A model generated the notes under the pieces. That model made no database searches. It saw nothing but the letters and a program-made list of their open reading frames with translations, and was not told the origin of the DNA. A stretch of DNA of 64,000 nt, from the NCBI RefSeq assembly GCF_015482775.1, contig NZ_CP058214.1, forward strand, positions 2,594,501 through 2,658,500. Reading direction: 5' to 3'. A program made the translations under genes and the position numbers. The DNA comes from Kaustia mangrovi (GTDB lineage Bacteria; Pseudomonadota; Alphaproteobacteria; Rhizobiales; Im1). Of this stretch, positions 1 to 64,000 are shown in pieces (position 1 is the first letter of the stretch; every line of letters starts with the position of its first letter).

Positions 1-438
1 GAGGCGGCGATAGCCCTCCGCCTCCTCGACCGGATTGAGATCGGCGCGCTGGATGTTCTCCACAAGCGCGACCTCGAGCGCCTCGGCATCGGAGAGCTCG
101 CGCACGATGACCGGAACTTCATGGAGACCGGCCTTCTGGGCCGCCCGCCAGCGGCGCTCGCCCGCCACAATCTCATAGGCGTTGGCCGGATCGGCCACGG
201 GCCGCACGAGGAGCGGCTGAAGCATGCCCTTTTCCCGCAGGGACTGGGCAAGATCGTCGAGATCCTCGTCCTGGAAGGTCTTTCGCGGATTGTGGGGATT
301 GCGCCGCAGAAAGGCGATCGGCATCTGCTTCAGACCGCGCTGCGGCCGGCTTTCCTCCGGTGCCGGCGCCTCGACCGTGTCCTCGCCGATCAACGCGGCC
401 AGTCCGCGCCCGAGCCGTTTTCTGCCTTGCTGAACCAT
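1..438 (-). CDS. parB: ParB chromosome partitioning protein, N-terminal part (cut by window edge)
   Basis: The first 146 residues of ParB, the CTP-dependent clamp that binds parS and recruits ParA to segregate replication origins. The reading runs off the left window edge, so the helix-turn-helix and dimerisation parts are missing. Visible are the N-terminal ParA-contact stretch [10 protein letters not shown] (residues 9-18), NPHNPRKTF, the CTP-binding GERRWRAA motif (93-100) and the [14 protein letters not shown] motif (127-140), all diagnostic of chromosomal ParB. The start ATG lies 89 bp downstream of the parA stop, in the usual parA-parB order. The several parS-like sites in the next 13 kb are its expected targets. 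Identification is secure; only the C-terminus is unseen. Confidence 0.95.
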
Positions 439-527
439 CCCCTGCTACTCCGGTATGGCCGGGTCTTGCGCCCGAACATTACTATGCCGAATCGATTGAG
501 TACCGCGCGAGCAGACCACCGGCGCCC

Positions 528-1368
<841 letters not shown>

Positions 1369-1385
<17 letters not shown>

Positions 1386-2040
1386 CTATGGCCTCCCGCA
1401 CGATGAGAACGGAGCCGGAAGGACCGGTCACGCTCGGGTGCGTCTGCGCATCGATACTCCAAGATATAGCGGCGTCGGTCAACTCGTTGTCCACATGTTG
1501 GCCCTTCAGGAACAGTCCTATGGTACCGTTTCCGATGAAGCGCGCCGTGAGCTCAAGCAGCTTCGGCAATGGCGCCAGAGCCCGCGCGCTGACCACATCG
1601 GGACGTCCGCCGAGGTCCTCGAGCCCGATATCCTCGATCCGTCTGGCATGGACCGTGGCCGGCGCGCCGGCGACCCGCGCGGCCTCGCGAAGGAAGGCCG
1701 CCTTCTTCCGGTTGCTCTCCACCAGATGGACCATGGCACCCGGCCGCTCCGCCACCGCAATCGCCAGGACAATCCCCGGGAACCCTCCGCCGCTTCCGAC
1801 ATCGAGAATGATTCGCGCCGTGGAAGGAGTATAGCGCAAAAGCTGCAGGCTGTCGGCGACATGCCGTGCCCAGATATCCGGTACCGTGGCCGGACCGATG
1901 AGATTGACGCTGCGGTTCCAGCGTTCGACCAGCGCGACGAAGCGCTCCAGCCGCTCGCGTGATTCACGTGAAACACCGAATGCGCGCGCCACAGCCTCGC
2001 CAGTCGCGAGATCGCCCGCCGCGGGCCCCTGCTCCCTCAT
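1369..2040 (-). CDS. rsmG: 16S rRNA (guanine-527-N7)-methyltransferase RsmG (GidB)
   Basis: 223-residue SAM-dependent methyltransferase that makes m7G527 in 16S rRNA; in other bacteria its loss gives low-level streptomycin resistance. Family signatures visible are [11 protein letters not shown], the SAM-binding [15 protein letters not shown] loop and the following [13 protein letters not shown] stretch. The start codon overlaps the mnmG stop (ATGA), and the 3' end overlaps parA by 17 bp, so it sits inside a tight mnmG-rsmG-parA-parB run. A parS-like palindrome is embedded near the 5' end, where it encodes V-S-R-E. Confidence 0.95.
1960..1975. other. parS-like ParB binding site inside rsmG
   Basis: 16-mer TGATTCACGTGAAACA, one mismatch from the canonical parS palindrome TGTTTCACGTGAAACA. 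It lies in the 5' part of rsmG, about 9 kb from the candidate oriC. The mismatch breaks the outer symmetry only; the central TCACGTGA core is intact. Confidence 0.8.
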
Positions 2041-3947
2041 GCCGTCCGCCGCAGGTCGTCGCGCCGCTTCAGATGGGCAAGAAGCACGGTGAGCGCCGCC
2101 GGGGTCATGCCGTCGATACGCGCCGCCTGGCCAAGCGTTCCGGGCCGCACGGCCTCCAGCTTCTGGCGGGCTTCGGTCGACAGGCCCGGGATCTCGCGAT
2201 AGTCGATGGCGGTGGGAATGGCGCGCCGCTCGTCGCGCCGGAATGCCTCGATATCGGCATGCTGGCGATCCAGATAGCCGGAATAGAGCGCGTCGATCTC
2301 AAGCTGCTCCACGGCATAGGCAGGCAGACCGGCAAGCTCCGGCCAGATCGCCGCAAGCCGGTCGAAGGTCACATCCGGAAGGCCCAGGAGCTGCACCACG
2401 GACCGGCGGACACCGTCGCGATTGACCGCAAAGCCATGCCGGCGCGCCTCATCGGGCGTCAGGGTGAGCCGTTCCGCCGTTTCACGTGAAACATCGAGCC
2501 ATCGGGCCTTCTCCGCGAAGGCCGCCGCCCGATCCACCCCGACGAGCCCCCATTCGCCACCGAGCGCGGTGAGGCGCTGGTCGGCATTGTCCGCCCTCAG
2601 CGTCAGCCGGTACTCCGCACGCGATGTGAACATCCGGTAGGGCTCGCTCACGCCGCGCGTCACGAGATCGTCGATCATCACCCCGATATAGGCCTGCGAG
2701 CGGTCCAGCGCGACGGTGTCGGCGCCCGATGCTGTCCGCGCGGCGTTCAGGCCCGCCATCAGCCCCTGTGCCGCCGCCTCCTCGTAACCGGTCGTCCCGT
2801 TGATCTGGCCGGCGAGGAACAGGCCCGGCATGGCCTTGCATTCGAGCGCCGGGGTCAGCTCGCGCGGATCGATGTAATCGTATTCGATGGCATAGCCCGG
2901 CCGGATCACCTCCGCCCGCTCGAGCCCGGGAATGGTCTTCAGGAAGGCGGTCTGGACCTCCTCCGGAAGGGAGGTCGAGATGCCGTTCGGATAGACGGTG
3001 TGGTCGTCGAGCCCCTCCGGCTCCAGGAAGATCTGATGGGCCGTGCGGTCGCGGAACCGCACGACCTTGTCCTCGATGGACGGGCAGTAGCGCGGCCCGG
3101 TGCTTTCGATCTGCCCCGAATAGATCGGCGAACGGTCGAGATTCTCCGCGATCAGCGCATGGGTCGCCGCGTTCGTTGCCGTGACGTGGCAACTGATCTG
3201 CGGCTGGAGGATTTCCGTCGTCAGGAAGGAGAACGGCACGGGCGGCTCGTCGCCCTTCTGCTCGGCAAGCCCCGCCCAGTCGATGGTTCGCCCGTCGAGC
3301 CGCGGCGGCGTACCTGTCTTGAGCCGGCCGAGCGCCAGCCCTGCGTCGTAGAGGCGGTCCGACAGGCCGAGCGCGGGCGCCTCCCCCACACGGCCCGCCG
3401 GGATTCGCCGCTCGCCGATATGGATCAGGCCGCGCAGGAACGTGCCCGTGGTGAGCACCACCGCCCCGGCGAGCAAGCGCCGCCCGTCCTCCAGCACCAC
3501 GCCCTCGATGCGCGATCCCGTCGGGATCAGGTCCTCGACCGCGCCCTCCACCAGGACCAGCCCCGGCGTCGCGGCCAGCTCCTCCTGCATGGCCTTGCGA
3601 TAGAGCGCGCGGTCGGCCTGCGCCCTCGGCCCGCGCACCGCCGGTCCCTTGCTGCGGTTGAGCAGGCGGAACTGGATACCGGCCCTGTCGGCCACCCGAC
3701 CCATCACACCGTCGAGCGCATCGATCTCACGGACCAGATGGCCCTTGCCCAGCCCGCCTATGGCCGGATTGCAGGACATCTCGCCAATGGTCGCGATCCG
3801 GTGCGTCACGAGCGCCGTACGCGCGCCATAGCGCGCCGCCGCCGCGGCGGCCTCGCAACCGGCGTGCCCGCCGCCCACGACGATCACGTCGAAGGTCCCG
3901 TCCGCCATGTCCCGTCCGTCCATCGCATTCATCCTGGCGAGCGTCAT
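2037..3947 (-). CDS. mnmG: tRNA uridine-34 5-carboxymethylaminomethyl modification enzyme MnmG (GidA)
   Basis: FAD-binding subunit of the MnmE-MnmG complex, which installs cmnm5 on the wobble uridine of several tRNAs. The FAD dinucleotide-binding motif [14 protein letters not shown] sits close to the N-terminus and the [21 protein letters not shown] signature follows. I chose the ATG at 3947, which has AAAGGGCTGG upstream; the ATG at 3908, immediately before the FAD domain, is an equally possible start and gives a more typical N-terminus. Length is about 636 residues (623 from 3908), usual for the family. It is followed by rsmG (ATGA overlap) and preceded by mnmE at 88 bp. One parS site lies inside the gene and another just upstream. 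Confidence 0.95.
2478..2493. other. parS site inside mnmG
   Basis: CGTTTCACGTGAAACA, identical to the canonical parS at 15 of 16 positions, only the outermost base differing. It is read within the C-terminal part of mnmG as V-S-R-E-T. About 8.6 kb from the candidate oriC. Confidence 0.88.
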
Positions 3948-4007
3948 ACCGCCAGCCCTTTCTCCGGTCAAAACCCAATCCGTTTCACCCGATCCGCATC
4001 CCGGATG

Positions 4008-4023
4008 CGTTTCACGTGAAACA
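4008..4023. other. parS site between mnmE and mnmG
   Basis: CGTTTCACGTGAAACA, the same 15-of-16 match as the copy inside mnmG. It occupies the 88-bp gap between the mnmE stop and the mnmG start, so it is not constrained by protein coding. About 7 kb from the candidate oriC. Confidence 0.9.
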
Positions 4024-4035
4024 TTCCCCGCCCGT

Positions 4036-5403
4036 CTACTTGCCGATACAGAACTCCCGGAAGATCGCGTCGAGCAGGTCCTCCACATCCACCCGCCCCA
4101 CGATCCGGCCCAGCGCATGGGCCGCCCGTCTCAGATCCTCCGCCACGAGCTCCGGTTCGGATATCGTTCCGGAGACGACTCGATCAAGGTGCTCCAGGCA
4201 TTCGCCGAGCGCAGCGCGATGCCGAGCCCGCGTCATGACCACATGCTCGCCCTCGCCCGCCAGGGCCTGCGCGCGCCGCGCCAACTCGGCAATCAACCCG
4301 TCCAGCCCCGCCCCCGTGAGGGCGGAGATGGGAATGGCCCTAGTCATCCCCGGACAAGATTTCAGGAGGGCTGAAAGATCTTCCGCCAGATCGGACTTGT
4401 TCACGACCCATAACGTCTCCGAATCGACGGGGGCATCGCTCAACGCCCCGTCGCTACCCTCTTCCATATCGGGGGCGCTCGTCACCCACACCACCAGATC
4501 GGCTGTGTCGAGGCGGTTCCTGGTGCGGGCCATACCCTCGCGCTCGATCTCGTCGCCGGTCTCCTCGCGCAATCCAGCCGTATCCACGAGTATGACCGGA
4601 TACCCGGCCAGATCGAGATGAACCTCGATGACATCGCGTGTGGTTCCGGCCCGTTCGGCGACGATCGCCGCATCGCGCCGGGCGAGCTGGTTGAGCAGGC
4701 TGGACTTGCCCACATTGGGCCTACCTGCGATCACCACCTGGATGCCGTCGCGGAGCCGCTCGCCGCGGCGGCCATCATCCATATGAGCCCGCATCTCGTC
4801 TGCGAGATCCGCGGCCCGCCGGCCGATCCCCGCGGCAAGTTCGGCTGGCACATCCCCCTCGTCGGGGAAGTCGATCACCGCCTCGAGCTCCGCCATCATG
4901 GCGACGAGGTCCGCGCGCCAGCGGTCGTAAAGCGTACCGAGCGCACCCTCCATCTGCCGGAGCGCCTGACGGCGCTGCGCCTCCGTCTCCGCATCGATCA
5001 TGTCGGCGATACCCTCGACCTCGGTAAGGTCCAGCCTGCCATTCTCGAATGCCCGCCGGGTGAACTCCCCGGCCTCCGCCGGCCGCATGCCGCCGACCTC
5101 GCCGATGGCCCCGAGCACGCCGGAGATCACGGCCGGCCCGCCATGCACGTGAAACTCCGCCATGTCCTCCCCGGTGAAGCTCTCCGGCCCCGGCAGCCAG
5201 AGAACGAGACCCCGGTCGAGAGGCTCGCCCGATCCGGGCCGGACGATGGTTCTCAGACTGACCCGGCGCGCGGCCGGCCGCGGCGCTGCAAGCGCGTCGA
5301 CAACCGCGCCGGCGCCCGCGCCCGACAGGCGGATCACGGCGACGCCGGCCCGGCCGCGCCCGGAGGAGAGCGCGAATATCGTGTCGCGGTGCGCAGCCGT
5401 CAT
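4036..5403 (-). CDS. mnmE: tRNA modification GTPase MnmE (TrmE)
   Basis: 455-residue GTPase partner of MnmG in wobble-uridine modification. Order of parts: N-terminal tetrahydrofolate-binding domain with [10 protein letters not shown] and the [15 protein letters not shown] signature, helical region, then the inserted G domain with P-loop GRPNVGKSS (227-235), AGTTRD and DTAGLR, and the hallmark C-terminal FCIGK whose Cys lies in the active site. The ATG at 5403 begins [15 protein letters not shown], the expected N-terminus. It precedes mnmG on the same strand, so the two complex subunits are adjacent. A longer upstream reading exists but has no family similarity. Confidence 0.96.
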
Positions 5404-5687
5404 ACTGCCGGCTCCGCGTCGCCATACCGCCGTGCCGGCTTGCGGTACGACCCTGTCCGGCCCCATGCGATCATCGTTCCCGATCCGAATCGACGGGCCG
5501 AACCATGACGTCCCGTCCGGTTGTCCATCGAGAGGCGCGGTCCTTCCGGGGCGGACTCGCCTCGCACCGTCCGTGTCATTGCACCGATACTCATCCGTTG
5601 CATTCGTTCCCCGGTATCGCCCACACTGGCCGGCCAATGCCGCCCGCGGCCCACTCGCCAGACGATCCTGACAAAGGCGCTTCCCCT
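5404..5687. other. Intergenic region between divergent mnmE and DUF255 gene
   Basis: A 284-bp gap from which mnmE is read leftward and the thioredoxin-like gene rightward, so it should hold both promoters. I see no convincing hexamer pair, RNA gene, parS site or terminator in it. Confidence 0.5.
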
Positions 5688-7715
<2,028 letters not shown>

Positions 7716-7724
7716 GCCACCGTC

Positions 7725-7740
7725 TGTTTCACGGGAAACG
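7725..7740. other. Degenerate parS-like palindrome between the DUF255 gene and rho
   Basis: TGTTTCACGGGAAACG matches parS at 14 of 16 positions, but one mismatch is the central T-to-G, which should weaken ParB contact. It is non-coding, 10 bp after the DUF255 stop codon. Confidence 0.45.
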
Positions 7741-7744
7741 CAAA

Positions 7745-7776
7745 GGGCACGGCCGGGTTGAAATCCGGCCGCGCCC
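7745..7776. terminator. Bidirectional terminator hairpin between the DUF255 gene and rho
   Basis: A GC-rich inverted repeat (GGGCACGGCCGG ... CCGGCCGCGCCC, one mismatch, 8-nt loop) lies between the convergent ends of the two genes. On the rho strand it is followed by TTTG, on the other by TCATTG, so U-tracts are poor but placement fits a shared terminator. Confidence 0.6.
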
Positions 7777-7818
7777 TCATTGCATTCGGGGATGTCCGGA
7801 CCGCGGGTCCGGACACCG

Positions 7819-9102
<1,284 letters not shown>

Positions 9103-9342
9103 GTTTGGGACAATCAGCCTTAGGCCATGTCAGCTTGAGTTTGACTGGTGCGGCGGATGGAGCCTCTTCAAGCGGCCGCCTCCGACGCTCGCCAGCAATG
9201 GGAAGGAAAAGTCTCAGCAGGGGCGCGTGGCCCGCGCGCACCGGATTACCGTTTTCGGTATTATTAAGCTGATCCAACGATCGCTTAACCTCAATGTAGC
9301 AAAGACGCAAGCCCTTTTGAATAGGCTTGGGGTCGCGGGGCC

Positions 9343-9780
9343 TCAAAACGGCTTGATCACCGCCAGAATGACCACGGCGACCACGAGCACCGTCGGCACC
9401 TCGTTGACGATCCGGAAGAACCGCGCCTCGTGCCGGTTGGCATCACGTGCGAACACGCTCACCTGCTGCGCCAGATAACCATGAAGGCCGCTCATTGCAA
9501 CCACCAGGGCAAGCTTGGCGTGCAGCCAGCCGCTCTGGAGCAGGACGCCGTCGGTCGCGACGATCATGGCGATCCCGAACGCCCAGCTCGCCACCATGGC
9601 CGGTGTCATGATCGCCCGCAGAAGGCGGCGTTCCATGACCTTGAAGGTCTCCGACAGGTCGCTGCCGGCCGGCGCGGCGCAATGATAGACGAACAGGCGC
9701 GGCAGGTAGAACATGCCGGCCATCCAGGCGATGACCGAAATGATGTGAAACGCCTTGAGCCAGAGATAGTACTCAGCCAT
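9343..9780 (-). CDS. hemJ: HemJ-type protoporphyrinogen IX oxidase
   Basis: 145-residue integral membrane protein that converts protoporphyrinogen IX to protoporphyrin IX in bacteria lacking HemG and HemY. It starts MAEYYLWLKAFHIISVIAWMAG; His12 lies in the first membrane helix, where the family has a conserved His, and the LPRLFVYH motif follows. Four membrane segments are evident. The ATG at 9801 would add seven residues and overlap the hemE stop; the conserved N-terminus favours 9780. Directly downstream of hemE, so two haem-pathway steps are in one operon. Confidence 0.92.
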   Translation of the reverse strand: MAEYYLWLKAFHIISVIAWMAGMFYLPRLFVYHCAAPAGSDLSETFKVMERRLLRAIMTPAMVASWAFGIAMIVATDGVLLQSGWLHAKLALVVAMSGLHGYLAQQVSVFARDANRHEARFFRIVNEVPTVLVVAVVILAVIKPF

Positions 9781-9794
9781 CCACACGGCCCCGC

Positions 9795-10847
9795 TCAGCA
9801 CCCGGAAGCGTCGCGCCCGTCATTGTGCCGGACCCGCGCCACCATACGCTCCACATGGTCGATGGGTGTCTGCGGCACAATGCCATGGCCCAGATTGAGG
9901 ATATGGCGCCGCGCCGGCACAGCTTCGGTGAGCCGGTCCACAGCACGGTCGAGCGTCTCGCCGCCGGCGATCAGCACCACCGGATCGATATTGCCCTGAA
10001 CGACCGCCTCCCGCGACAAGACGTCGCCCAGCCAGCGGGGCGGAACGCTCGCGTCCACACCCACCGCGTCGACCCCTGTCCTGCGCGCGAAGCCCTCGTA
10101 ACCGAGCCCGGCCGCACGGGGGAAGCCGATCACCGGAACGCCCGGATGGCGCTCCTTGAGCATCGCCACCATGCGCGCGACCGGCGCGACGCTCCAGCGC
10201 TCGAACTCCGCAGCCGCCAGATCGCCCGCCCAGCTGTCGAAGATCTGGACAACCTCCGCGCCCGCCGCGATCTGCGAGGAGAGATAATCGACCGAGACGG
10301 AGACCAGCCGGTCGATCAGGGCCTCGAACCAGTCGTCGCCGCGCGCCGCCGCCAGCCTGGCGGTCCGCCGGTCGGGCGACGAACCGCCCTCGATCATGTA
10401 GCTCGCAACCGTCCAGGGCGCGCCGCAGAACCCGATAAGCGTCACGTGATCGTCGAGCTTCGCCGCCACCCGGCCCACCGTGTCCGTCACCGGGGCCAGA
10501 CGGTCAAGGACACTGTCCCCGCCATCGAGCGCCTCCACACCGCCCATGTCCCGGACCGTTCCGAGAACCGGGCCCTCGCCTTCCCTGAAGGAAAGATCGA
10601 GACCCATGGCCTGGGGGATCAGCAGGATGTCGGCGAACAGGATCGCGGCATCGAGATCGAACCGGCGCAGGGGCTGGAGCGTCACCTCGCAGGCGAGCTC
10701 AGGCGTGTAGCAGAGCTCCAGGAACGAACCGACCTCGGTGCGCAGCTTGCGATATTCGGGAAGATAGCGTCCCGCCTGGCGCATCATCCAGATCGGACGG
10801 CGCTCGGGTGTCCGGCCTGTCAGGACGGAAAGAAGGGCCTTGTCCAT
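9795..10847 (-). CDS. hemE: Uroporphyrinogen decarboxylase HemE
   Basis: 350-residue enzyme that removes four carboxyl groups from uroporphyrinogen III to give coproporphyrinogen III. The PIWMMRQAGRYLPEYR signature with the substrate-binding Arg23 is near the N-terminus, and GFCGAPWTVASYMIEGG follows. The ATG at 10847 has AAAGG seven bases upstream and gives the normal N-terminus; an ATG 18 codons further upstream adds an unrelated leader. It faces away from the candidate origin and leads the hemE-hemJ pair. hemE next to oriC is the arrangement known in Caulobacter. Confidence 0.96.
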   Translation of the reverse strand: MDKALLSVLTGRTPERRPIWMMRQAGRYLPEYRKLRTEVGSFLELCYTPELACEVTLQPLRRFDLDAAILFADILLIPQAMGLDLSFREGEGPVLGTVRDMGGVEALDGGDSVLDRLAPVTDTVGRVAAKLDDHVTLIGFCGAPWTVASYMIEGGSSPDRRTARLAAARGDDWFEALIDRLVSVSVDYLSSQIAAGAEVVQIFDSWAGDLAAAEFERWSVAPVARMVAMLKERHPGVPVIGFPRAAGLGYEGFARRTGVDAVGVDASVPPRWLGDVLSREAVVQGNIDPVVLIAGGETLDRAVDRLTEAVPARRHILNLGHGIVPQTPIDHVERMVARVRHNDGRDASGC

Positions 10848-11056
10848 TTCAGGGCCTTTCCTCGGCGAAAGCGGGATTGCAGGGCGGAAGCGATGGGGCA
10901 CTCATAAAATCAAAAAAGAAGAGTCGATTTATTGATGGTTTTGTTTGGCCTGTGATTTTCGGGAATTCCCGGTCATCAACCTGTCGTCCACATATCACCG
11001 AACTTATGGACCGGCCAGCGGCGATTTTACCGCGGTTAACGGTTTGTGAAGGAATC

Positions 11057-11071
11057 TTAACGAGAGGTTAA
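11057..11071. promoter_or_regulatory. CtrA binding box in the candidate origin
   Basis: TTAACGAGAGGTTAA is an exact TTAA-N7-TTAA full CtrA site. A GAATC (GANTC, CcrM methylation) site ends at 11,056, immediately next to it. In Caulobacter, CtrA bound at such boxes represses initiation at oriC. Confidence 0.75.
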
Positions 11072-11250
11072 GACCTTAGGGCACATCGCCCGATCCGCAT
11101 CCGCATGCCCTCCACAGATTGTTCGGAGAGTTCTGCACGGGCTGTCAGCACCGTTGACGATCGGCGCGGGCATGTCCACAACAGGACAGACACTGGAAAA
11201 GAAGTCCCGTTTCCGGGACGACTGGATCCGCATGTCCGGTTCGCACCCGG

Positions 11251-11259
11251 TTTTCCACA
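11251..11259 (+). other. DnaA box in the candidate origin
   Basis: TTTTCCACA, one mismatch from TTATCCACA. Weaker two-mismatch forms TCGTCCACA (10,984-10,992) and ATGTCCACA (11,172-11,180) lie in the same orientation upstream. Confidence 0.5.
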
Positions 11260-11288
11260 TGCTGTCCGCCCATCATGAGGCCGTCTCT

Positions 11289-12128
11289 GTGAATAGCCGG
11301 GTCAAGACGTTCTACCACATCCACCTGATCTCCGATTCCACGGGCGAGACCCTCAATACGGTCGCGCGGGCGGCCGCCGCGCACTATGAGCGGTTCCACC
11401 CCATCGAGCACACCTATGCGCTGGTGCGCACGCCCAAGCAGCTCCACCGCGTGCTCCAGGAGGTCGAAGGCAATCCGGGCATCGTGCTGTTCACGCTGGT
11501 CGACGACGGCCTGAGGCGCGAGCTGGAGACCCGCTGCCGCATGCTGGAGGTGCCCTGTATCTCCGTGCTCGATCCGGTCGTGGCGACGCTTGCCACCTAT
11601 CTCAATGCCCAGTCGGAGCCGCGCATCGGGGCCCAGCACACGCTCGACTCGGAGTATTTCCGCCGCATCGAGGCGCTGAACTACACCATGCTCCACGATG
11701 ACGGCCAGCATGCCGAGACGCTCGACGCCGCAGATGTCGTCCTCGTCGGCGTGAGCCGGACCTCCAAGACGCCGACGAGCATGTATCTCGCCAATCGCGG
11801 CATCAAGGCGGCCAATGTGCCGGTCGTGCCGAACGTTCCGCTGCCGGCGACGCTGGAAGAGGCGCGCCATCCGCTGATCGTCGGCCTGGTGGCGAGCCCG
11901 GAACGGATCGCCCAGATCCGGCGCAACAGGCTGATCTCGCTCAACCAGGACGAGGAAACGCCCTATGTGGACCGCGAGGCGATCACCGAGGAGCTCGTCG
12001 CGACGCGGCGGCTGTGCGGGCGTAACAACTGGCCGCTGATCGACGTGACCCGCCGGTCCATCGAGGAGACCGCGGCAGCCATACTGAACCTCCTGTCCGA
12101 ACGCCAATATGAGAGATCCGCGCAGTGA
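11289..12128 (+). CDS. Pyruvate, phosphate dikinase / PEP synthase regulatory protein (DUF299)
   Basis: 279-residue bifunctional kinase/pyrophosphorylase that switches PEP synthase or pyruvate phosphate dikinase by ADP-dependent threonine phosphorylation and Pi-dependent dephosphorylation. It begins with TFYHIHLISDSTGETL and has the nucleotide-binding GVSRTSKTPTS loop (154-164). I chose the GTG at 11,289: it has GAGG eight bases upstream and yields the family's normal N-terminus, whereas the ATG at 11,154 adds 45 unrelated residues that would run through the origin region. The stop overlaps the maf start (GTGA). First gene on the right side of the candidate oriC. Confidence 0.9.
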   Translation: MNSRVKTFYHIHLISDSTGETLNTVARAAAAHYERFHPIEHTYALVRTPKQLHRVLQEVEGNPGIVLFTLVDDGLRRELETRCRMLEVPCISVLDPVVATLATYLNAQSEPRIGAQHTLDSEYFRRIEALNYTMLHDDGQHAETLDAADVVLVGVSRTSKTPTSMYLANRGIKAANVPVVPNVPLPATLEEARHPLIVGLVASPERIAQIRRNRLISLNQDEETPYVDREAITEELVATRRLCGRNNWPLIDVTRRSIEETAAAILNLLSERQYERSAQ

Positions 12129-12748
12129 CCGCGAAAACGCTCTGCCATACCGAGGTCATACTCGCATCCGCCAGCGCCATCCGCCGGCAGCTCCTCGAGG
12201 GGGCCGGTCTCAGGGTCCGTGCGATCCGGGCCGATATCGACGAGGATGCGGTCAAGCAGACCCTGCGCGGCGACGACGTGGATGCGGGGCCGGGCGATGT
12301 CGCCTCGATCCTTGCCCAGACGAAGGCCGTCGCCGTCTCCCAGAACCATCCCGGATCGCTGGTGATCGGCGCCGACCAGGTTCTCGTCCATGACAGTGCG
12401 GTACTCGACAAGCCGCGCTCGGTGGAGGATGCGCGCAGCCAGCTTCTGGAGCTGCGTGGCCGCGAGCACAGCCTCATCAGCGCGGTCGCCTGCGCGCGGG
12501 CCGGCGAGGTCGTGTGGACGCACGATGGCGAGGCGCGTCTCGCCATGCGCCAGTTCACGCCGGAATTCCTCGGAACCTATCTCGCCGCCCTTGGCGAGGA
12601 GGTCACAGAAAGCGTCGGCGGCTACAAGCTCGAGGGGCTCGGCATCCAGCTCTTCGACCGTGTCGAGGGCGATTATTTCACCATTCTCGGCCTGCCCATG
12701 CTGGCGCTGATCGGCTTTCTGCGCAGCGAGGCGGTGCTCTCCGTATAA
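12125..12748 (+). CDS. maf: Maf-like nucleoside triphosphate pyrophosphatase
   Basis: 207-residue Maf/Ham1-superfamily nucleotide pyrophosphatase, which hydrolyses non-canonical or modified NTPs; the exact substrate cannot be told. Visible are LASASAIRRQLLEGAGL at the N-terminus, the central GADQVLVHD and the EVTESVGGYKLEGLGIQLF segment. The GTG start overlaps the preceding stop by four bases, indicating translational coupling; the Maf motif begins a few residues later. The gene ends 11 bp before aroE. The neighbours maf-aroE-coaE-dnaQ are a conserved alphaproteobacterial set. Confidence 0.92.
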   Translation: MTAKTLCHTEVILASASAIRRQLLEGAGLRVRAIRADIDEDAVKQTLRGDDVDAGPGDVASILAQTKAVAVSQNHPGSLVIGADQVLVHDSAVLDKPRSVEDARSQLLELRGREHSLISAVACARAGEVVWTHDGEARLAMRQFTPEFLGTYLAALGEEVTESVGGYKLEGLGIQLFDRVEGDYFTILGLPMLALIGFLRSEAVLSV

Positions 12749-12751
12749 GGG

Positions 12752-12767
12752 TGTTTCACATGAAACA
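12752..12767. other. parS-like palindrome spanning the aroE start codon
   Basis: TGTTTCACATGAAACA differs from parS at a single central position (G to A), and that change creates the ATG of aroE at 12,760. It is about 1.7 kb from the candidate origin on the side opposite parAB. Central-base changes are expected to weaken ParB binding. Confidence 0.6.
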
Positions 12768-13596
12768 GGCCTGTGTGATCGGCTGGCCGATCGGACATTC
12801 CCGCTCGCCGCTCATCCACAATTACTGGCTGCGCCATTACGGCATAGAGGGCCGGTACGACCGCCGCGAGGTCCGCCCCGAGGCGCTCGAGGCGTTCTTC
12901 GAAACCTTCATCGAGACCGGCCTCGTAGGCGCCAATGTCACCATTCCCCACAAGGAGAGAACGGCGGAAATCGTGACCGTCGCGGACCCGCTCACGAAAC
13001 GGCTGGGTTCGGTGAACACGGTCTATGTCGAGGGTGGCCGCCTGATGGGCACGAGCACCGACGGCGAGGGGTTCCTGGCGGGTGTCGGATCGCAGGTCGA
13101 TGGCTGGCGGGCCGATGGCTGCCGCGCGGTGCTGCTGGGCGCGGGCGGCGCGGCGCGGGCCATTGCGGGCGCCCTTCTCCATGCCGGCGCGGACCGGATC
13201 GCGATCGTCAACCGGACGCGGGAACGTGCGCGGGCTGTCGCGGAACTGTTCGGAGACCGTATCGCCGTGGAGCCCTGGGAGGCGCGCAGCCGCGTCCTCG
13301 CCGATGCCGATCTCTTGGTGAACACCACGGCGCTCGGCATGGTGGGCAAGCCGCCGCTGGACATCGCGCTCGACGCGCTTCCCGCCCATGCCGCGGTCGC
13401 CGACATCGTCTATGCGCCGCTCATCACGCCGCTGCTCGCCGCGGCACGGGCCCGGGGGCTCGCAGTCGCCGACGGGCTCGGCATGCTGCTCCATCAGGCG
13501 GTGCCGGGCTTCGAGCGCTGGTTCGGCGTGCGCCCGGAGGTCACCGCGGAGCTTCGTGCCCTGATCGTCGCCGATCTCGAGACCGCGGGAGACTGA
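12760..13596 (+). CDS. aroE: Shikimate dehydrogenase AroE
   Basis: 278-residue NADPH-dependent enzyme reducing 3-dehydroshikimate to shikimate in aromatic amino acid synthesis. The shikimate-binding GWPIGHSRSPLIH (8-20), the catalytic Lys65 in GANVTIPHKE, the dinucleotide-binding GAGGAARA loop and the LVNTTALGM motif are all present. The ATG at 12,760 gives the expected MKQACVIGWPIGHS N-terminus; upstream in-frame ATGs lie within maf. No strong ribosome-binding site precedes it because that space is taken by a parS-like palindrome. Six bases separate it from coaE. Confidence 0.95.
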   Translation: MKQACVIGWPIGHSRSPLIHNYWLRHYGIEGRYDRREVRPEALEAFFETFIETGLVGANVTIPHKERTAEIVTVADPLTKRLGSVNTVYVEGGRLMGTSTDGEGFLAGVGSQVDGWRADGCRAVLLGAGGAARAIAGALLHAGADRIAIVNRTRERARAVAELFGDRIAVEPWEARSRVLADADLLVNTTALGMVGKPPLDIALDALPAHAAVADIVYAPLITPLLAAARARGLAVADGLGMLLHQAVPGFERWFGVRPEVTAELRALIVADLETAGD

Positions 13597-13602
13597 CGCG
13601 AG

Positions 13603-14217
13603 ATGATCGTTCTCGGCCTTACAGGCTCCATCGCCATGGGCAAGTCGGAGACGGCGCGAATGTTCCGCGAGCTCGGCGTTCCGGTCTTCGATGCCGATGC
13701 GGCGGTCCACGCGCTCTATGCGGAGGGTGGCGCTGCGGTCGGACCCGTCGCGGAGGCCTTTCCGGGCGCGGTGTCCGACGGTGCGGTCGACCGGGAGGCT
13801 CTGGCGGCACGGGTTCTGGGCGACGGCGAGGCGATTGCCAGGCTGGAGGCCATCGTCCATCCGCTGGTGCGCGATGCCGAGCGTGCCTTTCTCGACAAGG
13901 CCCGGCGGGAGAAGGCACCGCTGGCGGTCCTCGATATTCCGCTCCTGTTCGAGACCGGCGGCGAGGGTCGCGTCGACCGGATCGTCGTGGTCAGCGCGCC
14001 GGCCGATCTCCAGCGCGAGCGTGCGCTTGCGCGGCCGGGCATGACGCAGGAGAAGCTCGATGCGATCCTCGCCCGCCAGGTGCCGGACGCGGAGAAGCGC
14101 CGCCGGGCCGATTTTGTCGTGGACAGTTCGCGCGGCCTGGAGGATGCGTTTGATCAGGTCCGCGGGATCGTGGAACAGTTGACCGCCATGCCGGGACCGG
14201 ACCGGACGCGGGAATAG
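13603..14217 (+). CDS. coaE: Dephospho-CoA kinase CoaE
   Basis: 204-residue P-loop kinase that phosphorylates the ribose 3'-OH of dephospho-CoA, the last step of CoA synthesis. The N-terminus [18 protein letters not shown] holds the P-loop (GSIAMGKS, 8-15; the usual G before MGKS is Ala here), followed by [12 protein letters not shown] and the [11 protein letters not shown] segment. It sits 6 bp after aroE and 11 bp before dnaQ. Two other CoA enzymes, CoaA and CoaBC, are encoded further on in this window. Confidence 0.95.
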
Positions 14218-14228
14218 GGGGATGAGCG

Positions 14229-14918
14229 ATGCGCGAGATCGTGCTCGATACGGAAACGACCGGCCTTGAGGTCCGCGACGGCCACCGGATCATCGAGATC
14301 GGCGGGGTGGAGCTCGTCAACCACATCCCCAGCGGCAACAATTTCCACGTCTATATCAATCCGGAACGCCAGGTGGATGCCGGTGCGCTCGACGTCCACG
14401 GGCTGAGCAACGAGTTCCTGGCCGACAAGCCGCTCTTTGCCGCGATTGCGGAGGATTTCGTCGCCTTCATCGAGGACGCGGTCCTGATCATCCACAATGC
14501 GAGCTTCGATATCGGCTTCCTGAACGCCGAGCTCGACCGGCTCGGCCATCCGCCGATCCCCGACGAACAGGTCATCGACACGCTGCGCATCGCCCGTCAG
14601 CGCCATCCGATGGGGCCGAACAATCTGGATGCGCTCTGCCGACGCTACAATGTGGACAATTCCAAGCGCGACAAGCACGGCGCGCTGCTCGACGCGGAAT
14701 TGCTCGCCGATGTCTATATCGAGCTGATCGGCGCGCGCGAGCCTCATCTCACCCTGATCGAGGAAAGCGCCAGCCGGAGCGCTGCGACTGTCCGGCGCGC
14801 GCCCGTCAAGGCGCGTCCGGCGCCCCTGCCGCCACGGATCTCCGAGGCCGAGCGCGCCGCGCATGAGCGCTTCGTCGAGACGCTCGGCGAAACCGCGATA
14901 TGGAAGGATATGGCCTGA
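14229..14918 (+). CDS. dnaQ: DNA polymerase III epsilon subunit (3'-5' proofreading exonuclease)
   Basis: 229-residue DEDDh exonuclease that proofreads for the replicase. Exo I is DTETTG (Asp7, Glu9), Exo II is HNASFDIGFLNAEL and Exo III is the KHGALLDAELLADVY segment with the catalytic His. The C-terminal tail, ending FVETLGETAIWKDMA, resembles the segment that contacts the polymerase subunit. Last gene of the maf-aroE-coaE-dnaQ run and convergent with secB. Confidence 0.95.
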   Translation: MREIVLDTETTGLEVRDGHRIIEIGGVELVNHIPSGNNFHVYINPERQVDAGALDVHGLSNEFLADKPLFAAIAEDFVAFIEDAVLIIHNASFDIGFLNAELDRLGHPPIPDEQVIDTLRIARQRHPMGPNNLDALCRRYNVDNSKRDKHGALLDAELLADVYIELIGAREPHLTLIEESASRSAATVRRAPVKARPAPLPPRISEAERAAHERFVETLGETAIWKDMA

Positions 14919-14945
14919 ACAACCCGCTGGCCGGCGGCATCATGC

Positions 14946-14968
14946 CCGCCCGGCCCGCAACCGGGCGG
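14946..14968. terminator. Hairpin between convergent dnaQ and secB
   Basis: An 8-bp perfect GC stem (CCGCCCGG ... CCGGGCGG, 7-nt loop) in the 108-bp gap where the two transcription units meet. There is no U-tract, so a bidirectional terminator role is only suggested by position. Confidence 0.4.
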
Positions 14969-15026
14969 CCTTGTCCGATTGCGGGAAAACCCGTCGATCC
15001 CGACGGGGTGTGACGGCGATCCGCCG

Positions 15027-15602
15027 TCAGGAGGCCTGCGTGCCGGCCGGCGCGCCGCCTTCATTCTGCTGGGCGGCCACGCGCTGCTGGTACATGCTGG
15101 CGAAATCGATCGGATCGAGCATCAGCGGCGGGAAGCCGCCATTGCGCGTCGCATCGGCCAGGACCTGCCGGGCGAAGGGGAACAGCATGCGCGGGCATTC
15201 GATCAGGACGACCGGATGAAGGGCCTCCTGGGGGATGTTCTCCAGCCGGAAGATGCCCGCATAGAGCAGCTCCGCGCCGAACACTGTCTTGTCGTCCTTG
15301 ATCGCCTTGGCGTCGATATGGAGCTCGACCTCGTAATCGGAGGTGCCGAGCGTGCGGGCGTTCACATTGACGGAAATATCGATGCGCGGCTGCTCCTCGC
15401 TCGGGGCGAGCGAATGGGGCGCATTCGGGTTCTCGAACGACAGGTCCTTCAGATACTGGCCGATGATGCGCATGGACGGCGCCGCGCCATTCTGCTGTGC
15501 GGGGTCCATGCCGGGAATGGACTGCGTGCCCTGAGCATTGCCCTGCCCCTGGTCGCCGGTCGTTGCGAAGGGCTGGCCCGCGCTCTTGTCGTTGTTCGCC
15601 AT
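15027..15602 (-). CDS. secB: Protein-export chaperone SecB
   Basis: 191-residue tetrameric chaperone that keeps preproteins unfolded and passes them to SecA. The conserved core [18 protein letters not shown], the VELHIDAKA strand, [10 protein letters not shown] and the [32 protein letters not shown] region (shown here as family landmarks) are all present. It has a Gln/Gly-rich N-terminal extension of about 40 residues and a short Gly/Ala-rich tail, which makes it longer than E. coli SecB (155 residues) but usual for rhizobial forms. Neighbours fxsA and tim44 are the normal company in this group. Confidence 0.95.
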
Positions 15603-15760
15603 CGTTCGGAGTTCCGTCTAAGGGCGAGACGGCGCGCGCCAACGCGTCCTGCTCGCGGTTGATTGATCCCGGTCGTGGCTAACACGTCTGGATACGGGCC
15701 GCAATAGCGCCACGCCGGGGGTGGCGGCGACCGGAAGCCGCCCGGGTATGGCCGCCGGAT

Positions 15761-16297
15761 CTACCGGTGCCAGGGCGAGTTGCCGCGCGGCGCCGGGGTG
15801 CCGGTGCCGGACCCGCCGCGGGGACGGTCGTCCTCGTCTTCCTCGACGATCTCGCCCTCGATGATCGGGCCGCCCGGTCCGCCGCGCCGGGCGCCGCCGG
15901 GGCGCGGTCCGGAGGTCGACATGTGGATGTTCACGCGGTCTGACGCCATGATCCGGCTCCAGATCCAGCGCGCGAAGGACAGCCGGAGGGCGGGAACAAG
16001 CAGAAGGAAGCCGATCGTGTCGGTGAAGAAGCCCGGCGTGAGCAGCAGCGCACCCGCGATCAGCAGGAACACGCCGTGGATGACCGGCTCGACGGGCAAC
16101 TCGTCGCGGGCGGTGGCCTTCTGGGCCTGGTTGAGCGCCGCAAAGCCCTGGATGCGGATGAGCGCCGCACCGATCACGGCGGTCAGCACGATGCAACCGA
16201 GCGTCGGCCACAGGCCGATGAGATCGCCCACCTGGATGAAGATGGCGATCTCGATGATCGGAACGGCAATGAACAGGATCAGTGCGATAAAGGGCAA
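15761..16297 (-). CDS. fxsA: FxsA family membrane protein
   Basis: 178-residue membrane protein of the FxsA family, named for suppressing phage T7 exclusion by the F plasmid when overproduced in E. coli; its ordinary role is unknown. Membrane segments cover roughly residues 2-50 and 75-105, with the family motif LLLTPGFFTDTIGFLLLVP. The C-terminal 60 residues are Gly/Pro/Arg-rich, acidic at the centre and probably disordered and cytoplasmic. It is divergent from the Tim44-like gene and 158 bp upstream of secB on the same strand. Confidence 0.9.
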   Translation of the reverse strand: MPFIALILFIAVPIIEIAIFIQVGDLIGLWPTLGCIVLTAVIGAALIRIQGFAALNQAQKATARDELPVEPVIHGVFLLIAGALLLTPGFFTDTIGFLLLVPALRLSFARWIWSRIMASDRVNIHMSTSGPRPGGARRGGPGGPIIEGEIVEEDEDDRPRGGSGTGTPAPRGNSPWHR

Positions 16298-16397
16298 GCG
16301 GGGCCTCGCTGGTCTCCATCTGCGCCCCTATGGCTTCCGGCCACATCCGGCGCGGCCATTCGGCGCAAGAAAATTCAATTGCGTGGCGAGCGTACGG

Positions 16398-16425
16398 TTG
16401 GACGCTCGTCGTTAACTCCTATATC
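16398..16425 (+). promoter_or_regulatory. Candidate sigma-70 promoter of the Tim44-like gene
   Basis: TTGGAC and TATATC separated by 16 bp, in the AT-richer gap between divergent fxsA and the Tim44-like gene, about 140 bp before the latter's start. Confidence 0.42.
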
Positions 16426-16565
16426 TTATCTCAAGCGGTGGCATGCAATATGGGCGATGACGGCACCGCGCGGCGAAGGCCGGGCGCCATGGCACGTCCG
16501 GGGCTGCCAGACGGGCCGGAATCGCTTGGGATCACAGACCAACGGGGCCGTTCGGGCCTAATGAG

Positions 16566-17300
16566 ATGAGTGAAGCATTCGATCCGTTAAATCTGCTGCT
16601 GCTGGCTGTCGCTGTCGTGATTTTCCTGCGTCTGCGGAGCGTTCTGGGACGGCGAACCGGGAACGAGCGCCGGCCCTACGATCCCTTCAGCACCGGCGAG
16701 CGCCATGACGGCCAGCCGGCCGGCGCCTCCCAGGACGGCAAGGTCATTCCCATGCCGGGCCAGGAAAACCGCAATGCCGGGGCCGGGTCGGACGCGCGCG
16801 GCGAAGAGGCTGCACCTGTCTGGGAGGGCTATGCCAAGGAAGGCTCCGCCGTCGCAAGCGGGCTGGAGGCGATAGCCGGGGCCGACCGCTCCTTCACTCC
16901 GAAGAGCTTCGTGGAGGGCGCACGCGCGGCCTACGAGATGATCGTCACCGCCTTTGCGGAGGGCGACCGCCGCACCTTGCGCAACCTTCTGAGCCGGGAT
17001 GTGTTCGACGGCTTCTCCAAGGTCATCGACGAGCGCGAGAAGGCGGGGCAGACGCTGGAGACGAGCTTCGTCGGGATCGACGAGGCAACGATCGTCGGCG
17101 CCGAGCTGGACGGCCGCAAGGCCAATGTGACCGTCAGGTTCGTCAGCGAGCTCATCACCGCCACCAAGGACAGCGAGGGCCGGATCGTCGACGGCGATCC
17201 CAAGCGCGTCCGCGAAGTGACGGATGTGTGGACCTTCATGCGCGACGTCACGTCGCGGGACCCCAACTGGAAACTGGTCGCCACCGAGGCCTCGAGCTGA
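16566..17300 (+). CDS. Tim44/TimA-like inner-membrane protein
   Basis: 244-residue protein with one N-terminal membrane helix (about residues 8-24, LNLLLLAVAVVIFLRLRSVL), a low-complexity linker to about residue 85, and a C-terminal Tim44-like domain (about 95-240) of the NTF2 fold. Mitochondrial Tim44 tethers the import motor; the bacterial relatives are membrane-anchored and their function is poorly known, so translocation or envelope assembly is inference. A location between the fxsA-secB pair and mltA is conserved in alphaproteobacteria. mltA follows 11 bp downstream. Confidence 0.88.
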   Translation: MSEAFDPLNLLLLAVAVVIFLRLRSVLGRRTGNERRPYDPFSTGERHDGQPAGASQDGKVIPMPGQENRNAGAGSDARGEEAAPVWEGYAKEGSAVASGLEAIAGADRSFTPKSFVEGARAAYEMIVTAFAEGDRRTLRNLLSRDVFDGFSKVIDEREKAGQTLETSFVGIDEATIVGAELDGRKANVTVRFVSELITATKDSEGRIVDGDPKRVREVTDVWTFMRDVTSRDPNWKLVATEASS

Positions 17301-17311
17301 CGGAGCTCCCA

Positions 17312-18556
17312 TTGCCGACGACGAGGGAGCACTGTCGCGGTCGCGGCCGGCCATGGCGCCGGTGCGAGAGCCGTCTCCGGGTGGCCATATCCGCCTGCGC
17401 GGCGCTGGTGCTGGGCCTGGCGCTTTCCGCCCCGGCCAAGCCGGCTGCCGCACGCGCCCTCCAGCCTGTCTCCTTCGAAAGCCTGGCCGGGTGGCATGAG
17501 GATGCGCTGGCGGATGCGTTCGCCGCCTTCCACCGGTCCTGCCGGGAAATCCTGGACAGCGGGCGCGGCTTTGCCGGCCGTCCGCGCATGGGCGGTGCGA
17601 AGGCCGACTGGCTCGCGACATGCAAACAGGCACTCGCCTTGCCGGAAGCGGTGTCCGACCGCAAGGCACGGACCTTCTTCGAGGCCAATTTCACGCCGCT
17701 CGCGGTGACCGGGAAAGACGGGCGCGAGGGGCTGTTCACCGGTTATTTCGAGCCCGAAATGGCGGGGTCGCGCACACCCGGCGGCCCCTATAGCGTGCCG
17801 CTCTATGCCAGGCCCGCCGATCTGAAGACCTTCGGCAAGGCCACCGCCAAGCGCCTTGGCGTTCCCTATGGGCGGATCGTGGACGGCAAGCCGGTGGCTT
17901 ATCACACCCGGGCGGAAATCGAGCGCGGCGCGCTTCGCGGCCGCGGGCTGGAACTCGTCTGGCTGACCAGCCCGGAGGATGCCTTCTTCCTGCATATTCA
18001 GGGCTCGGGCCGCATCCGGCTGCCCGACGGCTCGGTCATGCGCGTGGGCTTTGCGGCGAAGAACGGGCGGCCCTACACGCCCATTGGCCGGTTCCTGGTA
18101 CAAAGCGGCGAGATCCCGCGCGACGAGATCTCCATGCAGTCGATTCGCGCCTGGCTCGACGCCCATCCCGACCGCGCGCAAGACCTGATGTGGAAGAACC
18201 AGTCCTTCATCTTCTTCCGCGAGGTAAAGGGCGTGCGCCCCGATCTCGGGCCGGTCGGCGCGGAGAACGTGCCGCTCACGCCGGGCCGCAGTCTTGCCGT
18301 CGACCACGGCCTCTACGCCTATGGCACGCCCGTCTGGCTGGAGACCGGGGTTCCGGCCGGACGAGACGGTGCGCTCGTGCCGATGCGCCGGCTGATGGTC
18401 GCGCAGGATACGGGAACGGCGATCAAGGGCGCGGTGCGCGGCGACGTGTTCTGGGGATCCGGGGAGCGGGCGGGCGAGATCGCCGGGTTGATGCAGAGCC
18501 GCGGCCGCATGACCGTTCTCCTGCCGAAGGCGCTCGCAGCGCGCCTGGCACGATAG
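17312..18556 (+). CDS. mltA: Membrane-bound lytic murein transglycosylase A (MltA)
   Basis: Peptidoglycan lytic transglycosylase that cleaves MurNAc-GlcNAc bonds to give 1,6-anhydro ends. The MltA domain shows FTGYFEPEMAGSRT and LHIQGSGRIRLPDG, and the 3D domain carries AVDHGLYAYGTPVWLET and AQDTGTAIKGAVRGDVFWG, which holds the catalytic Asp. A hydrophobic signal segment (VAISACAALVLGLALS) precedes AAARA. No ATG fits: I chose the TTG at 17,312, six bases after GGAG, giving 414 residues; a GTG at 17,381 would begin right at the signal segment. No lipobox is visible, so it may be periplasmic rather than a lipoprotein. Confidence 0.88.
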   Translation: MPTTREHCRGRGRPWRRCESRLRVAISACAALVLGLALSAPAKPAAARALQPVSFESLAGWHEDALADAFAAFHRSCREILDSGRGFAGRPRMGGAKADWLATCKQALALPEAVSDRKARTFFEANFTPLAVTGKDGREGLFTGYFEPEMAGSRTPGGPYSVPLYARPADLKTFGKATAKRLGVPYGRIVDGKPVAYHTRAEIERGALRGRGLELVWLTSPEDAFFLHIQGSGRIRLPDGSVMRVGFAAKNGRPYTPIGRFLVQSGEIPRDEISMQSIRAWLDAHPDRAQDLMWKNQSFIFFREVKGVRPDLGPVGAENVPLTPGRSLAVDHGLYAYGTPVWLETGVPAGRDGALVPMRRLMVAQDTGTAIKGAVRGDVFWGSGERAGEIAGLMQSRGRMTVLLPKALAARLAR

Positions 18557-18695
18557 CGCCGCCGCCCTCGCCTGCCCGCCCCTTGCGCGGGGGACGATTC
18601 AATCGGGCAGGACAATGGTCTAGAATGTATTTATACAGGCGGGCCAATCGGTGGAGGCATGCGACGCCGGGACATCCGGCCGGGTTCTGAGGACA

Positions 18696-19370
18696 ATGGC
18701 GAATCGAAAACGCGACAGCAAGGCGCCGGGCGGGCGCGGCGGCGTACCGGATTTCGATCTCTGGGTTCGCCTGACCGAAACGGTGACGCCGCTCAGGCGA
18801 AAGGCGAAAGCGAAGGCGATGAGCGCGCCGGCCGCGCTGGACAGCGCCGCCGGCAAGGCATCCGAACCGTCTCCTCCGGAACCTCGCAGGCAACCCGTCG
18901 CCGCGCCGCCCAAATCGCCGCCGCGCGGGGCGCTGCCCAAGGCCCCGTCTCCTCCACCGCCGCCGAAACTGCCGCCGCTGACCGGGCTCGACCGCCGGAC
19001 CAGCCAACGGCTCATGCGCGGCCAGCTTCCCATCGAGGCGCGCCTCGACCTGCATGGCGAGACGGCCGAAACGGCACGGGTCAGGCTCTACGGGTTTCTC
19101 GCCAATGCGCGCGCCTCGGGGCGGCGCTTCGCCCTGGTGATCACCGGCAAGGGCCAGGCGCAATATGCCCGCCACACGCTGCACGGTTTCGAGGGATACG
19201 ACACGCCGGAGCGTCAGGGCCGCCTGCGCCGGCTCGTGCCGCAATGGCTTCAGGAGCCGGAATTCCGGGCCCTGATCTCGGGCTTCCAGCCCGCCCATCC
19301 CAAGCATGGCGGGGGCGGCGCGCTCTATGTGCGCCTGCGCCGCGCCCAGCCGGGCCGCGACCGGGCATGA
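18696..19370 (+). CDS. Smr/MutS2-C domain protein
   Basis: 224-residue protein with a Pro/Ala-rich N-terminal half and a C-terminal Smr domain, recognised by LDLHGETAETARVRL, VITGKGQ and the final GGGGALYVRLRR. Smr domains are nucleases or nucleic-acid binders; the precise target is unknown. The ATG at 18,696 has GAGG four bases upstream and gives MANRKRDS; a reading from 18,651 adds 15 unlikely residues. The stop overlaps the start of the XRE gene (ATGA). mltA-smr-xre is a frequent order in this lineage. Confidence 0.9.
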   Translation: MANRKRDSKAPGGRGGVPDFDLWVRLTETVTPLRRKAKAKAMSAPAALDSAAGKASEPSPPEPRRQPVAAPPKSPPRGALPKAPSPPPPPKLPPLTGLDRRTSQRLMRGQLPIEARLDLHGETAETARVRLYGFLANARASGRRFALVITGKGQAQYARHTLHGFEGYDTPERQGRLRRLVPQWLQEPEFRALISGFQPAHPKHGGGGALYVRLRRAQPGRDRA

Positions 19371-19735
19371 CGCCCTTCGGCCAGAAGCTCCGCGAGCTGC
19401 GCGGCGAGCGCGGGGTGACCCTGAAGGAGATGGCCGCCGCCCTCGATGTGTCGTCGGCCTATCTCTCCGCTCTGGAACACGGCCGCCGCGGCCGGCCGAG
19501 CTGGTATCTGGTCCAGCGCATCATCGCCTATTTCAACATCATCTGGGACGATGCGGAGGAACTGGCCCGGCTCGCGCGCCTCTCCCATCCGCGCGTCACT
19601 ATCGACACGAGCGGCCTCGATCCGCGTGCGACGGAACTCGCAAACCGCCTTGCCGACTGCATCGGCGAGCTCGACGGGGCCGAGCTCGAAGCGATGCTCG
19701 GCGTCCTCGGCGTAAAGGATCACGTCCAGGGCTGA
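19367..19735 (+). CDS. XRE-family helix-turn-helix regulator
   Basis: 122-residue DNA-binding protein. The N-terminal 65 residues form a lambda-repressor-like helix-turn-helix (GVTLKEMAAALDVSSAYLSALEHG), and the rest is a short helical segment. No effector domain is visible. It is translationally coupled to smr through an ATGA overlap and converges with hslU, 8 bp from its end. Its targets are unknown; autoregulation of the mltA-smr-xre unit is possible but not shown by any palindrome I can see. Confidence 0.88.
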   Translation: MTPFGQKLRELRGERGVTLKEMAAALDVSSAYLSALEHGRRGRPSWYLVQRIIAYFNIIWDDAEELARLARLSHPRVTIDTSGLDPRATELANRLADCIGELDGAELEAMLGVLGVKDHVQG

Positions 19736-19743
19736 AGCGTCCG

Positions 19744-21051
19744 TCAGAGGATGAACTTCGACAGGTCCGCATTGCGGGCGAGGTCGCCGATATGGGCGTC
19801 GACATAGGCCGCATCGACGGTGACGCTCTGTCCGGAGCTGTCGGTCGCGGTGAAGCTGATCTCGTCGAGCACGCGCTCCATCACCGTCTGGAGGCGCCGC
19901 GCGCCGATATTCTCCACCGTGGCGTTGATCTCCGCGGCGATCCCGGCAAGCGCGTCGATGCCGTCCTCGGTGAAGGTGAGCGTCACCTCCTCCGTCGCCA
20001 GGAGCGCGGTGTACTGCTTCACGAGGCTCGCTTCCGTCTCGGTCAGGATACGCCGGAAATCCTCCTTGGTGAGCGCGGAGAGCTCCACGCGGATCGGCAG
20101 CCGGCCCTGAAGCTCCGGCAGGAGGTCCGACGGCTTGGCGATATGGAAGGCGCCCGAGGCGATGAACAGGATGTGGTCGGTCTTCACGGGCCCGTATTTG
20201 GTCGACACGGTGGTGCCTTCCAGAAGCGGCAGCAGGTCGCGCTGCACGCCCTCGCGGCTGACATCGGCACCGGAACGCTCCGAGCGTGCGCAGACCTTGT
20301 CGAGCTCGTCGAGGAAGACGATGCCGTTGTTCTCGACCAGCGAGATGGCCTCCTGGACGAGCTGCTCCTCGTCGAGAAGCTTGTCGGACTCCTCCGCGAT
20401 CAGCACCTCGTAGCTGTCGCGCACGGCCATGCGCCGCGCCTTGGTGCGCTGGCCGAAGGCCTTGCCCAGCATCTCGTTGAGATTGATCATGCCGACCTGC
20501 GCGCCGGGCATGCCGGGAATGTCGAAGGAGGGCATGCCGCCGCCGGTGTCGGCGACCTCCACCTCGATCTCCTTGTCGTCGAGCTCGCCGTCGCGCAGCT
20601 TGCGGCGGAAGCTGTCGCGGGTCGCATCGCTCGAATTCTTGCCGACAAGGGCGTCGAGCACGCGCTCCTCCGCGTTGAGATGGGCGGAAGCCTCCACCTC
20701 CTTGCGCTTCGTCTGGCGCACGAGCCCGATGCCGATCTCGGTGAGATCGCGGATCATCTGCTCCACGTCGCGGCCGACATAGCCGACCTCGGTGAACTTC
20801 GTCGCCTCGACCTTGATGAAGGGCGCATTGGCGAGGCGGGCGAGCCGGCGCGAAATCTCCGTCTTGCCGACGCCCGTGGGCCCGATCATCAGGATGTTCT
20901 TCGGCAGGACCTCCTCGCGCAAGCCCTCCTCCAGCTGCTTGCGCCGCCACCGGTTCCTCAGCGCAATGGCCACGGCACGCTTGGCGTCGTGCTGGCCGAC
21001 AATGTAGCGGTCCAGTTCGGACACGATCTCGCGGGGGGAGAAGTCGCTCAT
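19744..21051 (-). CDS. hslU: ATP-dependent protease ATPase subunit HslU (ClpY)
   Basis: 435-residue AAA+ unfoldase of the HslUV protease. The N-terminus [20 protein letters not shown], Walker A GPTGVGKT (57-64), the Walker B region [10 protein letters not shown] and the C-terminal LSKFIL tail that docks into HslV are all present. An ATG nine codons upstream (21,078) is possible, but 21,051 gives the conserved N-terminus. hslV lies just upstream on the same strand, so the partners are co-transcribed. Confidence 0.95.
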
Positions 21052-21107
21052 CGGAAGGGTCTCGTCAGGGCTCGTCATTGGAAGCGGGGCGGAGTGCGTC
21101 TGCCAGG

Positions 21108-21668
21108 TCACGAGGGGGCGTCCAGGCTTTCCACGACCACCTTGTCGTTGGTGTATACGCAGATATCGGCGGCGATCGCCATCGCGCGCCGGGCGATGTC
21201 TTCCGCGCTCATCTCGCTGTCTTCGAGCGCGCGGGCGGCGGCGAGCGCGTAATGGCCGCCGGAGCCGATGCCCATCAGGCCGTTCTCCGGCTCCAGCACG
21301 TCGCCCGTGCCGGTGAGCACCAGGCTCGCGCGCGCGTCGGCCACGATCATCATGGCTTCCAGCCGGCGCAGATAGCGGTCGGTGCGCCAGTCCTTGGCGA
21401 GCTCCACGCAGGCGCGCAGGAGCTGCTGGGGATATTGCTCGAGCTTGCCCTCGAGGCGCTCGAACAGTGTCATCGCATCCGCCGTGGCCCCGGCGAAACC
21501 GGCGATCACGTTGCCCTGGCCGAGCGGGCGCACCTTGCGCGCATTGGCCTTGATGATCGTGTTGCCGAAACTCACCTGGCCATCGCCGGCGATCACCACC
21601 TTGCCGCCCTTGCGGATGGTCAGGATGGTGGTGCCATGCCACGTCGCTTGCTGATCGGATTGTGTCAC
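21108..21668 (-). CDS. hslV: ATP-dependent protease peptidase subunit HslV (ClpQ)
   Basis: 186-residue threonine protease of the HslUV complex, related to proteasome beta subunits. I chose the GTG at 21,668 because AAGGA stands at proper distance upstream; it yields [19 protein letters not shown]. The catalytic Thr is most likely the first Thr of [19 protein letters not shown], so about a dozen residues form a propeptide to be removed, as in other alphaproteobacterial HslV. The [14 protein letters not shown] and [13 protein letters not shown] segments are typical. Divergent from hisB across about 230 bp. Confidence 0.94.
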
Positions 21669-21897
21669 GGAAAGTCCTTCTGATGATCTGGAGCGCGTCG
21701 GACGGGAGCACATTTATGCGTTCCGGCCCGGCTTGAAAAGGCTTGCGCGGCGATTGGCCCCGAAGCGGGCGACGCGCGCGGCCCCTTCCGCGTCCATGAC
21801 GCACCTGCTAAAAGGGCGACGCTTGGGAGTGTCCGCGGGCAGGCCAGAGGCTTCGGGCCGCCCGGCGCACGCCCGTCCAGTGGAGGCATGACATCCG

Positions 21898-22491
21898 ATG
21901 CGTCAGGCGAGCATCACGCGCAAGACACGGGAAACCGACATCGCCGTCGAGATCGATCTCGACGGCACCGGCAAGGCGGACATCGCGACCGGCATCGGCT
22001 TCCTCGACCATATGCTCGACCAGCTCGCCCGCCACGGCCTGTTCGACATCCGGGTGAAGGCCGAGGGCGACCTCCATATCGACATGCACCACACGACGGA
22101 GGATACCGGCATCGCCATCGGCCAGGCGGTCGCAAGGGCGCTCGGCGACAAGCGCGGCATCCGCCGCTACGCCCACGCCTATCTGCCGATGGACGAGGCG
22201 CTGACCCGCGTCGCGCTCGACATTTCGGGACGGCCCTTTCTCGTCTGGGAGGTGGCGTTCGACAGGCCCAAGATCGGCGACATGGACACCGAGCTGTTCC
22301 GCGAATGGTTCCATGCCTTCGCGCAGAATGCCGGCATCACGACCCATGTCGAGACGCTCTATGGCGAGAACAACCACCATATAGCGGAGTCGTGCTTCAA
22401 GGGTCTGGCGCGAGCCCTGCGCGAGGCGGTGGAGATCGATCCGCGGTCGAGCGACCGGGTTCCCTCCACGAAGGGCACGCTTGGCGAGTGA
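21898..22491 (+). CDS. hisB: Imidazoleglycerol-phosphate dehydratase HisB
   Basis: 197-residue monofunctional dehydratase of histidine synthesis (imidazoleglycerol phosphate to imidazole acetol phosphate). Both metal-binding His clusters are present, [10 protein letters not shown] and GENNHHIAE, together with [19 protein letters not shown]. There is no fused phosphatase domain. It opens the hisB-DUF2628-hisH-hisA-hisF-hisE-coaA run, the standard rhizobial order, and is divergent from hslVU. Confidence 0.96.
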
Positions 22492-22501
22492 GCGAACGGC
22501 C

Positions 22502-23014
22502 ATGAAGATCTATACCGTCCACCACCCGGCCGGCACGCCGGAGGGAATGCTGAGAGACCCGGAGAGCACCGTCCTGGTCAAGGAGGGGTTCTCCTGGCCG
22601 GCCTTCTTCATCCCGGCTGTCTGGCTGATCTACAAGCGCATGTGGATCGTGCTGGTGCTCTATATCGCGGCGAGCATCCTCGTGGCGATCCTGCTCGGCA
22701 TCTACCACATTCCCGAATATCCCGGCGTGCTGGTCGCACTTGCCCTCAACCTGGCCATGGGGTTGGAGGGCAACGACCTGTTGCGCTGGACACTTGCCCG
22801 GCGCGGGCTCGACATGGTCGCGACCGTCGTCGGCCGCGATATGGGAGAGGCCGAGCACCGCGCCTTCGAGGCGGCGGTGGAGGGCGCCGGGCCGGCAATG
22901 GCCGCGCCCGCTCCGGCAGGCAGCCGTTCGGCGGCGCCATCCGTTCCGCGGCATCCGCGTTTCGCCGACACGCCGGACGATGGACTGTTTCCCGAGCCGG
23001 GACGACCGGCATGA
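22502..23014 (+). CDS. DUF2628 membrane protein in the his operon
   Basis: 170-residue protein of unknown function. It starts MKIYTVHHP, has an EGFSWPAFF motif, and two or three membrane segments between about residues 33 and 85 (ending [18 protein letters not shown]), followed by a disordered Ala/Pro-rich tail. The family sits between hisB and hisH in many rhizobia, but no histidine role is established. Its ATG at 22,502 lies 11 bp after hisB, and its stop overlaps the hisH start (ATGA). Confidence 0.87.
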
Positions 23015-23658
23015 GCGTGGCGATCGTCGATTACGGGTCGGGGAACCTGCGTTCGGCCTCGAAGGCCTTCGAGCGTGCCGTGCGCGACAATGGCCTCGAT
23101 ATCGCCATCGAGGTGACCGGCGATGCCGAGCGCGTCCGCCGTGCCGATCGCATCGTCCTGCCAGGCGTCGGCGCCTTCGCCGACTGCCGCGACGGGCTGA
23201 AGGCGGTGCCGGGCATGTGGGAGACGCTGGAGGAGCAGGTCCGGGTGAAGGGAAAGCCCTTTCTCGGCATCTGCGTCGGCATGCAGCTCATGGCCACGCG
23301 CGGGCTCGAGCACGGATCGTGGGACGGCTTCGGCTGGATTCCCGGCGAGGTGCGCCATATCGAGCCGGCGGGCGGCCTCAAGGTTCCCCATATGGGCTGG
23401 AACGTGCTTGCGCCGCTCAAGGATCACGCGCTGATCGACGGTATCGAGCTCGGACCCGACGGCTATCACGCCTATTTCGTGCATTCCTACCATCTCGTCG
23501 CGGAGACCCGCGACGACGTGGTGGCGGAAACCGACTATGGCGGCCCGCTCACGGCCATCGTCGCGCGCGACAACATGGCCGGCACCCAGTTCCACCCCGA
23601 AAAGAGCCAGGCGCTGGGGCTCGCCCTCATCGCGAACTTTCTCCGCTGGCGGCCCTGA
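23011..23658 (+). CDS. hisH: Imidazole glycerol phosphate synthase glutaminase subunit HisH
   Basis: 215-residue class I glutamine amidotransferase that feeds ammonia to HisF. The nucleophile is Cys88 in GICVGMQLM, and His195 and Glu197 in QFHPEKSQ complete the triad; the N-terminal [13 protein letters not shown] is typical. The start overlaps the DUF2628 stop by four bases. hisA follows after 45 bp. Confidence 0.96.
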
Positions 23659-23703
23659 ACCGGAACGGACCCGAATCGACAAAGGAAGGCTCGAGGGATT
23701 TCG

Positions 23704-24441
23704 ATGATCCTCTTTCCCGCCATAGATCTGAAGGACGGGCAGTGCGTGCGTCTCGTGAAGGGCGAGATGGCGTCGGCCACGGTGTTCAACGAGGATCCGG
23801 CCGCGCAGGCCAGGGCCTTCGAGGCGGCGGGGTTCGAGTGGCTCCACGTGGTGGACCTCAATGGCGCCTTCGAGGGCCGCAGCGTCAATGCGGACGCGGT
23901 GGAACGGATTCTCGCGACCGTTTCGTTCCCGATTCAACTGGGCGGCGGCATCCGCGACATGGCCGGCATCGAGGCCTGGCTGTCGAAGGGTGTCAATCGC
24001 GTGATCCTCGGCACGGTGGCGGTGCGCGATCCGGAACTGGTGCATGCCGCCTGCAGGGCCTTTCCGGGCCGGATCGTGGTTGGCATCGACGCCAAGGGCG
24101 GCAAGGTCGCCGTGGAGGGCTGGGCCGAGACGTCCAAGCTCGACGTGATCGATCTCGCCCGCCGCTTCGAGGATGCCGGCGTCGCGGCCATCGTCCATAC
24201 CGACATCGACCGGGACGGCATTCTCTCCGGTCTCAATATCGAGGCGACGCTGGCGCTTGCCCGGGCGGTCTCCATCCCGGTCATCGCCTCGGGCGGTCTC
24301 GCCTCGCTCGACGATATCCGCCGGCTTCTCGAGCCCGACGCCGCCATCCTCGAAGGCGCCATCTCCGGCCGCGCCCTCTATGACGGCCGCCTCGACCCGG
24401 CCGAGGCGCTCGCCCTCATCGCGGAGGCGGCGGCATGCTGA
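23704..24441 (+). CDS. hisA: ProFAR isomerase HisA
   Basis: 245-residue TIM-barrel isomerase converting ProFAR to PRFAR in histidine synthesis. The catalytic Asp8 is in [13 protein letters not shown] and the second Asp in HTDIDRDG; the phosphate-binding GGIRD and SGGLAS loops are visible. The end overlaps hisF by 7 bp. HisA and HisF are homologous barrels and are distinguished here by these motifs. Confidence 0.96.
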
Positions 24442-25208
24442 AGGCCCGCATCGTTCCCTGTCTCGACGTGAAGGACGGCCGGGTGGTCAAGGGCGTGCGG
24501 TTCGTCGATCTCGTGGATGCCGGCGATCCGGTGGAGGCGGCGCGTGCCTATGATGCCGCGGGCGCCGACGAGCTGTGCTTCCTCGACATCACCGCAAGCC
24601 ACGAGAACCGCGGCATCATCCTCGACGTCGTCCGGCGTACCGCCGAGCAATGCTTCATGCCGCTGACCGTGGGCGGCGGGGTGCGTACGGTGGAGGATAT
24701 GCGCGCGCTCCTGCTCGCGGGCGCCGACAAGGTGTCGATCAACACCGCGGCGGTGACCGACCGCGCCTTCGTCGCCCGCGCGGCGGAGAAATTCGGCAGC
24801 CAGTGCGTCGTTGTCGCCGTGGACGCCAAGCGGGTCTCCGGGCCAGACGAGGCGCCGCGCTGGGAGATCTTCACCCATGGCGGGCGCAAGCCTACAGGCC
24901 TCGACGCGATCGAGTATGCGCGCGAGGTGGCCCGGCTCGGTGCCGGCGAGATCCTGCTGACCTCCATGGACCGCGACGGCACCGGCGAGGGTTTCGACAT
25001 CGCGCTGACCCGGGCCGTGGCGGACGCGGTCCCGGTCCCCGTGATCGCCTCGGGTGGCGTCGGCACGCTCGACCATCTGGTGGAGGGCGTCCGCGACGGC
25101 CACGCCAATGCGGTGCTCGCCGCCTCCATCTTTCATTTCGGAACCTATACGATCCCGCAGGCGAAGGCCCATATGGAGGCAGCCGGCATCCCGATGCGGC
25201 TCAGGTGA
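24435..25208 (+). CDS. hisF: Imidazole glycerol phosphate synthase cyclase subunit HisF
   Basis: 257-residue TIM-barrel synthase that uses ammonia from HisH to form imidazole glycerol phosphate and AICAR. The catalytic Asp11 lies in [13 protein letters not shown] and the other in [16 protein letters not shown] and [10 protein letters not shown] are diagnostic of HisF. It overlaps hisA by 7 bp; hisE begins 106 bp later. Confidence 0.96.
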
Positions 25209-25314
25209 GGCGCGCCCCGACGCCTCGATGCCGCCTCTTGGTGACAAGGGGCCGCGAAATCTGCTACTCGATTGGCCACCGCCGCCTGACGGACGGGCGG
25301 CCCAAGGGAAGTCG

Positions 25315-25656
25315 ATGACGAGAACCGATGCCCACCGCATGGACGCGCTGTCGCGGCTTGCGGATCTGATCCATGAGCGCCGGGGCGCCGACCCCGCATC
25401 GTCCTATACCGCCAAGCTGCTCGATGAGGGCGTGGAGAAATGCGCCAAGAAGCTCGGCGAGGAGGCCGTGGAAGCCGCCCTTGCCGGCCTCAAGGGCGAC
25501 CGCGACCATCTGACCATGGAGGCGGCGGACGTGTTCTATCACCTGCTCGTCCTCCTTGAGGCCACGGATGTCGGCCTCGACGACGTCATGGCGGAGCTCG
25601 ACAAGCGCAGCGGAACAAGCGGGCTCGTCGAGAAGGCCAGCCGCAAGGTGCCCTGA
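25315..25656 (+). CDS. hisE: Phosphoribosyl-ATP pyrophosphatase HisE
   Basis: 113-residue MazG-like pyrophosphatase for the second step of histidine synthesis (PR-ATP to PR-AMP). [21 protein letters not shown] and the [12 protein letters not shown] helix carry the metal ligands. The ATG at 25,315 follows AAGGGAAG and yields the expected length; longer readings run into hisF. No hisI domain is fused. coaA follows 43 bp downstream. Confidence 0.94.
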
Positions 25657-25699
25657 GCCGACGGTCCCGATAACCAGCCGCTGCCCCTGTTAAGATCGC

Positions 25700-26650
25700 A
25701 TGGACAACAAAGCCGCAGAAGTCTCGCCCTATCTCGTCTTCTCGCGCGCCGACTGGGCCAAGCTCAGGGCGGACACGCCGCTGACGCTGACGGAAGCGGA
25801 GCTACACGAGCTGCGCGGCATCAACGAGCAGGTCTCGCTCGGCGAGGTGGCCGACATCTACCTGCCCCTGTCGCGGCTCCTCAATCTCTATGTCGGCGCC
25901 ATGCAGGGCCTGTTCCAGGCGACGCAGGACTTCCTGGGGCGCAATCACCACAAGGTGCCCTATGTCATCGGCATGGCGGGGTCTGTGGCGGTCGGCAAGA
26001 GCACGATGGCGCGCATTCTCCAGGCGCTTCTAGCGCGCTGGCCCGACCATCCGCGCGTGGCGCTGGTGCCGACCGACGGGTTCCTCCTGCCCAATGCGGT
26101 GCTCGAGCGCGAGGGGCTGATGACCCGCAAGGGCTTTCCGGAAAGCTACGACCTGCCGGCGATCCTGCGCTTCCTGTCGGATGTGAAGTCCGGCATGCGC
26201 AATGTCCGCGCGCCGATCTATTCCCATCTCTCATACGATGTGCTCGACGGCGAATGGATCACCATCGACCAGCCGGACGTCCTGATCGTGGAGGGGTTGA
26301 ACGTGCTCCAGCCCGCCAAGCTCCCGCGCGACGGCAAGGCGATCCCGTTCGTTTCCGACTTCTTCGACTTCTCCGTCTATCTCGACGCCGACGAGGAGGT
26401 GCTGCGGCGCTGGTATGTCGAGCGCTTCTTCCGGCTGCGCGAGACGGCCTTCCGCGATCCGCGGTCCTATTTCCACCGCTATGCCGCGCTGTCGGACGAG
26501 GAGACGCAACAGACCGCGAACCGGATCTGGGAGACGATCAACCTCGTCAATCTGCGCGAGAACGTGGTGCCGACCCGGCAGCGCGCCGACCTCATCGTGC
26601 GCAAGGAAGCCGACCACACCATTCATCAGGTCTGGCTGAGGAAGCTCTAG
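25700..26650 (+). CDS. coaA: Type I pantothenate kinase CoaA
   Basis: 316-residue kinase of the first, regulated step of CoA synthesis. The N-terminal [15 protein letters not shown], the P-loop GSVAVGKS (94-101), [10 protein letters not shown] and the [20 protein letters not shown] region are typical. It is the last gene of the his run. The TAG stop codon itself forms the first three bases of a palindromic repeat element that fills the following 100 bp. Confidence 0.96.
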
Positions 26651-26753
26651 AGTGCTTTCAGGAAAAGTGGAGACCACTTTTCCGGTTCGAAAGCGCGGCA
26701 ATACAGGGATCTGGAGGGCATTGAGTGAACATGAGTTCACGAAATGCGCTCTA
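26648..26753. repeat. Palindromic intergenic element, complete copy
   Basis: 106 bp bounded by near-perfect inverted ends (TAGAGTGC and GCGCTCTA). It contains a perfect 10-bp hairpin GGAAAAGTGG-AGA-CCACTTTTCC (26,661-26,683) and a second inverted repeat GTGAAC-ATGA-GTTCAC (26,725-26,740), so the RNA could fold into two hairpins closed by a terminal stem. Twenty-nine consecutive bases (26,678-26,706) recur exactly at 56,776-56,804. It resembles small palindromic elements scattered through rhizobial genomes. The left end is the coaA stop codon. Confidence 0.8.
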
Positions 26754-26833
26754 GCGCGTCCTGCCTTGCCGGTCGCGCTGCTATGATGACCGGCAATCCA
26801 GGGCGACAATCCAGGGACAAGGGGGCTGGCACG

Positions 26834-27199
26834 GTGACACTCGACGACTACAACGCCTTCTGCGCCTCGCTGCCCCACGCCACCCATGTCGTGCAATGGG
26901 GCGGCGCGCATGTCTGGAAGGTGGGCGGCAAGGTTTTCGCGATCGCCGGCTGGAGCAAGGGCGAGGACCTCGCCGTCACCTTCAAGTGCTCCGATCTCGC
27001 CTACGACATCCTCAAGGAGCAGCCGGGCCTGCGCCCCGCGCCCTATCTGGCCTCGCGCGGCTTCACGTGGATCCAGCGCGTTACGGGCGAGACGATGGAT
27101 GCGGATGCCCTCAGGGACTACATCCGCGAAAGCCACCGGCTGGTCGCGCTGAAGCTGCCCAGGAAAGTGCAGGCCGAGCTCGGGCTGGGCGGCACTTAG
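26834..27199 (+). CDS. MmcQ/YjbR family protein
   Basis: 121-residue protein of the YjbR (double-wing motif) family, of unknown function. The GTG at 26,834 begins MTLDDYNAFCASLPH, the usual N-terminus, after an AAGGGGG stretch; the ATG 30 codons upstream falls within repeat-derived sequence. Landmarks are WKVGGKVFAIAG, VTFKC and the C-terminal LRDYIRESHRLVALKLPRK. It stands alone between two palindromic elements. Confidence 0.88.
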   Translation: MTLDDYNAFCASLPHATHVVQWGGAHVWKVGGKVFAIAGWSKGEDLAVTFKCSDLAYDILKEQPGLRPAPYLASRGFTWIQRVTGETMDADALRDYIRESHRLVALKLPRKVQAELGLGGT

Positions 27200-27333
27200 A
27201 GCGGATTGCCCTCAAGTTGAAACAGACCGCTCGTCCCGGCGAAAGCCGGGATCTCAGGCGTTTTGGGCAATAGATCCCGGCTTTCGCCAGGATGAGCGGG
27301 AAGACATGCCGTTCAACCGGACCGCAATCCGCT
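27200..27333. repeat. Nested palindromic element
   Basis: Three pairs of arms nest symmetrically: outer AGCGGATTGC (27,200) with GCAATCCGCT (27,324), middle GTTGAA (27,216) with TTCAAC (27,312), and inner 27-bp arms (27,228-27,254 and 27,272-27,298) with two mismatches. The unit could form one long cruciform or RNA hairpin. It begins one base after the YjbR gene, at the last base of its TAG stop region. Confidence 0.72.
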
Positions 27334-27348
27334 CCAGGTCGAAAGGTT

Positions 27349-27398
27349 GGAGCATGATGCTGGAAAGTATACGTACCTTTCGAACAGCATCATGCTCC
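27349..27398. repeat. Perfect 13-bp inverted repeat
   Basis: GGAGCATGATGCT (27,349) and AGCATCATGCTCC (27,386) are perfect complements around a 24-bp, partly self-complementary centre. It follows the nested element within 16 bp and precedes the 3' end of the PfkB gene, so it could also act as that gene's terminator, though no U-tract follows. Confidence 0.65.
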
Positions 27399-27468
27399 AG
27401 TCTCGACACCTCGGCCAAACCCGGACGCGTCATCCGTATCCCATGAGTGGCCGGGGCCGGTCCAAGGC

Positions 27469-28464
27469 CTACAGGATCGCGTGCTTGCGTGCGAGCGTGA
27501 CGAGCTCGATCTCGGGGCGCGCGCCCATATGGCCGATGACCTCGGCGGCGGCAAGCGCACCGAGCTGGCCGCAGGTCTTGAGGTCCTGGTTGCGCGTCAG
27601 GCCGAACAGGAAGCCGGCGGCGAACTGGTCGCCCGCGCCGGTGGTGTCGACCACCTTGTCGACCGGGGCGGCGGGCACGACATGCACCTCCTGGCCCTCG
27701 ACGATGACGCAGCCATGCTCGCTGCGGGTCAGCGCGGCGAGGCGGCAGTCCAGGCGCGCGGCCTGCAGCGCGTCGTCGAAGCTCTCCGTCTCGTAGAGCG
27801 AGCAGATCTCCACCTCGTTGGCGAAGAGGATGTCCACCTCGTCCTTGATGAGCTTGCGGAACTCCGTGCGATGGCGGTCGACGCAGAACGGGTCGGACAG
27901 CGACAGCGCCACCTGGCGGCCGGCGCCGCGCGCGATCCGCGCGGCCTTGACGAAGGCCTCCTTCGCCTCCGGCGGATCCCACAGATAGCCTTCCAGATAG
28001 GTGATACCTGCGCCGGCGACGGCATCCTCCTCGATATCGTCGGGCCCGAGCCCGATGCTCGCGCCGAGGAAGGTGTTCATGGTGCGCTGGCCGTCGGAGG
28101 TCACCAGGATGAGGCAGCGGGCGGTCGCCGCGCCATCGGTGGCGGGCGCGGTCTCGAACCTTGTGCCGAGCGCGCGGATATCGTGGCCGAAGACCTGGCC
28201 GAGCTGGTCGTCGCGCACCTTGCCCACAAAGGCCGTGGACGCGCCGAAGGAGGCCAGGCCCGCAATGGTGTTGGCGGCCGAGCCGCCGGAGATCTCCACG
28301 CCCGGCCCCATGGCCTCGTAGAGGCTCGTGGCCGTCTGCTCGTCGATCAGGTGCATGGTGCCCTTGTCGAGCTTGTGGGCGGCGAGAAAGTCGTCGTCGG
28401 TGCGGGCAAGCACGTCGACAATGGCATTGCCGATACCGAGGACGTCGGTCTTGGTATGTTGCAT
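27469..28464 (-). CDS. PfkB-family sugar/adenosine kinase
   Basis: 331-residue ribokinase-superfamily kinase. The N-terminal DVLGIGNAIVDVLA, the GGSAANTIAGLASFG substrate loop (60-74) and DTTGAGDQFAAGFLFG with catalytic Asp279 are present. Rhizobial proteins of this type are usually annotated adenosine kinases; the substrate cannot be confirmed from sequence. The ATG at 28,464 gives MQHTKTDVLG; longer readings are unrelated. A good promoter pair lies 51-78 bp upstream. Confidence 0.9.
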   Translation of the reverse strand: MQHTKTDVLGIGNAIVDVLARTDDDFLAAHKLDKGTMHLIDEQTATSLYEAMGPGVEISGGSAANTIAGLASFGASTAFVGKVRDDQLGQVFGHDIRALGTRFETAPATDGAATARCLILVTSDGQRTMNTFLGASIGLGPDDIEEDAVAGAGITYLEGYLWDPPEAKEAFVKAARIARGAGRQVALSLSDPFCVDRHRTEFRKLIKDEVDILFANEVEICSLYETESFDDALQAARLDCRLAALTRSEHGCVIVEGQEVHVVPAAPVDKVVDTTGAGDQFAAGFLFGLTRNQDLKTCGQLGALAAAEVIGHMGARPEIELVTLARKHAIL

Positions 28465-28514
28465 GAACTCGCTTTGCGGTTTCGTGTGAATTTCTCTTGC
28501 GAAGTACGCGCGCG

Positions 28515-28542
28515 AGTATAGGAAACGCCGCCGCCCATGCAA
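28515..28542 (-). promoter_or_regulatory. Candidate promoter of the PfkB-family kinase gene
   Basis: Read leftward: TTGCAT, 16 bp, TATACT. The same bases can be read as CTTG-N17-CCTATACTCG, close to the alphaproteobacterial RpoH pattern, so either a housekeeping or a heat-shock sigma factor could use it. Confidence 0.55.
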
Positions 28543-28585
28543 GGGAAGGCCCCGGACCGGGGCCGGCATTGTGCTTCGGCCGGCG

Positions 28586-29203
28586 TCAGCGGGTGCCGCC
28601 GGGCCGGTCGAACATGGCGCGTGCGCGCTCCGCCTCGGGCCGGATCGCACAATCCTCGACATGGTCGTTGACGAGCCCCATGGCCTGCATGAAGGCATGG
28701 ACGGTGGTGGGCCCGACAAATCTCCAGCCGCGCGTCTTGAGGTCCTTCGACAGGGCGACGGAGGCGGCCGAGGTCGAGGCCGTCTGCGGTGCGCCGAGAT
28801 CGCCGGGCGCGGGCTCGAAACGCCACAGATAGGCGGCGAGCGAGCCTTCCTCGCGCACGAGATCGCAGACCCGCCGGGCATTGTTGATGACCGCCTCGAT
28901 CTTGCCGCGGTGCCGCACGATGCCCTCGTCGCCAAGCAGGCGCTCCACATCGCCGTCGCCGTAGCGCGCGATGCTGTCGAAATCGAATCCATCGAAGGCG
29001 CGGCGGAAGTTCTCCCGCTTGGCGAGGATGGTGCGCCAGCTCAGGCCCGACTGGAAGCTCTCCAGACAAAGTTTCTCGAACAGGCGGCGGTCGTCGCCGA
29101 CGGGAAAGCCCCATTCCCTGTCGTGATAGTCGAGGAACTCCGGTGCCGCGCCGCACCAGCGGCAGCGCGGACGCCCGTCCGGTCCGGCAATCGTCCTGCT
29201 CAT
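28586..29203 (-). CDS. tag: DNA-3-methyladenine glycosylase I (Tag)
   Basis: 205-residue base-excision enzyme that removes 3-methyladenine from alkylated DNA. The structural zinc ligands are all there: Cys14 and His27 (CRWCGAAPEFLDYHDREWG) and, near the C-terminus, the His and Cys of NDHVEDC. SFQSGLSWRTILAKRENFR is the family signature. It is third in a tetR-yciI-tag run on one strand with gaps of 14 and 36 bp, so it may share their TetR control. A second alkylation-repair gene, alkB-like, lies at the right end of the window. Confidence 0.93.
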   Translation of the reverse strand: MSRTIAGPDGRPRCRWCGAAPEFLDYHDREWGFPVGDDRRLFEKLCLESFQSGLSWRTILAKRENFRRAFDGFDFDSIARYGDGDVERLLGDEGIVRHRGKIEAVINNARRVCDLVREEGSLAAYLWRFEPAPGDLGAPQTASTSAASVALSKDLKTRGWRFVGPTTVHAFMQAMGLVNDHVEDCAIRPEAERARAMFDRPGGTR

Positions 29204-29239
29204 CGGGGCGGGCCTCCTTCGCCCGGGGACAGGGGCGTT

Positions 29240-29527
29240 TCAGCCCATGAGGAAGCCGAGCCGCTCGTCGGTGCGGGCGGGCGCGATCTCGAGGATTTCC
29301 GCGCGAACCACGTTTTCGGCGACGAAGGGATCCTCGTTCACCCTGCGCTCCAGCTCGGCCCGCGACAGGCCGTGGGCCAGGATGGCGCCACCCGCATCGG
29401 GCCTGAGGCTGCCGACGAGGAGGAACACGCCGTCCTCGACGCCTTTCTGGATCCAGGCCTTGTGGCCCTCCATGAGCGCGCCGGCGCTGGCCCTGTTCTC
29501 CGACATTCTGAGCAGACACATGAACAT
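29240..29527 (-). CDS. YciI-like protein
   Basis: 95-residue small ferredoxin-like protein of the YciI family. It starts MFMCLLRMSENRASAGALMEGHKAWI and includes LVGSLRPDAGGAIL and a DPFVAENVV segment, all typical. Its function is unknown; relatives have been proposed to act in small-molecule degradation. AAGGA stands about ten bases before the ATG at 29,527. Located directly after tetR and before tag. Confidence 0.87.
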   Translation of the reverse strand: MFMCLLRMSENRASAGALMEGHKAWIQKGVEDGVFLLVGSLRPDAGGAILAHGLSRAELERRVNEDPFVAENVVRAEILEIAPARTDERLGFLMG

Positions 29528-29541
29528 GGGATCGGTTTCCT

Positions 29542-30114
29542 TCAGGATGTTGCGATGCGGGCGTCGAGCCAGGCGGTCATGCTGTCGACCTCGCTGCGGA
29601 TGAACTCCTCGTCGTGAAAGGCGTTGGCGAGCGCGGCCACGCCCTGGCTGCGCGCCAGGATGTGCAAGGCGAGCGCGTCGGCCTCGTCGGCGAGGCCGAG
29701 CAGCTCGAACTGACGCCTGAGCCAGTCGCGGAACAGCGCGAAGATGCCGTTTGCGTCCTGTCGGGCGACATGGTCGAGCTTGGCGAGCTCCGCGCAGAGC
29801 GTGCCGACGGGGCAGCCATAGGCCATGATCTTCGTGCGGTTGGCGATGAGGATGCGGATGAAGCTGCGGATCCGGTCGGCGGGATCGGCGCCATCCGCCT
29901 CCCACCGATCGAGCATGTCGCGCGTGCGCGTCACGCGCAGGGCGATCACGGCGTCCAGAATCTCGTCCTTCGCCTTGAAGTGATAATAGAAATTCCCCCG
30001 CGAGATCCGCACCATCCCGGCAATGTCGGCAAAGGAGGTGTGCTCGTATCCCTGCCGGTAGAACAGCTCGTCGGCTGCCTCGACAATCTGCTCGCGGGTG
30101 GTTTCGGCGCTCAT
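29542..30114 (-). CDS. TetR/AcrR-family transcriptional regulator
   Basis: 190-residue repressor. The N-terminal helix-turn-helix reads HTSFADIAGMVRISRGNFYYHF (residues about 21-42); the C-terminal ligand domain is of the type in which a conserved Cys lies near residue 100 (MAYGCPVGTL), as in some redox- or electrophile-sensing TetR proteins, although sensing is inference. A TetR-style operator overlaps its own promoter upstream, so autorepression is likely, with yciI and possibly tag as co-regulated genes. Confidence 0.92.
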   Translation of the reverse strand: MSAETTREQIVEAADELFYRQGYEHTSFADIAGMVRISRGNFYYHFKAKDEILDAVIALRVTRTRDMLDRWEADGADPADRIRSFIRILIANRTKIMAYGCPVGTLCAELAKLDHVARQDANGIFALFRDWLRRQFELLGLADEADALALHILARSQGVAALANAFHDEEFIRSEVDSMTAWLDARIATS

Positions 30115-30168
30115 GCGAACCGTCTCCGTGGGACAGTCGACAGGATTAGGACGGTTGACCTAGATCGA

Positions 30169-30198
30169 AGCATAGGACAAGCGTCCTAGGCCTGTCAA
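30169..30198 (-). promoter_or_regulatory. tetR promoter with embedded operator
   Basis: Read leftward: TTGACA (30,198-30,193), 18 bp, TATGCT (30,174-30,169). The perfect inverted repeat TAGGAC-AAGC-GTCCTA (30,173-30,188) sits across the spacer, where a bound repressor would block RNA polymerase. A further TAGGAC half-site lies at 30,147-30,152. Confidence 0.78.
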
Positions 30199-30203
30199 GA
30201 CTG

Positions 30204-30737
30204 CTACGTCCGCGGCGGGCTCCCATGCTGGATGTCCGCCTGACGCAGGGCATCGACGATGGCGCCCACACTGTCTGCCACGGGACGTTCGGCGGTGTCG
30301 ATCACGAGACGGGGGCGATCCCAGGTCTCGTATTCGCGGGACCGGACATCGGCCCAGCTCGGGGATTGCGGGCGGCTGGCCCGGCGCGTATCGAAGCGAC
30401 GGCGATGCTCCGCCTCGTCGGAACAGACGACCTCGACCTCCAGAAGGCTCACCCCTTGTTCCCTAGCGACCGCCCGGTAGGCGTCACGGGTGAGCGCGAT
30501 GGGATTGACGGAATCGGCAATCACCGTGAGGCCGAGCGCGAGATTGTCGGCGGCAAGCCGATATGCGACGAGATAGCCCTCTGGACCGATACTGGCTCGT
30601 GGTGCGAGACCGCCGGCCGTCCTGATCGCTGCCTCGATGGAATCGATGCGCAGGTAAACGGCGCCGATGTACTCAGCCAGCCGGGCAGCAATGGTGCTCT
30701 TTCCGGTACCGGGCAGACCGGCAAACACGATCATCAT
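30204..30737 (-). CDS. Small AAA/P-loop kinase
   Basis: 177-residue P-loop protein of the AAA_33 / adenylylsulfate-kinase-like group. The Walker A GLPGTGKST is at residues 7-15, and a YLRIDSIEAAIR segment follows. Relatives phosphorylate small molecules or confer antibiotic resistance, but the substrate here is unknown. It stands alone between the tetR promoter (6 bp away) and the MoeB-like gene, on the same strand. Its transcription could run on into tetR. Confidence 0.85.
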   Translation of the reverse strand: MMIVFAGLPGTGKSTIAARLAEYIGAVYLRIDSIEAAIRTAGGLAPRASIGPEGYLVAYRLAADNLALGLTVIADSVNPIALTRDAYRAVAREQGVSLLEVEVVCSDEAEHRRRFDTRRASRPQSPSWADVRSREYETWDRPRLVIDTAERPVADSVGAIVDALRQADIQHGSPPRT

Positions 30738-30781
30738 GAAAGGCTCTCCGGCTCGGGGGTGCGGGCTGGGCGGTCCGGCAT

Positions 30782-31594
30782 CTACGCCGCCCTGTCGTGG
30801 CCGCTCAAATCGTGGATGGTGGGATTGCGGCCGTTGAGCGGATTGTCGGGGGCCCAGGAAAGCCGCGTCTCGTAGATGCTCGCCGACAGCGCGTCGTACA
30901 TGACGAGCCGGCCCGCGAGCCCCTCCCCGATGCCGAGCAGCTCCTTGATGACCTCGATGGCCTGCATGGAGCCTATGATGCCGGTCAGCGCGCCGAGAAT
31001 GCCGGCCTCCTCGCAGGTCGGCACCGTGCCCGGCGGCGGGGTTTCCGGGTGCAGGCAGCGATAGGTCGGCAACGGATTGCCGTCTTCGCCCGTCTCATAG
31101 GGCTTGAAGGTGGTCAGGTGGCCGTCGAACTGGCCGACCGCGGCGGAAACGAGCGGCCTGCGGGCGAGGAAACAGGCATCGCTGACCAGAAAGCGCGTGG
31201 CGAAATTGTCCGACCCGTCGGCGACGATATCGTAGGCGGAGACGAGCTCGAGCGCGTTCCGTGCGGTCAGCCTGTGATGGTAACAATTTACCTCGACATG
31301 GGGATTGATCTCCGCAAGGGTGCGCTTCGCGCTCTCCGTCTTGGGGCGGCCGACGCTGGACGTCGTGTGGATGATCTGACGCTGGAGATTGGACAGCGAC
31401 ACCTCGTCGTCGTCGATCACGCCGAGCGTGCCGACCCCGGCGGCGGCGAGATACATGAGCACCGGCGCGCCGAGCCCGCCCGCGCCGATCACAAGGACCT
31501 TCGCGCCCTTCAGTTTCTGCTGGCCCGCGCCGCCCACCTCCTTCAGGAGGATATGGCGGGCATAGCGCTCCAGTTCCTCGTCGCTGAATGCCAT
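30782..31594 (-). CDS. moeB: ThiF/MoeB/HesA-family adenylyltransferase
   Basis: 270-residue E1-like enzyme that adenylates the C-terminus of a small sulfur-carrier protein (MoaD or ThiS). GAGGLG (37-42) binds ATP, DGSDNFATRFLVSDAC follows, and Cys194 in TCEEAGILG is the likely catalytic Cys. The usual two CxxC zinc motifs of E. coli MoeB are not visible; only single Cys180 and Cys194 are seen there. moeB is the best guess, as thiF cannot be excluded; no molybdopterin or thiamine gene lies nearby. Confidence 0.87.
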   Translation of the reverse strand: MAFSDEELERYARHILLKEVGGAGQQKLKGAKVLVIGAGGLGAPVLMYLAAAGVGTLGVIDDDEVSLSNLQRQIIHTTSSVGRPKTESAKRTLAEINPHVEVNCYHHRLTARNALELVSAYDIVADGSDNFATRFLVSDACFLARRPLVSAAVGQFDGHLTTFKPYETGEDGNPLPTYRCLHPETPPPGTVPTCEEAGILGALTGIIGSMQAIEVIKELLGIGEGLAGRLVMYDALSASIYETRLSWAPDNPLNGRNPTIHDLSGHDRAA

Positions 31595-31680
31595 CGTGCC
31601 GGAGAAGGTAGGCGCTGGAGCAGTCTGCGTCCAGATGGGCGCGGGTTGCTCTGTACCTCAAGACAGATCGACCGAATTCT

Positions 31681-31706
31681 GCAATCGGGCGGACCCGCCC
31701 GATTGC
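31681..31706. other. Near-perfect 12-bp palindrome between dut and the moeB-like gene
   Basis: GCAATCGGGCGG and CCGCCCGATTGC separated by two bases, in the 136-bp gap. Possible transcript-end hairpin for dut; no U-tract follows. Confidence 0.45.
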
Positions 31707-31730
31707 GGGGTGATCCAGGAAGCCGGGCGA

Positions 31731-32189
31731 TCAATGCTGGCCGGTGGAGCCGAAACCGCCATCGCCGCGTGCGGTCTCCTCCAGCATGTCGGCCTCCACC
31801 CAGTCGACGCGCGAGACCGGCGCGACGATCATCTGGGCGATCCGCTCGCCATGGGTGACGGTGAAGGGGTCCGCGCCGAGATTGACGAGCAACACCTTGA
31901 TCTCGCCGCGATAGTCCGCATCGATGGTGCCGGGCGTGTTGAGGCAGGTCACGCCATGGCGCATGGCGAGGCCGGAGCGCGGGCGCACCTGCGCCTCGTA
32001 GCCCTCCGGCAGGGCGATGGCGAGGCCCGTCGGCACGAGCGCACGCTCGCCGGGCGCGAGCGTCACCGCACTGCCGTCCTCGAGAGCGGCGCGCAGGTCC
32101 ATGCCGGCGGCGAGTGCCGTCTCATAGGCCGGCAGGGGCAGGGAGTGCGCATGCGCCAGCCGGCGGATCCTCACGGAGATCGCGGTCAT
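31731..32189 (-). CDS. dut: Deoxyuridine 5'-triphosphate nucleotidohydrolase (dUTPase)
   Basis: 152-residue trimeric dUTPase that keeps uracil out of DNA and supplies dUMP. Five family motifs are seen, among them [36 protein letters not shown] and the C-terminal [10 protein letters not shown] that closes the active site. The ATG overlaps the coaBC stop (ATGA), so dut is coupled to coaBC, the typical alphaproteobacterial pair. Confidence 0.96.
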
Positions 32190-33415
32190 TTCGCGGCCCG
32201 CCCTCCGGTTTCGGCGAGCGTGTCGGCGATGCGGTCCACGAGCCGGCGGGCGACCTCGTCCTTGCCGAGCTTCGGCCAGCTTTCCGCGCCCTCGGCGGTG
32301 ACCAGGTGAACGGTGTTCTCCTGCCCGCCCATCACGCCGGTTTCCGGCGAGACGTCGTTGGCCACGATCCAGTCGCAACCCTTGGTCTCGAGCTTGGCTG
32401 TGGCGTTGGCCACCACGTTCTCCGTCTCCGCGGCGAAACCGATCACCAGCCGCGGACGCCCCGTCTTGCGCGAGGCGATGGTCCTGAGGATGTCCGGGTT
32501 CTCGGCGAGCTCGAAGGCGGTCGTCGCCTCCTTTGCCGTCTTCTTGAGCTTTTCCTCAGACCGTGACTTCACCCGCCAGTCGGCGACGGCGGCGGCGAAA
32601 ATGCCGATATCGGCGGGAAGCGCCGCCTCGCAGGCGGCAAGCATCTCGTCTGCCGTCTCCACCTTGACGGTTTCGACACCGTCGGGCGGGGCGAGCGCCG
32701 TCGGCCCCGTCACGAGCACGGTGTCGGCGCCGAGCGCCTGCGCGGCGGCGGCCACCGCATAGCCCTGCCGGCCGGAGGAGCGATTGGCGAGGTAGCGCAC
32801 CGGATCGATGGGCTCGTGCGTCGGCCCCGCCGTAACGAGCACGCGCACGCCCTCCAGCGGCCGGGCGCGCCGGCCCGACAGATGGCCGGCGATCGCGGCG
32901 ACGATCTCTTCCGGCTCCGCCATGCGCCCGGGACCGAACTCCCCGCAGGCCATCGCCCCCTCGTTCGGCCCGACGACCAGGACGCCGTCGCGCTCCAGCA
33001 TCGCCATGTTCCGCCGCGTTGCGGGGTGCGTCCACATGCGCACATTCATCGCCGGGGCGACGAGCACGCGCTTGTCGGTCGCAAGCAGCGTCGTGCTCGC
33101 GAGGTCGTCGGCCTGTCCGGTCGCCATCTTGGCCATGAGATCGGCGGTTGCCGGCGCGACGACCAGGAGATCGGCCTCGCGCGAGAGCTCGATATGGCCC
33201 ATCTCCGTCTCGTCGGTCAGGCTGAAGAGATCGGTGAAGACCTTCTCCTCCGCCAGGCTCGCAAGCGAGAGCGGCGTCACGAACTCCGCGCCCGCGCGCG
33301 TCAGGATCACGCGGACACGGGCGCCCTGCGTCCTGAGCTGCCGGATCACGAGCAGGCTCTTATATGCGGCGATCCCGCCGCCGACGATCAGCAATATCCG
33401 CTTGCCGTGGAGCAT
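32186..33415 (-). CDS. coaBC: Bifunctional phosphopantothenoylcysteine decarboxylase / phosphopantothenate-cysteine ligase CoaBC
   Basis: 409-residue fusion for two middle steps of CoA synthesis. The flavin-dependent CoaC half starts [20 protein letters not shown] and shows [20 protein letters not shown] (catalytic His), PAMNVRMW and [10 protein letters not shown]. The CoaB half shows [22 protein letters not shown] and AAVADWR. The ATG at 33,415 gives the normal N-terminus; longer readings are unrelated. With coaA and coaE it makes three CoA genes in this window. Confidence 0.95.
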
Positions 33416-33527
33416 CTTCGGGCTGTCCTTGCGAGAGGGGCGATGCGGGTGACGGTGTGCGATCCTAGCGCGTTTCGGTTTCGGATTGAATCGGCACGGG
33501 CTCCCTCCCCGCCCCGTCCGCCTCGCG

Positions 33528-35123
33528 TCAGAAGAGTTCGACGAGCGCGATGGCGACGAGCGCGAGCGCGCCGATCCACAGGGCGAGCCGGCTCGCCCAT
33601 CCATGGCGGGCCTGGGCGGCGGCCAGCTCCTCCGTGGTCGTCGCGTCGAGCCTGATGCCGCCCGATTTCGCCATGTCGGCCAGCATGTGGGTGGTGCGTT
33701 CCGCCTCCGTGAGGAGCTCCGGCAGGCCGGTGACGAGGCGCCCCAGCGTCGCCGCGCCCTCCGCGGCCTCGTGGATGCGCCCTTCGGGCCCGAGCGTGTG
33801 CTCCACCCATTCGCGCAGCACCGGCCCCGCCGTCTCCCACATGTTCAGACGCGGATTGAGCGTGCGTGCCACACCCTCCACCACCACCATGGTCTTCTGC
33901 AGGAGCAGGAGCTGGGGCTGGGTGTGCATGTTGAACTGCTCGGTGACGTAGAAGAGCTGACCGAGGAGCCGCGCCATGGAGATCTCGTCGGCGCTCCTGT
34001 CGAGGAGCGGCTCGCCGATGGCCCTCAGCGCCTGGGCGAACACCGCCGGCGACTGGTCGCCCGGCACGTAGCCCGCCTCGAAATGAACCTCGGAGACGCG
34101 CATGTAGTTACGCGTGGTGAAGCCCCACAGGATTTCCGCGAGGAAGCGCCGCTCCTTCAGCCCGAGCCGGCCCATTATGCCGAAATCGACCGCCACGATT
34201 GTGCCGTCCGGGTCGACGAACAGATTGCCCTGATGCATGTCGGCATGGAAGAAGCCGTCGCGGATCGCATGCCTCAGGAAACTCTGCATGACGGTGTCGG
34301 CGAGCGCCTCCAGATCGTGCCCCTGCGCCTTCAGCGCCTCGATGTCGCCGAGCGGCGTGGCCTCGACCCATTCGGTGGTGAGCACGCGGCGCGAGGTTCG
34401 CGTCCAGTCGACATCGGGCACGCGGAAGCCGGCGTCGTCGGCGGTGTTGGCCGCCATTTCCGAGATCGCCGCGGCCTCCATGCGCAGATCCATCTCCAGC
34501 CGTACCGACTGGGCGAGCGTCTCGACGGCCTCCAGCGGGCGCAGGCGGTGCACCGCCGGCTGGACGCGCTCGGCGAGGCGGGCGGCGAAGAAGAAGCTGT
34601 CGAGATCGCTGGAGAAGCGCTCCTCGATGCCGGGTCTCAGGATCTTCACCGCCACGTCGCGCGGCTTGTCCTCCTCCCCGTTGCGGGGAATCGTCCGGGC
34701 GCGGTGCACCTGGGCGATGGAGGCGGCGGCCACGGGCTCGCCGAATTCGGAGAACAGCGTGTCCGGTTCCGCGCCGAGACCGGACCGGATCTCCGCAAGC
34801 GCCTCCTCGCGCGAGAAGGGCGGCAGCCGGTCGCGTAAGGAAGCGAGCTCGTCGGCATGGGCGGCGCCGACGATATCGGGCCTGGTGGCAAGGAACTGGC
34901 CGAGCTTGATGTAGCTCGGCCCGAGCTCGGTGATCGCGGCGGCAAGCCCCTTGTCGTCGCGCCGCCTCAGGGCGATGCGGCTGGCCATCTTGGCAGCCCC
35001 CATGAGCTGGCGCGCGGAGGCCGGCAGGTCGGTGAACTGCTCGGTCGGCCCGAAGGCGTCGTGACGGGCGAGGATCAGCATGGCGCGGGCGAGACGCAGG
35101 CTATGGCGGATGGCGGTCAGCAT
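33528..35123 (-). CDS. ubiB: UbiB-family ubiquinone biosynthesis protein (ABC1/ADCK kinase-like)
   Basis: 531-residue atypical kinase-like ATPase required for ubiquinone synthesis. The family KxGQ motif appears in SYIKLGQFLATRPDIV, followed by AAASIAQVHRAR, HADMHQGNLFV and VDFGIMGRL. A C-terminal membrane helix (LALWIGALALVAIALVEL) anchors it. It begins 24 bp after ubiE on the same strand, so the two ubiquinone genes are in one operon; the coaBC start lies 112 bp further on. Confidence 0.94.
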   Translation of the reverse strand: MLTAIRHSLRLARAMLILARHDAFGPTEQFTDLPASARQLMGAAKMASRIALRRRDDKGLAAAITELGPSYIKLGQFLATRPDIVGAAHADELASLRDRLPPFSREEALAEIRSGLGAEPDTLFSEFGEPVAAASIAQVHRARTIPRNGEEDKPRDVAVKILRPGIEERFSSDLDSFFFAARLAERVQPAVHRLRPLEAVETLAQSVRLEMDLRMEAAAISEMAANTADDAGFRVPDVDWTRTSRRVLTTEWVEATPLGDIEALKAQGHDLEALADTVMQSFLRHAIRDGFFHADMHQGNLFVDPDGTIVAVDFGIMGRLGLKERRFLAEILWGFTTRNYMRVSEVHFEAGYVPGDQSPAVFAQALRAIGEPLLDRSADEISMARLLGQLFYVTEQFNMHTQPQLLLLQKTMVVVEGVARTLNPRLNMWETAGPVLREWVEHTLGPEGRIHEAAEGAATLGRLVTGLPELLTEAERTTHMLADMAKSGGIRLDATTTEELAAAQARHGWASRLALWIGALALVAIALVELF

Positions 35124-35147
35124 GGGTCGGTTCGCTCCGCGCGGTCC

Positions 35148-35951
35148 TCAGATCCGCCAGCCGGAATGGATCGCCACGATGCCGCCCGACAGGCTGCGAT
35201 AGGTCGCGCGGGAGAAGCCGGCCGCGGCGATCATGGCCTTGAAGGCCTCCTGGTTGGGGAAGGTGCGGATGCTCTCCACAAGATAGCGATAGGGCGCGCC
35301 GTCGCCGGTGACGATCTTGCCGATGGCGGGAATGGCGGTGAAGGAATAGGCGTCGTAGAGCGCGTCGAGGCCGGGAATGTCGACCTCGGAGAACTCCAGG
35401 CACAGGAACCGGCCGCCCGGCTTCAGAACGCGATAGGCTTCCGCGAGAGCGCGGTCGATATGGGTGACGTTGCGGATGCCGAAGGCGATCGTATAGGCGT
35501 CGAAGCTCCTGTCGGGGAAGGGCAGCGCCTCCGCATTGCCGACCGAGAAGCGGCAGCGCCGGGCGAATCCCGTCTGCTGCATCCGCCGCCGGCCCTCCGC
35601 CAGCATGTCGGGCGAGATGTCGCATAGCGTCATGCGGCAGTTCCGCCCGGCGGCCTGAAGGATGCGCTGGGCGATGTCGCCCGTGCCGCCCGCGACGTCG
35701 AGCACGGCATAGGGGGCCGGTCCCTTCGGCGGCGAGAGCCAGGCCACCATGTCGTCCTTCCACAGCCGGTGAAGCCCGCCGGACATGAGGTCGTTCATGA
35801 TGTCGTAGCGGCTGGCGACGCGCGCGAAGACCTCGTTGACGAGCCCCTGCTTCTCGCCTTCCGCGACCCGGCGATAGCCGAAGGCCACATCGGGGGTCTC
35901 CGCCCCGTGTGCCGTGTCTCCTCCGGCGTCCCTGTTCGGTTTGTGTGTCAT
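35148..35951 (-). CDS. ubiE: Ubiquinone/menaquinone C-methyltransferase UbiE
   Basis: 267-residue SAM-dependent C-methyltransferase of ubiquinone synthesis. [34 protein letters not shown] is the hallmark N-terminal region (quoted in parts), followed by the SAM loop [22 protein letters not shown] and [14 protein letters not shown]. The ATG at 35,951 yields MTHKPNRD. It heads the ubiE-ubiB pair and is divergent from mutM across 119 bp. Confidence 0.95.
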
Positions 35952-36070
35952 GGCGGCGCGACCATAGCGCAGGCCCGCCCGGAACGCTATTGGCGCGGAT
36001 GCCGCTGCGGGTCTAAAAGGGGGTGAATGCCGCTTTATGGTTACCCCCTGGACCTTCCGTGTGACCGCAG

Positions 36071-36961
36071 ATGCCAGAGCTGCCCGAGGTTGAGACCGTA
36101 CGCCGCGGGCTTGTCGCCGCGATGGAAGGCAAGCGCATTGCCGGCGTGACATTGCGCCGGCCCGATCTGCGGTTCCCAATCCCCGCCGATTTCGCCGCCC
36201 GACTGACAGGCCGGCGGATCGTCCGCATCGACCGGCGCGCCAAGTATCTGCTCGCCCATACCGACGGCGGCGACGTGGCGCTCATGCATCTCGGCATGTC
36301 CGGCCGGTTCACCATCGTGCCGCCGGGCGGTTTCGCCGCCGAGCCCGGACGCTTCTACCACAATGGCGCGAGCGGGGCCGGCGAGGGGCCGCACGACCAT
36401 GTCGTCCTCGCGCTCGAGGACGGCACGCGCATCGTCTATACCGATCCGCGCCGGTTCGGCGTGATGGACCTCGTGGCGGAAGCCGGCCTCGCCGGCCATC
36501 GCCTCCTGAAGGATCTGGGGGTGGAGCCGCTCGGCAACGCCTTCAACGCGCCCTATCTCGCCGAGGCCTTCGCCGGGCGGCGCACGCCGGTCAAGGCGGC
36601 GCTGCTCGACCAGCGCAAGGTGGTCGGCCTCGGCAATATCTATGTGTGCGAGGCGCTGTTCCGCGCGCGGATCTCGCCGCGCCGTCTCGCGGCCTCGCTT
36701 GCGCCGAAAGGTGTGCCGACGGCAAGGCTGGAGCGGCTCGTCGCGGCTGCCCGGGCCGTGCTTCAGGACGCCATCGCGGCCGGCGGGTCGAGCTTGCGCG
36801 ACTATGCCCGTGCCGATGGCGAACTCGGCTATTTCCAGCACACATTCGACGTCTATGACCGCGAGGGCGAGCCGTGCCGGCGCGAAGGCTGCGCCGGCAC
36901 GGTGTCGCGCATCGTCCAGTCGAACCGCTCGACCTTCTATTGCGGACGCTGCCAGCGCTGA
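36071..36961 (+). CDS. mutM: Formamidopyrimidine-DNA glycosylase MutM (Fpg)
   Basis: 296-residue base-excision enzyme for 8-oxoguanine and formamidopyrimidines, with AP-lyase activity. The N-terminal [13 protein letters not shown] supplies the Pro and Glu of the active site after Met removal, [23 protein letters not shown] is the central helix-two-turn-helix (quoted in parts), and the C-terminal zinc finger has CRREGC and YCGRCQR. The order ubiE/mutM/echA/rpsT/dnaA is conserved in rhizobia. Confidence 0.96.
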
Positions 36962-37200
36962 CGCGGGTCTTGACGATTGCGTGCGGTGCTGCCCTTCCCG
37001 GGTGGATTGCAGCGAGGTCAAATCGCCTCGCCGACCAGCCTCCGGATGCCCGCCTTCTCGGGCATGAGCGGCAAGGAGGCGAAAGGGCTTTGCTTTGGCT
37101 TCTTCCGCTCGCTCCCGCTTGGGCGGAAGCCCGGGGGCGGCAAACTGCGGACCTCAAGGGCTCCGTTCGGGAGCGGCGAGCTCTCGGCGCGGATGTAGCC

Positions 37201-37974
37201 CTATTTGTGCGTGAAATTCGGAGTGCGCTTCTCCACGAAGGCCTCCATGCCTTCCTTCTGGTCGTCGGTGGCGAACATGGACTGGAAGAGCCGGCGCTCG
37301 AAGCGGGTGCCCTCGGCAAGGGTCGTCTCGTAGGCGCGATTGACCGATTCCTTGGCCAGCATGACGATCGGCAGCGAGAAATCGGCGATCTTGCCGGCCA
37401 TCGACAGGGCGGTGTCGAGAAGGGCGTCCGGCTCCACCACGCGGCTGACGAGGCCGGAGCGCTCCGCCTCCTCGGCGTCCATCATGCGCCCGGTGAGCAC
37501 CATGTCCATGGCCTTCGCCTTGCCGACGAAGCGGGTCAGGCGCTGGGTGCCGCCGGCGCCGGGCATCACGCCGAGCGTGATCTCGGGCTGGCCGAAGCGG
37601 GCATTGGTCGCGGCGATGGCGATATCGCACATCATGGCGAGCTCGCAGCCGCCGCCGAGCGCATAGCCCGCGACCGCGGCGAGGATGGGCTTGCGGGTCT
37701 GGGTCACCCGGTCCCAGCTCGTCAGGAAGTCGCCCTTGTAGGCGTCCATATAGGTCTTGGACTGCATCTCCTTGATGTCGGCGCCGGCCGCAAAGGCCTT
37801 CTCGCTGCCGGTGATGACGATGCAGCCCACCTTGTCGTCGGCGTCGAAGGCCTGAAGCGCGGCGGTGAGCTCGCCCATGAGCTCGGAATTCAGCGCATTG
37901 AGCGCCTTGGGACGGTTGAGCGTGATCAGGCCGACCCGTTCGCGGGTCTCCACGATGATGGTTTCGTAAGGCAT
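37201..37974 (-). CDS. Enoyl-CoA hydratase (crotonase family)
   Basis: 257-residue crotonase-fold enzyme, probably hydrating trans-2-enoyl-CoA in fatty-acid oxidation. The oxyanion-hole segments [11 protein letters not shown] and [16 protein letters not shown] and the catalytic-Glu region [17 protein letters not shown] are intact. The ATG at 37,974 gives [22 protein letters not shown]; a start seven codons earlier is possible. Convergent with mutM; the 239-bp gap between them holds only a short hairpin and no convincing gene. Confidence 0.94.
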
Positions 37975-38105
37975 GGGAACTCCCCTGCTGGACACGGGCG
38001 ATCACTGTAGCGGCGCGGGCAGGCGACGCAAGCATCCAGGTTGCCACGGGGCCGGGCGGAACCGGCGGGACCGCCATTGCGCGCCGTTCGGCGGCCTCGA
38101 GTGTG

Positions 38106-38134
38106 TTGACGGCGCGGGGCGCGGCCAGTATAAG
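38106..38134 (+). promoter_or_regulatory. rpsT promoter
   Basis: TTGACG and TATAAG separated by 17 bp, near-consensus for the housekeeping sigma factor, 97 bp before the rpsT start. The strength fits a ribosomal protein gene. Confidence 0.78.
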
Positions 38135-38230
38135 CGCCGCCGAGAGACAAGCGTCGTCGGGCTGGCTGGCGACGCCCGATGCTGTTGGACCGGTCGATTT
38201 TCCGACGGGAAGATTAAGGAACGAGACGTC

Positions 38231-38497
38231 ATGGCCAATACCCGCTCAGCGAAGAAGGCCGTTCGCACCATTGCCCGGCGCACCGTGGCGAACGGTGCCC
38301 GCCGTAGCCGCATGCGCACCTTCATCCGCAAGGTGGAGAAGGCGATCGAGGCCGGCGACAAGGCGGCAGCCCAGGCGGCGCTGCGCCTCGCCGAACCGGA
38401 AATCGCCCGCTCGGGCCAGGTCGGCGTGATCCACCGCAATGCGGCGGCGCGGACCGTGTCGCGTCTTTCGCGGCGCATTAAGGCGCTGGAAGCATAA
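38231..38497 (+). CDS. rpsT: 30S ribosomal protein S20
   Basis: 88-residue, very basic small-subunit protein. [18 protein letters not shown] at the N-terminus and the helical remainder ending [11 protein letters not shown] are characteristic. It has its own strong promoter upstream and a clear intrinsic terminator 25 bp downstream, so it is a single-gene unit just before dnaA, its usual place in rhizobia. Confidence 0.96.
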
Positions 38498-38521
38498 GAG
38501 TTTTTTCCTTTCGAGACGGTC

Positions 38522-38555
38522 GGGCGCGTGGCGGAAGCGACGCGCCCTTCTTTTT
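38522..38555 (+). terminator. Rho-independent terminator of rpsT
   Basis: Perfect 8-bp stem GGGCGCGT ... ACGCGCCC with a 10-nt loop, followed by TTCTTTTT. Confidence 0.85.
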
Positions 38556-39461
38556 GACAATTTAGTCAGTACACGAACTTATCAAGAATCTGCCCGCCAG
38601 AACAAGCGTTTATTGGGACCGGAACCGGACGGCGTTTCCAGACGCCGCTTTTTGCGTTGCGAAAAGCGCGCTGAATCGTCACGAAGCGCAGAATTCCGCG
38701 CGTTTTACCGAAATGGCGGTAAAGTTGCCGATTCATGCGAAGACTCAATGGCTTGGTTCCGGGAACTGCCAGAAACGGTCTGCCCGCAAGCCGCCAAAAA
38801 TCAATCTGTATACGGATGATGGGACGCTTATCCTGTTGTCATCGAGGCCGGTGCTGTGTAAGGTCTGTCGAGTGTCTCGGGAGAGCGGGGCACGTCATCC
38901 GGTACCAATCCACAAATGGGGCTCGGTGCCGTCGGTGGCTTAGGCGGTCGGCATATAAGTCGCAGGCAAGGCCGGCTTCCCGCCACGTCATTTGAGAGTG
39001 TAGGCAGTGTTCTTTGCGGGCCGCTCTGCGAGCGGCCCGTCGGGGTAGCTCGTGCCGCAACGCATGCGGTATCGCGGTCGGTAACGGCCGGGATCGGCGG
39101 CGGGTCCTGTCGGTGCGGGGAGAGGGGAAGAGCTGTGTAAACAGAAACGTCGTTCCATCGGTACGGCGTAATCTGGTCGCTCGCGGCCGGAAACGGACGA
39201 GGTCGCCCATGGGCCAGCCACGCAGGCACTCATGGCGCGGTGCATGAAACGAAAGAGGCAGTTGCAATGAAAACACTGGGGTCTTCGTCTGTAGTCGCGG
39301 CACGAAACACGGGTCAGGCGCATGCGGAGTCCTGGATGGAGGGGGCCGGTGGCCAGACCGATCCGGCCCGTACCGTTGCGCCTGTCCTCCGGCACCCGGC
39401 GATTGCGGGGGAGGCTCGCCTTGACCGGTCCGTTCGCGAACAACAAGAGGGGAGCCACAGG
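38556..39461 (+). promoter_or_regulatory. Long upstream region of dnaA with GANTC cluster
   Basis: About 900 bp between the rpsT terminator and the chosen dnaA start, AT-richer than neighbours in its first 300 bp. Four GANTC methylation sites fall within 161 bp (38,586, 38,673, 38,730, 38,742). A perfect -35 hexamer TTGACA (38,554) overlaps the terminator tail, with only a weak -10 (ACTTAT) 17 bp later. Short readings here have poor codon character and no recognisable product. No strong DnaA box is seen; TCAATCCACA-like sequence occurs at about 38,907. Promoter position is not determined. Confidence 0.5.
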
Positions 39462-40937
39462 GTGTTGTCTGAGAACAAGGCCACCGGGCAGCTGACCGAT
39501 CACTGGGCGCGGATTTCCGACCGCCTGCGCGCGGAGCTGGGCGAGGACCTCTATTCGAGCTGGTTTGCGCGCATGGATGTCGAGGAGCGGGCGGAAAACA
39601 GGCTCGTGGTCTCGGTGCCCACGCGTTTCCTGCGCAACTGGATCCAGTCGCACTATCTCGACAAGCTGGTGTCTCTCGCCGATCAGGAGTTCGGCGGCAT
39701 CGACGCGGTGCAGATCCGGGTGCGCCCGCGCGGAGTGCCCATGCGCGGGCGCGACGGCGGCCAGGAGGCGCACGGCAACGGCGTCGAGGAGAGCGGTTTT
39801 GCGGAGGCCGCATCCGGGACGATCGCACCGGCCGCGACGGCCACGGAGCCGTCGGCGGCCGGCACCGCCGGTCTCGATGGCGGCGAGCGCGGATCGCCGC
39901 TGGACCATACGCTGACCTTCGAGACCTTCATCGTCGGCAAGTCCAACGCGCTCGCCCACGCCGCCGGCCTGCGGGTCGCGGATGCCGCGCCGCGGGCGCC
40001 GGTAAGCTTCAATCCGCTCTACATCCATTCCGCTTCGGGCCTCGGCAAGACCCATCTGCTCAACGCCATCTCCTGGCGCATCCGCAAGACCAATCCCGAG
40101 CGCCGCGTGCTCTATCTGACCGCGGAACGCTTCATGTACCATTTCATCTCCGCGCTGCGCGCCCGCGACGTGATCTCCTTCAAGGACCACTTCCAGAGCG
40201 TCGATGTGCTGCTGATCGACGACCTGCAGTTCCTGCAGGGTAAGTCCATGCAGCAGGAGTTCTGCCATACCTTCACGTCGCTGGTGGATGCCAAGCGCCA
40301 GGTGGTGGTGGCCGCCGACGTGCCGCCCGCCCAGCTCGACAGCATCGACGCGCGCATGCGCTCCAGGCTCGCCGGCGGGCTGGTCGTCGATATCGAGGCG
40401 CCGGGACTCGAGCTCAAGCGCGACATCCTGCGCACCCGTCTGGCGGAGGCGCGCAAGCGGGATCGCTCGATCGACATCTCCGAGGAGGTTCTGGAATTCA
40501 TCGCCAACCGCATCAATGGCGGCGGGCGCGAGCTGGAGGGCGCGCTGATCCGCGTCATGGTCGACCAGCAGGTCGCGCGCGGGCCCATGACGGTGGATAT
40601 GGCCGCGCTCGCCCTGCGCGACCTCGTGCAGCCCAATGAGGTCCAGCGCGTCAAGATCGACGACATCATGCGTGTGGTGGGCCGGCACTACAACGTCGCC
40701 AAGGCGGACCTCCTGTCGCCGCGCCGGGCGCGATCCATCGTGCGTCCGCGCCAGGTCGGCATGTATCTGGCCAAGCGGCTGACGGCCCGCTCGCTGCCGG
40801 AGATCGGCCGGCGCTTCGGCGGCCGCGATCATTCGACCGTGCTCCACGCCGTACGCAAGGTGGAGGATCTCATGCAGAAGGACGACCAGCTCCAGCGAGA
40901 GGTCGGCCTCCTGATTCGCCTGCTCGAGCAGCCGTAG
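39462..40937 (+). CDS. dnaA: Chromosomal replication initiator DnaA
   Basis: 491-residue AAA+ initiator that melts oriC. Domain I is LTDHWARISDRLRAELGEDLYSSWF, domain II a loosely conserved Gly/Ala-rich linker (about 90-145), domain III has Walker A SGLGKTHLL (around 192-200) and Walker B VLLIDDLQFLQG, and domain IV ends GRDHSTVLHAVRKVE, the DNA-binding signature. I chose the GTG at 39,462, seven bases after GAGGGGAG, because domain I begins right after it. An ATG at 39,267 with a GAGG upstream gives 65 more residues of less typical codon use. It lies about 28 kb from the candidate oriC. Confidence 0.93.
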   Translation: MLSENKATGQLTDHWARISDRLRAELGEDLYSSWFARMDVEERAENRLVVSVPTRFLRNWIQSHYLDKLVSLADQEFGGIDAVQIRVRPRGVPMRGRDGGQEAHGNGVEESGFAEAASGTIAPAATATEPSAAGTAGLDGGERGSPLDHTLTFETFIVGKSNALAHAAGLRVADAAPRAPVSFNPLYIHSASGLGKTHLLNAISWRIRKTNPERRVLYLTAERFMYHFISALRARDVISFKDHFQSVDVLLIDDLQFLQGKSMQQEFCHTFTSLVDAKRQVVVAADVPPAQLDSIDARMRSRLAGGLVVDIEAPGLELKRDILRTRLAEARKRDRSIDISEEVLEFIANRINGGGRELEGALIRVMVDQQVARGPMTVDMAALALRDLVQPNEVQRVKIDDIMRVVGRHYNVAKADLLSPRRARSIVRPRQVGMYLAKRLTARSLPEIGRRFGGRDHSTVLHAVRKVEDLMQKDDQLQREVGLLIRLLEQP

Positions 40938-41187
40938 CCGGCAAGCCCCGGCCGGTGCCGGCGTGTCGGATAACGCCCGGATCTTCTCAAGGGGCTTGCC
41001 CTTTGGCGCCAGTCGGGCCAAATTCGCAAATTCCCTGTCAGGGAGTGGGCAGACTGTCATCCACCCGCGATCGGTGTGACCGGCTCGGAGGGCCTGGCTC
41101 TCCGGGTCAGCCGAGAAAGCGCCTCGCGGGACGGGCCATGTCGGGGCATGCCCCGCGACGAAACGACAAGAGAAGCGAGGCTGCAAC

Positions 41188-42306
41188 ATGAAGGTCACCA
41201 TCGAGCGGGCGGCCTTTCTCAAAGCGCTGAACCACGTCCAGAGCGTCGTCGAGCGGCGCAACACGATTCCGATCCTGTCCAACGTGCTGCTGCAGGCGGA
41301 CGGGGGCCAGATCAAGCTGACCGCGACGGATCTCGATATCGAGGTGGTCGAGACGGTGCCGGCCGATATCGCCCAGGGCGGCGCGACCACGGCGCCAGCC
41401 CACATGATGCACGATATCGTGCGCAAGCTGCCGGACGGCGCGCAGCTCGAGATCGAGCAGGGCCCCGACGAAGGCCGCATCGCGATCTTTGCGGGCCGGT
41501 CGCGCTTCGCGCTCCAGGCGCTGCCGCCGGAGGAGTTCCCCGATCTCGCCGCGGGCGATCTTACCAACCGGTTCACCGTTCCCGCCGCCGAGTTCAAGCG
41601 CCTGATCGAGAAGACGCGCTTCGCGATCTCGACGGAAGAGACGCGCTACTATCTCAATGGCATCTATCTCCATGCCGTGGGCGAGGGCGACGCCGCCATG
41701 CTGCGCGCCGTGGCGACGGACGGCCACCGGCTTGCCCAGGTCCAGGTGCCGCTGCCGGAGGGGGCCGCCGGCATGCCCGGCGTCATCGTGCCGCGCAAGA
41801 CGGTTCTGGAGGTGCACCGGCTGATCGAGGATTCCGATGACGCGCTCGAGATCGCCCTGTCGTCCTCCAAGATCCGCTTCGGCTTCGACGGCATCGTGCT
41901 GACCTCGAAGCTCATCGACGGCACCTTCCCCGACTATGAGCGCGTCATCCCGAAGGACAACGACAAGAGCATGGAGGTCGACACCCGGCTCTTCGCCCAG
42001 GCCGTCGACCGCGTCTCCACCATTTCCAGCGAGAAGGGGCGCGCGGTGAAGCTCCATATCTCGCCGGAGCGCGTGGTGCTGACCGTCAACAATCCCGACA
42101 GCGGGTCGGCGGAAGAGGAAGTGGCCGCGACCTACGATGGCGAGCCGCTCGATATCGGCTTCAATGCCCGCTATCTCCTCGACATCACGAACCAGTTCGG
42201 CGGCGACACGGCGCGCTTCTCGCTCGCCGACGCGGGCTCGCCGACCATCGTGAGCGATGCCGGAGACGAGACCGCCCTCTATGTGCTCATGCCCATGCGG
42301 GTATGA
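41188..42306 (+). CDS. dnaN: DNA polymerase III beta sliding clamp
   Basis: 372-residue clamp that encircles DNA and holds the replicase; it also recruits other repair and replication proteins. MKVTIERAAFLKALNHVQSVVERRNTIPILSN, quoted here in part, is the diagnostic start, and the C-terminal YVLMPMRV carries the conserved M-P-M-R/K ending. The gene is 250 bp after dnaA, far enough for its own promoter. Confidence 0.96.
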   Translation: MKVTIERAAFLKALNHVQSVVERRNTIPILSNVLLQADGGQIKLTATDLDIEVVETVPADIAQGGATTAPAHMMHDIVRKLPDGAQLEIEQGPDEGRIAIFAGRSRFALQALPPEEFPDLAAGDLTNRFTVPAAEFKRLIEKTRFAISTEETRYYLNGIYLHAVGEGDAAMLRAVATDGHRLAQVQVPLPEGAAGMPGVIVPRKTVLEVHRLIEDSDDALEIALSSSKIRFGFDGIVLTSKLIDGTFPDYERVIPKDNDKSMEVDTRLFAQAVDRVSTISSEKGRAVKLHISPERVVLTVNNPDSGSAEEEVAATYDGEPLDIGFNARYLLDITNQFGGDTARFSLADAGSPTIVSDAGDETALYVLMPMRV

Positions 42307-42364
42307 GCCCGCGCGGGGGCCGGCCGCTCGGGGCACGTCTAACCATCTGAAATATCGGATCAAT

Positions 42365-42394
42365 CGGCGTCGGATCGTTCGCGATCCGACGCCG
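42365..42394 (+). terminator. Strong UUCG-loop hairpin after dnaN
   Basis: A perfect 13-bp stem, CGGCGTCGGATCG with CGATCCGACGCCG, closed by the four-base loop TTCG (42,378-42,381), 59 bp after the dnaN stop. Very stable as RNA; no U-tract follows, so it may protect the 3' end or act with Rho. Confidence 0.55.
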
Positions 42395-42473
42395 GCGCGC
42401 GAACGGGCCGGGGGACGTGCCGTCCCGGGGATCGGTCCAGCCGGTCCATATTGTGCGAACGCATTGATTATGC

Positions 42474-42502
42474 TTGCAAAAACCCGCCCGAACCCCCATA
42501 TA
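42474..42502 (+). promoter_or_regulatory. Candidate recF promoter
   Basis: TTGCAA and CATATA spaced 17 bp apart, about 63 bp before the recF start and just after the dnaN hairpin. Confidence 0.42.
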
Positions 42503-42564
42503 GGGTAAGGTCTGGAGACGGGCCGCATTCGCTATTTCATTCACTGCCAGGCGGGACGCCGACG

Positions 42565-46225
<3,661 letters not shown>

Positions 46226-46403
46226 GGCCGGTCCGACCGGGCGGGCCTTGCCGGCGGGGTGTCCGCGGCGCGACATGATATGGTCACCTTTGGGGCTATT
46301 GTCCCGCCGCGAGGGGCCTTGGGTGCATTAGCCGAAGGTTAATCGAACCGGCTTTAAGGCTGTAGGGCCGCGCGGGCGCTCGCGCGGCGGCACGCGGTTC
46401 GCG

Positions 46404-48569
46404 ATGCGCCCCGAAAATTGGCATGGCTGGTTGATGGCAGTGTTTGGTTCACGCTCTCGCAAATCCTCAAGGCGCAAGGAGCGCGTCGAGCCGCGCCTGA
46501 CGGGCAAGCCGGCCCGGCGCGCGCCCGCAGGCGAAGAGGCGGACGCACCCCGGGGCCGGAAGGCGGGCGCCCGTGGCGGCAAGGCCCGCCGTGCCGCCAC
46601 GCCGTCGCGCCGCGGCAAGGCCGGCAGCAAGCGCCGCTCGCCGCTGGTGAGGGCGGCCTACTGGTCGGTCACGCTCGGCCTTTGGGGCGTCATCGCGATC
46701 ATCGCCATTTCCGCCTATACGTTGCTCGCTCTTCCCGACGGCACGCTGTTCAAGATCCCGCAGCGCGAACCGGGCATCGTCATGCTGGCCGACGACGGCG
46801 AGGTCATGGCGCGCCGCGGCGGCTTCCTCGGCGACGATGTCAGGCTAGAGGAACTGCCCCCCTATGTGCCCGAGGCGGTGGTGGCCACGGAGGATCACCG
46901 CTTCTATTCGCATTTCGGCGTCGACCCGATCGGGCTTGCGCGCGCCATGTTCGCCAATCTCAAGGCCGGCGGCGTGGTCCAGGGCGGCTCGACGCTCACC
47001 CAGCAGCTCGCCAAGAACCTGTTCCTGGAGCCCGACCGCACCATCAAGCGCAAGCTGCAGGAGCTCGTCCTGGCGCTCTGGCTGGAGGTGAAATTCACCA
47101 AGGACGAGATCCTCCAGCTCTATCTCAACCGCGTCTATTTCGGCGGCGGGTCCTACGGCATCGAGGCCGCCGCCCAGCACTATTTCGACCGCTCGGCCCG
47201 CGAGCTGACGCTCGCCCAGGCGGCGACGCTCGCCGGCCTCCTGCGCGCGCCGGCCCGCTACAATCCGATCCGCCATCCGCGCGCGGCAGAAGACCGCGCC
47301 TATGTGGTCCTCAGCCGGATGGTGGAGGAGGGCTTTATCACCGCGGGCCAAGGCCAGAGCGCCATCGACCATCCCGCCGAGGCCGTGATCCGCGACAGCG
47401 TGCCGGCCACGCAATATATTGCCGACTGGGTCGCCGATCTCGTGCCGCAGCTCATCGGCGAGCTGAAGGAGAGCGTGATCGTGGAGACCACCGTCGATCC
47501 GCGCATCCAGTCGATCGCGGAGCGCTCGGTGCGGCGCAATCTCGACGAGGAGGGCCAGAAGAAGAAGGTCAGCCAGGCCGCCATGGTGATGCTCGACCCG
47601 TCCGGTGCGGTGAAGGCAATGGTCGGCGGGCGGTCCTACAAGAAGAGCCAGTTCAACCGGGCCGTCCAGGCGAAGCGCCAGCCCGGCTCGTCGTTCAAGC
47701 CCTTCGTCTATCTGGCTGCGCTGGAATATGGCTTCGTGCCCGAAATGATCATCCAGGACGAGCCGGTGCGCTTCGGCGACTGGGCGCCGGAGAACTATAA
47801 CCGCAAGAATTACGGACCCGTGACGATCCGCGACGCGCTTGCCCGTTCGCTCAATACGGTCGCTGCGAAGCTCACCATGAAGGTCGGACCCCAGGCCGTG
47901 GTCGACACCGCCCACCGGCTCGGTATCCGCTCCGATCTCGACCCCAATGCCTCCATTGCGCTCGGCACGTCGGAGGTGACACTGCTCGAGCTCACTTCCG
48001 CCTATGCTCCGTTCGCCAATGGCGGCTATGCGGTCGCGCCCCATGTCATCCGCCGGATCACCACGCGCGACGGCGAGCTGCTCTACGAGCGCCAGGGCTC
48101 CGGCCTCGGCCGGGTGATCGAGCCCTTCGAGCTCGGCGAGATGAACGCCATGCTGCGCACCGCGATCCGCGACGGCACCGGCAAGCGCGCGGTGATCGAC
48201 GGCCAGGACGCCGCCGGCAAGACCGGCACGACGCAGAACTGGCGCGATGCCTGGTTCGTCGGATACACGGCCCATCTCGTCGCAGGCGTCTGGGTCGGCA
48301 ATGACGACAGCACGCCGACCAACAGGGCGACCGGCAGCGGCCTGCCGGCGAGGATCTGGAAGGGCGCGATGGCGCCGGCCCATGAGGGCATGCCGGCGAT
48401 CCCGCTGCCCGGCGGGCCCGTTGAGGAGGCGCCCCCGCGCCGCCCGCGCGAGGAGCCGGGCCTCGATATCGTCGATTTCCTGCAGAACCTGTTCGGCGGA
48501 GGATCCTCGGCGAGAGCCTCGCCACCCGATTACGGACGGCCCCGCTTCGACCCCGCCCAACAGCGCTGA
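46404..48569 (+). CDS. Class A penicillin-binding protein (PBP1A type)
   Basis: 721-residue bifunctional peptidoglycan synthase. A basic, Arg/Lys/Ala-rich cytoplasmic tail of about 85 residues precedes one membrane helix (about 92-111). The glycosyltransferase domain shows ATEDHRFYSHFGVD and QGGSTLTQQLAKNL, and the transpeptidase domain shows the SxxK serine in PGSSFKPF, SLN in ARSLNTVAAKL and KTGTT. The C-terminus is Pro/Arg/Gly-rich. The long positive tail is a notable feature. Convergent with the MFS gene, 20 bp apart. Confidence 0.93.
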   Translation: MRPENWHGWLMAVFGSRSRKSSRRKERVEPRLTGKPARRAPAGEEADAPRGRKAGARGGKARRAATPSRRGKAGSKRRSPLVRAAYWSVTLGLWGVIAIIAISAYTLLALPDGTLFKIPQREPGIVMLADDGEVMARRGGFLGDDVRLEELPPYVPEAVVATEDHRFYSHFGVDPIGLARAMFANLKAGGVVQGGSTLTQQLAKNLFLEPDRTIKRKLQELVLALWLEVKFTKDEILQLYLNRVYFGGGSYGIEAAAQHYFDRSARELTLAQAATLAGLLRAPARYNPIRHPRAAEDRAYVVLSRMVEEGFITAGQGQSAIDHPAEAVIRDSVPATQYIADWVADLVPQLIGELKESVIVETTVDPRIQSIAERSVRRNLDEEGQKKKVSQAAMVMLDPSGAVKAMVGGRSYKKSQFNRAVQAKRQPGSSFKPFVYLAALEYGFVPEMIIQDEPVRFGDWAPENYNRKNYGPVTIRDALARSLNTVAAKLTMKVGPQAVVDTAHRLGIRSDLDPNASIALGTSEVTLLELTSAYAPFANGGYAVAPHVIRRITTRDGELLYERQGSGLGRVIEPFELGEMNAMLRTAIRDGTGKRAVIDGQDAAGKTGTTQNWRDAWFVGYTAHLVAGVWVGNDDSTPTNRATGSGLPARIWKGAMAPAHEGMPAIPLPGGPVEEAPPRRPREEPGLDIVDFLQNLFGGGSSARASPPDYGRPRFDPAQQR

Positions 48570-48589
48570 CCGTCGGGTGCCCGCCGCGA

Positions 48590-49777
48590 CTACAGGATGC
48601 CGTCGCGGCGCGCGCCAACGGTGATAGCCAGGCTGACGACCCCCATGGCGGCGATGATGACGGCGAGCGGCAGCGGTCCCATGTGAACCGTATGGCCGAC
48701 CAGGATGCCGACCGCGGCACCGAAGGCCATCTGGGCGAAGCCCATGAGGGAGGAGGCCGCGCCCGCCCGCTCCGGAAACGGCGTGATGGCGCCGGCCATG
48801 CTCTGGGGCAGCGTCAGCCCGACGCCGGCCATGTAGACGATCATCGGCGACAGCGCCCAGAAGGTCTCGGGGCCGAACAGGACGAGCGCGATCATTGCCA
48901 GCCCGCCCGCGGCGAGGGCTCCGGTGCCGATGGCTATGGTCCCCGCAATGCCCACGCGCATGGTGAGCCGCGCCCCGATGAGTGTGCCCGCAATATAGCC
49001 CAGCACCCCCGCCCCGAAGAACAGGCCGAAGCCCAGCTCGTTCAGCCCGTAATGGCCCTGCAGCAGGAAGGACGACCCGGAGATGAAGGCGAACAGCCCG
49101 CCGAAACAGGTGCACACCACCGCCACATAGCGCCGGAACTGGCGGTGCGCGAGAAGCACGCGGAAGGAGGCCGCCATGCCGGCGAGCGTCGCGGGCTGGC
49201 GGTTGGAGAGCGCCAGCGTTTCCGGCAGGGCGAAGGCGACGAGCACGGTCAGCGCGACGCCGAGCGCCGTGATGGTGCCGAAGACGGCGCGCCATCCCAA
49301 GGCGGTGTCGATCAGCCCGCCGATCACCGGCGCGACGGCGGGCACGAGCCCCATCAATGCGCCCATGAAGCTCAGCATCCGGGCTGCGTCCTCCGAACGG
49401 TAGAGGTCGCGCACGATGGCGCGGGCGACCACCACGCCGGCGCAGGCCGCGACCGCCTGGCCGAAGCGCGCGGCGATCAGGAGCTCGATGGACCGGGCGA
49501 GCATGCAGCCGAGGGTCGCCACCGCGAAGGCGGCAAGCCCGGCAATGAGGACCGGGCGCCGCCCGAACCGGTCGGAGACGGGACCGAAGACGATCTGGCC
49601 GAGCGCGAAGCCGACGAGGAACGCGCTCAATGTGAGCTGCACGGAGGCGGTATCCGTCTCCAGCGCCTTCGTGATGCCCGGCAGGGAGGGCAGGTACATG
49701 TCTGTCGACAGCGGGCCCATGGAGGTGAGGAGGGCGAGCACGACTGTCATGCCTGCAGTGCCGGGCTTGAGCCTCAT
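48590..49777 (-). CDS. MFS drug-resistance transporter, Bcr/CflA type
   Basis: 395-residue, 12-helix major facilitator. STDMYLPSLPGITKAL at the first loop, GQIVFGPVSDRFGRRPVLIAGL (quoted in part) between helices 2 and 3, and the multidrug motif region typical of Bcr/CflA are present. It probably exports drugs or small metabolites by proton antiport; the substrate cannot be predicted. Alone on its strand between the PBP gene and the YgjP-like gene. Confidence 0.9.
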   Translation of the reverse strand: MRLKPGTAGMTVVLALLTSMGPLSTDMYLPSLPGITKALETDTASVQLTLSAFLVGFALGQIVFGPVSDRFGRRPVLIAGLAAFAVATLGCMLARSIELLIAARFGQAVAACAGVVVARAIVRDLYRSEDAARMLSFMGALMGLVPAVAPVIGGLIDTALGWRAVFGTITALGVALTVLVAFALPETLALSNRQPATLAGMAASFRVLLAHRQFRRYVAVVCTCFGGLFAFISGSSFLLQGHYGLNELGFGLFFGAGVLGYIAGTLIGARLTMRVGIAGTIAIGTGALAAGGLAMIALVLFGPETFWALSPMIVYMAGVGLTLPQSMAGAITPFPERAGAASSLMGFAQMAFGAAVGILVGHTVHMGPLPLAVIIAAMGVVSLAITVGARRDGIL

Positions 49778-49900
49778 GGCGGGAAACTCGATCTCGTGTA
49801 TATCGGGGCCGAAGGCGGCGGGTGCGTCAGCCTAGAGCATTTTCGCAAACCGTGGGAGTGGCCCGTCGGGCATATCGGGGCCGGGCGGAAACGGTTCGTC

Positions 49901-50647
49901 TCAACCCCCGTAGCGGTGGAGGCCCGTGCCGTGCTCGCGCAGCCAGGCGCGCGCGCGGTCGGCATGGGAGCAATGGCGATACACCAGCGCCCAGAAGCGC
50001 GGCCCGTGGTTCATTTCCGCCAGATGGGCGACCTCGTGGGCGGCTACATAATCGAGGATATCCGGTGGGGCGAGGATCAGCCGCCAGGAATAGGACAGCG
50101 CGCCGGTGGAGGAGCACGATCCCCATCGGCTCGTCTGGTCGCGCACGGTCAGCCGGCGATATCTCAGTCCCATGGCCTCGCCATAGCGCTGCGAGGCCTC
50201 CGACAGGTCCTGTCGTGCCTGTGCCTTGAGCCAGTCGGTCAGCCGGCGCGCGAGGTGGCGGCCGTCGCCGGCGACATTGAGGCGGGGACCGTCCAGCGCG
50301 TCCTCCTCGCGCCGCACGGTTCCGCGGCGGCCGGGCTCGTGGACGATCAGATGGGGAGTTCCGCGATAGGGGATGAGCGCGCCGTGGGCGAGGGCGACCG
50401 CGCCGCTATTGCGGTCGAGCCGCTCTCGGATCCAGCCGGCCTGGCGCATGGCGAAGGCGAGCGCGTCGCGCTCGGCGGCCGCCGCCGGTATGGTCACGAC
50501 GACGCCCGTGCCCTTGGGGTCCATGCGCAGGATGAAGCGGCGTGCGCGCCGGTTGCGCCGGATGGCGACCGGCACGGCCGTCCCGTCGATCTCGAGGCTC
50601 AGGGACCGCTGTCCCAGAAGCGGAACTGTCGGTGTATCCTTGGCCAT
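49901..50647 (-). CDS. YgjP-like metallopeptidase (DUF45/SprT-like)
   Basis: 248-residue protein of the YgjP/DUF45 family with a gluzincin-type active site, HEVAHLAEMNHGPRFW, where the two His of HEVAH and the later His bind zinc. An N-terminal beta-rich domain includes VPVAIRRNRRARRFILRM, and RDQTSRWGSCSSTGALSYSWRL is the family signature, quoted in parts. Its substrate is unknown. I used the ATG at 50,647 (MAKDTPTV); a start 23 codons earlier lacks similarity. Confidence 0.88.
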   Translation of the reverse strand: MAKDTPTVPLLGQRSLSLEIDGTAVPVAIRRNRRARRFILRMDPKGTGVVVTIPAAAAERDALAFAMRQAGWIRERLDRNSGAVALAHGALIPYRGTPHLIVHEPGRRGTVRREEDALDGPRLNVAGDGRHLARRLTDWLKAQARQDLSEASQRYGEAMGLRYRRLTVRDQTSRWGSCSSTGALSYSWRLILAPPDILDYVAAHEVAHLAEMNHGPRFWALVYRHCSHADRARAWLREHGTGLHRYGG

Positions 50648-50743
50648 GAGGTGCGATGGACCCTCTTCGCACAGCTCTCGCGAATCACCCGCAGGCTCGC
50701 GCGGCGAGTGTGACACGGAACGCGGCTGCGCGCCCGTCTCCGC

Positions 50744-51976
50744 TCAGCTGGCGGACGGGTTGGAGCGGATGAAGTCGGAAATGCGCGGCGCGATATCGGC
50801 CTCGAAGCGTGAGCCGTTGAATACCCCGTAATGGCCGACGCGCGGCTGGAGATAGTGCACGCGCTTGCCGTCGGGGATGTTCGTGCACAGATCGTGCGAG
50901 GCCTGCGTCTGGCCGACGCCGGAAATGTCGTCGCGCTCGCCCTCCACCGTCATCAGCGCCGTCTTCGTGATGGCCGACGGGTCGATCGGCTCGCCGCGAT
51001 GGGTCATCCTGCCCTCCGGCAGGGCGTGCTTCACGAAGACCTGGTCGACGGTCTGGAGATAGAACTCCGCCGTCAGGTCCATGACGGAGAGATATTCGTC
51101 ATAGAACAGCTCGTGCTTCTCCGCGGAATCCCCGTCGCCGTCCACCAGATGCCAGAAGAGTTGCTGATGGGCGTCGATATGGCGGTCGAGATTCATGGTC
51201 ATGAAGCCGGTGAGCTGCAGGAAGCCCGGATAGACGTCGCGCATGATGCCCGGATGGGGCGGCGGCACCTTCACGATCACGTTGCGGCGGAACCAGTCCG
51301 TTCCCCGTTCCATGGCGAGATTGTTGACCGCGGTCGGGTTGCGCCGGGTGTCGATGGGTCCGCCCATGAGCACCATGGAGGCGGGGACGTTGGGGTCCTT
51401 CTCCGCCGACATCAGCGATACCGCGGCGAGCACCGGAACGGAGGGCTGGCAGACCGCCATCACATGGGTGTCGGGGCCGAGGAAGCGCAGCATCTCCATG
51501 ACATAGTCGATATAGTCGTCGAGATCGAAGCGGCCTTCCGTCAGCGGCACCTGACGGGCATCCACCCAGTCGGTGATATAGACGTCGTGGCGCGGCAGCA
51601 TGGTTTCCACCGTGCCGCGCAGCAGGGTCGCGTAATGGCCCGACAGGGGCGCGACGATTAGCAGGCGCGACTGGCCGTATCTGGGCGTGGCTCCCTTTCG
51701 GAAATGCAGGAGGTTGCAGAACGGCTTGCGCCAGACCGTGCGGGGCTCGACGGAGACGCGCTCGCCGCCGACCATGACGGTCTCGATGCCGAACTCCGGC
51801 TTGCCGTAGCGCCGGGTGACACGCTCGAACAGGTCGAGCCCGGCGGCGATGGTACGGCCCATATAGGTCTCCGCCATCGGATTGCCCGGCGTCTTCCAGA
51901 AGAAGCGGCCCATATTGGCGGCCGCGCGCCAGGGGGCCACGGCAGCATGATTGAGTTCGTAGAGATAGTAGAGCAC
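50744..51976 (-). CDS. phaZ: Intracellular polyhydroxybutyrate depolymerase (PhaZ)
   Basis: 410-residue alpha/beta-hydrolase that mobilises the cell's own PHB granules. The nucleophile is Cys176 in the lipase-like box AVCQPSVP, as in Cupriavidus PhaZ1, rather than the Ser of extracellular depolymerases. The N-terminus MLYYLYELNHAAVAPWR, VYITDWVDARQVP and the C-terminal GVGQTQASHDLC and HYLQPRVGHYGVFNGSRF are characteristic. It implies the organism stores PHB. Stands alone on its strand, with 146 bp between its start and the SCO1 gene end. Confidence 0.93.
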   Translation of the reverse strand: MLYYLYELNHAAVAPWRAAANMGRFFWKTPGNPMAETYMGRTIAAGLDLFERVTRRYGKPEFGIETVMVGGERVSVEPRTVWRKPFCNLLHFRKGATPRYGQSRLLIVAPLSGHYATLLRGTVETMLPRHDVYITDWVDARQVPLTEGRFDLDDYIDYVMEMLRFLGPDTHVMAVCQPSVPVLAAVSLMSAEKDPNVPASMVLMGGPIDTRRNPTAVNNLAMERGTDWFRRNVIVKVPPPHPGIMRDVYPGFLQLTGFMTMNLDRHIDAHQQLFWHLVDGDGDSAEKHELFYDEYLSVMDLTAEFYLQTVDQVFVKHALPEGRMTHRGEPIDPSAITKTALMTVEGERDDISGVGQTQASHDLCTNIPDGKRVHYLQPRVGHYGVFNGSRFEADIAPRISDFIRSNPSAS

Positions 51977-52122
51977 GCGCTTGTTCTGCCTTTATCTGCC
52001 CCGCCCAGCGGCTCGCTGCACTGCACAAACTAGCAGGCGACATTTCGCAGAGCAATATAGCGGCCCGGATGAGGCACGCTTTCTCGCCTGTCGGGAGGCT
52101 GGAAAGGGGTGCAGGCCGGCGG

Positions 52123-52731
52123 TTATCCGCCAATGGCCTCCTCGATGCCCCGGGCCATGTCGTCCGGGCTGGTGCCGTAGGAGAAGACCTTGATGAACTT
52201 GCCGTCCGGCCCCATCAGATAGACGAAGCTCGAATGGTCCATGAGGTAGCCGACGGTGGAGGAGCTGTCCTCGACCTTCTCGTAATAGACCCGATAGGCC
52301 TTGGCAGCCTTGGCGATTTCCTCCGGCGTGCCGGTGAGGCCGAGGAAGGCCTCGTGGAAGTTCCCCATATAGTCGGAGAGCTGGTCGACCGTGTCGCGCT
52401 CGGGATCGACGGTGATGAAGAGCGGCTGGATCTTCTGCGCTGCCGGGCCGATCTCGTCGAGCGCCGCCGACATGACCTGGAGCTCGGTCGGGCAGACGTC
52501 GGGGCAATAGGTGTAACCGAAATAGATCAGCATGTACTTGCCGCGGAAATCGGCGTCGCTGACCCGGTCGCCATTCTGGTCGGTCAGGGTGAAGGCGCCG
52601 CCGATCTCGGCCTCGCCGCTGCCGGCGACCGGGCCCGGCGGGCGCATGAGGAAGGAATAGCCGAGCCCCGCGAGCGCGACGACCGCGATCAGCGCGGTGA
52701 CGACGGCGATGAAGGTGGTTCTGCGGCTCAT
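52123..52731 (-). CDS. SCO1/SenC family copper-binding thioredoxin-like protein
   Basis: 202-residue membrane-anchored periplasmic protein that delivers copper to, or reduces, the CuA site of cytochrome oxidase. One N-terminal helix (about 8-28) anchors it. The copper ligands are Cys76 and Cys80 in CPDVCPTE and the His of YLMDHSSFVY. In Rhodobacter, senC lies inside the regB-regA locus; here the SCO1 gene is separated from the RegB/RegA homologues actS-actR by two ABC genes, so the redox-regulation context is kept in rearranged form. Confidence 0.93.
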   Translation of the reverse strand: MSRRTTFIAVVTALIAVVALAGLGYSFLMRPPGPVAGSGEAEIGGAFTLTDQNGDRVSDADFRGKYMLIYFGYTYCPDVCPTELQVMSAALDEIGPAAQKIQPLFITVDPERDTVDQLSDYMGNFHEAFLGLTGTPEEIAKAAKAYRVYYEKVEDSSSTVGYLMDHSSFVYLMGPDGKFIKVFSYGTSPDDMARGIEEAIGG

Positions 52732-52753
52732 GGCGATCCTCGTGGGCGGCGGG

Positions 52754-53530
52754 TCATTCGCCGATGGAGAGCAGTTGTCCGCGCCGGCGTGCGTCCCGGT
52801 AAAACAGGGCGAAGACCGTGGCGCCGAGGGTGAAATAGACGATATTGAGCCCGACCGCTCGGAGCATCATGCCGGGCCGAACGACCCCGTCGAGCAACAG
52901 GGCGCGCATGCCCTCGAAGACATAGGTCGGCGCAAGGCAGAGCGCAATGGCCTGGAGCCAGCCCGGCAGCACGTCGACGGGGTAGTAGACGCAGGCGAGC
53001 GGCAGGAACAGGAACATGAGGCTCCAGGCGATGTTCTCCGCGCCCAGACCGTAGCGCAGGAGAATGCCGCAGACGACCAGCCCCACCGCCCAGCTCGTCA
53101 CGATCAGGTTGAGGAAGAAGGCGACGAGCCACAGCCCCATCTCGTAGACATTGAAGCCGAAATAGGCGATGGCCAGCAATGTCACCGGAAACAGGCCCAT
53201 CAGCACGCGGATCACGCTCATCGTCATGAGCGCGGCGATGAGTTCGGCCGGGCGCAGCGGACTCACTATCAGATGGCCGAGATTGCGCGACCACATCTCC
53301 TCCAGGAACGAGATGGTGAAGCCGATCTGGCCGCGGAACAGCACATCCCAGAGCAGCACCGCGCCGAGGAAGGTTCCCGCTGCCAGCGACAGCGCGTCGG
53401 ACCGGCCGGCGAGATAGACCTGCAGGAAGCCCCACATGACGAGCTGCACGGTCGGCCAGTAGACGAGATCGAACAGCCTCGGCCATGAGGCGCGCAGGAG
53501 ATAGGTGTAGCGCAGCACGAGCGCGCCCAC
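52754..53530 (-). CDS. ABC-2 type transporter permease
   Basis: 258-residue, roughly six-helix permease of the ABC-2/NodJ-like type, partner of the ATPase just upstream; the cargo is unknown. Segments include YWPTVQLVMWGFLQVYL, FEGMRALLLDG and a C-terminal YFTLGATVFALFYRDAR. The start is uncertain. The GTG at 53,530 is the only plausible in-frame start after the ATPase stop. A GGAGG-preceded ATG at 53,577 overlaps that stop perfectly but is in a different frame, and an ATG at 53,683 would overlap the ATPase by 110 bp. Confidence 0.82.
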   Translation of the reverse strand: MGALVLRYTYLLRASWPRLFDLVYWPTVQLVMWGFLQVYLAGRSDALSLAAGTFLGAVLLWDVLFRGQIGFTISFLEEMWSRNLGHLIVSPLRPAELIAALMTMSVIRVLMGLFPVTLLAIAYFGFNVYEMGLWLVAFFLNLIVTSWAVGLVVCGILLRYGLGAENIAWSLMFLFLPLACVYYPVDVLPGWLQAIALCLAPTYVFEGMRALLLDGVVRPGMMLRAVGLNIVYFTLGATVFALFYRDARRRGQLLSIGE

Positions 53531-53573
53531 CCGGCCCGGGGAGAAGCGCGCGGGGCGCTCGGGGGTGTCGCCG

Positions 53574-54338
53574 TCATTCCGCCGCCTCCCGCCGCCGTCC
53601 GCGGGCCATGTCGAGAAAGACCTCCTCCATGTTGGTGCGCCCATATTGCCGGATGAGGGCCTCCGGACTGCCGCGGCCGACAATGCGGCCGGCCTTCATC
53701 ATCACCACGTCGGTACACAGCCGCTCCACCTCGCTCATATTGTGCGAGGCGAGCAGGATGGTCGCGCCCTTTGCCGTGCGGTAGCGCTCCAGATGGCTGC
53801 GGACCCAGTCCGCCGTATCGGGGTCGAGCGATGCGGTCGGCTCGTCGAGCAGCAGGATGCGCGGGGCGTTTATGAGCGCCTTGGCGAGGCTCACCCGCGT
53901 CTTCTGGCCGGCCGAGAGCTTGCCGGTGGGGCGGTCGAGGATCTCGCCGAGCTCGAGGTCGCCGGCGAGTTCGGCGATGCGCGCCTTCAGGTCGGCCACC
54001 CCGTAGAGCCGGCCATAGACGGTGAGGTTCTGGCGCACGGTGAGGCGCAGCGGCATCTCCACATAGGGGCTCTCGAAGTTCATCGACGGCAGGACGCGGT
54101 AGCGGTCCGCCACCGCGTCGACCCCGAAGATCTCGATCCGGCCGAGGCTCGGCAGAACGAGGCCGAGCAGCATGGCGATGGTCGTCGTCTTGCCGGCGCC
54201 ATTGCCGCCGAGCAGCCCGGTCACCGTGCCGGCGGGCACCTCGAAGTCGATCCCGTCGACGGCGCGCACCGCGCCATATTGCTTGACGAGGCCCTGGACG
54301 CGTATGGCGGGCGCTTGGGATCCGGTCTTCGCGGTCAT
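53574..54338 (-). CDS. ABC transporter ATP-binding protein
   Basis: 254-residue ATPase of an ABC-2 exporter. Walker A is GGNGAGKTT (44-52), the signature LSAGQKTRVSLAKAL, Walker B ILLLDEPTASLDP and the H-loop SHNMSEVE. The ATG at 54,338 has AAGGA upstream. It is divergent from actS across 190 bp, so both may be controlled from one shared region. Rhizobial relatives sit beside actSR; whether ActR controls the exporter is inference. Confidence 0.92.
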   Translation of the reverse strand: MTAKTGSQAPAIRVQGLVKQYGAVRAVDGIDFEVPAGTVTGLLGGNGAGKTTTIAMLLGLVLPSLGRIEIFGVDAVADRYRVLPSMNFESPYVEMPLRLTVRQNLTVYGRLYGVADLKARIAELAGDLELGEILDRPTGKLSAGQKTRVSLAKALINAPRILLLDEPTASLDPDTADWVRSHLERYRTAKGATILLASHNMSEVERLCTDVVMMKAGRIVGRGSPEALIRQYGRTNMEEVFLDMARGRRREAAE

Positions 54339-54528
54339 GGCATCCTTGAGGATTTGGCTGCGGGGCGCGGATGGGAGGATCGGTCCCGAAGGGCGCGCGG
54401 AGCCCCGACGACCTTTGTGCATTTTGCCTGAAACCGGAACGCAGGATACCCTAATATGAGACTGGAACAATCGGCCTTTTCCCGAGCGCCCGCCGCAAGA
54501 GGCGCCATGTATCCGGCTATGGTGTGCC

Positions 54529-55938
54529 ATGACTGCTGAACCGGTTGAGACCGCCCTTGCCCGGCCGCCCGGCGAGGACGAGAACCTCGTCGACATCGAT
54601 CCGCTGCGTCCCGGCCCCGGCCTCAGCCGGCTCAGGCTGCAGACCCTGGTGCGGCTGCGCTGGCTGGCGGTCGCGGGCCAGACGATCGCGGTGCTCGCGG
54701 TCTATTTCGGGCTGGGCTTCCCGCTGCCGCTGGGGCCCTGCCTCGGCGCGATCGCGCTGTCGGCCTGGCTCAACATCTTTCTGGGCCTGCGCTGGCGCGC
54801 CAATCTGCGCCTGAAGGACCGCTATGCGGCGATGCTGCTCGGCTACGATATCGCCCAGCTCGCCGTCCTGCTCTATCTGACGGGCGGGTTGCAGAACCCC
54901 TTCGCCTTCCTGTTCCTCGTGCCCGTCACCGTGTCGGCCTCGAGCCTGCCGGTGGAGCGCACGATCTGGCTGAGCGTGCTGGCGCTGGCGGCGGCCTCGC
55001 TCCTGTCGGCCTATCACCTGCCGTTGCCCTGGGATCCCGGCGAGCCGCTCGCGCTGCCGGCGCTCTACACGGTCGGCATGTGGACGGCGGTGGTCTCCGG
55101 CACGGTGTTCGCCGCGATCTATTCGCGCCAGATCGCGGAGGAGGCCCGGCGCATGTCGGCGGCGCTGGCGGCCACCGAGATGGTGCTGGCGCGCGAGCAG
55201 AAGCTGTCGGCGCTCGACGGGCTCGCCGCCGCTGCCGCCCACGAGCTCGGCACACCGCTTGCCACCATCGCGCTGGTCGCCAAGGAGCTCAAGCGCGAGC
55301 TGCCGGAAGCGGAGCATGTGAAGGAGGATCTGGAGCTCCTGACGAGCCAGGCGGAGCGCTGCCGCCAGATCCTGTCGCGGCTTGCCAACCGCGAGGCGGA
55401 GGGCGGCGACCACGTGTTCGGCCGGCTGCGGCTCAAGGTGCTGATCGAGGAGGCCGTGGAGCCGCTGCGCGGGGATGGCGGCGACGGCGAGGCGGAGCCC
55501 GAGGTCACGGTCGATGCACGCGCTGCCGACGGCGTGGAGGGCAAGGCGGCCGCCGAGCCCGTTCTGCCGCGCAATCCGGGCATCCGCTACGGGCTCGACA
55601 ACCTGATCGACAATGCCGCCGACTTCGCGCGCAGCGCCGTCGCGGTCGATGCGCGCTGGGACGCGGATATGGTGGCGGTGACCATACGCGACGACGGGCC
55701 GGGTTTCGCCCAGGAGATCATCGACAAGCTGGGCGAGCCCTACATCACCACGCGCACGTCGCCCCTCGGCGTCGACGGCAGCACGCACGAGGGCATGGGG
55801 CTCGGCCTGTTCATCGCCAAGACGCTGCTGGAGCGGTCCGGCGCGCGCATCACGCTCGCCAACCGTCCCGCGCCCGAGCACGGCGCCATCGTGCGCGTCG
55901 AGTGGCCGCGCAGCGAGATCGACCTGTCATGGCAATAA
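54529..55938 (+). CDS. actS: Redox-sensing histidine kinase ActS (RegB/PrrB type)
   Basis: 469-residue membrane sensor kinase. About six helices lie between residues 40 and 195 and contain the ubiquinone-binding GGLQNPF motif (119-125). The phosphorylated His238 is in AAAAAHELGTPL, and the redox-active cysteine is conserved as Cys278, exactly 40 residues later as in Rhodobacter RegB (His225/Cys265). The ATPase carries the N-box DNLIDNAADFARS and the G-boxes DDGPGF and GMGLGLFIA. It should sense quinone redox state and phosphorylate ActR. Confidence 0.94.
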   Translation: MTAEPVETALARPPGEDENLVDIDPLRPGPGLSRLRLQTLVRLRWLAVAGQTIAVLAVYFGLGFPLPLGPCLGAIALSAWLNIFLGLRWRANLRLKDRYAAMLLGYDIAQLAVLLYLTGGLQNPFAFLFLVPVTVSASSLPVERTIWLSVLALAAASLLSAYHLPLPWDPGEPLALPALYTVGMWTAVVSGTVFAAIYSRQIAEEARRMSAALAATEMVLAREQKLSALDGLAAAAAHELGTPLATIALVAKELKRELPEAEHVKEDLELLTSQAERCRQILSRLANREAEGGDHVFGRLRLKVLIEEAVEPLRGDGGDGEAEPEVTVDARAADGVEGKAAAEPVLPRNPGIRYGLDNLIDNAADFARSAVAVDARWDADMVAVTIRDDGPGFAQEIIDKLGEPYITTRTSPLGVDGSTHEGMGLGLFIAKTLLERSGARITLANRPAPEHGAIVRVEWPRSEIDLSWQ

Positions 55939-56077
55939 TTCGCCCGGAAGCGTTGCGCGAGGCGCATGGCTGGCCCGCATACGCTTCCATATCGGGGCGA
56001 TAAGCATATAAAAGGGATATGACATCGTCGGGCAGGACTCCCGGGGTCCGTCCCGACGGCGCAAAGGTGGGAAAGGC

Positions 56078-56635
56078 ATGACCGAAACGCAGATCCAGAC
56101 GGATATTCCTCAGGACCGCACGCTTCTGATCGTCGACGACGACAAGCCGTTCCTGACGAGGCTCGGACGCGCCATGGAGGCGCGGGGATTCGAGGTGGAG
56201 CTCGCCGAGACGGTGGCGGACGGCATCGCCCATGTCACGCGCTCGGCGCCCTCCTTCGCCGTGGTCGACATGCGGCTGGAGGACGGGAACGGCCTCGACG
56301 TGATCGAGGCCCTGCACAAGAAGCGGCCCGAAGCCCGCGCGGTGGTGCTCACCGGCTACGGCAACATCGCCACGGCGGTCGCCGCGGTGAAGCTCGGCGC
56401 GATCGACTATCTCGCCAAGCCCGCCGACGCCGACGAGGTGCAGAAGGCATTGCTGGCCGATCGGGAGGCGCGCGCGGAGCCCCCTGAGAACCCCATGTCG
56501 GCCGATCGCGTGCGCTGGGAGCATATCCAGCGCGTCTACGAGCTGTGCAACCGCAATGTCTCGGAGACCGCGCGGCGCCTGAACATGCATCGCCGCACGC
56601 TCCAGCGCATCCTGGCCAAGCGCGCCCCGCGCTGA
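56078..56635 (+). CDS. actR: Redox response regulator ActR (RegA/PrrA type)
   Basis: 185-residue response regulator, partner of ActS. The receiver domain has the acidic pocket IVDDD, the phosphorylated Asp64 in AVVDMRLEDG, the Thr of VLTGYG and the Lys of YLAKPADAD. A Pro-rich linker follows, and the C-terminal Fis-like helix-turn-helix (CNRNVSETARRLNMHRRTLQRIL) is the near-invariant RegA DNA-binding end, quoted here in part. It follows actS after 139 bp and probably controls respiration, carbon and nitrogen or acid-tolerance genes. Confidence 0.95.
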   Translation: MTETQIQTDIPQDRTLLIVDDDKPFLTRLGRAMEARGFEVELAETVADGIAHVTRSAPSFAVVDMRLEDGNGLDVIEALHKKRPEARAVVLTGYGNIATAVAAVKLGAIDYLAKPADADEVQKALLADREARAEPPENPMSADRVRWEHIQRVYELCNRNVSETARRLNMHRRTLQRILAKRAPR

Positions 56636-56749
56636 CCGTCCCGCCCCAGCAAGGCCTTCCTGTCCCGACGGCCTCCGGTGCCCCGACCCATGACGGACAG
56701 GGCACGATGCCGGTTCAGCCTGTCACGTTCTGAATGTCGATTGGTCCCA

Positions 56750-56804
56750 GAGCGATTTCGGAAAGGGTGGCACCGTTTTCCGGTTCGAAAGCGCGGCAAT
56801 ACAG
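56750..56804. repeat. Palindromic intergenic element, shortened copy
   Basis: Starts AGAGCGATTTC, aligned with the element after coaA, and shares 29 identical consecutive bases with it (56,776-56,804). It lies in the 173-bp gap after actR and ends five bases before the mmcB stop codon (TAG, read leftward), so it abuts a stop as the first copy does. The right-hand half, with the second hairpin, is missing. Confidence 0.68.
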
Positions 56805-56808
56805 AGAC

Positions 56809-57318
56809 CTAGGCCTGGAACGGCTTGCCGGGCTCGTAGAAGCCGGGCTGCTCGAGGCCGTCGGCATGGGGGTCGTGCAGGCCGTGCAGCCTGAGGGCCG
56901 CGGCGCGGGCGAAGCGCAGCGTCACCGCCTTGCGCCGGGCCGCGGCGAGGCGCTGTTCGTCGATATGGCGCACAATATCGGCGCCGAAGCCGTCGGCCAC
57001 GATATGGCCGGCCTCGCCGGGCAGGGTCTCCATGGGGAAATCGTCCGGCACGGCGAAGAACAGCCGGTCGCAATACTCCCAGTATTCCGGCCATTTCCGG
57101 TCGGCGCGCAGATCGGCCAGGCTCGACTTGATCTCCACGATCCAGATATCGCCCTTGTCGTTGAGCGCGATCACGTCGACGCGCCGCCCCGTGGCCAGCA
57201 CCAGCTCGGTGACCGTGGCGAAGCCGCTGGCGCGCAGCAGCCGGCATACGCCGCGCTGAACGGCCGCGGCGGTCGGCGACTGGCGGCCATCGGCAAGCCT
57301 CGGGTCAGGCGTGTCCAT
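56809..57318 (-). CDS. mmcB: MmcB family DNA repair protein
   Basis: 169-residue protein of the MmcB family (DUF1052), related to PD-(D/E)XK nucleases and, in Caulobacter, linked to mitomycin C damage response. A possible nuclease core is visible as VDVIALNDKGDIWIVEIKSS with the D...EIK pattern, and RKWPEYWEYCDRLFFAVP follows. Its start overlaps the solitary ParA gene end by 14 bp. No clear LexA box is seen within this gene's own upstream region, which is coding. Confidence 0.9.
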   Translation of the reverse strand: MDTPDPRLADGRQSPTAAAVQRGVCRLLRASGFATVTELVLATGRRVDVIALNDKGDIWIVEIKSSLADLRADRKWPEYWEYCDRLFFAVPDDFPMETLPGEAGHIVADGFGADIVRHIDEQRLAAARRKAVTLRFARAAALRLHGLHDPHADGLEQPGFYEPGKPFQA

Positions 57319-57943
57319 CGCCGCGCTCCACGGCCTCCAGAAGCGGAAGCCATTGCTCCTGCTCCAGCCGTGCCGCCTTGGTGTCGTTGTCGAAGACGGT
57401 GAGCCCCTTCTCCGCGAGGCGCGGATAGATGCTCTTGTCGGGAATGCGCGCGACGATGAGGTATCCGTTGCCGGTCATCAGCCGGTCGAGGCGGATGGCT
57501 TCCTTCGTTCTCGCGCGATAGCGGTTGGCGACGATCAGGATGGGCGTCTTGCCCTTGCGCACGCGTTTGAGCGTCTCGATCTTGCCGAGGAAGCGCAGGG
57601 TGGAGCGCTCGTCGAAGATCGAGGGCAGCATGGGCACGACCACCAGATCGGCGTCGCGCACCACGTCGCGGGCCCGCGGCGTTCTGAGCGAGGCCGGGCA
57701 GTCGACGACCAGGCGCTGGGTGCGCTTCGGCACGTCGCCATAATCCTTCTGCCAGTCCACCAGCCGCACGGTGCGGGCGTCCTCGCCGCGCAGCTTGCCC
57801 CACAGGGTCGCGCTCTTCTGGCGGTCGTAATCGGCAAGGGTGGAGACGAGGCCGGAGGCCGCGAAGGCGCCGGCGAGATGGGTGGCCACGGTGGTCTTGC
57901 CGCACCCGCCCTTGATGTTGATGACCGCGATGGTGCGTGTCAT
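57305..57943 (-). CDS. Solitary ParA-family ATPase (MinD/ParA-like)
   Basis: 212-residue deviant-Walker ATPase. The P-loop KGGCGKTT (about residues 11-18) follows INI; DYDRQKSATLW and VVVDCPASL-like segments follow. It has no ParB partner and is unlike the chromosomal parA in sequence and length, so it is not a second partition ATPase of this locus. Small solitary members of this kind position proteins or complexes inside the cell. It overlaps mmcB by 14 bp and follows the CYTH-CHAD gene by 21 bp, suggesting one transcript. Confidence 0.87.
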   Translation of the reverse strand: MTRTIAVINIKGGCGKTTVATHLAGAFAASGLVSTLADYDRQKSATLWGKLRGEDARTVRLVDWQKDYGDVPKRTQRLVVDCPASLRTPRARDVVRDADLVVVPMLPSIFDERSTLRFLGKIETLKRVRKGKTPILIVANRYRARTKEAIRLDRLMTGNGYLIVARIPDKSIYPRLAEKGLTVFDNDTKAARLEQEQWLPLLEAVERGDGHA

Positions 57944-57964
57944 GGGATCCTTTTGCCTTCGCTG

Positions 57965-59491
57965 TCAGCCGGCGGGAAAGCCGCGCCGCTCGAAATCGCG
58001 CAGGGCCTTGCCGGCCTGGCGTATGAGATCGTCGGCCTCCTCCGCGGCCCAGTCGTGCATGAGGCTGCGGGCGGCCTTCACCGCCTTGCGGCTGTTGCCC
58101 TTGGAGCTCTTGTGGAGAGTGTCGAGCAGGTCTTCCGCCGTGTTGAGGTCGTTGAGACGGCCGAGGCAGTCCTGCATCTTCTCCACGCGCTTGCGGTAGG
58201 CCTCCGCCTCCTCCGGCGCGATGGGAAGGGCCGACAGGAGCGGCTCTGCCGTATAGCGCAGCTTCTTCACCGCGATGCGCATGGCGTGCCAGTCGTCGAG
58301 CGTGCCGGCCCGCGCCTTGTGGCCCTTCTTGATGAGCTTCTTGTGCAGTCCGCGCAGGCGCGGCGTGGCGAAGTCGCGGACATGGCGGCTGGCGAGCAGG
58401 CGGTCGACGGGCTTGTCGTGGCGCAGCCAGTGGCCCGCCTCGATCCAGCCGGTGAGCCGGACGGCCATGACCGCCGTGCCGGTCTTGGCGAGCTCCTCGC
58501 GCACGGCCGCTAGGGCTTTCGCCCGACGGTCGCGGCACACCGCCTCCACGGTCTCGCGCTTGTCGTCGTCGAGGCCGCGCCGGGCGATGGCCGGCAGGGT
58601 CTCGGCCATGAAGACATCGAGCTCCCGCACCGCCCCGGCCAGTCCGAAGAGCCGCTTGGCGGCGGCGAGCACGTCGCTGGCCTCGCTGGTGTCGAGCACC
58701 GGCTTGAAGGAGGTGATCACCGAGCGCAGCCGGCGCAGGCCGACGCGGAGCTGGTGGATGCTCTCCGGCACGCCTGAAATCTCCACCGCCGGCACATTGT
58801 CGAGGAAATGCTGGAAATTGTGCCGCATCATGGCCCTGATGGCCTCCGGCAGCACCGCACCCGCCTCGACGGCGAGCTTGCGCGAAAAGGTGGGCTGGGG
58901 GTCGAGACCGGAGGCGAGCCTGTAGCCGCGCGCCGCCTTGCCCTCCATGATGAGCGTGCCGCCGACCCGGCGCAGCATGTCCTCGCAGACGCCGACATAG
59001 GCCGCCATGTCGGCGCCCTTCAGCTCGATCTCCATCTCGCGGATCGGCAATGTGTGCTCGCCGGAGACGATCTCGCCCTCGTCGAGCGCCGCCTCGGCGA
59101 TCGCGGAACCGTTGGAGACCATGTGGCGGCGCCGGGTGAAGCGCGTCACGAAGATCGACTGGAGATCGAGCGTGCCGCCGGTCTCCGATTTCAGCGCATC
59201 GGGCAGCAGGCCCGTCAGGTGGTCGAGGTCGGGTTCGGGCGCCTCGAGCGGGATCTCGTACTCGTCGCGCGTCAGGGGCCCGGAGGCCAGATGGGGCATC
59301 TTGACCGTCTGGAGGAGCCTGTTGCCGTCGCGCCGGACGCGGAGCTGCACGCCATGGCGGCGGAGGTCGAGATCAGGCGTGTCGAAATAGGTCGATTCAA
59401 CAAGAACCGGCGTGTCGTTGACGAACAGCGGCTCCGCCGCGATGCGCGCGTCCTCGTCCAGTCCGATCTTGAGTTCGGTCTCTCCAGGCAC
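57965..59491 (-). CDS. CYTH and CHAD domain-containing protein
   Basis: 508-residue protein. The N-terminal CYTH domain starts PGETELKIGL with the ExExK metal-binding signature (Glu4, Glu6, Lys8), and the stretch YFDTPDLDLRRHGVQLRVRR is typical of triphosphatases. The C-terminal half is a CHAD domain, with SIHQLRVGLRRLRSVITSF and a repeated Arg/His/Lys-rich helical pattern (KLRYTAEPLLS), known to bind polyphosphate. Such CYTH-CHAD proteins are inorganic triphosphatases or act on polyphosphate granules. It heads the run that continues with the ParA-like gene and mmcB. Confidence 0.92.
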   Translation of the reverse strand: MPGETELKIGLDEDARIAAEPLFVNDTPVLVESTYFDTPDLDLRRHGVQLRVRRDGNRLLQTVKMPHLASGPLTRDEYEIPLEAPEPDLDHLTGLLPDALKSETGGTLDLQSIFVTRFTRRRHMVSNGSAIAEAALDEGEIVSGEHTLPIREMEIELKGADMAAYVGVCEDMLRRVGGTLIMEGKAARGYRLASGLDPQPTFSRKLAVEAGAVLPEAIRAMMRHNFQHFLDNVPAVEISGVPESIHQLRVGLRRLRSVITSFKPVLDTSEASDVLAAAKRLFGLAGAVRELDVFMAETLPAIARRGLDDDKRETVEAVCRDRRAKALAAVREELAKTGTAVMAVRLTGWIEAGHWLRHDKPVDRLLASRHVRDFATPRLRGLHKKLIKKGHKARAGTLDDWHAMRIAVKKLRYTAEPLLSALPIAPEEAEAYRKRVEKMQDCLGRLNDLNTAEDLLDTLHKSSKGNSRKAVKAARSLMHDWAAEEADDLIRQAGKALRDFERRGFPAG

Positions 59492-59688
59492 ACTTCTCCC
59501 CCTCGTTGCGTGCGGATCGAGGCCGCCCGCAGGGACCTTGCGTCACTTGCACGACCAAACCATAACGAAGCCGGCTTGTGGATGCATCCCGTTATCGCAC
59601 CCCCGACGGGGGACCCCGGAAGCCACCGCCGGACCGGTGGCATTCGTCCGGCGGGCGGCCGGAAATCCGGGAGGGGAGGCGTCCGGCG

Positions 59689-60858
59689 CTACTCGCCGAA
59701 GCCTTCCCAGAAGGCGCGGGCCTTGGCGAAGAAGCCTTCCGATTCCGGATTGTTCTTCTTGTTGGATTCCTGCTCGAACTCGCGCAGGAGCTCCTTCTGG
59801 CGGCGGCTGAGATGGACCGGCGTCTCCGCCATGACCTGGATATAGAGGTCGCCGCGGTGGTTCGACCTGAGCACCGGCATGCCCTTGCCGCGCAGGCGGA
59901 ACTGCTTGCCCGACTGGGTGCCCTCCGGCACCTTCACGCGTGCCCGCTTGCCATCGAGCGTCGGCACCTCGATCTCGCCGCCGAGCGCTGCGGTGGTGAA
60001 CGAGACCGGCACGCTGCAGAACAGGTCCGCGCCGTCGCGCTGGAAGAATTCGTGCGGCCTGATGCTCAGGAAGATATAGAGATCGCCGGACGGCCCGCCG
60101 CGCAGGCCCGCCTCGCCCTCGCCGGCGAGCCGGATGCGCGTGCCGTCCTCCACGCCCGCCGGAATGTTGACCGACAGGGTCCGCTCGCGGGTCACGCGGC
60201 CCGACCCGCCGCAGCTCTCGCAGGGGTCGGTATTGGTCTCGCCCGCGCCATGGCACACCGGACAGGTGCGCTCGACCGTGAAGAAGCCCTGCGTTGCGCG
60301 CACGCGGCCCGCGCCGCCGCAGGTCGGGCACATCTTGGGCGCGGTGCCGGGCTTGGCGCCGGAGCCCGAGCAGGCCTCGCAGGCGACGCTCGTCGGCACG
60401 CGGATCTGAGCGGTCTTGCCGGTGAAGGCGTCGGCGAGGTCGATCTCCATATTGTAGCGCAGATCCGCGCCCCGGCTCGTGCCGCCGCCTTGCGGGCGCC
60501 GCCGCGCGCCGCCCATGAACTCGCCGAACAGGTCTTCGAAGATGTCGGACATGGAGCTCGTGAAGTCCGGGCCGAAACCGGGGCCGCCGCCCCGTCCGAA
60601 GCCCGGACCGCCGGCGCCCGCCCCCATGCCGCCCTCGAAAGCGGCGTGGCCGAACTGGTCGTAGGCGGCGCGCTTCTGGGGGTCCTTGAGGACCTCGTAG
60701 GCCTCCGACAGCTCCTTGAACTTCTGCTCCGCCTCCGTATCGCCCGGATTGGCGTCCGGGTGGTACTTCTTGGCGAACTTGCGGTAGGCGCTCTTGATCT
60801 CCTTGTCGTCCGCGCCGCGCGACACACCAAGGATGTCGTAATAGTCCCGCTTGGACAT
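59689..60858 (-). CDS. dnaJ: Chaperone protein DnaJ
   Basis: 389-residue Hsp40 co-chaperone. The J domain carries the HPD motif (YHPDANPGD), followed by the Gly/Phe-rich segment, four CxxCxGxG zinc repeats ([32 protein letters not shown]) and the C-terminal client-binding domain. It follows dnaK 161 bp later. That gap holds a hairpin (CGTCCGG ... CCGGACG around 60,970-60,995), which could reduce read-through from dnaK. The 197-bp gap on its 3' side contains GC-rich hairpins but no gene. Confidence 0.96.
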
Positions 60859-61019
60859 CGCTTCCTACAATTCTTCCACGAAAATGAGCCCCGCCCGGGA
60901 TGACACGCTTGTCGCGTTCCGGCGGGCGAGGCTCACCTCATATTGCTCCCGACTCGAGCCCGCATGCGGCGTCCGGTCCCTCGAGGATCCGGACGCGCTA
61001 TGCGGGCGGCTGTCGTCCA

Positions 61020-62966
<1,947 letters not shown>

Positions 62967-63116
62967 TCCTCATTCACCTCCTTTGCGGCAGACCGGCGTT
63001 CAGGCCTTGCGGACAAGCACCTGGTTCCCTGGTTCATCCCGTCGATGCCACGGGCTGCCGATCTCCAGTCATGCGAATGCGAGTTACGCCAACTCACGTG
63101 GATTTGAAGTCTGGCG

Positions 63117-63148
63117 ACTATATAGGTTTGGCGGAAAACGGCTGCAAG
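63117..63148 (-). promoter_or_regulatory. RpoH (sigma-32) promoter of dnaK-dnaJ
   Basis: Read leftward: CTTG (63,148-63,145), 18 bp, CCTATATAG (63,126-63,118). This matches the alphaproteobacterial heat-shock pattern CTTG-N17/18-CYTATNT. It lies about 150 bp before the dnaK start, in the 371-bp gap shared with the divergent AlkB-like gene; the rest of the gap (62,967-63,337) shows no gene. Confidence 0.82.
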
Positions 63149-63337
63149 CCGCTCGTTGCACGAACGGCAATGCAAACCGTGCATGTCGGGAGGCCGCCGG
63201 AGACCGGAAAGACCGCCATCCATCCCGCCGATCGTGCCTGCGTGGCCGGGGCCGGTCCATGACGCAGGCCATTGTGCAGTCCAGCCGGAAAATGCGATAG
63301 CTCGCGGGCGGTCAGACAGGAGGGTCCGGAACGCGCC

Positions 63338-63949
63338 ATGGAGAGCAAGGACGGATTGAGGCTTCTTCCCGGCTATTTCGACCGGGCCGCGCAGGAGGCT
63401 CTGATGGAGGCCGTCGGCGCGGTCATGCGCGCCGCGCCGCCCTTCCGGCCCGTCATGCCGCGCTCCGGGCGTCCCTTCTCCGTCACGATGACCAATTGCG
63501 GCGATCTCGGCTGGGTGTCCGACCGGTCCGGCTATCGCTATCAGGCGCATCATCCCGAGACCGGCCGGCCCTGGCCGTCAATGCCGGAGGCGGTTCTGGC
63601 GCTCTGGGAGGAGGTTGCGGACTATCCGGCCCCGCCGGAGGCCTGTCTCGTCAATCTCTACCGCGACAGCGCACGCATGGGCCTTCACCGCGACGAGGAC
63701 GAGGAGGAATTTTCCGCCCCCGTCGTCTCGGTGTCGCTCGGCGACACCGCCGTCTTCAGGATCGGCGGACTGGAGCGCAAGGGACCGACCCGCTCCGTCC
63801 GGCTCGCCTCGGGCGACGTGCTGGTCATGGGCGGGACGTCGCGCCGTTTCTATCACGGCATAGACCGCATCCAGCCGGGAAGCTCGACGCTCGTTGCCGG
63901 CGGCGGCCGCATCAACCTGACCCTGAGGCGCGTGACCGTGCCCCGGTAA
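63338..63949 (+). CDS. alkB: AlkB-like Fe(II)/2-oxoglutarate dioxygenase
   Basis: 203-residue oxygenase that removes alkyl groups from 1-methyladenine and 3-methylcytosine in DNA or RNA. NLYRDSARMGLHRDEDEE supplies the HxD metal ligands, VVSVSLGDTAVFRIG follows, and the distal His is in RRFYHGIDRI; the final INLTLRRV holds the 2-oxoglutarate-binding Arg. The ATG at 63,338 follows a GGAGGG stretch, though at long spacing. It is divergent from dnaK. The remaining 51 bp of the window are non-coding. Confidence 0.92.
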   Translation: MESKDGLRLLPGYFDRAAQEALMEAVGAVMRAAPPFRPVMPRSGRPFSVTMTNCGDLGWVSDRSGYRYQAHHPETGRPWPSMPEAVLALWEEVADYPAPPEACLVNLYRDSARMGLHRDEDEEEFSAPVVSVSLGDTAVFRIGGLERKGPTRSVRLASGDVLVMGGTSRRFYHGIDRIQPGSSTLVAGGGRINLTLRRVTVPR

Positions 63950-64000
63950 GGCCGGGCGCGGAAATCCCGGGCCGTCCTGCAGGGGCCCGGGATAAGCCGA

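Follow-up and report, generated by a model that had tools for sequence, protein, structure and literature searches.

A probable parS-type palindrome with a CA centre over the aroE start codon of Kaustia mangrovi

The palindrome that lies over the start codon of aroE in Kaustia mangrovi is probably a parS-type nucleation site for ParB, marking the aroE-side edge of a parS cluster beside the parAB genes. In the window (the whole 64,000-nucleotide stretch of DNA analysed here), the 16-bp sequence TGTTTCACATGAAACA differs from chromosomal parS, TGTTTCACGTGAAACA, by a single mismatch at position 9, which leaves it with a CA rather than a CG centre and without perfect symmetry. The aroE ATG is at 12760-12762, its first base (12760) being also the first base of the palindrome's right arm, which is read as the codons ATG AAA CA(G), and the left arm takes up 8 of the 11 bases between the stop codon of the preceding maf-like gene and the ATG. 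The initial annotation of this DNA, which had described a parS-like palindrome one central base off parS with the ATG at its centre, is borne out in these respects. Given the right arm, the exact left arm is expected from base composition with a probability of 4.5e-6. The aroE product scores 368 bits against NF001312 in a model search, for a cut-off of 295.

Table 1. Features of the window that bear on the aroE-start palindrome (positions counted from the first base of the window).
Feature	Position	Strand	Remarks
parB, 5' part	1..438	-	remainder left of the window (L118:1440-2339)
parA family ATPase gene	528..1385	-	ParA-type models, none over its cut-off
parS-like TGATTCACGTGAAACA	1960..1975	+	inside rsmG, read V-S-R-E-S
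parS-like CGTTTCACGTGAAACA	2478..2493	+	inside mnmG, read V-S-R-E-T
parS-like CGTTTCACGTGAAACA	4008..4023	+	between mnmG and mnmE
DUF255/thioredoxin-like gene	5688..7715		
degenerate parS-like GGTTTCACGTGAAATG	6587..6602	+	3 mismatches; read V-S-R-E-M within the DUF255/thioredoxin-like gene
degenerate parS-like TGTTTCACGGGAAACG	7725..7740	+	2 mismatches; past the stop of the DUF255 gene
maf-like gene	12125..12748	+	stop 12746-12748, 11 bases ahead of the aroE ATG
AAGGGTG, candidate ribosome-binding sequence	12747..12753	+	overlaps the palindrome's first two bases; ends 6 nt before the ATG
parS-type palindrome TGTTTCACATGAAACA, CA centre	12752..12767	+	over the aroE start; 1 mismatch; same-register site in G002
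aroE, shikimate dehydrogenase, 278 aa	12760..13596	+	NF001312 match

The window holds six sites with at most three mismatches to parS, where shuffling predicts 0.02 and none of 100 shuffles reaches six, so that the palindrome is not a product of chance. Throughout the 4.63-Mb genome, all four sites with at most one mismatch fall inside one 10.8-kb cluster, and outside the window cluster there is one more site with at most three mismatches (it has three). The aroE site itself is 12.3 kb from the start of parB. It resembles the chromosomal parS sites of Caulobacter crescentus and Burkholderia cenocepacia c1 in being a 16-bp palindrome, with 15 of 16 bases in common, and in lying in a cluster beside parAB with a cognate ParB whose recognition helix is canonical; it differs from them in its CA centre and imperfect symmetry, in having that centre on a start codon, and in its position, which is not generally conserved.

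Overlap between parS-like sites and coding sequence is common in the window cluster, occurring in rsmG, mnmG and the DUF255 gene. The aroE site shares with the rsmG and mnmG sites this double use of bases; those sites are read as V-S-R-E-T/S within the gene, whereas the aroE site is read as F-H-M-K at its very start. F-H-M-K is the other open register of the motif, the third register of CACGTG containing a stop. When frames of at least 250 open codons are counted, the first register accommodates 42 of the 160 core sites in 80 named loci and the second another 25, which leaves 93 outside both; this count is crude, as an open frame in GC-rich DNA is not always a gene. Intragenic sites are read V-S-R-E-T/S/M in the window (at 1960, 2478 and 6587) and V-S-H-E-T in genome G138, and the shared V-S-R-E and V-S-H-E readings suggest that in rsmG and mnmG the parS-like site coincides with a conserved stretch of peptide. 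The TGTTTCACGGGAAACG site sits between the DUF255 and rho genes, which converge on it.

The ParB of the host is of the type expected to recognise parS. It aligns with Caulobacter ParB (6t1f) with an E-value of 4.5e-75, and the recognition helix GKSRSHVANTMRLL is identical in the two proteins, with the TAGHARA motif also kept. The ParB residues discussed in the passages of PMC7383237 drawn on here are R173, 179, 184 and G201; by counting residues onto the motifs, the host protein keeps R173, T179 and G201 and has Gly in place of A184. With the cluster and this canonical ParB, the palindrome is very probably of parS type, and that part of the initial annotation stands; its proposal that the need for a start codon caused the altered centre is not supported.

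ParB would dock on the palindrome by way of two half-sites, of which TGTTTCAC is perfect and TGTTTCAT carries a change at the innermost base, and would then spread from the aroE site, together with the other sites, within the segregation complex. The right arm doubles as the first aroE codons (RTG AAR CA), which would unite a centromere element and a gene start in one sequence. ParB probably binds this site with somewhat reduced affinity. For B. cenocepacia ParB-c1, the cited passages of PMC5450999 state that symmetrical changes in parS abolish binding, except those at positions 1-16 and a transition at positions 5-12, and that a half-parS retains 49% of the binding score; the aroE site is altered in one arm only, from which, as far as those passages go, an intermediate affinity may be expected. 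Caulobacter has both strong and weak parS-like sites, the weak ones showing little or no enrichment in vivo in the part of PMC5815017 drawn on here, and by analogy the aroE site could resemble the weak kind.

It is also conceivable, if unlikely, that the palindrome is a degenerate relic, a former parS no longer bound by ParB. The central mismatch and the absence of any trace in two relatives are consistent with this, as is the loss of binding upon symmetrical central changes in one system (PMC5450999, in the same passages). However, 15 of the 16 positions are kept, with the outer arms entire, and CACATG is the sole form of the site within two mismatches of parS in the genus here called g31. 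A site that ParB binds remains the preferred reading.

The 80 named loci, taken to at most 10 kb on each side of aroE, contain 185 parS-like sites, of which 182 have CG, two TG and one CA at the centre, with no other form among them. Across the order, the exact sequence GTTTCACATGAAAC occurs at 43 sites in 32 of 199 genomes, the window's counted. We sought parB in 24 of these 32 genomes, holding 33 of the 43 sites (the other eight genomes hold ten sites, the window's among them), and found 20 of the 33 within 16 kb of parB; five more are on the parB contig at 31-197 kb, and the last eight either are on a different contig or belong to the one genome in which parB was not matched. Since 32 kb makes up only some 1% of a genome of this kind, these counts amount to a strong enrichment near parB, albeit among genomes that include many close relatives and are not independent. 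Genome-wide CACATG counts alone were rejected as proof of parS function, for other non-CG centres also occur, each at about one to four sites among the matches listed, and only closeness to parB carries weight. From this distribution, CACATG is best described as a natural minority form of the parS centre, and its presence at parB-proximal sites elsewhere means that, on sequence evidence, a CG centre is not a defining feature of functional sites there. A text search of a collection of papers for the letters of the variant listed three, none with a title related to ParB, although sites printed in figures escape such a search.

Individual genomes illustrate this distribution. G032 has three variant sites about 5 kb apart; G021, G033 and G040 each have one, at 9.3, 2.0 and 1.2 kb respectively from a CG site; and G052 has one 1.4 kb from parB, as well as two CATGTG sites, degenerate in one arm, 5.9 kb from aroE. 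The relatives of G052 in genus g51 differ from it: in G121 and G197 the variant is 189-197 kb away from parB, which has a CG site near it. G027 and G028, with one variant site each on a contig other than that of aroE, go against the pattern of parB proximity. Four GTTTCACATGAAAC sites in G157, on contigs C3, C12, C42 and C45, are all away from the parB contig and possibly belong to a repeated element.

In the four genomes of genus g31 examined (G032, G074, G138 and G189), all 12 sites with at most two mismatches are CACATG-centred and none is CACGTG-centred. The three sites of G138 comprise one in rsmG and one in a NUDIX gene, both read V-S-H-E-T, and one that adjoins the end of mnmE; none is at a gene start. 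In the three g31 genomes in which parB could be placed, the sites on the parB contig (two or three in each) are oriented like parB (L171). A special ParB residue to match the CA centre was considered and rejected, there being no residue peculiar to g31 in the recognition helix of three g31 ParBs. Of the 31 positions that set these ParBs apart from the others, one directly precedes the helix-turn-helix motif and none is in GKSRSH-ANT; the Leu of SHLANT is common to g31 and f31 ParBs.

Does a start codon explain the CA centre? We took one CACATG site from each of 30 genomes and read the frame from its ATG. Eighteen frames of fewer than 60 codons were left out, which may miss genuine genes of that size, and the other 12 were scanned against Pfam. 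At three of the 30 sites the ATG is the clear start of a recognised protein, namely aroE in the window and a DUF1737 gene in G071 and G106; eight further scanned frames gave no Pfam match. In G197 the frame continues into an AI-2E transporter, with the transporter domain starting only at residue 117, so that the ATG, 189 kb from parB, is probably upstream of the true start. For the most part, then, a CA centre comes about where there is no start codon, and CACATG was accordingly rejected as a start-codon signature, two of the three clear starts being one and the same DUF1737 gene. That gene begins at the GTTTCACATGAAAC ATG in two species of one genus (G106 and G071; L126, L127; L173, L174), with the sites 44-46 kb from parB; this is either a second start codon covered by a parS-like palindrome or a chance occurrence.

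A coding need behind the central base, as the initial annotation proposed, would mean that CACATG replaced a perfect parS to meet the requirement of aroE for an ATG, as a compromise between coding and ParB binding. Comparison with the related genome G002 lends this some colour: the ATG is central in the window but three codons upstream in G002, so that between the two the upstream ATG corresponds to GTG and the central GTG to ATG, and ATG is generally the better start codon. We nevertheless consider it improbable. Many parB-proximal CACATG sites have no recognised gene start, and it is misleading to say that the change makes the ATG, since canonical CACGTG would itself put an in-frame GTG at this very position and several open reading frames near aroE start with GTG. 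A CA centre is thus not required for a start codon, and the presence of a Shine-Dalgarno-like sequence also tells against a coding constraint.

This sequence, AAGGGTG, bears on the further statement that aroE has no evident ribosome-binding site, which is not supported. Its GGGTG (12749-12753) pairs at -6.5 kcal/mol with the tail of 16S rRNA, in the sequence that we assume for it; 400 random ATGs of the window give a median of -3.9 and a 10th percentile of -7.6 kcal/mol, and the starts of the neighbouring genes maf and coaE give -5.0 and -7.4 kcal/mol. We regard AAGGGTG as a ribosome-binding candidate of moderate strength, comparable with its neighbours. Alternatively, aroE could start at the in-frame GTG of 12751, which has a pairing energy of -9.0 kcal/mol, yet its pairing bases are 14 nt off.

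The arms of the palindrome could in principle act as an RNA hairpin at the start codon that controls translation, with the likeness to parS coincidental. The 16-mer does fold, at -3.9 kcal/mol with a 6-bp stem and an ACAU loop, and it keeps this hairpin when folded within 81 nt of sequence. The perfect parS 16-mer gives the same -3.9 kcal/mol, however, making the hairpin a by-product of any parS, and both the identity with parS and the place in the cluster would have to be coincidence; we consider this explanation extremely improbable.

Comparison of aroE starts shows how restricted the site is. The 110 starts examined comprise 30 from whole genomes, the window's included, and 80 from named loci, with at least two genomes present in both sets. 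Between -60 and +30 of the start of the aroE match, the best match to parS has one mismatch in the window, two in G002 and at least six in the other 108. G002 belongs to the same family and carries TGATTCACGTGAAGCA, CACGTG-centred and in the same aroE codon register, its gene beginning ATG ATT CAC GTG AAG CAT GCC TGT where that of the window's genome (G000) begins GTG TTT CAC ATG AAA CAG GCC TGT. The other two family members lack the site: G003 begins ATG ATT GCC AAG AGG CAG, and G001 has no trace of the palindrome at its aroE start, leaving two of four family genomes with it. G001 does have a CACATG-centred near-parS, TGTTTCACATGAAAAA, about 27 kb beyond aroE (G001:C1:569169-569184). Scanning 397 genomes of the order for the pattern, by which aroE starts that diverge further would be missed, gave five matches; the left arm is found only in G000 and G002, and the remaining three merely begin ATGAARCG.

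A tree of six concatenated proteins joins G002 with G003, and this pair with G001, apart from G000, both nodes having support of 100, which means that the aroE site arose by two gains or by one gain and two losses. That G000 and G002 have the site in an identical register favours a shared origin, as judged from four genomes. Being missing from 108 of 110 aroE starts, G001 and G003 among them, the aroE-start site is not generally conserved, and by its distribution it is lineage-specific. The initial annotation had taken the lack of a palindrome in relatives to speak against its idea; these 108 starts do lack one, but G002 does not, and the possibility it had raised of a site in relatives that is not always CACATG is realised in the CACGTG-centred version of G002.

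If the site affects aroE at all, the effect is in all likelihood slight and incidental. The palindrome could be an operator through which ParB, either sitting on the site or spreading outwards, controls aroE or genes further downstream; it covers the aroE start, and in the cited passages of PMC5521831 and PMC7022226 Pseudomonas aeruginosa ParB represses the genes beside parS3 and parS4, a precedent that makes an effect on aroE conceivable. The aroE site resembles parS3 and parS4 in being an origin-proximal parS that adjoins a gene start, but those two lie between genes, upstream of ones whose repression has been measured, whereas the aroE site is probably inside an operon and is known from sequence. 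The 11-base gap to maf suggests an operon-internal site without a promoter of its own, and the site is missing from nearly all aroE starts. We therefore give the operator little weight; a probably operon-internal site that is not generally conserved would be expected to have no effect on aroE or a small one.

For a site of parS type, the aroE-start palindrome offers an example of a centromere site and a gene start sharing the same bases. A wider reading, tentative and on balance doubtful, is that the parS of this order need not have the symmetric CG centre: the CACATG form, a directional parS, would work as a centromere element, being fixed in at least one genus (g31, four of four genomes examined) as the sole near-parS form, and in the window's genome would double as the aroE start, through which ParB occupancy could reach the expression of a housekeeping gene. 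As for how parS is defined, living lineages appear able to change the innermost base pair from CG to CA, in contrast to the one in-vitro study, as far as its cited passages go, in which symmetrical central changes abolished binding. Motif scans that require a CG centre would report zero parS sites in the four g31 genomes examined.
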